Shown: piece after piece, positions 1 through 32,293 of the stretch
Layout of the letters: each line of letters starts with the position of its first letter
How positions within the stretch are numbered: position 1 is the stretch's first letter
From: Cyanobium sp.
GTDB taxonomy: Bacteria > Cyanobacteriota > Cyanobacteriia > PCC-6307 > Cyanobiaceae
Direction of reading: 5' to 3'
Assembly: GCA_007135755.1 (NCBI GenBank)
Contig: SLIG01000057.1
Coordinates: 1-32,293 of the forward strand
Length of the DNA: 32,293 bases
Notes under the pieces: generated by a model
Seen by the model: the letters and a program-made list of their open reading frames with translations, nothing else
The model's database searches: none
Told to the model about the DNA's origin: nothing
Position numbers and translations under genes: made by a program

Positions 1-537
1 AACCAGGGAAACGGGCCTGCCCACCCCTTGCAACGCCAGGCGTCTGAGGTGGGCTCGCTCAGCCCCGGCTACGCCGGGGCTGAGGCCCAGGGCATTTACA
101 CCACTGCTGGGGACGCCAGCATTATTGGGTAGCTTGTATATCTTAGTTTTCAGATCTGCTAAGGCAATACCATTCTTAAGAAAGTCTATCCGCAGCATCG
201 TGGCCAGCGGGGAGGTCCGGTTGCAGCTCTTCCTGCTAGTTTCTGACTCCTGGGGTTTGAGCATTTCCACCAGTGTCTGCCAAAGCTCCACCGCCTCCGT
301 TCGCGCCCGGATTTTCTTGCGTGGAGTTTTCTGCTTTGTGGTGGAATGCTCGTCCTCAGAGGCGCCGCGTTGCTTGCCTCGCAGAACCGCGGCCTTTCCC
401 TGAGATCTCTTGGCACTTCTCCCAGGCGTCGACTGGGCTTTCAAGGGTCTTTGGGATAAAGGTATGAGGATGTTAAAGTGGCCTAATATTGTGCACTCTG
501 TGACGTGCCATACGCCCAGATTCCTAAAGTCATTCAT
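1..537 (-). CDS. Hypothetical open frame, 3' end beyond left edge
   Basis: On the minus strand one frame has no stop from about position 708 to position 1, over 230 codons. The most upstream ATG that leaves most of the glycosyltransferase gene free is at 537. The predicted protein is basic and lysine/arginine rich in its first 80 residues, followed by a helical-looking stretch around TEAVELWQTLVEMLK. I recognise no family. Towards the window edge the frame passes through a perfect 12-bp inverted repeat and becomes more GC-rich, so the real gene could be shorter or a remnant. It overlaps the start of the glycosyltransferase by 33 bp in head-to-head orientation. The long open frame in moderate-GC DNA, with no competing gene, is the only support. 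This is also the only stretch above 300 bases in the window without a recognisable gene. Confidence 0.3.
   Translation of the reverse strand, partial: MNDFRNLGVWHVTECTILGHFNILIPLSQRPLKAQSTPGRSAKRSQGKAAVLRGKQRGASEDEHSTTKQKTPRKKIRARTEAVELWQTLVEMLKPQESETSRKSCNRTSPLATMLRIDFLKNGIALADLKTKIYKLPNNAGVPSSGVNALGLSPGVAGAERAHLRRLALQGVGRPVSLV
58..84. repeat. Perfect 12-bp inverted repeat with 3-nt loop
   Basis: Arms 58-69 (CTCAGCCCCGGC) and 73-84 (GCCGGGGCTGAG) are exact reverse complements around the loop TAC. No T-tract follows on either strand, so a classical terminator is not clear. It could be a dispersed palindromic element or the terminator of a gene outside the window. Confidence 0.5.
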
Positions 538-1467
538 GCTCTGTGGATGCAGGGAGAAGATAATGCTCCGAATATTGTCCAGAGTTGCTTGAATCGCTGG
601 CGAGAGCTTAATCCTAAATATTCGATCGAGGTCTATTGCCTGCGCGACATCCAGCAGTGCCTTGTTGATGTCGGTGGGATCCAGTCGGTCATGACCGTAC
701 AGGCAAAGTCAGACATTTTTAGGCTTTGGCTGCTTCGCCGATACGGGGGTATCTGGGTGGATGCGACCACCATGCCAGCACTTCCTTTGGACCACTGGCT
801 TCCGCGTGTATCCAAGACTGGCTTCTTTGCTTTTCGTGGTCACTTATCGCCACTTGAGATTGATAGCTACTTTCTGGCGTCTGCTCAAGGACACCCTCTC
901 GTTTCTCACTGGTGGGATGAGACTCGGAGGTATTGGAATAGGCCTCGTAAAAAGATGTATATGAATTCATGGCTTGAAAACTACAGCCCAGGCATCCAGG
1001 AGTCCATTGTCCGTGGCGAATCCGACGTCCATCCATATTATTGGGTTATGCATCTATTCAAGCGAGTTCTTGCAACTGAACAAGGCATGCAAGACGTGTG
1101 GAGTGCTGTGCCTCGAATTGATGGAGGCCTCTGCCATTCGTTGCAACTTGGGCTTGTTAAGGGTTCCAATGGAAGTTTAGTCGATCTGATCCGTATTGCT
1201 TCTTCGTCTTCGCCGCTCGAGCTAGCGCCTCTTGGCCAAGACGAATTAAAAGCCATTGCTCGAATGGCCCCTATTCAGAAGCTCGCAAGGCGGCTTAGTG
1301 AGTTGCCTGTAGACTGGGATGGCCTCTTCCGGGACATTCATGGGGGCCGGCACTACACAAAGCGAGAAGCTATTTATTCTGCGCTTCGGTGGCTTTTTCG
1401 CTCGACTCAACCAGTTTCTTCTCCTGGAGAAAGGCAAGGATTGAGGCCACGCTCTCCTCAAGAGTAA
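505..1467 (+). CDS. Capsular polysaccharide synthesis-type glycosyltransferase
   Basis: Predicted 320-residue cytoplasmic glycosyltransferase of the Caps_synth / DXD sugar-transferase type, which moves sugars from nucleotide-sugar donors onto surface polysaccharide. The N-terminus ([12 protein letters not shown], residues 6-17) and the block [21 protein letters not shown] (68-88), including the DxT donor/metal motif after GGIW, are family hallmarks. The start is GTG at 505; an in-frame stop lies at 484-486, so no longer form exists. Codon use is much more AT-rich than the rest of the window, which suggests horizontal acquisition as is common for surface-polysaccharide genes. The last ~31 codons lie antisense inside cysC and look non-conserved, as if the original 3' end was lost and a stop inside cysC is used. 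Acceptor and product are unknown. Confidence 0.75.
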
Positions 1468-2053
1468 GTTTTCCTGTTTCTATGCGCAGCGCTGGTTTTT
1501 CAGGCTCTTCATAGGGGCTGGAGATCCCTGTGAAATCCTTGATCTCTCCGGCCCGGGCCTTAGCATAGAGTCCCTTGGGATCTCTTTGCTCACACACCTC
1601 CAGTCCGGCGTCGCAGAAGATCTCGATGAAGTCGCCCTCGGGCACCAAGGCGCGCACCTTGTCGCGATCGGCCCTGAATGGCGACACGAAGGCGGTGAGC
1701 ACCACCACGCCGGCATCGAGGAACAGCTTGGCCACCTCGCCGATGCGGCGGATGTTCTCCTCCCGGTCGGCATCGGAGAAGCCCAGGTCCTGGCAGAGGC
1801 CATGGCGGATGTTGTCGCCGTCGAGCACGTAGGAGGCGATGCCCTGCTCGAACAGGACCGAATTCACCGCATTGGCCAGGGTGCTCTTGCCCGAGCCGCT
1901 CAGGCCCGTGAACCAGAGAATCGCGCTGCGGTGTCCCCGCTGGTGCGCCCAGGCGGCGCGGGTCACCGTGCTGTGGTGCCACACGATGTTGGTGCTGTTG
2001 CCCTGGCTGGTGAGCGCTCCGTAGGCGGGGTTGCTGGCGGGGCTGGCGGTCAT
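1370..2053 (-). CDS. cysC: Adenylyl-sulfate (APS) kinase
   Basis: Phosphorylates adenosine 5'-phosphosulfate with ATP to make PAPS for sulfate assimilation or for sulfotransferases. The 227-residue protein has the N-terminal STNIVWH block, Walker A GLSGSGKS (residues 50-57), the APS-binding DGDNIRHGL (78-86), the FVSPFRADR segment with the conserved serine at 124, and [10 protein letters not shown] (158-167). The ATG at 2053 gives a normal length. The C-terminal ~14 residues ([14 protein letters not shown]) extend past the usual end, and this part overlaps the convergent glycosyltransferase gene by 98 bp. A toxin-antitoxin pair lies immediately upstream on the same strand, 61 bp away. The family assignment is secure; whether PAPS here feeds polysaccharide sulfation is inference from the neighbour. 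Confidence 0.95.
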
Positions 2054-2114
2054 GCGGCTGCGGGCGGTGAAGTCGATCGGGCCATTCTCCCCCCAGGCCC
2101 GGCTCCGCCCAGGA

Positions 2115-2552
2115 TCAGACCGTGCTGTTCAGCGGATTGCTCCAGCGCAAGCCGGGGAAGCGGGAGAAATCGCTGTCGTTGGAGTGCACCGTCGCCTGGT
2201 TTTCGATGGCCAGTGCCGCGATGTGGGCATCGCTGATCAGCGCCGCGGTGAGGACGCCGGTTTCGCAGAAGCCCGTCAGGATCGTCAGGTGGCGCGGGCC
2301 CGGCTGCAGGACCCGCACCGATGGCTGCTCCAGCCAGCTGTGCAGATGGTGCAGGGCGGTGGCCATCTCCATCGGCCTCACCAGCACCGTCCGGCTGGTC
2401 ATGATCCGCAGGAAGCCCAGAGCCACCACCCAGGGGATCGCCACAGGCTGGCTGCCACGAACAGCACACTCCCACCACTCCCTGGCCCGCTGGTGGTGCG
2501 GGGCGTCGGAGTTGTAGGCGTAGACCAGCAGATTCACATCGGGGATGATCAC
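2115..2552 (-). CDS. vapC: PIN-domain ribonuclease toxin, VapC type
   Basis: Predicted toxin of a type II toxin-antitoxin module. PIN-domain toxins cleave RNA with a Mg2+-binding acidic cluster. The 145-residue protein starts [14 protein letters not shown] (first Asp at 5) and carries the GFLRI block, then [10 protein letters not shown] and [13 protein letters not shown], which supply the later acidic residues. The GFLRI block where other PIN toxins have a glutamate fits the mycobacterial-type PIN subfamily. The start is GTG at 2552. It sits 13 nt downstream of its ribbon-helix-helix antitoxin on the same strand, the usual antitoxin-first order. The target RNA cannot be read from sequence. 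Confidence 0.88.
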
Positions 2553-2565
2553 GGTCTGGAGATGA

Positions 2566-2847
2566 TCAACGTGCCTGGCCTTGCGGCATCTGGGCCGCCA
2601 TGAACCGTTCCGCCTCCAGCTGATCCACCAGCTGGTTGAGCCGCAGGGGATCGATGCCCGGCATCAGCCCGCAGGCCTGGGGCTGCACCACAAAGGCCGC
2701 CGTGCCGGTATCTGCTGGATGGTCGCCCGTTGCCAACCCTCTGCGGATCGCGGCATTGACAACGTCCTTGAAGCTTCGTCCTGACAGACGCGCGGAGCGA
2801 TGGAGCGCTTCGGCGAGGTCGTCGTCGAGCGTCAGCGTGGTGCGCAT
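2566..2847 (-). CDS. vapB: Ribbon-helix-helix antitoxin, VapB type
   Basis: Predicted antitoxin and autorepressor for the PIN toxin just downstream. The N-terminal 40 residues (MRTTLTLDDDLAEALHRSAR then FKDVVNAAIRRGL) are a typical ribbon-helix-helix DNA-binding fold: a short beta strand with alternating polar residues and two helices. The C-terminal half, ending in LNQLVDQLEAERFMAAQMP, is probably the toxin-wrapping tail. The start is ATG at 2847. Family members usually bind operators in their own promoter, so the 145 bp before the divergent Phd-type gene is the likely regulatory region; I saw no clear operator palindrome there. Confidence 0.85.
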   Translation of the reverse strand: MRTTLTLDDDLAEALHRSARLSGRSFKDVVNAAIRRGLATGDHPADTGTAAFVVQPQACGLMPGIDPLRLNQLVDQLEAERFMAAQMPQGQAR

Positions 2848-2992
2848 GGGCCCGTGGCAGTGCGGTGGACATCATGATGTCACCAGTCAAGCGCGTCAGG
2901 ATGTGCCAAGCCTCAGAGCCGCGGGGCATGGAGGGCTTCACCTTTGGACTTAGTCCTTGGCTAAGCTGGATCAGCTGATTGGCGCTCAAGCC

Positions 2993-3322
2993 ATGGATGC
3001 CGTCCCGCCTGCCTCAGTTTCAGATCCGGACGCTCGGAGCACCGCTGTTCCCCTGCGAACGGTGAATGTGCACCAGGCGAAAACCCACCTCTCGCGCCTG
3101 ATCGACGACGCCCACGCCGGCGAGACCATCCTGCTCGCCAAGGCCGGCAAACCCTGGGCCCGGCTGATGCCCCTGGCGCCGCCATCGCCCCAGCGCATTC
3201 CTGGCCGCCTGCGCAGCCGGGGTCCCCTCAGCCAGCCCGATGGCCTGCTCGAGCCCCTGGAGCCCGAGGAGCTCGCCGCCTGGGAGAACGGCCCGCTGAC
3301 GCCCTGGATGCCCCAGCCTTGA
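2993..3322 (+). CDS. Phd/YefM-family antitoxin
   Basis: Predicted antitoxin of a second type II module. The core VNVHQAKTHLSRLIDDAHAG followed by ETILLAKAGKPWARLMPL is the classic Phd/YefM N-terminal dimerisation and DNA-binding domain; the C-terminal region (PLEPEELAAWENGPL) is the likely toxin-binding tail. I chose the ATG at 2993. A TTG at 2957 would add 12 residues, and a GTG at 3062 begins exactly at the conserved core and may be the true start, since family proteins usually begin within a few residues of this motif. The gene ends in a 4-bp overlap (TTGA) with the PIN toxin, indicating translational coupling. Confidence 0.85.
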   Translation: MDAVPPASVSDPDARSTAVPLRTVNVHQAKTHLSRLIDDAHAGETILLAKAGKPWARLMPLAPPSPQRIPGRLRSRGPLSQPDGLLEPLEPEELAAWENGPLTPWMPQP

Positions 3323-3717
3323 GTGCTCCACCCGCCTACCTGCTCGACAGTCACGTGCTGCTGTGGTGGTGGTTCGATCCCGAGCGCCTCTCAGCTCCGG
3401 TGCGGGCCCTGCTCGTCGACCCCGGCACCGCGATCCTGGTGAGTGCTGCCTCGGTGTGGGAACTGAGCCTCAAGCACCATCAAGGCAAGCTGCCGGAGCT
3501 GGACACCGCCATCGCCGACCTGCCGGGCCTGCTGCAGGCCGATGGCTTCCAGCCCCTGCCGATCGCCCTGGCCCATGGGCTGCGGGGCGGCGCTTACCGC
3601 CAGCCCCACCGCGACCCCTTCGATCGCATGCTGGCGGCCCAGGCCGAACTGGAGCGGCTGGTGCTGCTCACCGCCGATCCGGCGTTGGCTGCCTTCCCTT
3701 GCCTGACGCTCTGGTGA
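3319..3717 (+). CDS. PIN-domain toxin, VapC (Sll0205-like type)
   Basis: Predicted RNase toxin paired with the upstream Phd/YefM antitoxin. The 132-residue protein has YLLDSHVLLWWWFDP (first Asp at about 10), SAASVWELSLKHHQGKL with the conserved Glu, the PHRDPFDRMLAAQA block with further Asp residues, and TADPAL near the end: the complete PIN acidic set. The arrangement LLDSHVLLWW ... SVWELSLK ... DPFDRMLAAQA is the form usually partnered with Phd-type antitoxins. The start is TTG at 3319, overlapping the antitoxin stop. It converges on the SUI1-family gene with 19 bp between stops, leaving little room for terminators. Confidence 0.88.
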   Translation: MSAPPAYLLDSHVLLWWWFDPERLSAPVRALLVDPGTAILVSAASVWELSLKHHQGKLPELDTAIADLPGLLQADGFQPLPIALAHGLRGGAYRQPHRDPFDRMLAAQAELERLVLLTADPALAAFPCLTLW

Positions 3718-3736
3718 GGGCCGAGCGGCTTGGCCT

Positions 3737-4072
3737 TCAGCCCCCCGCCTGCTTCGGCCGGTAGCCCGCCGCCTCCAACGCCGTCAGGGCGGCGGCCACC
3801 TGGTCGCCCTGCAGTTCGATCAGGCCGTCCTTGAGGGTGCCGCCGGTGCCGGCGGCGGCCTTGAGCTGCTTGAGCAGGGCCTTGAGCTCAGCCTCGGGAG
3901 CATCCAGGCCGGTGATGGCGGTCACGAGCTTGCCACCCTTGCCTGCTTTGGTGCGCTGCACCCGCACCCGCTGCTGAGCCTTCGCAACCCCAGGGGCGCC
4001 TGCCGCGGGGCGTTGCTGGGCGGCGGGGAGCCCCGAGCCGCTGAATTCCTGCCAGCCACCTGTTCTGGCCAT
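3737..4072 (-). CDS. SUI1/eIF1-family translation factor (YciH-like)
   Basis: Predicted small cytoplasmic protein of the SUI1 (eIF1) family; bacterial YciH members are thought to influence start-site fidelity, but their role is poorly established. The conserved domain occupies about residues 33-110: VRVQRTKAGKGGKLVTAITGL, then LKALLKQLKAAAGTGGTLKDG (the typical TGGT-K-G turn) and IELQGDQVAAALTALEAAGY. The 111-residue length is normal. The start is ATG at 4072. It lies 37 nt downstream of a toxin gene on the same strand, so read-through from that module is possible. The gene is probably ancestral to the locus, with the flanking toxin-antitoxin pairs added around it. Confidence 0.9.
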   Translation of the reverse strand: MARTGGWQEFSGSGLPAAQQRPAAGAPGVAKAQQRVRVQRTKAGKGGKLVTAITGLDAPEAELKALLKQLKAAAGTGGTLKDGLIELQGDQVAAALTALEAAGYRPKQAGG

Positions 4073-4109
4073 GGGCGCACGTCCGTCAACCGCCCTCCAT
4101 CGTCACGCG

Positions 4110-4544
4110 TCAGCTGCCACACCCACTGCTCAATGCAGCGGCCGCCAGCCGTGCATCCGCCGAGATCAGCACGGCCCCGTGGCGCAGCGCCAGGGCCAGG
4201 TAGCTGGCGTCATAGACGCTGAGGCCGAATTGCTGACTCAGTCGCAGGGCCGGCAGACAGAGATCGGCCGTGGGTGCGGTGCGCAGCGGCAACTGCTGCA
4301 GTTCTTGCAGGAGGTCCTCGGCTTCCCCGGGGCTGAGCAGGTCCCGCGCCACCTGTTTGCCCACCACCGAGGTCATCTCCAGCCAGCAGAGATCCGGCAC
4401 CAGCAGCAGGCCCTCGCCGCGGCAGCCGCGCTCCATGACGGCCTCCAGGGTCGCCGGCAGGGGGCCATCGGCCAGATAGAGGCGCAGCAGGGCCGAGGCG
4501 TCGAGAACGTGAGACGCCTCGGGGGATCGCGCTTCAGCGGTCAC
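4110..4544 (-). CDS. PIN-domain toxin, third VapC-type module
   Basis: Predicted 144-residue PIN RNase. HVLDASALLRLYL gives the first Asp, PDLCWLEMTSVVGK the conserved Glu, SVYDASYLALALRHG the third acidic residue and LISADARLAAAA the fourth. I chose the GTG at 4544, which overlaps the antitoxin gene by 11 bp; a longer frame from 4616 would begin inside the antitoxin coding region and has no homologous-looking N-terminus. It belongs to the FitB-like class by domain order and partner. The SUI1-family gene follows 37 nt downstream on the same strand. Confidence 0.85.
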   Translation of the reverse strand: MTAEARSPEASHVLDASALLRLYLADGPLPATLEAVMERGCRGEGLLLVPDLCWLEMTSVVGKQVARDLLSPGEAEDLLQELQQLPLRTAPTADLCLPALRLSQQFGLSVYDASYLALALRHGAVLISADARLAAAALSSGCGS

Positions 4545-4764
4545 GGTCGGCGCGCAGGTCGTCCAGCAGGCCGGGTATCGGGCGGTCCCGCATCCGTTCT
4601 CGCCACTGGCGGGCACGCTCCATCGCGCTTGGCTGGCTCAGTCGCACCTCCCGCTCGATCAGCAGCCGCGCCTGTTCCTGCATGCTGCGGTGATTGCGGG
4701 CAGCCAGGGCCTTGAGTCCGTCGTAGATGTCCTGGGGGATCCCTCGCAAGCTCAGTGATGGCAT
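4534..4764 (-). CDS. FitA/VapB-type ribbon-helix-helix antitoxin
   Basis: Predicted 76-residue antitoxin for the overlapping PIN toxin. MPSLSLRGIPQDIYDGLKAL followed by AARNHRSMQEQARLLIEREV matches the FitA-like Arc ribbon-helix-helix pattern: a beta strand SLSLRGIP, a helix with LKALAARNHRSM, then EQARLLIE. The C-terminus (MRDRPIPGLLDDLRADRDR) is the probable toxin-binding tail. The ATG at 4764 starts directly at the fold; an upstream start at 4788 would add 8 unconserved residues. The 131 bp between this gene and trpB should contain the divergent promoters. Confidence 0.85.
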   Translation of the reverse strand: MPSLSLRGIPQDIYDGLKALAARNHRSMQEQARLLIEREVRLSQPSAMERARQWRERMRDRPIPGLLDDLRADRDR

Positions 4765-4895
4765 GAAGCGGGTCAGCGCTGAGATCAAAACGATATCGAC
4801 TTGTCACGCCTGCGCCTGCTGATCTGGCGCTCCGCCCGCCGGGCGCCCCCCGCCCCAGCCGCTGCCTACGCTGGCCGTAACAGCCCCGGCCCCTG

Positions 4896-6161
4896 GTGAC
4901 CAGCACCGTTCCCCCCCGCAGCAGCACTCCGGCCGGGCCGGACGCCCTTCAGCCCCAGGCCCGGCCCAACGCCGCCGGCCGCTTCGGGCGTTTCGGTGGC
5001 CAGTACGTGCCGGAAACCCTGATGCCGGCCCTGGCCGAGCTGGAGGCCGCCGCCGCCGAGGCCTGGGCCGATCCCGCCTTCACCGGCCGGCTCAACCACC
5101 TGCTGCGCACCTACGTGGGCCGGCCCAGCCCCCTCTATGAGGCCGAGCGGCTCACCGAGCACTACGCGCGCCCCGAGGGCGGCCCGCGCCTCTGGCTGAA
5201 GCGGGAAGACCTCAACCACACCGGCGCCCACAAGATCAACAACGCCCTCGGCCAGGCGCTGCTGGCCTTGCGCATGGGCAAGAAACGCATCATCGCCGAA
5301 ACCGGCGCCGGCCAGCACGGCGTGGCCACGGCCACCGTCTGTGCCCGCTTCGGCCTGGAATGCGTCGTCTACATGGGCGCCGAGGACATGCGCCGTCAGG
5401 CCCTCAACGTCTTCCGCATGCGCCTGCTGGGCGCCACGGTGCAGCCGGTCACCGCCGGCACCGCCACCCTCAAGGACGCCACCAGCGAGGCGATCCGCGA
5501 CTGGGTGACCAACGTGGAGAGCACCCACTACATCCTCGGCTCGGTGGCCGGCCCCCACCCCTACCCGATGCTGGTGCGCGACTTCCACGCCTGCATCGGC
5601 CTCGAGGCGAAAGCCCAGTGCGCCGAGGCCTTCGGCCGCCTCCCGGATGTGCTGGTGGCCTGCGTTGGCGGCGGCTCCAACGCCATGGGCCTGTTCCATC
5701 CCTTCGTGGAAGACACGAGCGTGCGGCTGGTGGGCGTGGAAGCCGCCGGCGAGGGGGTGGCCTCAGGCCGCCACGCCGCCACCATCACCGAGGGGCGAGT
5801 AGGCGTGCTGCACGGTGCCATGAGCCTGCTGCTCCAGGACGGCGAGGGCCAGGTGCAGGAGGCCCACTCGATCAGCGCCGGCCTCGACTACCCCGGCGTT
5901 GGCCCCGAGCACAGCTACCTGCGTGAGATCGGCCGGGCCGAGTATCTGGCCGTCTCCGACGACGAGGCCCTGGCCGCCCTGCGCCTGGTGAGCGAGCTGG
6001 AGGGGATCATCCCGGCCCTGGAAACGGCCCACGCCTTCGCCGCCCTCGACCAACTCTGCCCCACCCTCGCCCCCGGCACCGAGGTGGTGCTCAACCTCTC
6101 GGGCCGCGGTGACAAGGACGTGAACACCGTGGCCGAGCGGCTGGGGGGTCTGAACGGCTGA
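4896..6161 (+). CDS. trpB: Tryptophan synthase beta chain
   Basis: Catalyses the PLP-dependent condensation of indole and serine to tryptophan, working with the alpha subunit TrpA, which is not encoded here. The 421-residue protein shows [14 protein letters not shown] at the start of the fold (33-46), the PLP lysine in [14 protein letters not shown] (K113), [13 protein letters not shown] (134-146), the phosphate-binding GGGSNAMG (258-265) and LSGRGDKDV near the C-terminus. The start is GTG at 4896; the first ~28 residues are a low-complexity lead typical of cyanobacterial TrpB. It is a stand-alone gene converging on anbu with 50 bp between stops. Confidence 0.97.
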
Positions 6162-6211
6162 ACTGGCCTGAGCGGCTGATCCGGTCCTGGGCAGGTCTGC
6201 TGGCCAGGGTT

Positions 6212-7063
6212 TCAGCTCAGGGCAGGATCCGTGATGGTGCTGGTCCACCTGGCCGTGCTGGCCCCGTCGTTGCCGGTCTGGGGTTCCCACGGGAAGCGCG
6301 GCAGCCGCTCCAGAGCTTCGCGCTGAACCTCCACCCAGGTGTGCAGAAACCCCTGCAGGGCCTCTGAATCCGCCCCCAGGCGCAGCTGCTGGGCCACGCG
6401 CAGTTCGTCGCGGCGCAGGATCACCAGGTCGAAGGGCGGCCCCACGGTGAGGTTGGAGCGGCGCGTGATCACCTGCGACACCAGGCACAGCCGGGCCGCA
6501 TCCTCCAGCGACATCGCCGTGTTGGCCAGGCCATCGAGGGGCGGCTTGCCGTATTTGCTCTCGCCGATCTGCAGGAACGGGGTTTCGGTGGTGGCCATCA
6601 CCGCATTGCCCTGGGGATAGATCATGAACAGCCCATGGGGCTGGCCGGCGATCTGGCCGCCGAGGATGAACGAGGCCGAGCCGCTGGCCCCCGCCTGGGA
6701 GAGCACCGGCTTGAACTCCGCCTGCACCTCGCGGCTGATCTGCCCGATGTAGTCGGCCACCTCGAACAGGTAGTCGGCATCCAGCAGGGAGCCGAGCCGT
6801 CTCTGCTCATCGGTGCTCTTGCCCTTCTCCTCGCTGGCCCCCCGGCCTCGCTGGGCCCGGTCGAGATCGCGCCGGATCCGGTTCAGAACCGCCTGGGTGG
6901 TGGCCAGGTTGCCCGCCGCCAGCAGCACGATCAGGCGGTCGTCGGAGGGCCGGAAGATGTGCATCTTCCTGTAGGTGGAGATGTAGTCCACCCCCGCGTT
7001 GGTGCGGCAGTCCGACGCCATCACCAGCCCCGCTTCCAGCAGGAAGCCCAGGCAATAGGTCAT
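6212..7063 (-). CDS. anbu: Proteasome-like peptidase Anbu
   Basis: Predicted self-assembling Ntn-hydrolase of the Anbu family, an HslV/20S-beta relative. The N-terminus MTYCLGFLLEAGLVMASDCR continuing TNAGVDYISTYRKM is the family signature. Removal of Met1 would expose the nucleophile Thr2, with Asp18 and Lys33 as the other proteasome-type catalytic residues. Length (283) is larger than HslV, as expected for Anbu. Family operons typically contain a transglutaminase-like protein, an alpha-E protein and a circularly permuted ATP-grasp protein; none is in this window. Instead the gene starts 12 nt after the hrcA stop on the same strand, so it is almost certainly co-transcribed with the heat-shock repressor. 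Substrates of this family are unknown. Confidence 0.88.
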   Translation of the reverse strand: MTYCLGFLLEAGLVMASDCRTNAGVDYISTYRKMHIFRPSDDRLIVLLAAGNLATTQAVLNRIRRDLDRAQRGRGASEEKGKSTDEQRRLGSLLDADYLFEVADYIGQISREVQAEFKPVLSQAGASGSASFILGGQIAGQPHGLFMIYPQGNAVMATTETPFLQIGESKYGKPPLDGLANTAMSLEDAARLCLVSQVITRRSNLTVGPPFDLVILRRDELRVAQQLRLGADSEALQGFLHTWVEVQREALERLPRFPWEPQTGNDGASTARWTSTITDPALS

Positions 7064-7075
7064 CGGCTCGTCGCC

Positions 7076-8104
7076 TCAGCTCAGCAGTCGCTGCAGGCTA
7101 GAGGCCACCGAGCGCACCGCCGCCGTGGCGGTGGCGTAGGCCATGCGCATCGGGCCGATCAGGGCCACGTGGCCCACGCCGCCGTCACCACTGCGGTAGG
7201 CGGCCTGCACCACCGCGCAGCCGGCCAGGGCGGCGTGGGGGTGTTCGTCCCCGATCCACACCGCGTTGGGGCGGGGGCCCAGCACCTGCTCGGGTTCCTC
7301 CTCCACCAGCTGCACCAGCGGCCGCAGGCTGGCGGTGTGGCTGAAGTCGGGTTGGGCCAGCAGCTTGCCCAGGCCGCTGGCCACGGCGTCGCGGCCGGGA
7401 CCGGGGCAGGGCAGGGCCTGGGCCTCCACCAGCTGGCGCAGCAGCCGGCCGCTGGTGGCCAGCTCCCGGGGCAGCTGCTGCCAGGCGATGGTGCCGCCTG
7501 TGCGCAGCTGGTCGTTGATCCAGCGCTCCAGAACCGCCAGTTCCGGTTCGCTGCCGGCGGGCAGGCGCAGGTTGTGGCTGCTGGTGTGGGTGGGACCGTG
7601 CACCAGGAACACCAGCAACCGCTCGCCGCTCGGCACCAGCCGCAGGGCCTGCAGCGGGGGCTGGTGCAGCGGTCGGCGCGGCCGGGTGATCAGGCTGAGC
7701 AGACCGGTGAGGTCGGTCAGGCGCCGGCCCAGGTGCAGCAGCAGGTCGTCGAACGACGGCCACTGCAGGCTGAGGGCGGCCAGGTCGCGCTCCAGTTGCA
7801 GGGCGGCGGCGCCGGGGGCGGGCAGCAGCTGGTCCACATACAGGCGGTAGCCCTGCTGGCTGGGTACACGGCCAGCGGAGGTGTGGGGCTGGGTGAGCAG
7901 GCCCTGCTGCTCCAGGGCGCCCATGGCCGAGCGGACGGTGGCGGGGCTGGTGGGCAGGCCGAAGCGCCGCACCAGGGTCTTGCTGCCCACCGGCTCCATG
8001 GTGTCCACGTAGTGGCGCACCGCCAGGCGCAGCACCTCCTGCTGTCGAGGGGAGAGGGCCTGCACCGGTTGCCGTGGCGAGGTGAGTTCCCTGATCGTAG
8101 GCAC
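7076..8104 (-). CDS. hrcA: Heat-inducible transcription repressor HrcA
   Basis: Represses chaperonin genes by binding CIRCE operators, with GroEL modulating its activity. The 342-residue protein has the N-terminal winged helix (about 17-80: LSPRQQEVLRLAVRHYVDTM, EPVGSKTLVRRFGLPTSPAT, VRSAMGALEQQGLL) followed by the signature TSAGRVPSQQGYRLYVD, a central GAF-like region and the C-terminal ALIGPMRMAYATATAAVRSV block. The reading frame stays open far upstream, antisense to other genes, but homology begins at the GTG at 8104 (VPTIRELTSPRQ). It lies 50 bp after the rhodanese stop and 12 nt before anbu. I found no CIRCE element (TTAGCACTC-N9-GAGTGCTAA) in the window, so autoregulation here is not supported. 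Confidence 0.95.
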   Translation of the reverse strand: MPTIRELTSPRQPVQALSPRQQEVLRLAVRHYVDTMEPVGSKTLVRRFGLPTSPATVRSAMGALEQQGLLTQPHTSAGRVPSQQGYRLYVDQLLPAPGAAALQLERDLAALSLQWPSFDDLLLHLGRRLTDLTGLLSLITRPRRPLHQPPLQALRLVPSGERLLVFLVHGPTHTSSHNLRLPAGSEPELAVLERWINDQLRTGGTIAWQQLPRELATSGRLLRQLVEAQALPCPGPGRDAVASGLGKLLAQPDFSHTASLRPLVQLVEEEPEQVLGPRPNAVWIGDEHPHAALAGCAVVQAAYRSGDGGVGHVALIGPMRMAYATATAAVRSVASSLQRLLS

Positions 8105-8154
8105 CTTGCGCAGGGATCTGGATGGCCACCGCGACCGCCGCTGCCGGCGTTGTC

Positions 8155-8499
8155 TCAGTAGCGCGGCACGCTGGGGTCCACCTCCACGCTCCAGGCGTCG
8201 ATGCCGCCCTGCAGGTTCCACACCTCTCCGTAGCCCTGCTGGTCCATCAGCCAGCAGGCGAACTGCCAGCTGCGGATGCCCGCATGGCAGAGCACGGCCA
8301 CCGGCCGGTCGCGCTCCAGCCGCTGGTCCAGGTCCGCCAGCCACTCCTGGGATCGGCTCAAGGGCAGGTGCAGCATCGGGTGGGGCAGCCGCGCCCAGGC
8401 CAGCTCCTGGTCTTCGCGCACATCGACCAGCTGGATCGCCTCGCCCCGCTGCAGGCGCTCCTGCAGCTCGCGGGCGGAGATGCTCAGCGGTGTGGTCAC
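8155..8499 (-). CDS. Rhodanese-like domain protein
   Basis: Predicted 114-residue single-domain sulfurtransferase, cytoplasmic. SISARELQERLQRGEAIQLV and DVREDQELAWARLP form the first half of the fold; the active-site loop is LCHAGIRSW with catalytic Cys71, and NLQGGIDAW is the conserved C-terminal motif. I chose the GTG at 8499; an ATG at 8544 would add 15 residues and overlap the start of the divergent DUF3352 gene. It is the first gene of a probable minus-strand unit with hrcA and anbu. The sulfur acceptor is unknown; proteostasis or redox sensing is only an inference from context. Confidence 0.88.
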   Translation of the reverse strand: MTTPLSISARELQERLQRGEAIQLVDVREDQELAWARLPHPMLHLPLSRSQEWLADLDQRLERDRPVAVLCHAGIRSWQFACWLMDQQGYGEVWNLQGGIDAWSVEVDPSVPRY

Positions 8500-8542
8500 G
8501 GGACTGGTTCGGTGCAGGATGGGCCCATCCTGCAGTGGATGC

Positions 8543-10132
8543 ATGAAGGCCCGCCGATTCCTGGCGGTGGTGCTGGCGGCGGTCCTGGTGCTGCTGGCCC
8601 TGGCTGGGGCCGCCTGGTGGCTGGTGTGGCAGCGGTCCCCCCTCCAGCTCCAGCAGCAGGCGCTGGCCGTTCCCCGTTCGGCCCGGTTCGTGCCCCGGGA
8701 TGCCGATCTCAGCCTCTATCTGCTCAGCGACGCCGAGCAGCCCCTGGCCTACGCCCGGGCTGTGGCGCCGCCCCGGCGTCGCGCCGAGGCCCGCGACGCG
8801 GTGGCACGCCTGCGCGATGGGGCCTTCGCCGCGGCCGGCCTCGACTATCCCGGTGAGCTGGCCGGCTGGCTGGGTCCCGAAACCGGCCTCTGGCTGCTGG
8901 CCGGCGCCGACCGCACCCCGAGCGGCTGGGTGCTGGCTCTCAGCAGCCGCGACGGCGACGGGGCCCGCCGGTTCCTGCAGCGCTTCTGGCAGACCCGCAG
9001 CCTGGCCGGCACCGACCTGCAGGTGACCAGCTACCGGGGCATGGGCCTGATCAGCGGCCGCGGCGCCCTGCTGGGCAGCGAACCGGTGCCGATCGCCACC
9101 GCCCTGATCAACGACGACCTGGTGTTGCTGGCCTCGGGCCGGGGCCCGCTGGAGCAGGCCCTCGACGTGTCCCAGATCGATGAGCTCAACCAGGCCGCCG
9201 ATCCGGCCTTCCGGCGTTCTCTTGAGCGGCTGGCCCGGGGCGTGGTGCTGGTGAGCACCCGTACGCCGGCCCTGGATGACTGGCTGGGGGAGACATGGCC
9301 CGGGGCCGGTTCCCTGGTGGCGGCCCTCAGGCCCCAGGGCCCCAACCTGCTGCTCGATGGCTGGCTGATGCCGGCGCCCGGCGCTGAGGGCGAGGAGCTG
9401 GCCGCCTTTCCCCCCGCCGCTGGCGGCGCCGCCAGCGCTGAAGCCCTGCAGGCCGGGGTGCGCGGGGAGGCCGCCAGCCTCGCCCTGATTCAGGATCCGG
9501 CCCACTGGTCCCAGGCCTGGCAGGCCCGGCTGCAGCCCTGGCTCCTGGCCGGCCCGGGCCGGCCCCTGGAGGTCCTGCCCGCCCGGGTGGCTGCGGCGGC
9601 TGAAGGCCCGCTGCTGGTGCTGCGCTCGGCCGGCGGCTGGCTGCTGGGCAGTGCGGCCGCCTCCCCCGACCCGGCGGCTCTGGCCGCCCAGCTGGCCGGC
9701 GACGGGTTGATCGCCGCTCCCCTCGAGCTCGACGGCGAGACGGTGCAGGTGTGGACCCGGCTGCAGGCCGCCAGCGGCCGCCGCGGCGCCGCGGGCGACC
9801 AGCTCCAGGCCACCCTGGCGGCGGCCCGCAGCGAGCGGGACGGCCTGGCCTGGTGGTCCGATTCGCTGGACACCCTCGGCCAGCAGGACCAGGCCCGCCG
9901 GGGGCCGCGTCCTCTGCTGGACACCCTGGACGCTCTCGATCTGCCCGCGGCGCCGCTGCGCTGGGCATTGGCGGGGCGGCCGGCCCGGGAGCTGCTGCCG
10001 CTCTGGACGCCCTGGCGGCTGCTCTCCGCCCTGGCCGGCGAACCCCTGGCCGAGCCGGTGCAGGGCCTGGGCCTGGCGCTGCAGAGCGAGGATGGCGCTC
10101 TGCACCTGCGGGCCCGACTCAGCTATGGCTGA
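8543..10132 (+). CDS. DUF3352 family membrane-anchored protein
   Basis: Cyanobacterial protein of unknown function, 529 residues. It begins with a basic N-terminus and one hydrophobic helix (about 5-28, MKARRFLAVVLAAVLVLL continuing to WWLVW), so most of the chain is probably periplasmic or lumenal and anchored. The remainder resembles the DUF3352 fold: VPRDADLSLYLLSDAEQPLA early, repeated LLAGADRTPSGWVLALSSRD / LLDGWLMPAPG-like segments, and a long Ala/Leu-rich C-terminus. The ATG at 8543 places the signal anchor at the N-terminus; the open frame upstream to 8276 is antisense to rhodanese. It overlaps sixA by 8 bp, indicating translational coupling. The family call is made from memory of its general pattern. 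Confidence 0.75.
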   Translation: MKARRFLAVVLAAVLVLLALAGAAWWLVWQRSPLQLQQQALAVPRSARFVPRDADLSLYLLSDAEQPLAYARAVAPPRRRAEARDAVARLRDGAFAAAGLDYPGELAGWLGPETGLWLLAGADRTPSGWVLALSSRDGDGARRFLQRFWQTRSLAGTDLQVTSYRGMGLISGRGALLGSEPVPIATALINDDLVLLASGRGPLEQALDVSQIDELNQAADPAFRRSLERLARGVVLVSTRTPALDDWLGETWPGAGSLVAALRPQGPNLLLDGWLMPAPGAEGEELAAFPPAAGGAASAEALQAGVRGEAASLALIQDPAHWSQAWQARLQPWLLAGPGRPLEVLPARVAAAAEGPLLVLRSAGGWLLGSAAASPDPAALAAQLAGDGLIAAPLELDGETVQVWTRLQAASGRRGAAGDQLQATLAAARSERDGLAWWSDSLDTLGQQDQARRGPRPLLDTLDALDLPAAPLRWALAGRPARELLPLWTPWRLLSALAGEPLAEPVQGLGLALQSEDGALHLRARLSYG

Positions 10133-10607
10133 ACTGCTGCTGCTGCGCCACGGCATCGCCGAGGAACCCACCCCCGAGCAACCGGACGCCGAGCGGGCCC
10201 TGACGGCCGCTGGCCGGCTGCGCACCGAGGCGGTCCTGGCCCAGCTGCTTCGCCTCGAGCTGGGCTGCACCGCCCTGTTCAGCAGTCCGCTGCGCCGCGC
10301 GCGCCAGACGGCCGAGCTGGCCTGCGCCGCCGGCCTGGCGCCGGCCCTGCAGCTGGCCGAGGGCCTGGCGCCCGGAGGCGACCCCTGGCCCCTGCTGGCT
10401 GGCCTGGCGGCCGGGCAGCGGCTCGCGCTGGTGGGCCATGAGCCCGACCTGGGTCTGCTGGTGGCCGCCCTGATCGGTGCGGGGCCCGGCACCGTGGTGC
10501 TCAAGAAGGCCGGGGTGGCGCTGCTGCAGCTGGAGGAGGGCCCGGCTTCGCCCCGGGGCCGGCTGCGGCTGCTGATGGGGCCCCGGCAGCTGCTGGGTGG
10601 CAGCTAG
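10125..10607 (+). CDS. sixA: SixA-type phosphohistidine phosphatase
   Basis: Predicted small histidine phosphatase that removes phosphate from phosphohistidine on histidine-containing phosphotransfer domains. The 160-residue protein opens MAELLLLRHGIAEEPT with the RHG motif (8-10, nucleophile His9), then LFSSPLRRARQTAE (51-64, catalytic Arg) and ALVGHEPDLG (101-110, second catalytic His105). This is the compact SixA architecture. The ATG at 10125 overlaps the DUF3352 stop by 8 bp, so the two are translated together. An upstream frame from 10092 adds 11 unconserved residues and is rejected. The target phosphorelay is not identifiable from the window. Confidence 0.88.
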   Translation: MAELLLLRHGIAEEPTPEQPDAERALTAAGRLRTEAVLAQLLRLELGCTALFSSPLRRARQTAELACAAGLAPALQLAEGLAPGGDPWPLLAGLAAGQRLALVGHEPDLGLLVAALIGAGPGTVVLKKAGVALLQLEEGPASPRGRLRLLMGPRQLLGGS

Positions 10608-10609
10608 CG

Positions 10610-10638
10610 CTACGGCGCCGGCAGGGCACTGGCCGTAG
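10610..10638 (+). terminator. Inverted repeat after sixA, possible terminator
   Basis: CTACGGC (10610-10616) pairs exactly with GCCGTAG (10632-10638), and CAG/CTG inside can extend the stem across a 5-nt bulge to a GGCA loop. It starts 3 nt after the sixA stop and ends about 30 nt before the gltA start. There is no T-tract, so it may equally be an attenuator-like hairpin or chance. Confidence 0.3.
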
Positions 10639-10669
10639 GGTCACCCCACGTCAGCCTGTCTGCCAGCCC

Positions 10670-11830
10670 GTGAGTGCCACTGCGTCGCCGCCGCCTTCGC
10701 CGCCGCCGTTCCGGCCTGGGCTCGAGGGGGTGCCGGCCACCCAGTCGGCCATCTGCGACATCGACGGCCGCCAGGGCCACCTCACCTACCGCGGCTATGA
10801 CACGGCGATCCTGGCGACCCAGAGCACCTTCCTGGAAACCGCCTATCTGCTGATCTGGGGCGACCTGCCCACCGCGGTGCAACTGCGGGAGTTCGAACAC
10901 GAGGTGCAGATGCACCGGCGGGTGAGCTTCCGCATCCGCGACATGATGAAGAGCTTCCCAGCCCAGGGCCATCCGATGGATGCCCTGCAGGCCAGCGCTG
11001 CCTCCCTGGGGCTCTTCTATTCCCGCCGCGCCCTCGACAACCCGGAATACATCTACCGGGCGGTGGTGCGCCTGCTGGCCAAGATCCCCACGATGGTGGC
11101 GGCGTTTCAGCTGATCCGCAAAGGCCAGGATCCGATCCAGCCCCGCGACGACCTGCCCTACGCGGCCAACTTCCTCTACATGCTCACCGAGCGGGAGCCC
11201 GATCCTCTGGCGGCCCGCATCTTCGATGCCTGCCTGATCATCCACGCCGAGCACAGCCTCAACGCCAGCACCTTCAGTGCCCGCGTCACTGCCAGCACGC
11301 TCACCGATCCCTATGCGGTGGTGGCCTCGGCGGTGGGCACCCTGGCGGGCCCCCTGCACGGCGGCGCCAATGAGGACGTGCTGGCCATGCTGGAGGCGAT
11401 CGGCAGCCCTGATCAGGTGGAGCCCTGGCTCGACCGGGCCATCGCCGAGCGCCAGAAGATCATGGGCTTCGGCCACCGCGAATACAAGGTGAAGGACCCC
11501 CGGGCGGTGATCCTGCAGGGACTGGCCGAGCAGCTGTTCGACCGCTTCGGCCACGACCCCCTCTACGACCTGGCCTGTGACCTGGAACGGGCGGCCGCCG
11601 AGCGCCTGGGGCCGAAGGGCATCTACCCCAACGTCGACTTCTACTCCGGCCTGGTGTACCGCAAGCTCGGCATCCCCAGGGATCTGTTCACGCCGATCTT
11701 CGCCATCGCCCGCACCGCCGGTTGGCTGGCCCACTGGAAGGAGCAGCTCGGGGCCAATCGCATCTTCCGGCCCTCGCAGATCTACACCGGCGCCCTGCCC
11801 CGCCAGTGGCAGCCCCTCGACGCCCGCTAA
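10670..11830 (+). CDS. gltA: Citrate synthase
   Basis: Condenses acetyl-CoA and oxaloacetate to citrate, the carbon entry to 2-oxoglutarate for nitrogen assimilation. The 386-residue protein is full length. Key residues: HAEHSLNAST (192-201), GPLHGGANE with catalytic His230, FGHREY with His269 and NVDFYSG with Asp323, matching the His/His/Asp active site of the family. AICDIDGRQGHLTYRGYD is the usual N-terminal domain motif. The start is GTG at 10670, preceded by a short Pro/Ala-rich lead. The ndhA gene follows 40 bp downstream on the same strand, so partial co-transcription of citrate synthase with NDH-1 genes is possible. It could act as a methylcitrate synthase, but no prp genes are nearby. 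Confidence 0.96.
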   Translation: MSATASPPPSPPPFRPGLEGVPATQSAICDIDGRQGHLTYRGYDTAILATQSTFLETAYLLIWGDLPTAVQLREFEHEVQMHRRVSFRIRDMMKSFPAQGHPMDALQASAASLGLFYSRRALDNPEYIYRAVVRLLAKIPTMVAAFQLIRKGQDPIQPRDDLPYAANFLYMLTEREPDPLAARIFDACLIIHAEHSLNASTFSARVTASTLTDPYAVVASAVGTLAGPLHGGANEDVLAMLEAIGSPDQVEPWLDRAIAERQKIMGFGHREYKVKDPRAVILQGLAEQLFDRFGHDPLYDLACDLERAAAERLGPKGIYPNVDFYSGLVYRKLGIPRDLFTPIFAIARTAGWLAHWKEQLGANRIFRPSQIYTGALPRQWQPLDAR

Positions 11831-11870
11831 CTGCACGCCCGCTAAGTTGCCCCCTACCTGAGCAGCCCCC

Positions 11871-13031
11871 ATGGTGAGCACCTCGGCCCCCGGCAGCGCT
11901 CCGGGGCTCGACGCAGCCGCAGGCCTCGATCTCCAGGCCAGCTTCGAAACCCTCCTGCAAGGTGTCGGCCTCAGCGCCGGCACGGCCCACCTGCTCTGGC
12001 TGCCGCTGCCGATGCTGCTGGTGCTGGTGGCGGCGGTGGTGGGCGTTCTGGTGAACGTGTGGCTGGAGCGCAAGATCTCCGCCGCCGTGCAGCAGCGCAT
12101 CGGCCCGGAATACGCCGGTGCCCTGGGGGTGCTCCAGCCCCTGGCCGACGGTCTCAAGCTGGTGTTCAAGGAAGACATCATTCCGGCCCGGGCCGACAGC
12201 CTGCTGTTCACCCTCGGGCCGGTGCTGGTGCTGATCCCGGTGATCCTCAGCTGGCTGGTGGTTCCCTTCGGTCAGAACCTGCTGATCAGCAACGTGGGGG
12301 TGGGCATCTTTCTGTGGATCGCTCTCAGCAGCATCCAGCCGATCGGCCTGCTGATGAGCGGCTACGCCTCCAACAACAAATACTCCCTCCTGGGCGGGCT
12401 GCGGGCGGCTGCCCAGTCGATCTCCTACGAGATCCCTCTGGCCCTGGCGGTTCTGGCGGTGGTGATGATGAGCAACTCGCTCAGCACCGTCGACATCGTC
12501 AACCAGCAGACCGGTGCCGGCATCCTCAGCTGGAACATCTGGCGCCAGCCGGTGGGTTTCGTGATCTTCTGGATCTGCGCCCTGGCCGAATGCGAGCGCC
12601 TGCCCTTCGACCTCCCCGAGGCCGAGGAAGAGCTGGTGGCCGGCTACCAGACCGAATACGCCGGCATGAAGTTCGCCCTCTTCTACCTGGGCAGCTACAT
12701 CAACCTGGTGCTATCGGCGCTGCTGGTGTCGGTGCTCTACCTGGGTGGCTGGGGCTTCCCGCTGCCGGTGGAGTGGCTGGCGGGCTGGCTGGGCCAGCCC
12801 ATCGATGCCCCTGCGGTGCAGGTGATCACCGCCTCGGTGGGCATCGTCATGACCGTTCTCAAGGCCTACCTGCTGGTGTTTCTGGCCATCCTGCTGCGCT
12901 GGACCACTCCCCGGGTGCGGATCGACCAGCTCCTCGATCTCGGCTGGAAGTTCCTGCTCCCCATCGCCCTGGTCAATCTCCTGGTCACCGCCGGCCTCAA
13001 GCTGGCATTCCCAGCCTTCTTCGGAGGCTGA
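11871..13031 (+). CDS. ndhA: NAD(P)H-quinone oxidoreductase subunit 1
   Basis: Membrane subunit of NDH-1 in the thylakoid, next to the quinone cavity and the hydrophilic arm. The 386-residue protein has about eight hydrophobic helices. Landmarks are [22 protein letters not shown] (first loop), [16 protein letters not shown], and the [20 protein letters not shown] loop that contacts the quinone channel, followed by [17 protein letters not shown]. The first ~35 residues are a variable lead before the first helix. The start is ATG at 11871. It leads the ndhA-I-G-E run; the next gene begins 69 bp downstream. Confidence 0.97.
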
Positions 13032-13100
13032 GCCCCCTCTCCGCTCCGGTCAACTGGCCGCCTGGAGCGCCATCATGAGCCCAATCACCGCCTGAGTTCC

Positions 13101-13733
13101 ATGTTCGGATTCCTCAAGAAAGTCGGCGACTACACCCGCGATGCGGCGGGTGCGGCCCAGTACATGACCCAGGGTCTGGCGGTGACCTTCGATCACCTGC
13201 GCCGCCGTCCCGTCACGGTGCAGTATCCCTACGAGAAGCTGATTCCCTCGGAGCGCTACCGCGGCCGCATCCACTATGAGCTCGACAAGTGCATCTCCTG
13301 TGAGGTGTGCGTGCGGGTGTGCCCGATCAACCTGCCGGTGGTGGATTGGGTGATGAACAAGGAAACCAAGAAAAAAGAGCTCCGGAATTATTCGATCGAT
13401 TTCGGGGTGTGTATATTCTGCGGCAACTGCGTGGAGTACTGCCCCACAAACTGCCTGTCGATGACCGAGGAATACGAGCTGGCTGCCTTCGACCGCCACA
13501 GCCTCAACTACGACAACGTCGCCCTTGGCCGGCTGCCCACAAGCGTCACCAGCGACCCCGCGGTGCACCCCCTGCGCGAGCTGGTCTACCTGCCGAAGGG
13601 AGAGATCGATCCCCACGTCGTGCCGGACAGCGAGCCGCGGGCGGGCAGACTGCCCGAGCAGGTGCTCGAGACCCTGCCCAAGGCAGAGCCTCCTGCTGCC
13701 GCCCCCCCAGCAAATCCGGACGAGAAGGGCTGA
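13101..13733 (+). CDS. ndhI: NAD(P)H-quinone oxidoreductase subunit I (2x4Fe-4S)
   Basis: Peripheral-arm ferredoxin-like subunit carrying electrons towards plastoquinone in NDH-1. The 210-residue protein has two classic 4Fe-4S motifs: [12 protein letters not shown] with Cys64, 67, 70 and 74, and [12 protein letters not shown] with Cys104, 107, 110 and 114. The N-terminus ([19 protein letters not shown]) is the amphipathic membrane-contact helix. The C-terminal ~40 residues are a Pro/Ala-rich tail that varies between cyanobacteria. The TGA stop shares its last A with the ndhG ATG (TGATG), showing tight translational coupling. Confidence 0.97.
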
Positions 13734-14332
13734 TGACCATCGCCTCCACCACCCAGCAGATCTGCTTCGCCGTTCTATCCACCACCGTGGTGGCCGGTGC
13801 CCTTGGGGTGGTGCTGCTCCCCAACGTCGTCTACGCCGCCTTCCTGCTGGCCGGGGTTTTCCTCTCGGTGGCGGGTCTCTACCTGATGCTCAACGCCAGC
13901 TTCGTGGCCGCCGCCCAGGTTCTCGTTTATGTGGGCGCGGTGAACGTGCTGATCCTGTTCGCGATCATGCTCGTGAACAAGCGCGAGGATCTGGCGGCCA
14001 TTCCCGGCCTGGGCCTGCGCCGGCTGCTCTCCGGCCTGGTCTGCGGCGGCCTGTTCGTGCTCTTGATCCGGGTGGCCTTCACCACCCCCTGGGGCAGTGG
14101 CCCGGAGCCCGTGGGTGAGGAGGCCACCATCCGCATCGGTGAGCACCTCTTCTCCGACTACCTGCTGCCCTTCGAACTGGCCTCGGTGCTGCTGCTGATG
14201 GCGATGATCGGCGCCATCGTGCTGGCCCGCCGTGATGTGTTCAGCCAGGACATCGGCACCGGTGAGGAGGTGGATCAGGGGCTGATCGAGAAGGCCCGCA
14301 CTCCCCTGCTGCTCGACCGCAGCGCCCGCTGA
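13733..14332 (+). CDS. ndhG: NAD(P)H-quinone oxidoreductase subunit 6
   Basis: Small membrane subunit of NDH-1 near the quinone cavity. The 199-residue protein has five hydrophobic helices; the motif LYLMLNASFVAAAQVLVYVG followed by AVNVLILFAIMLVNK is diagnostic of ND6/NuoJ/NdhG, and the last helix LPFELASVLLLMAMIGAIVL AR is also typical. The start ATG overlaps the ndhI stop by one base. A longer frame beginning near 13307 is antisense to nothing but lies out of frame inside ndhI and is not real. Confidence 0.96.
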   Translation: MTIASTTQQICFAVLSTTVVAGALGVVLLPNVVYAAFLLAGVFLSVAGLYLMLNASFVAAAQVLVYVGAVNVLILFAIMLVNKREDLAAIPGLGLRRLLSGLVCGGLFVLLIRVAFTTPWGSGPEPVGEEATIRIGEHLFSDYLLPFELASVLLLMAMIGAIVLARRDVFSQDIGTGEEVDQGLIEKARTPLLLDRSAR

Positions 14333-14398
14333 TCCCAGCCCGCTCCAGGCCAGCCACTCCAGTTCCAGCCGCCACGTCCCCTGCCGATCCCCGCCCCC

Positions 14399-14728
14399 AT
14401 GGATCTTTCGCTCTCCTCCGGCATTCCTCTGCAGGCCTTCCTGGTGCTGGCGGCGGTGCTGTTCTGCACCGGGGTGTGGGGACTGATCAACAGCCGCAAC
14501 GCCGTGCGGGTGCTGATGAGCATCGAACTGATGCTCAATGCCGTGAACATCAACCTGATGGCCTTCTCCAGCTATCTCGACGGCCAGTTGATCCGTGGCC
14601 AGGTGTTCGCCATCTTCGTGATCACCGTCGCCGCCGCCGAAGCGGCGGTGGGCCTGGCGATCCTGCTCTCCCTCTACCGCAACCGCGACACGGTGGACAT
14701 GGAGCGCTTCAACCTGCTGCGCTGGTAG
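14399..14728 (+). CDS. ndhE: NAD(P)H-quinone oxidoreductase subunit 4L
   Basis: Three-helix membrane subunit (NuoK/ND4L homologue) contributing to proton translocation at the junction with the antiporter-like subunits. The 109-residue protein shows [20 protein letters not shown] (helix 1), [20 protein letters not shown] with the conserved membrane Glu in helix 2, and [20 protein letters not shown] with the second Glu in helix 3. The start is ATG at 14399, 66 bp after ndhG. It ends 7 bp before the NAD kinase gene, so the ndh run probably continues into it. Confidence 0.97.
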
Positions 14729-14735
14729 CCGGTCC

Positions 14736-15677
14736 ATGCGCCTGGAGCGGGTGTGGCTGATCGCGCGCTCCGGCAGCCAGGCGGCCCAGCGCCAGAGCCG
14801 CCGTTGCGCTGACGATCTGCGCAGTCAGGGCGTGGCGGTCGTGAGCGCCCAGTCCGGGGCCGCCGCCGATCCCTTCCCGGGCTTGCTGGCCACCGAGGAT
14901 GAGCTGCCAGATCTGGCCGTGGTGCTGGGGGGTGACGGCACCGTGCTGGGCGCTGCGCGCCATCTGGCTCCGCTGGGCGTGCCGATCCTCTGCTTCAACG
15001 TGGGCGGCAACCTGGGCTTCCTCACCCACGACCGCGCCCTGCTGCGGCTGGAGAACGCCCCATCCCCGCCCGAGGCGGGCACGAGCCTTTGGCAGCGTCT
15101 GCTCCACGACCGCTTCGCCCTCGAGCGGCGCATGATGCTTCAGGCCCGCATCCACCGGGGCGATGGAGTGGAGGGCGAGCTGCACGACCATCACGTGGCC
15201 CTCAACGACGTCTATGTGCGCCCCGGGCCCGACGGGCTGCCGCCCACCTGCGTGCTGGAGCTGGAGATCGACGGCGAGGTGGTGGACCAGTACCGCGGTG
15301 ATGGACTGATCATCGCCACCCCCACCGGCTCCACCGGCTACGCCATGGCGGCCGGCGGACCGATCCTGCACCCGGGGCTCGAGGCCATCGTGGTCAACCC
15401 CATCTGTCCGATCAGCCTCTCCAGCCGGGCCCTGGTGGTGCCGCCTCGTGCTGAACTCAGCCTCTGGCCCCTGGGAGAGAGCAGCCGGCGGGTGCGGCTC
15501 TGGAAGGACGGTGCCCATGCCGCCACCCTGGAGCCGGGCGACCGGGTGGTGGTGCGGCGTGCCGAGCACCCGGCGCTGATGGTTCAGCTCGAGCAGAGCC
15601 CCTCCTACTACCGCACCCTCACCCACAAGCTGCACTGGGCCGGCAGCCTGATGGCGGCCGTGCCGTCGCACAATTAG
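14736..15677 (+). CDS. nadK: NAD kinase
   Basis: Phosphorylates NAD+ to NADP+, supplying the acceptor for photosynthetic electron flow. The 313-residue protein carries [17 protein letters not shown] (62-78, GGDGT at 65-69), [11 protein letters not shown], the LNDVYVRPG loop and [16 protein letters not shown], the complete family set. The start is ATG at 14736, 7 bp after ndhE. Cyanobacteria often keep two NAD kinases; this one sits with NDH-1, so expression linked to electron transport is a plausible inference. Confidence 0.96.
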
Positions 15678-15695
15678 GCAGCCGCCGCGCGGGTC

Positions 15696-16295
15696 GTGGG
15701 TGTGGAGATCGAACGCCGCTTCCTGGTGACAGGCGACGGTTGGCGGGCCCATGTGCGCTGGCAGAGCGAGCTGCAGCAGGGCTACCTCACCAGCTCACCG
15801 GGCGGCTTCACCCTGCGGGTACGCCTCAGCCGTGAGGCCGGTGGCCCCGGCACCACTCCAGCGGCGGCCGCCCAGGCCTGGCTCACCCTCAAGGCCCCGG
15901 TTTCGGCCTCAGCCCCTGCGACGTCACCGGCTTCTGCGTCTGAGCCGCGGGCCGGGGAGGGGCTGGTGCGCCAGGAGTTCGAATACCCCATTCCCCCCGC
16001 CGATGCGGTGGCGCTGCTGGCGCTCACGCAGTGGCAGCTGCGCAAGCGCCGCCATGGCCTGGATCTGGCTGGTGGCGACTGGGTGCTGGACGTGTTCGAG
16101 GGCGCCAACGCGCCGCTGGTGGTGGCGGAGGTGGAACTGGAGTCGCCGGATCAGCCGGTGGCGGTGCCGCCCTGGTGCGGGCTGGAGCTCACGGGCCGCC
16201 ATGAGCTCAGCAACGCGGCCCTGGCCCACGAACCCCTGGCCAGCTGGGCTGAGCCGCGGCGCCGGTGGCTGCTGCAGGCCCTAGGATCCATCTAA
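15696..16295 (+). CDS. CYTH-domain triphosphate tunnel metalloenzyme
   Basis: Predicted CYTH-superfamily enzyme; bacterial stand-alone members are mostly inorganic triphosphatases, while others are adenylate cyclases or thiamine triphosphatases. The 199-residue protein begins VEIERRFLV, the ExExK signature with Arg in place of Lys. Further beta-strand motifs are QQGYLTSSPGGFTLRVRLSR (substrate-binding Arg residues), EFEYPIPPADAVALL, LRKRRHGLDL, WVLDVFEG and VVAEVELES. An Ala/Ser/Pro-rich insert lies around residues 67-87. The start is GTG at 15696; a GTG at 15702 would begin at VEIERR. It lies 18 bp after nadK, a likely operon partner, which may point to nucleotide or polyphosphate metabolism. 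Confidence 0.88.
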   Translation: MGVEIERRFLVTGDGWRAHVRWQSELQQGYLTSSPGGFTLRVRLSREAGGPGTTPAAAAQAWLTLKAPVSASAPATSPASASEPRAGEGLVRQEFEYPIPPADAVALLALTQWQLRKRRHGLDLAGGDWVLDVFEGANAPLVVAEVELESPDQPVAVPPWCGLELTGRHELSNAALAHEPLASWAEPRRRWLLQALGSI

Positions 16296-16316
16296 AGGTT
16301 TTCTGAAGGTTTCGCC

Positions 16317-16499
16317 TTGCTGGGTCTTTACGACAGCCATGGGGTTCTGCGTTACGCCGGGCGCGACCGGGCCGACTGTCTGGCTTACGCCGAGCTGTTC
16401 GGTCTTGACGAGGCGGCCTTCAGCCTTGAGCCCCTGGTGCTGCGCGTCACGGATCCGGCAGCGGTGACGCCTGCGTCCGTTCTGCAGCCACTCCTGTGA
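16317..16499 (+). CDS. Small conserved-looking 60-residue protein
   Basis: A 60-residue acidic protein starting at TTG 16317 with MLGLYDSHGVLRYAGRDRAD then CLAYAELFGLDEAAF. I do not know a function. The GLYDxxGVLRYAG opening resembles short proteins I associate with marine Synechococcus genomes, but this is unverified. It follows the CYTH gene by 21 bp on the same strand and its codon use is GC-rich like its neighbours. The non-ATG start and short length keep confidence moderate. Confidence 0.55.
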   Translation: MLGLYDSHGVLRYAGRDRADCLAYAELFGLDEAAFSLEPLVLRVTDPAAVTPASVLQPLL

Positions 16500-16567
16500 T
16501 CTGAAGGCGGCTCTGATCTGACGGCTGGCGTGGCCGCCCGGGTCCCAGTGCAGTTGGCAGATGCAGC

Positions 16568-16620
16568 GTGCAGCGGGCTGTCGTAGCGGGCTCAGTGCAG
16601 CGGGTTCAGTGCAGCCGGGT
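16568..16620. repeat. Imperfect tandem repeats of ~14 bp
   Basis: CAGTGCAGCGGGTT (16593-16606) is followed directly by CAGTGCAGCCGGGT (16607-16620), and degenerate copies (GTGCAGCGGGCT, TAGCGGGCT) precede them from 16568. The last unit overlaps the 3' end and stop codon of the LuxR-type gene. Probable slippage-derived microsatellite. Confidence 0.5.
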
Positions 16621-16929
16621 GGGGACGTCGGTCTCGCCCGGCACCAGGGCGCAGCAGGTCACGCCATCGCGGCAGATCTTGCCGTTGTCCATGGCCCAGT
16701 TCAGCAGGGCCACGCGGTTTTTGCAGCCGGTCTTGGTGAAGATGTTGCTCACGTGGTTGTCCACCGTGCGCTTGCTGATCGTGAGCTGGTCGGCGATCTC
16801 CTGATTGGTGAGGCCTTCCGCCACCAGGGCGATGATCTCCAGCTCCCGCTCCGAGAGCTGGCCCGTCTGAGTTCTCAGTCCCTCTGCAGGCCCATCGCGC
16901 CCTGGGCTATGGAGAGGATCTCGACCCAT
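16606..16929 (-). CDS. LuxR-type HTH regulator, PedR-like
   Basis: Predicted 107-residue stand-alone LuxR/GerE DNA-binding protein with no receiver domain. The HTH spans about residues 24-82: LSERELEIIALVAEGLTNQE, then IADQLTISKRTVDNHVSNIF and TKTGCKNRVALLNWAM. The C-terminus GKICRDGVTCCALVP has three cysteines (86, 92, 93) plus Cys69. This layout resembles cyanobacterial PedR, whose DNA binding responds to the thioredoxin redox state through a C-terminal cysteine. I chose the ATG at 16929; the frame stays open upstream to 17289 but that part is antisense to metF. It is divergent from metF with 81 bp between starts. Redox sensing is inference from family and cysteines. Confidence 0.82.
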   Translation of the reverse strand: MGRDPLHSPGRDGPAEGLRTQTGQLSERELEIIALVAEGLTNQEIADQLTISKRTVDNHVSNIFTKTGCKNRVALLNWAMDNGKICRDGVTCCALVPGETDVPTRLH

Positions 16930-17010
16930 GTCACCACCCAGCCCCTGCCCTGTCACTCTAGGCAGCCACCGGAGCGGTGCATGATGGACGCTGCATCCTG
17001 AGGGCCCGGC

Positions 17011-17934
17011 TTGCTGCTCCAACAGGCTCTGGCCAGTGGCCGCACGGCGATCACGGCTGAAGTCACGCCGCCGCGGGGCGGCGATCCCTCCCGCACCCTC
17101 GCGGCCGCCCGCCAGTTGCAGGGTTGGGTGCATGCCATCAACGTCACCGACGGAAGCCGCGCGGTGATGCGCATGAGCAGCCTGGCGGTGTGCCGGCTGC
17201 TGCAGGAGGAGGGGCTCGAGCCCGTGCTGCAGATGGCCTGCCGCGACCGCAACCGCATCGCTCTTCAGGCCGACCTGCTCGGCGCCCACGCCCTCGGACT
17301 GCGCAACCTGCTCTGCCTCACCGGTGATCCCGTGCGGGCCGGTGACCAGCCAGCGGCCCGGGCGGTGAACGAGCTGGAGTCGGTGCGCTTGCTGCAGCTG
17401 GTGGATCAGCTCAACCAGGGAGCCGATCCGGTGGACGGCCGCCTCCCTGATGGCGGTACGGCTTTCTTCGCCGGGGCTGCCGCCGATCCCCAGTGTCCCA
17501 GTTGGTCAGGCCTGCGGGCCCGGGTTCGGCGCAAACGGGAGGCGGGCGCCCGCTTCCTGCAAACCCAGATGGTGACCGATGCGGAGGCGCTGCGACGCTT
17601 TGTGGAGGAGATTGCCGCTCCCCTGGGGTTGCCGGTGCTGGCCGGCGTGTTCCTGCTGAAATCGGCCCGCAACGCCACCTTCATCAACCGGGTGGTGCCG
17701 GGCGCCAACATCCCCCAGGGTGTGATCGACCGGCTGGCGGCGGCCCCGGATCCGGCCAGCGAAGGCATCCGCATCGCCGCCGAGCAGGTGGCCAGCTACG
17801 TGACCATCGCCCAGGGGGTGCACCTGATGGCGATCAAGGCCGAGGAGCGCATCCCCCTGATTCTCGAGCGGGCGGGGCTGAGGGCCGAGACCGCCCAGCT
17901 GGATCCCGAGCCGATGCTCAGCTCGCCTTGCTGA
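17011..17934 (+). CDS. metF: Methylenetetrahydrofolate reductase
   Basis: Reduces 5,10-methylene-THF to 5-methyl-THF for methionine synthesis; FAD-dependent TIM barrel. The 307-residue protein shows ITAEVTPPRGGDPSRTLAAA (active-site Glu), INVTDGSRAVMRMSSLAVCR, EPVLQMACRDRNRIALQADL, NLLCLTGDP and ARFLQTQMVTD, and PVLAGVFLLKSARNATFINR. These match the shorter cyanobacterial form of MetF. The start is TTG at 17011; the next upstream in-frame ATG at 16981 is followed by a stop at 16999. The 3' end overlaps the convergent NDP-sugar gene by 17 bp. Confidence 0.92.
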   Translation: MLLQQALASGRTAITAEVTPPRGGDPSRTLAAARQLQGWVHAINVTDGSRAVMRMSSLAVCRLLQEEGLEPVLQMACRDRNRIALQADLLGAHALGLRNLLCLTGDPVRAGDQPAARAVNELESVRLLQLVDQLNQGADPVDGRLPDGGTAFFAGAAADPQCPSWSGLRARVRRKREAGARFLQTQMVTDAEALRRFVEEIAAPLGLPVLAGVFLLKSARNATFINRVVPGANIPQGVIDRLAAAPDPASEGIRIAAEQVASYVTIAQGVHLMAIKAEERIPLILERAGLRAETAQLDPEPMLSSPC

Positions 17935-19099
17935 GGCTGAGGTCGGTGCCCAGCAGTTCCGCCAGCGCCTTCTGATGGGGAGAGGGCTCCAGCACGTCCT
18001 GGCGCCGGGCGTCGGTGATCAGCCAGTCGAGGGCGGCATCCTGGAGGTCGAAGTGGTCGCCGTTGCGGTCCACGCAGTAGCGGCCGAACACCAGCTTCTC
18101 CGCCAAGCGCACGCCGGCACCGATGCGCGAGTAATCGAAGATGATTGAGTTGTCGATCGTGGCTCCCTCGCAGATCTGGCAACTGGGGCCGATCATCGAC
18201 GGGCCGATGATGGTGACGCCATCCTCGATCTTGGTCATCCCGCCCACGTACACCGGGCCCTGAACGTTGATCTTGTCCCAGTTGGCGGCCACGTTCAGAC
18301 CGGTGAATACGCCGGGCATCACCTCCTTGCCGGGGATCTGCACCTGGCGCACCTCTCCCAAGAGCACACTGCGGATCGCCTGCCAGTAGTCGGGCACCCG
18401 GCCGATGTCCACCCACTCGAATTCCATCGGCAGGGCGAAGAAGGGTGCTCCGCTGTTCACCAGCAGGGGGAAGAGGTCGGAGCCGATGTCGAAGGGCACC
18501 CCGCTGGGGATGAAGTCGAGCACTTCGGGCTCGAAGATGTAGATGCCGGTGTTGATCATGTCGCTGGCGGCCTCGCCCACTGCGGGCTTCTCCTGGAAGG
18601 AGAGCACCTGGCCGTTGTCGTCGGTCACCACCACCCCGTAGCTGCTCACCTGATCGCGGGGCACCCGTTTGGTCACCAGGCTGGCCATGGCCCCCTTCTC
18701 GCGGTGGCGGCGCAAGGCCTCGCTGAGGTCGAGGTCGATCAGGGCATCCCCGCAGAGCACCACGAAGGTGTCGTCGAAGAAGCGCTGGAAGTTCTGGATC
18801 TTCTTCAGGCCTCCGGCCGATCCCAGGGCTTCACCGATCAGCTCACCGTCCTCGATGCGGCCCTCGAAGCTGTAGGCGATCTCCACCCCGAAACGCTGGC
18901 CGTCGCGGAAGTAGTTCTCGATCTCCTCGGCCAGGTGGGACACGTTCACCATCACCTCGGTGAAGCCGTGCTGGCGCAGCAACTCCAGCAGGAACTCCAT
19001 CACGGGTTTCTGCAGGATGGGGATCATCGGCTTGGGAATCGTGTGCGTGATGGGTCGCACCCGGGTTCCTTTGCCGGCCGCCAGGATCATCGCCTTCAT
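17918..19099 (-). CDS. NDP-sugar synthase (nucleotidyltransferase)
   Basis: Sugar-1-phosphate nucleotidyltransferase with a C-terminal left-handed beta-helix, 393 residues. The N-terminal Rossmann domain carries the signature MILAAGKGTRVRPITHTIPK, then LGSAGGLKKI, VVLCGDALIDLDL with the metal Asp, and MINTGIYIFEPEVL. The C-terminal part from about residue 265 has hexapeptide-like repeats (PVYVGGMTKIEDGVTIIGPS, GATIDNSIIFDYSRIGAG). The exact sugar and nucleotide (mannose-1-P/GTP or glucose-1-P/other) cannot be read from sequence. The start is ATG at 19099. It lies 45 bp after scpA on the same strand. It could feed cell-envelope glycan synthesis. Confidence 0.9.
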   Translation of the reverse strand: MKAMILAAGKGTRVRPITHTIPKPMIPILQKPVMEFLLELLRQHGFTEVMVNVSHLAEEIENYFRDGQRFGVEIAYSFEGRIEDGELIGEALGSAGGLKKIQNFQRFFDDTFVVLCGDALIDLDLSEALRRHREKGAMASLVTKRVPRDQVSSYGVVVTDDNGQVLSFQEKPAVGEAASDMINTGIYIFEPEVLDFIPSGVPFDIGSDLFPLLVNSGAPFFALPMEFEWVDIGRVPDYWQAIRSVLLGEVRQVQIPGKEVMPGVFTGLNVAANWDKINVQGPVYVGGMTKIEDGVTIIGPSMIGPSCQICEGATIDNSIIFDYSRIGAGVRLAEKLVFGRYCVDRNGDHFDLQDAALDWLITDARRQDVLEPSPHQKALAELLGTDLSLSKAS

Positions 19100-19144
19100 C
19101 GGCGCGCACTCTCTCAGGTCGGATGGCGAAGCTTAGTCGGTGTT

Positions 19145-20053
19145 TCAGGCGGCAAGTCCTCGTGTGCTTGGCAGCTGATCGGGCGGCGCCGTCGCCGCCA
19201 GGGCCACCGGTTGCGGCTGTTCGCCCATCAGACTCTGCTCAAGCCGTCGCAGCGCCAGGGGGCCGAACAGGCCGCCCTGTTGCTGCAGCTCCAGGCAGCC
19301 CTGGTGGCAGAGGAACAGCAACGCCCAGAACACCCCCACCCGGTCGCAGTCCAGCTCCGCCTCGCCGGCACCGCTCAGCACGGCCTGCGTCCAGGCGTTC
19401 ACCAGCTGCTCGAAGCACACCCAGCTCTCGGCCGGCTGCCAGTGCTGCAGGAATCGGCTGAGGGCGGCGGTGGTTTCCGGCAGTTTTTCCCGGTGGGCCA
19501 GGGTGGCCACCTGCTCGATCGCCTCCCGCTCGCTGAAGCGCCGCCGCCGCCGCGGTGTCCTGCCCTCAGCTTCGCTCCGCTCGAGTTGCTCGGCGATGTC
19601 CTCCAGCTGGCGAATCAGCTCGCCGAGGGTCACCGGCCGCTGCAGGGGCGGCGGTGCCACCGGCCGCCGCCAGAGGTGGCGCTCCGGCCGCCGGGGGATG
19701 GCCAGGCCGGCATTGAGGTCCCAGCCGTCCTCGGCGTCCTCCGCTGCCCAGTGGTCATCCTCCGGCAGTGGCTCGGGCGGCAGGGTGCTGGCCTCCAGCA
19801 GCTGGGCCTTGAGGCCCACCAGCACCGAGGCGGCCAGGAAGGCCTCGCTGCTGTCCGCCAGGTCCTGCTCGTAGCTCCCTCCCCGCCCAGGACGGGCCGC
19901 CGCCACCAGCCGCGGCACGGCGATGCGTTGGCGCAGCTGGTCGAGGAAACCATCCACTACGGCGATCACATCCACATCCCAGGGGTCGATCTCCCCCCGC
20001 TCAGCGGCGTCCTGCAGCAGTCGGATGGCCAGCCTGGCGCCTGCTTGCGTCAC
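19145..20053 (-). CDS. scpA: Segregation and condensation protein A
   Basis: Kleisin subunit of the bacterial SMC condensin, linking SMC heads with ScpB. The 302-residue protein starts AIRLLQDAAERGEIDPWDVD with VIAVVDGFLDQL, the ScpA N-terminal SMC-binding motif, followed by EAFLAASVLVGLKAQLLE; a variable acidic and proline-rich middle; and a C-terminal winged-helix part (TTAALSRFLQHWQPAESWVC, VFWALLFLCHQGCLELQQQG). The start is GTG at 20053, with an in-frame stop 6 nt upstream and GAGG just before it, so this start is firm. Cyanobacterial ScpA proteins are longer in the linker. Confidence 0.9.
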   Translation of the reverse strand: MTQAGARLAIRLLQDAAERGEIDPWDVDVIAVVDGFLDQLRQRIAVPRLVAAARPGRGGSYEQDLADSSEAFLAASVLVGLKAQLLEASTLPPEPLPEDDHWAAEDAEDGWDLNAGLAIPRRPERHLWRRPVAPPPLQRPVTLGELIRQLEDIAEQLERSEAEGRTPRRRRRFSEREAIEQVATLAHREKLPETTAALSRFLQHWQPAESWVCFEQLVNAWTQAVLSGAGEAELDCDRVGVFWALLFLCHQGCLELQQQGGLFGPLALRRLEQSLMGEQPQPVALAATAPPDQLPSTRGLAA

Positions 20054-20187
20054 TCCTCACTCCACCGTGGTGGGCGCTGCCGCCGATGGGGGCACGCTAC
20101 CGATCACGGGCCGTTCGCACCAGCGCCCCCCGTGCCAGCCCAGCGCCGGCGGTGGCACGCAGGGCCAAGGTTCAAGCCGGCCAGCCT

Positions 20188-20571
20188 TCAGCCGCCAATG
20201 CCTTCGCCGCTGGCCACCGCTTCGGGCTGGGCGGAACTCTCGCCAGCGGCGGGCAGCAGACCCAGCTGGGCATCCACGGTGGCGCGGTAGCGCTGCAGGT
20301 CGTGCTCCAGTTCCTCGATGCGCACCTGCTGGGCCTCGAATTCCCCCTGGCGTTGCAGGGCTTCCACCTTGCGCGTCACCCCGCTCCAGACGGCGAACAC
20401 CCAGGCCGCCGTGGCACCGATCCCGCCCACCACCAGCAGCAGGGCGGCCAGCGGCAGGGTGGTGGCCATGCCGGGCAGGAAATGAACCGTGGTGGGGGCC
20501 GTGTTCTCGAGGGTGAACATCACCATCGCCAGGCCGAAGCTGAAGATCAGCAGAAAGTTCAGCTGTTTCAT
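20188..20571 (-). CDS. LapA-domain (DUF1049) membrane protein
   Basis: Predicted 127-residue inner or thylakoid membrane protein. Two hydrophobic helices (about 4-22 and 38-62: NFLLIFSFGLAMVMFTLENT, then LPLAALLLVVGGIGATAAWV) flank a short loop FLPGMATT, followed by a charged coiled-coil (68-100, VEALQRQGEFEAQQVRIEEL) and an unstructured tail. LapA/LapB proteins act in lipopolysaccharide assembly control in enterobacteria; no such role is shown in cyanobacteria. It lies 39 bp downstream of the ndhD stop on the same strand. The 134 bp between it and scpA hold only an inverted repeat CCACC-GT-GGTGG. Confidence 0.8.
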   Translation of the reverse strand: MKQLNFLLIFSFGLAMVMFTLENTAPTTVHFLPGMATTLPLAALLLVVGGIGATAAWVFAVWSGVTRKVEALQRQGEFEAQQVRIEELEHDLQRYRATVDAQLGLLPAAGESSAQPEAVASGEGIGG

Positions 20572-20610
20572 GGCGGCATCGCTCCAGATGCGGAGCGTAG
20601 GTCCAGCGGG

Positions 20611-22188
20611 TCAGCCCGTCAGCGCCGGGGCCTGGAGGCTGGCCTGTCGGATCAGGCCGGCGGCGGGGGTGGGGTTCACCAGGGCCATGGCCCTGGTCTC
20701 CCGCCGCACCAGCGCCTCGATCGAGGCCCGGTAGCTGTCGGTCATGATCCGGGGGTAAAGCCCGATGCCGATGATCGGCACCAGCAGGCAGCTGATCACG
20801 TAGATCTCCCGGGGTTCGGCATCCACCAGATTGCTGTGGGAGGCGAGCTCGGCGTTCTCCCTGCCGAAGAAGATCTCGCGCAGCATCGACAGCAGGTAAA
20901 TGGGGGTGAGGATCACGCCCACCGCCGCCAGCACCGCCATCACCACCCGGAAGCTGAGGGTGTAGGCCTCACTGGTGACGAAGCCCACGAACACCATCAA
21001 CTCACTCACGAAGCCGCTCATCCCCGGCAGGGCCAGGGAGGCCAGGGAGCACACGGTCCAGAGAGCGAACATCTTGCGCATCTTCTGGCCCACCCCTCCC
21101 ATCTCATCGAGCTGCAGGGTGTGGGTGCGGTCGTAGGTGGCGCCCACCAGGAAGAACAGGCTGGCGCCGATCAGGCCGTGGCTGATCATCTGCAGCATCG
21201 CCCCGCTGGTGCCGAGGGCGCTGAAGCTGCCGATGCCGATCAGCACGAAGCCCATGTGGCTGATCGAGCTGTAGGCGATCTTGCGCTTGAGGTTGCGCTG
21301 GGCAAAGGAGGTGAGCGCCGCATAGATGATGTTCACCACCCCCAGCACCACCAGCAGGGGGGCGAACTGGGCGTGGGCGTCGGGGAGCAGCTGCACGTTG
21401 AAACGCAGCAAGGCGTAGCCGCCCATCTTCAGCAGGATGCCGGCCAGCAGCATGTGCACTGGCGCCGTGGCCTCGCCGTGGGCGTCGGGGAGCCAGGTGT
21501 GCAGGGGCACAATCGGCAGCTTCACCCCGAAGGCGATCAGCAGACCGGCGTAGCAGAGCAGCTGGAACTGGGCCGAGAAGTCCTTGGCCATCAGGGTCGT
21601 GTACTCGAAGCTGATGCTGTCGCCGTAGAAGGCCATGGCCAGGCCGGCGAGCAGGATGAACAGGGAGCTGCCGGCGGTGTAGAGGATGAATTTGGTGGCG
21701 GCGTACTGGCGCTTCTTGCCGCCCCAGATGGCCAGCAGCAGGTACACCGGGATCAGCTCCAGCTCCCAGGCGAGGAAGAACAGCAGCATGTCCTGCACGG
21801 CGAACACCGCGATCTGGCCACCATCCATGGCCAGCAGCAGGAAATAGAACAGCTTCGGCTTGAAGCTCACCGGCCAGGCCGCCAGGGCCGCCAGGGCGGT
21901 GATGAAGCTGGTGAGCAGGATCAGCGGCATCGACAGGCCGTCGGCCCCCACCGACCAGGCCAGACCGAGCTGGGGCAGCCAGTCGATGTGCTGGGCCAGC
22001 TGCAGGCCCTCCACCGCCGGGTCGTAGCCGTTGAGGTAGCCCCCCACCGTGAGCAGGAAGGTGACCAGGGCCACCCCCAGGGCGAACCAGCGCACCTGTT
22101 TCCCGTCGCCCTTGTCGGGAACGAAGGGGATCAGCAGGGCTGCTCCGATCGGGAACAGGATCGAGGCGCTCAGCCAGGGGAAGGGCAC
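20611..22188 (-). CDS. ndhD: NAD(P)H-quinone oxidoreductase subunit 4
   Basis: Antiporter-like proton-pumping membrane subunit of NDH-1, 525 residues with about fourteen hydrophobic helices. Diagnostic segments are [20 protein letters not shown] with the conserved intramembrane Glu, [40 protein letters not shown] and [20 protein letters not shown], which carry the pumping lysine and histidine. The start GTG at 22188 begins [18 protein letters not shown], the normal NdhD N-terminus. The pairing with a full-length NdhF fits the respiratory/cyclic NDH-1L set (D1/F1) rather than the CO2-uptake set, but this is inference. A 254-bp leader with hairpins separates it from ndhF. Confidence 0.96.
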
Positions 22189-22207
22189 GAATGCAGGCAG
22201 TCCGTTG

Positions 22208-22232
22208 GCAGGAGTGTAGAAATACCTCCTGC
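22208..22232 (-). promoter_or_regulatory. Hairpin in ndhD leader enclosing AGGAGG
   Basis: GCAGGAG (22208-22214) and GTA (22216-22218) pair with TAC (22223-22225) and CTCCTGC (22226-22232), giving a 10-bp stem with one bulged base and a 4-nt loop. In the ndhD transcript the upstream arm contains AGGAGG, a perfect Shine-Dalgarno core, paired with CUCCU. The core ends 36 nt before the GTG start, too far for normal initiation, and no other start codon lies at a suitable distance. It could be a control hairpin or chance in GC-rich DNA. Confidence 0.4.
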
Positions 22233-22405
22233 GTCGCCCCTGCGCCGGTGGGGGGAGTCACACAGTCCGTAGTGGCGCAGCCATCGCAGCAGGAGTGGCG
22301 GTGGTGGCGGCTGGGGCTGTTGCACCTGAACCTGCGGCGCGGCCACGGCAAAGCTGCCCCACTGAGCCCGCCCCCGGGGTGAGGCTCGCCGGGCTGAGGC
22401 GCTGA

Positions 22406-22435
22406 GGCCGTGTTGCGCGCCCCGCGCGCACGGCC
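22406..22435 (-). terminator. GC-rich hairpin just after ndhF
   Basis: GGCCGTG (22406-22412) pairs exactly with CACGGCC (22429-22435), with an inner CGCG/CGCG stem. It begins 8 nt downstream of the ndhF stop in the direction of transcription. No U-tract follows, so termination or RNA 3'-end protection are both possible. The rest of the 254-bp ndhF-ndhD interval shows no gene. Confidence 0.35.
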
Positions 22436-22442
22436 GAAGCCC

Positions 22443-24449
22443 TCAGCCCAGCGAGCCGAACAGCACCACCAGGGCGATCACCCCCCCAAACACGATCAGG
22501 GCGTAGAACTGGGCCCGGCCGGTTTCGAAGTACTTCAGGCCCTCGCCGCTGCCCAGGGTCATCAGGCCGGTGAGGTTCACCACGCCGTCCACCACCTTGG
22601 AGTCCACCTCCAGCACCGAGCGGGCCAGCTTGCGGCTGCCTTGCACGAACAGCTTGTCGTTGATGGCATCGAGATACCACTTGTTGGCCAGGAAGGCGTT
22701 CACGGCCGGGAAGCGGCCGGCCACCGCCGAGGCCAGATCGAGCCGGCGCAGGGCGTAGGCCAGCACGGCCACCGTGATGCCGGCCACCGAGACGGCAACC
22801 GAGAGCCCGGCCAACGGCAGGAACTCCCCCCAGCTGAAGTGCTCCGCCATCTCGGCGGCCTCCTCAGGATCGAGCAGGCCTGCGAAGCGGCTGTTCCAGG
22901 GGGTGCCGAGCAGGCCGACCAGGGCTGAGGGCACGGCCAGCACCGCCAGGGGCATGGCCATCTGCCAGCCGGACTCATGGGGGTGCTCGGCGTGATGGCC
23001 GTGCTCCTCGTGCTCCTCGGCGCCCTTGCCGGCGGCCGCCAGCAACTGGGCGGCCATCGCCTTGTCGTTGCCCCGGAACTCCCCTTCAAAGGTGAGGAAG
23101 TAGAGCCGGAACATGTAAAACGCGGTCATGCCGGCGGTGATCAAGCCCATCCCCCACAGCAGGGGGTAGGTGTTGAAGGCCTGGCCCAGGATCTCGTCCT
23201 TGCTCCAGAAGCCCGCCAGGGGTGGGATGCCGGCGATCGCCACGCAACCGATCAGGAAGGTGGTGGAGGTCACCGGCATGAACTTGCGCAGGCCGCCCAT
23301 CAGGCGCATGTCCTGGGCGAGCACCGGTTCGTGCCCCACCACCTCCTCCATGGCGTGGATCACCGAGCCCGAGCCCAGGAACAGCATGGCCTTGAAGAAG
23401 GCGTGGGTGACCAGGTGGAACATGCCGGCCACCGGGGCGCCGCAGCCCATGGCCAGCATCATGTAGCCCAGCTGGCTCACGGTGCTGTAGGCCAGGCCCT
23501 TCTTGAGATCCTGCTGGGTGAGGGCGATCGAGGCGCCCAGAAACAGGGTGATGGTGCCAATCACCGCAATCGTGACCTGCACGGCGGCAAAGGGCTCGTA
23601 CACCGGCTGCAGCCGAGCCACCAGGAACACGCCGGCGGCCACCATCGTGGCCGCGTGGATCAGGGCCGAGATCGGCGTGGGGCCTTCCATGGCATCGGGC
23701 AGCCACACGTGCAGTGGGAACTGGGCCGACTTGGCCATGGGCCCCATGAACACCAGAAGGCAGAGCAGCACGGCCACGCCGCTGCTGAGGCCACCCCCGG
23801 CCACCGCCTCCTGAAGGCTGGCACCGATCTCCTCAAAGCCGAAGCTGCCGGTGGCCCAGAACAACCCCAGGATCCCCAGCAGCAGGCCGAAGTCGCCCAC
23901 CCGGTTCACCACGAAGGCCTTCTGGGCGGCATTGGCGGCGCCGTCGCGGTCGTACCAGAAGCCCACCAGCAGGTAGGAGCACATGCCCACCAGCTCCCAG
24001 AACACGTAGATCTCGAGCAGGTTGGGGCTGATCACCAGGCCCAGCATCGAGCTGCTGAACAGGGCCAGGTAGGTGAAGAAGCGCACATAGCCCTTGTCGT
24101 GGGCCATGTAGCCATCGGAATACACCATCACCAGCACGGCGATGGTGGTGACCAAAGCCAGCATCACGGCCGCCAGGGCATCGACGCGGAAGCCCATCTG
24201 CAGGTTGAAGGTGCCGGCGCTGGCCCAGTTGAACAGCACTTCGGTGGGGCCAGCCCCCGCCAGCTGCTCAGCCAGCACCGCGTAGCTGAGCACCGCGGCC
24301 GCCCCCACGCAGCTGATCAGCAGCAGGGCCACCGGTTTGCGCAGCCGGTTGACGGTGCGGTTGAAGCTGATCAGCCCCAGTCCAACCAGGCAGGCGCCGG
24401 CCAGGGGGAGCACCGGGATCAACCAGGCGAGTTCAGCGGCTGAGGGCAT
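22443..24449 (-). CDS. ndhF: NAD(P)H-quinone oxidoreductase subunit 5
   Basis: Distal antiporter-like subunit of NDH-1 with the lateral piston helix, 668 residues. Landmarks: AELAWLIPVLPLAGACLVGL (first helix), FWELVGMCSYLLVGFWYDRD (conserved Glu), AAQKAFVVNRVGDFGLLLGI, KSAQFPLHVWLPDAMEGPTP with ISALIHAATMVAAGVFLVAR (key Lys/His), and LGYMMLAMGCGAPVAGMFHL. A long His/Glu-rich loop (EEHEEHGHHAEHPHESG) lies near residue 520. I chose the ATG at 24449 because MPSAAELAWLIP matches the family start; the frame upstream to 24743 is antisense to the next gene. Length suggests NdhF1 rather than NdhF3. Confidence 0.96.
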   Translation of the reverse strand: MPSAAELAWLIPVLPLAGACLVGLGLISFNRTVNRLRKPVALLLISCVGAAAVLSYAVLAEQLAGAGPTEVLFNWASAGTFNLQMGFRVDALAAVMLALVTTIAVLVMVYSDGYMAHDKGYVRFFTYLALFSSSMLGLVISPNLLEIYVFWELVGMCSYLLVGFWYDRDGAANAAQKAFVVNRVGDFGLLLGILGLFWATGSFGFEEIGASLQEAVAGGGLSSGVAVLLCLLVFMGPMAKSAQFPLHVWLPDAMEGPTPISALIHAATMVAAGVFLVARLQPVYEPFAAVQVTIAVIGTITLFLGASIALTQQDLKKGLAYSTVSQLGYMMLAMGCGAPVAGMFHLVTHAFFKAMLFLGSGSVIHAMEEVVGHEPVLAQDMRLMGGLRKFMPVTSTTFLIGCVAIAGIPPLAGFWSKDEILGQAFNTYPLLWGMGLITAGMTAFYMFRLYFLTFEGEFRGNDKAMAAQLLAAAGKGAEEHEEHGHHAEHPHESGWQMAMPLAVLAVPSALVGLLGTPWNSRFAGLLDPEEAAEMAEHFSWGEFLPLAGLSVAVSVAGITVAVLAYALRRLDLASAVAGRFPAVNAFLANKWYLDAINDKLFVQGSRKLARSVLEVDSKVVDGVVNLTGLMTLGSGEGLKYFETGRAQFYALIVFGGVIALVVLFGSLG

Positions 24450-24540
24450 TCCGGCGCGGGCTCCGAGCGGGCGGGCTGGCCAGGAGTGTAGGCAGCTTGA
24501 CCCTGCGATCCCCGCGCCTGTCGGGGAACGCCGGTGGCGC

Positions 24541-25293
24541 TCAGCCCAGCCAGTGGGCCAGGGCGGTGCGCGAGAAGGCGGTCGCGCCCACCCCGATGAA
24601 GCGGTGCGCCCACCAGAACAGGCCGATGGTGATGGCGATGCCCAGCTGGGCGGGGCGCAGAAACTCGCCTGCCACCAGCTGCTGGCGGCCATCGAGCACG
24701 GCCCGGAAGGGCACCACCGAGGTGGTGGCGCGCAGCTCCTCAAAGGCCTCGCCGAAGCGGTTGCGCAGCCGGCGGTCGCCGTTCCAGACCGCGAACAGGT
24801 GGTGGGCGATCAGGCCGACGCAGGTGACCACCATGAAGCTGCTGCCGATCCACAGCAGGTGGGTGCCGCACCAGAGGATCTGTCCCATCGCCTGGGGGTG
24901 GCGGCTGATGCGGATGATGCCCGTGGCGTAGAGGCGCACCCGCGGGCGGAGCAGGGCGGGGATCTCCAGCAGGTTGTAGGTGGCCGGGTAGAGGAAGAAG
25001 AAGCTGATGGCCGTGCCGGTCCACACCAGGGGCACGATCCAGGGCTGATCCTGCAGGTTCCAGAGCCGGATGCCGTCGTAGCGGTGGGCCAGGAAGTAGG
25101 CCACCAGCACCCCTGTCGAGGGGATGCTCAGCCCGGCGAAGATCAGCCGCCAGGCCCGTTCGCCGATGCGCTCCACCGCCAGCTGGCGCAGGGAGGCGCC
25201 ACCGCTGTGGATCACGGCGAAGGCCAGCAGCAGGCCCAGCATCACCCAGGTGCTGTGGTGGCTGCCGCCCGAGGTGCTGAAGCTGGCCGTCAC
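24541..25293 (-). CDS. NnrU family, probable 15-cis-zeta-carotene isomerase
   Basis: Predicted integral membrane heme protein of the NnrU / Z-ISO family, 250 residues with about six helices. It has the features I recall for plant [12 protein letters not shown] (29-36), [51 protein letters not shown] (123-142), [20 protein letters not shown] and [20 protein letters not shown], then [20 protein letters not shown] isomerises the 15-cis bond of the phytoene desaturase product, using a heme b whose ligand state is redox-controlled; His29 and His145 are candidate ligands. The start is GTG at 25293; the frame upstream is antisense to rbcR. It is the first gene before ndhF-ndhD, 91 bp away. Function rests on recalled motif similarity. 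Confidence 0.8.
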
Positions 25294-25368
25294 GGGCTGG
25301 ATGGGGAGTTGTGAAGGCCGCGATTCTGGCCGCCGGCAGCCCCCCCTAGAGTTTGGGATCCTTGCCGG

Positions 25369-25380
25369 CGCAGGCCTGCG
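25369..25380. promoter_or_regulatory. 12-bp perfect palindrome upstream of rbcR
   Basis: CGCAGGCCTGCG is its own reverse complement and lies 16 bp before the rbcR start, in the 103-bp gap to the divergent Z-ISO-like gene. A nearby GCCTG...CAGGC repeat overlaps it. It could be an operator, though LysR sites usually follow T-N11-A and lie further upstream. Confidence 0.3.
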
Positions 25381-25396
25381 GGCTTCAGGCCGAACC

Positions 25397-26392
25397 ATGG
25401 CAGATCTGCCGTTCACCCTCGACCAGCTGCGCATCCTGCGGGCGATCGCCAGCGAAGGCAGCTTCAAGAAGGCGGCCGACAGCCTCTACGTCACCCAGCC
25501 GGCGGTGAGCCTGCAGATCCAGAACCTGGAGAAGCAGCTGAGCGTGTCGCTGTTCGACCGCGGAGGGCGCAAGGCCCAGCTCACCGAGGCCGGTCACCTG
25601 CTGCTGAGTTACTGCGACCGCATCCTCAGCCAGTGCCAGGAGGCCTGCCGGGCCCTCGAAGACCTGCACAACCTGCGCGGCGGCTCCCTGATCGTGGGGG
25701 CCAGCCAGACCACCGGGACCTACCTGATGCCCCGCATGATCGGCCTGTTCCGCCAGAAGTACCCCGATGTGGCGGTGCAGCTGCAGGTCCACAGCACCCG
25801 TCGCACCGGCTGGAGCGTGGCCAATGGCCAGATCGATCTGGCGATCATCGGCGGCGAACTGCCCAGCGAGCTCAATGAGCTGCTGCAGGTGGTGCCCTAT
25901 GGCGTGGATGAACTGGCCCTGGTGCTGCCCACCAAGCACCCCCTGGCGCGGCTGCCGGAGCTCACCAAGGAGGATCTCTACCGGTTGGGGTTCGTCTGTC
26001 TCGATGCCCAGTCCACCACCCGCAAGATGGTGGACCAGCTGCTGGCCCGCTCGGGGCTGGAGCTCACGCGCCTGAAGATCGAGATGGAGCTCAATTCCTT
26101 CGAGGCGATCAAGAACGCCGTGCAGTCGGGCCTCGGCGCCGCCTTCCTGCCGGTGGTGTCGATCGAGCGTGAGCTGGCCTCCGGCACCGTGCACCGCCCC
26201 CAGGTGTCCGACCTGATGGTGCGCCGTCAGCTCAAGCTGATCACCCATCCGGCGCGCTACTGCTCCAGGGCCGCTGAGGCCTTCCGCCGTGAGGTGCTGC
26301 CGGTGTTCGCCAGCGCCGACAGCCCGCTGCGCCGCTCCGCACCGCCAGCTGTCCAACCCGCAGCTGTGGAGAAGGCAGCCGCAGGGGCCTGA
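25397..26392 (+). CDS. rbcR: LysR-type regulator RbcR
   Basis: Transcription regulator of carbon-fixation genes (rbc operon) in cyanobacteria and red plastids. The 331-residue protein starts [20 protein letters not shown] with [20 protein letters not shown] as the helix-turn-helix, then [20 protein letters not shown] and [20 protein letters not shown] in the effector domain, which are characteristic of RbcR. The C-terminal 20 residues are an Ala/Pro tail. I chose the ATG at 25397, where homology begins; the open frame to 25124 is antisense to the Z-ISO-like gene. Divergence from a gene that leads into ndhF-ndhD suggests it may regulate that unit, as LysR proteins often control adjacent divergent genes. 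Confidence 0.93.
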
Positions 26393-26438
26393 TCTGCCAG
26401 GCCCAGTGGATCTGAGCTGCCAGAGTTCAGCTGGGGGA

Positions 26439-27119
26439 TCAGAACTGGCTGGCTTCCGGCGTCACCCCGGCGGCGTCATCGGCCACGCCCCGGGTGATGA
26501 ACTGGTTTTCGCGGATGTCGGTCTGGTAAACGCAGCGCACGATCGGCTGGTCCTTGATCGAGCCGATGTAGGCGAAGGTGTTCATGCGCTGCTTGCACTG
26601 GCGCATCTGTTCAGCCGTCACGGCTCCTTGCTTCTGGAGCACGCTCCAGTTCTCCCGCCGGATCACACAGCCGGGGCGCAGGGCCGGCTGGGTCACGAAG
26701 CTGCTGCTGGGGTTCATGGTGGTGTAGATCTCCACATCCATCACGAAGGCGCTGGCCCCCCACTGGCGGCAGAACTCAGGATCCGGCACCGCCATGTCGA
26801 GCTGCTGGGAACTGGCGATGTTGCCCTGGCTGCCCTGGGTGGTGCTGGAGAGGGCGGTGCCGATGCCGATTCCCAGCACGAGCACGCCGGCCAGCACCGC
26901 CATGGTGGCGATGTTGAACTGGGGTCCCCCCCCGCCGTCGCTGCCGCCGCCGCCACCCGCCGGACCGCCGGCAGGACGGCGCGGCGGCCGTTCACCCCGG
27001 CCCGGCCGCTCCGCCGTGGCGTACCGGCCGGAGCCGTACCGCCCGGAGCTGGCACGCTCTGAGCCGGCACGGTCAGAGCCTGTGCGGTCGTCGTCGTAGC
27101 GGTTGCGGTAGCGGGTCAC
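26439..27119 (-). CDS. DUF3172 protein with Arg/Gly-rich N-terminus and one TM helix
   Basis: Cyanobacteria-restricted family of unknown function, 226 residues. Residues 1-65 are disordered, rich in Arg, Gly and Ser, with a Gly run near 55-65. One hydrophobic helix follows (70-90, [20 protein letters not shown]). The C-terminal domain (105-226) has cysteines at 117 (EFCRQW), 151 (PGCVIRR), 175 (RQCKQR) and 196 (VRCVYQ), which could form two disulfides if the domain is lumenal. By the positive-inside rule the basic tail is cytoplasmic. The start ATG overlaps the ndhM stop by 4 bp, so it is translationally coupled to an NDH-1 subunit; a role in NDH-1 assembly or the thylakoid is inference. Confidence 0.8.
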
Positions 27120-27544
27120 AGGGTTTCAGGCGTGCGGGGCAGCCCCATGGAGTAGTTGAGCACCCGGCAATCGGGGTTGTAGCGAAGCTCTCCGGTCTGG
27201 AGCAGCTGGCGGATGAACCCCTCCAGGTCGGATCCGATCCGGCGCAGGGTGTAGTCGTTGAGCGGTTCGCCGGCCCGGGCGTTCACCAGCTCGCCGAAGC
27301 GTTGCTGAACCTTGGCGAGCACCGGCGGCTCCCAGAGGAACTCGTTGTCCGGGTCCACATCGAGGGTCAGCTGGCTGGGGTCGGGCACCAGGTCGCCGTT
27401 CTCCACCCGGGCGGTGAACAGGCGCACGTGCCGGGTGGTCGACTTGAGCAGGGTGCTGTCACCGGCAGCCCTCTGAGGGGCAGGAGTGGCTGCGGCACTG
27501 GCATCAACCATGGGTGCTGGGCTGGCGTCCTGGATGGCCACCAT
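27116..27544 (-). CDS. ndhM: NAD(P)H-quinone oxidoreductase subunit M
   Basis: Stromal/cytoplasmic peripheral subunit specific to oxygenic-photosynthesis NDH-1. The conserved part starts [20 protein letters not shown] at about residue 32, followed by [35 protein letters not shown]-like text ([20 protein letters not shown]) and [18 protein letters not shown] at the end. The first ~31 residues are an Ala/Pro-rich extension; most NdhM proteins begin near LLKSTTRH, so the true start may be downstream of the ATG at 27544, although only CTG is available there. Divergent from pds with 96 bp between starts. Confidence 0.95.
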
Positions 27545-27613
27545 AGGAAGCCCTCCAAGCCGGGGGCAGGGCCAAGGCGTGTCTCAGGCGCAGGGCTGTG
27601 GTGCTGCCCCTAG

Positions 27614-29999
<2,386 letters not shown>

Positions 30000-30012
<13 letters not shown>

Positions 30013-30950
30013 GCGTTCAGCCGACTGCGGCTGATCCAGAGGCGCAGCAGCGGATTCACCAGCTCCGGTGCCTCGTCGTGGGGGCAGTGTCCCACCCCCG
30101 GCAGCATCACCAGCTCTTGGATGCAGCCGTAGCGCGCGGCCCAGCGCCGCGCTTCCGCCGGGTCCTCCCAGGGGTCGGCCTCCCCCCAGATCAGTCGCAC
30201 TGGGATCGGCTGCCCGCCAGCGCCGCTGGACCTGCTGAGTTCCTCCAACAGCTGCGGCGCCAGGTGGTCGTTGAACAGGTTGACGAACCCCCGGAAGCTC
30301 TCCAGGGCACCGGGGTCGGTGCTCGGCCGGAACAGCAGCTCCACCAGGGCGTCGTCCACGTGGGCGCCGCTGGGGTAGGCCCGCGCCAGCACCCGGCGGA
30401 TGAATCCTGGCCGGGCCAGGAGCCTGAACAGGGGGGCGATCACGGTCCGCTGGCGCACCAGCGCCTTGAGCAGGGGCCGCGATGGACGCTGCCGGGGCGG
30501 CAACTGGGCCAGTCGCTTGTCATCAAGGGCCCGCTGGGCGCAGTCCAGCAGCACCACCTGGGCGGGGGGCAGGCCACGATCGCGCAACAGCCGGGCGGCG
30601 TTCAGTGCCACGATGCCCCCGATCGAGTTGCCCACCAGGTGCAACTGGACGGTGGCGGTCTCGATCCCCAGCAGCTCCACGGCGGCATCCACCACCTGCT
30701 CGGCCCAGAGATCGAAGCAATAGCGCACCGCTCCCGGCTGATCGGGCTCGTCGGCGAGCCGGGAGCGGGGCTTGGCGCTGGCTCCGAACCCCAGCAGGTC
30801 GAGGGCGATCACATCGGCGCCATCCGCGAGGGCCGGCAGGGTGTGACGCCAGTGACCGGAGGAGGCCCCGAAGCCGTGGATCAGGATCACCTTCACCGCC
30901 GCCTGAGGATCACCACTGCGCCGCAGGGCGATGGGATGGCCCCGCCACAA
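30000..30950 (-). CDS. Alpha/beta hydrolase fold protein
   Basis: Predicted serine hydrolase, 316 residues, no signal peptide seen. The catalytic set is clear: oxyanion-hole HGFGAS (25-30), nucleophile elbow GNSIGG with Ser109, Asp259 in WGEADPW and His288 in GVGHCPHDE. A cap region lies around 140-230. Cyanobacterial relatives have no settled substrate. The TTG at 30950 is the only usual start near the N-terminus, but the frame stays open upstream with family-like text (APSQLWLWRGHP) into the RNA-binding gene's 3' end, where only CTG is available, so the true start may lie a few codons upstream. It may be co-transcribed with the RNA-binding gene 46 bp upstream. Confidence 0.87.
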
Positions 30951-30996
30951 CCAGAGCTGGGAAGGGGCCTGGATCAGGGGATCGGACGCGAAGGGT

Positions 30997-31416
30997 TCAG
31001 ACGGCAGCCTTCTGGCTGTCGAGCAGTTGCTTCAGCTTGGCAAGTTCGCCGGCCCAGCGGGGGTCGGGGGCCTGGCTGTCCACCTCGTCGGCGTGCACCA
31101 CCTTGTTCGCTGCCGGACGCTGCGAGGCACCCTGGCCGCGGCGCTCAGCGGGGGTGGCGGTGCGGCTGTCGCGGCGCTCGGAGATCTCGATCCGCAGGGT
31201 GTTGCCGCCGAACTCCTTGCCGTTGAGCTGGGCAATCACCGCCTCTGCCAGTTTCTGGTCGTCCACGTTGGCGAAGCCGAAACCACGGCAGAGGCCGGTT
31301 TCGCGGTCGTTGACGGTTTTGAAGCGGACGCCTTCTCCGACGCCGGTGAACAGAGCTTCAAGCTCCTTGGCATCAAAGGTCTGCGGCAGGTTGCCGACGT
31401 AGAGGCGAACGCTCAT
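30997..31416 (-). CDS. RRM-type RNA-binding protein (Rbp family)
   Basis: Predicted single RNA-recognition-motif protein of the cyanobacterial Rbp family, 139 residues; several members are cold-induced or help localise thylakoid mRNAs. RNP2 is LYVGNL (5-10) and RNP1 is RGFGFANV (44-51), with typical spacing. After the RRM (to about 82) there is no glycine-rich tail; instead a charged linker (RRDSRTATPAERRGQGASQR) leads to a C-terminal helix (RWAGELAKLKQLLDSQ). The start is ATG at 31416. The 130-bp upstream region holds a 13-bp tandem repeat and a small hairpin. Confidence 0.92.
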   Translation of the reverse strand: MSVRLYVGNLPQTFDAKELEALFTGVGEGVRFKTVNDRETGLCRGFGFANVDDQKLAEAVIAQLNGKEFGGNTLRIEISERRDSRTATPAERRGQGASQRPAANKVVHADEVDSQAPDPRWAGELAKLKQLLDSQKAAV

Positions 31417-31457
31417 GGGTGGGAAGGCGGAAAACGGAACACTTCAGCTGAAAGAAG

Positions 31458-31483
31458 CAGCGGGCGAGGACAGCGGGCGAGGA
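31458..31483. repeat. Tandem 13-bp repeat, two copies, upstream of rbp
   Basis: CAGCGGGCGAGGA occurs at 31458-31470 and again at 31471-31483 without mismatch, followed by a degenerate GAGAGGGCGAAGA. It lies 42-67 bp before the RNA-binding protein start, in its likely 5' leader. Confidence 0.55.
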
Positions 31484-31510
31484 GAGAGGGCGAAGACAGG
31501 ACTCTCTGCA

Positions 31511-31527
31511 CAGAACACTCGGTTCTG
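31511..31527 (-). terminator. Short hairpin downstream of the CCA-adding gene
   Basis: CAGAAC (31511-31516) and GTTCTG (31522-31527) form a 6-bp stem with a 5-nt loop, 19 bp after the stop of the CCA-adding gene. No T-tract is present, so termination is a weak inference. Confidence 0.25.
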
Positions 31528-31546
31528 CCGTCGTCGCACCATGCAG

Positions 31547-32293
31547 TTAACCACGGCGCTGGTCACCCCGGCGTTGGGCCAGCCAGATCCGGGCGGCGGC
31601 CAGGACTTCCCCCTCGCCGTCCGGTGGCAGACGGCCGAAGGCCCGTTCGCGCCTGAGGTGGCGCAGCAGCGCGCCCAGTTCCGGGCCCGGAGGCACGGCC
31701 AGCAGCTCGCCGAGGCGGTGGCCGCTGAGGGGCGGCCGGGGATGAAACAGGGGGTCGTTGGGGTCGCGCCAGCGGGCCAGCGCGGCGCGGGCCGCCGGGC
31801 CAGGCAGGGCCAGCAACAGGGCAGGCAGCGTTGCCTCCAGCTCGCCCTGCAGCCGCAGCCGCTCGTCCTCATCGAGGGCATCCAATTCAGCCTCAGCCGC
31901 CGGTTGCGCCAGCCGCTGCCACCAGCGGCGCAGATCCCCGCACTGCCGTTGCAGCCGCCGGCTGGCCCGCAGGGCCTGCAGGGCCTGCGGTGGCAGCAGG
32001 GCCGCCAGGCGGGCGAGGGGCAGGGCAGCGGCGCACTCCGTCGCGTCCAGCCCCAGCCTGGCAGGGGCGCCGGCATCCAGCGCAGCCAGCTGCGGCGCGG
32101 CGCCGGTATCCACGGCCCAGGGGGTGAGCAGCCCCAGCGTCAGGGCCTGAGCCATCCCCTGCTCGCCATCGGCGGCCTCCGCCAGTTGCTGCAGCTCGCC
32201 CAGCACCCGCTCCCCCGCCACCTCCCCCAGCCGCTGGGCATGGGCACCGATCCAGCCGGTGGTGGTGGGCTCGAGCTGCAGGTGCAACTGCCG
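31547..32293 (-). CDS. CCA tRNA nucleotidyltransferase, C-terminal part
   Basis: Partial gene; the N-terminus lies beyond the right edge and the frame is open to the last base. About 249 residues are visible, covering an Ala/Leu-rich C-terminal tRNA-binding region: WIGAHAQRLGEVAGERVLGE matches the RNA- and SrmB-type binding domain of CCA-adding enzymes (the I-x-x-x-A-x-R-L-x-x-E-R pattern), LLTPWAVD follows, and PAARAALARWRDPNDPLFHP with SGHRLGELLAVPPGPELGAL is the typical C-terminal motif (GxxLG...PGP.xG.LL). The catalytic DxD domain is not in the window, so activity cannot be judged. The gene adds or repairs the 3' CCA end of tRNAs. Confidence 0.8.
   Translation of the reverse strand, partial: RQLHLQLEPTTTGWIGAHAQRLGEVAGERVLGELQQLAEAADGEQGMAQALTLGLLTPWAVDTGAAPQLAALDAGAPARLGLDATECAAALPLARLAALLPPQALQALRASRRLQRQCGDLRRWWQRLAQPAAEAELDALDEDERLRLQGELEATLPALLLALPGPAARAALARWRDPNDPLFHPRPPLSGHRLGELLAVPPGPELGALLRHLRRERAFGRLPPDGEGEVLAAARIWLAQRRGDQRRG

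Follow-up and report, generated by a model that had tools for sequence, protein, structure and literature searches.

Why should a gene for a proteasome-like Anbu protein lie directly behind the gene of the heat-shock repressor HrcA, away from its usual partners? The question arises from a 32,293-nucleotide stretch of DNA from Cyanobium sp. (the window), of which a preliminary description had claimed that rhodanese, hrcA and anbu genes follow one another with 12 nt between the last two, that the usual Anbu partners are missing beside them, and that the arrangement points to a proteostasis role and a distinct Anbu sub-lineage. The literature describes a four-gene Anbu operon, two subtypes of Anbu and its induction by nitrogen limitation in Pseudomonas putida (PMC6376114, PMC5666114, PMC8665760, PMC7760821, PMC12316311). 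Anbu is reported not to be heat-induced (PMC6376114), tests with standard substrates revealed no peptidase activity of Anbu proteins (PMC6376114, PMC5666114), and their function and substrates are not known (PMC6376114, PMC5666114, PMC8665760).

The rhodanese-hrcA-anbu unit

The order and spacing hold true, and the unit consists of three real genes on the minus strand, closed by a convergent neighbour:

6212–7063, minus strand: anbu paralog A, encoding a proteasome-like Ntn-hydrolase subunit of 283 aa
7064–7075, minus strand: 12-nt spacer from the hrcA stop to the anbu start
7076–8104, minus strand: hrcA, heat-shock repressor gene, GTG start, 342 aa
8155–8499, minus strand: single-domain rhodanese gene, whose ORF may start at 8544
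4896–6161, plus strand: trpB (Pfam PALP match), the convergent neighbour closing the unit, not a member of it

The hrcA stop codon occupies positions 7078–7076 and the anbu ATG begins at 7063, leaving exactly 12 nt. The rhodanese (Pfam PF00581, E = 1.3e-12) belongs to a conserved block around hrcA, which it adjoins also in a relative where no Anbu was found (G012); its longest ORF spans 8544–8155, and position 8499 is a GTG start internal to it. The only HrcA match of the genome is the one in the window, which possesses both the C-terminal domain (PF01628, E = 1e-27) and the DNA-binding domain of this family, the latter as a LexA-type match of 22 bits that lies below the cut-off of 23.7, just as the TIGR00331 score (181 bits) lies under its cut-off of 197. 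Downstream, anbu is followed by trpB in opposite orientation and so has none of the usual partners beside it, as had been claimed; the classical arrangement, with Anbu directly beside ATP-grasp, alpha-E and transglutaminase genes, is not found here, where the neighbours are hrcA and trpB.

The window protein scores 17.9 bits against the Pfam Proteasome cut-off of 22.4, which is probably why a genome-wide Pfam search omitted it. It is nonetheless an Anbu by both sequence and fold: phmmer matched it to the solved Anbu chains 5loy (1.7e-67), 5nyj (1.3e-53), 5nyf (4.9e-53), 5lox (1.8e-50) and 5nyw (6.7e-46), and a Foldseek search of the PDB with its AlphaFold2 monomer model (mean pLDDT 89.3) returned Anbu in all of rows 1–31. 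With the Anbu-1 type, represented by Pseudomonas aeruginosa (5lox), Hyphomicrobium (5nyj) and Yersinia bercovieri (5nyw), it shares the fold, the residues T1, D17 and K32, the S1 positions T20 and L52 and the C-terminal helix H5, modelled as a helix at residues 234–253; model confidence is low in the tail past about residue 260. Helices H1 and H2 occupy residues 53–73 and 99–123 of the model, with low confidence in between. The sequence starts with Met-Thr, has no propeptide and keeps T1, D17 and K32 (mature numbering) intact. These three residues are retained in 109/109 Anbu sequences compared, a set whose filter required an M-T/S start and a D-x-R-T stretch and excluded 13 open frames (most of them starting with GTG or MTYG, two being broken genes); 12 of these 13 frames also retain all three, and the other is without its N-terminus. 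The cyanobacterial proteasome homolog CPH is likewise a proteasome-like protein of cyanobacteria, but PMC8665760 places it with BPH and HslV in group I, whereas the window protein is an Anbu.

Three Anbu copies and their partner genes

The window copy is not the sole Anbu of its genome (2.75 Mb, 99.4% complete), which contains three Anbu matches: A (the window copy, contig C73), B (contig C166, 64% identical to A) and C (contig C16, 44% identical to A). HslV or 20S subunits above the Pfam cut-off were not found in this genome. The anbuB gene shares an ATGA with a following glutaminase gene (PF04960, E = 3e-102). Upstream of anbuC lie genes for a transglutaminase-like protein and an N-formylglutamate amidohydrolase, and downstream of it a NUDIX gene. 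The circularly permuted ATP-grasp, alpha-E and transglutaminase set is located on contig C91, beside the gene of a urease alpha protein (573 aa); this contig carries no copy of the three Anbu genes. Whether the partners form a complete Anbu operon elsewhere, on which the preliminary description had made its reading depend, thus has a divided answer, because the set on contig C91 is without an Anbu and the Anbu on contig C16 stands with a transglutaminase; a complete classical operon was not found in this genome. In comparison with the classical operon, the Anbu family is the same, but the partner set lies apart and the window copy sits behind hrcA.

A partner set without its own Anbu suggests that AnbuA might act in trans with the contig C91 proteins, as one part of a scattered classical system. 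The gammaproteobacterial kin of A fit this idea, as alpha-E genes occur near Anbu in Thiocapsa (L238, L240) and a Chromatiaceae member (L239), and L238 also has a circularly permuted ATP-grasp gene, checked with Pfam. Yet anbuC already adjoins a transglutaminase, and no specific interaction emerged when the operon proteins of Y. bercovieri were co-expressed and subjected to pull-down (PMC6376114); we consider such action in trans unlikely. A link of the unit to a defence system was dropped, as PADLOC gave no match.

Across the genomes compared, we refer to the three types as A, B and C and to other cyanobacterial Anbu as D. The types differ at residues that PMC5666114 assigns to the S1 pocket of P. 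aeruginosa Anbu: Tyr30 and Ala48 are found in 48/48 A and 19/19 B sequences, Phe30 and Ser48 in 15/15 C, and Tyr30 in 27/27 D together with Thr48 in 20/27 (Thr or Ser in 24/27). Among the excluded frames, one B copy has Thr48 (L104) and one D copy has Ala48 (L181, the same gene as L151). The Ala48 of A also contrasts with the Thr reported for P. aeruginosa in that source. A second difference concerns the linker between H1 and H2, which has 34–141 residues in A (41/48 measured) and 31–36 in B (18/19) as against 26 in C (15/15) and 25 in D (13/27), its length being unmeasurable with the motif used in 22 of the 109 sequences, 14 of them D. The window copy also departs from the Anbu-1 type in its missing operon partners and in the long linker of the A copies. 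A and B differ in addition in the motif that precedes a conserved SN pair.

The setting of the paralogs is as distinctive as their sequence. A glutaminase gene (glsA) lies directly downstream of anbu in 20 of 28 B-type loci, and a sodium/glutamate symporter gene (gltS) lies within the available stretch in 16 of them, the total of 28 being counted after removal of L069, an A locus with a gap beyond the script limit. Among 33 A loci, gltS occurs in none and a glutaminase gene follows anbuA in three (L098, L112 and L145, all of genus g48), L145 containing only a fragment; the glutaminases of the two longer loci branch apart from the B-linked ones. In 14 of 18 C loci, a transglutaminase gene is directly upstream of anbuC. 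Similar associations appear outside the cyanobacteria, with the order gltS-anbu-glsA on a Phycisphaera-labelled contig (L241), gltS divergent to anbu in Lamprocystis (L246), and alpha-E, transglutaminase and anbu together with a distant (34%) glutaminase match on a proteobacterial contig (L262). The context of the sister paralog B points to glutamine/glutamate metabolism. Papers pairing Anbu with a neighbouring hrcA were not found in the open-access papers searched, nor, among the matches listed, were papers pairing it with a bacterial glutaminase; in PMC6376114, the single mention of hrcA is a reference title.

Distribution and origin of the hrcA-linked lineage

Anbu matches were present in 81 of the 400 genomes of our Cyanobiaceae sample, and hrcA was found in 79 of these 81. 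It lies directly upstream of anbu on the same strand in 70/81. In 62 of these genomes the anbu match is unbroken and the gap ranges from -1 to 80 nt, with 17 at -1; in the other eight an insert splits the match, whose 5' piece is about 34–165 nt from hrcA. All gaps were measured from match ends. At 14 loci, all of genus g6, an overlapping stop/start TGATG (1 nt) could be read in the sequence. The remaining genomes have trpB between hrcA and anbu (2/81, G062 and G094), the two genes apart or on fragments (5/81, G002, G157, G193, G207 and G363), no hrcA obtained (1/81, G112), or an unlisted anbu position that precludes placement (3/81, G235, G334 and G369). As the DUF3352-rhodanese-hrcA-trpB block is syntenic throughout Cyanobiaceae, these 70 adjacencies are not independent events.

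Outside this family, hrcA lies beside type D anbu in one of 27 loci (L148–L174), that of G410, where Pfam confirms HrcA; the scan covered these loci and wider stretches from 20 genomes, 19 of which are shared with them. Within family f5, to which G410 belongs, the first gene detected upstream of anbu was hrcA in 5/30 loci (G410, G654, G657, G687 and G688), in the same orientation, with gaps of about 27–420 nt, and the Anbu there is of this other cyanobacterial type; one further f5 locus (L203) begins too near anbu for adjacency to be judged. Among 80 named loci, hrcA was beside anbu only in five A loci (L236 is labelled Bifidobacterium). The cultured relative Cyanobium sp. CH-040 has an hrcA-anbu locus as well (L232). 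Tight coupling of the two genes might mean that HrcA is degraded or trimmed by AnbuA, which would thereby adjust the heat-shock response; this appears very improbable, as hrcA is away from Anbu in 26 of the 27 other-family loci and no Anbu substrate is known (PMC5666114).

The absence of classical partners turned out to be a weak sign of anything special: in 16 of the 20 stretches (10–13 kb, one per genome, searched with tblastn) around other-family cyanobacterial Anbu, neither alpha-E nor transglutaminase was found, so that missing partners are ordinary in cyanobacteria. The neighbourhood survey upholds the hrcA link and lessens the significance attached to the lack of partners.

The suggestion of a distinct Anbu sub-lineage was borne out. 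In a 78-row tree (without loci L029–L053), A and B form one clade with 100/100 support, separate from C and D. In a wider tree of 115 hand-picked rows, A/B nest with Lamprocystis purpurea and the Phycisphaera-labelled contig (100/95) and next with Thiocapsa and other gammaproteobacteria (100/100), and C groups with alpha- and betaproteobacteria (100/97). Constraining A/B together with D was rejected in a 70-row subset (p-AU 0.0047), and with it vertical descent of A/B from ordinary cyanobacterial Anbu. In a sample of the phylum, Anbu occurred in 49/291 genomes and the matches above 47% identity all came from Cyanobiaceae, to which the A/B lineage is limited among the genomes examined. These trees support A/B as a distinct sub-lineage of gammaproteobacterial type, with an origin separate from that of other cyanobacterial Anbu. 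Within it, both trees place the starred B clade amid the A rows, where several of the surrounding forks are weak, and A was not retained as a clade of its own. The topology suggests two horizontal acquisitions and one duplication, the presumed direction of transfer resting on the nesting.

From these data, we infer that an ancestor of Cyanobiaceae may have gained a gammaproteobacterial-type Anbu horizontally, perhaps as an anbu-glutaminase pair, that the acquired anbu would have come to lie behind hrcA within the rhodanese-hrcA-trpB block, and that it then duplicated, copy A presumably keeping hrcA and mostly losing the glutaminase and copy B keeping the glutaminase.

Regulation and candidate roles

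Does the position behind hrcA place anbuA under heat-shock control? At up to three mismatches, no CIRCE element was detected in the window or near hrcA, and the genome contains two CIRCE-like sites, one of them before groES. A scan of 48 loci, 13 of which are short loci repeating genomes, gave no convincing CIRCE in the 700 nt ahead of hrcA; the only matches were three that are weak and asymmetric, and two of these represent one site. Heat induction through HrcA binding to its own unit is thus not supported and was dropped. Nitrogen control by NtcA was dropped as well, since no GTA-N8-TAC motif occurs upstream of 52 mixed A/B anbu genes, a weak test in which the separate A set comprised only seven. 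HrcA represses heat-shock genes in Synechocystis and Nostoc (PMC7760821). Given a CIRCE at groES and none near hrcA, the window HrcA probably acts in the usual way, and the hrcA-anbu unit is probably not its classical target. The second CIRCE-like site, on contig C109, lies at the end of an ORF and does not precede a chaperone gene.

Heat-shock operons of the order hrcA-grpE-dnaK-dnaJ offer a comparison, since there too the gene behind hrcA has a plausible function in proteostasis. In the window, by contrast, Anbu takes the place of the chaperones and no convincing CIRCE lies ahead. The heat-shock or proteostasis role proposed earlier has so far gained no support, given the lack of a convincing CIRCE and a sister paralog that stands with a glutaminase and often a glutamate symporter; for AnbuA, such a role is plausible but unproved.

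The reading that we prefer, and hold to be somewhat probable, is that of an hrcA-anbu transcription unit bearing a horizontally acquired, duplicated Anbu, which most likely serves in the turnover of peptides and nitrogen that goes with protein-folding stress. AnbuA would be made from the hrcA transcript, with translational coupling in some relatives, and its supply would be steady alongside HrcA and not CIRCE-induced. By analogy with published Anbu, the start methionine would be lost, exposing Thr1, and the protein may assemble into an open split-ring oligomer hydrolysing amide bonds in small or unfolded peptides, the long H1–H2 loop being the likely point of difference from the glutaminase-linked copies.

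The same regulatory picture could also arise if anbuA only exploits the steady hrcA promoter and scavenges glutamine or glutamate as B seems to do, with no heat-shock link. The missing CIRCE, the hrcA block that is syntenic anyway, the glutaminase and symporter genes of B-type loci, the glutaminase behind anbuA in three loci of one genus (once a fragment) and the gltS beside anbu in the two nearest outgroups all fit such a use of the promoter, which we take as a serious possibility if a somewhat improbable one: hrcA and anbu also adjoin each other in family f5, which is distant and has a different Anbu type, A copies have moved away from B in the length of the loop and in the motif ahead of the SN pair, and gltS is missing from the A loci.

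Whichever applies to A, the more informative finding is the Cyanobiaceae set of three Anbu settings. Three paralogs in three conserved settings of one genome provide concrete partners for testing Anbu function; two of the settings adjoin glutamine or formylglutamate enzymes, and the hrcA pairing is a candidate tie to folding stress in a phylum reported to be without HslV (PMC5666114). A bolder view, tentative and rather doubtful, is that these are three specialised machines (anbuB for glutamine/glutamate, anbuC for amide salvage, and the hrcA-linked anbuA, with its grown loop, for stress), in which Anbu would be the hydrolase of a route recovering nitrogen from gamma-glutamyl conjugates or peptides, a route that the hrcA-linked copy would connect with folding stress. 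As for the state of the gene itself, dN/dS of anbuA was 0.23–0.36 in 4/4 pairs, well under 1, which speaks against a decaying gene; in the same four comparisons the values were 0.15–0.24 for hrcA and 0.08–0.12 for trpB, so that anbuA evolves faster than both.

Anbu length and the separate partner set

In several relatives (L066, L068-L072, L105 and L108), the Anbu protein encoded behind hrcA measures 302-362 aa, exceeding by 52-112 residues the 250-aa second copy of the window genome, which is encoded before the glutaminase gene glsA; most of the extra length falls within the segment that links helix H1 to helix H2. Elsewhere in the same genome, on contig C91 (L198, 5309-10487), the genes for the classical Anbu operon partners ATP-grasp, alpha-E and transglutaminase stand together without Anbu and are directly adjoined by a urease alpha gene, which is a further link to nitrogen.

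Anbu loci on other contigs

A cyanobacterial hrcA-anbu-trpB locus is present on a contig labelled as a Bifidobacterium breve MAG (L236). Its Anbu groups in the tree with that of a Cyanobiaceae genome, with a branch length of 0.004, and the label probably reflects a mislabelled bin. On a contig labelled as a Phycisphaera mikurensis MAG (L241), the glutamate symporter gene gltS, anbu and glsA are consecutive; this label may be wrong, or else the locus may represent a cassette of anbu and glutaminase genes in a non-cyanobacterial organism. An Ectothiorhodospiraceae contig (L242) carries two Anbu genes spaced by ~1.2 kb, with alpha-E and a transglutaminase match.

A CIRCE-like site and toxin-antitoxin-like pairs

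A site resembling CIRCE, the HrcA operator, occurs on contig C109 of the window genome (L200, 4385-4411), at an ORF end and ahead of a small hypothetical gene, and no chaperone gene was recognised around it in the 10 kb stretch of L200. In the window, the cysC-trpB interval is densely filled by three toxin-antitoxin-like pairs; in each, a match to a ribbon-helix-helix or Phd antitoxin accompanies a gene for a PIN-domain protein:

2115-2847, pair 1
2957-3717, pair 2
4110-4788, pair 3
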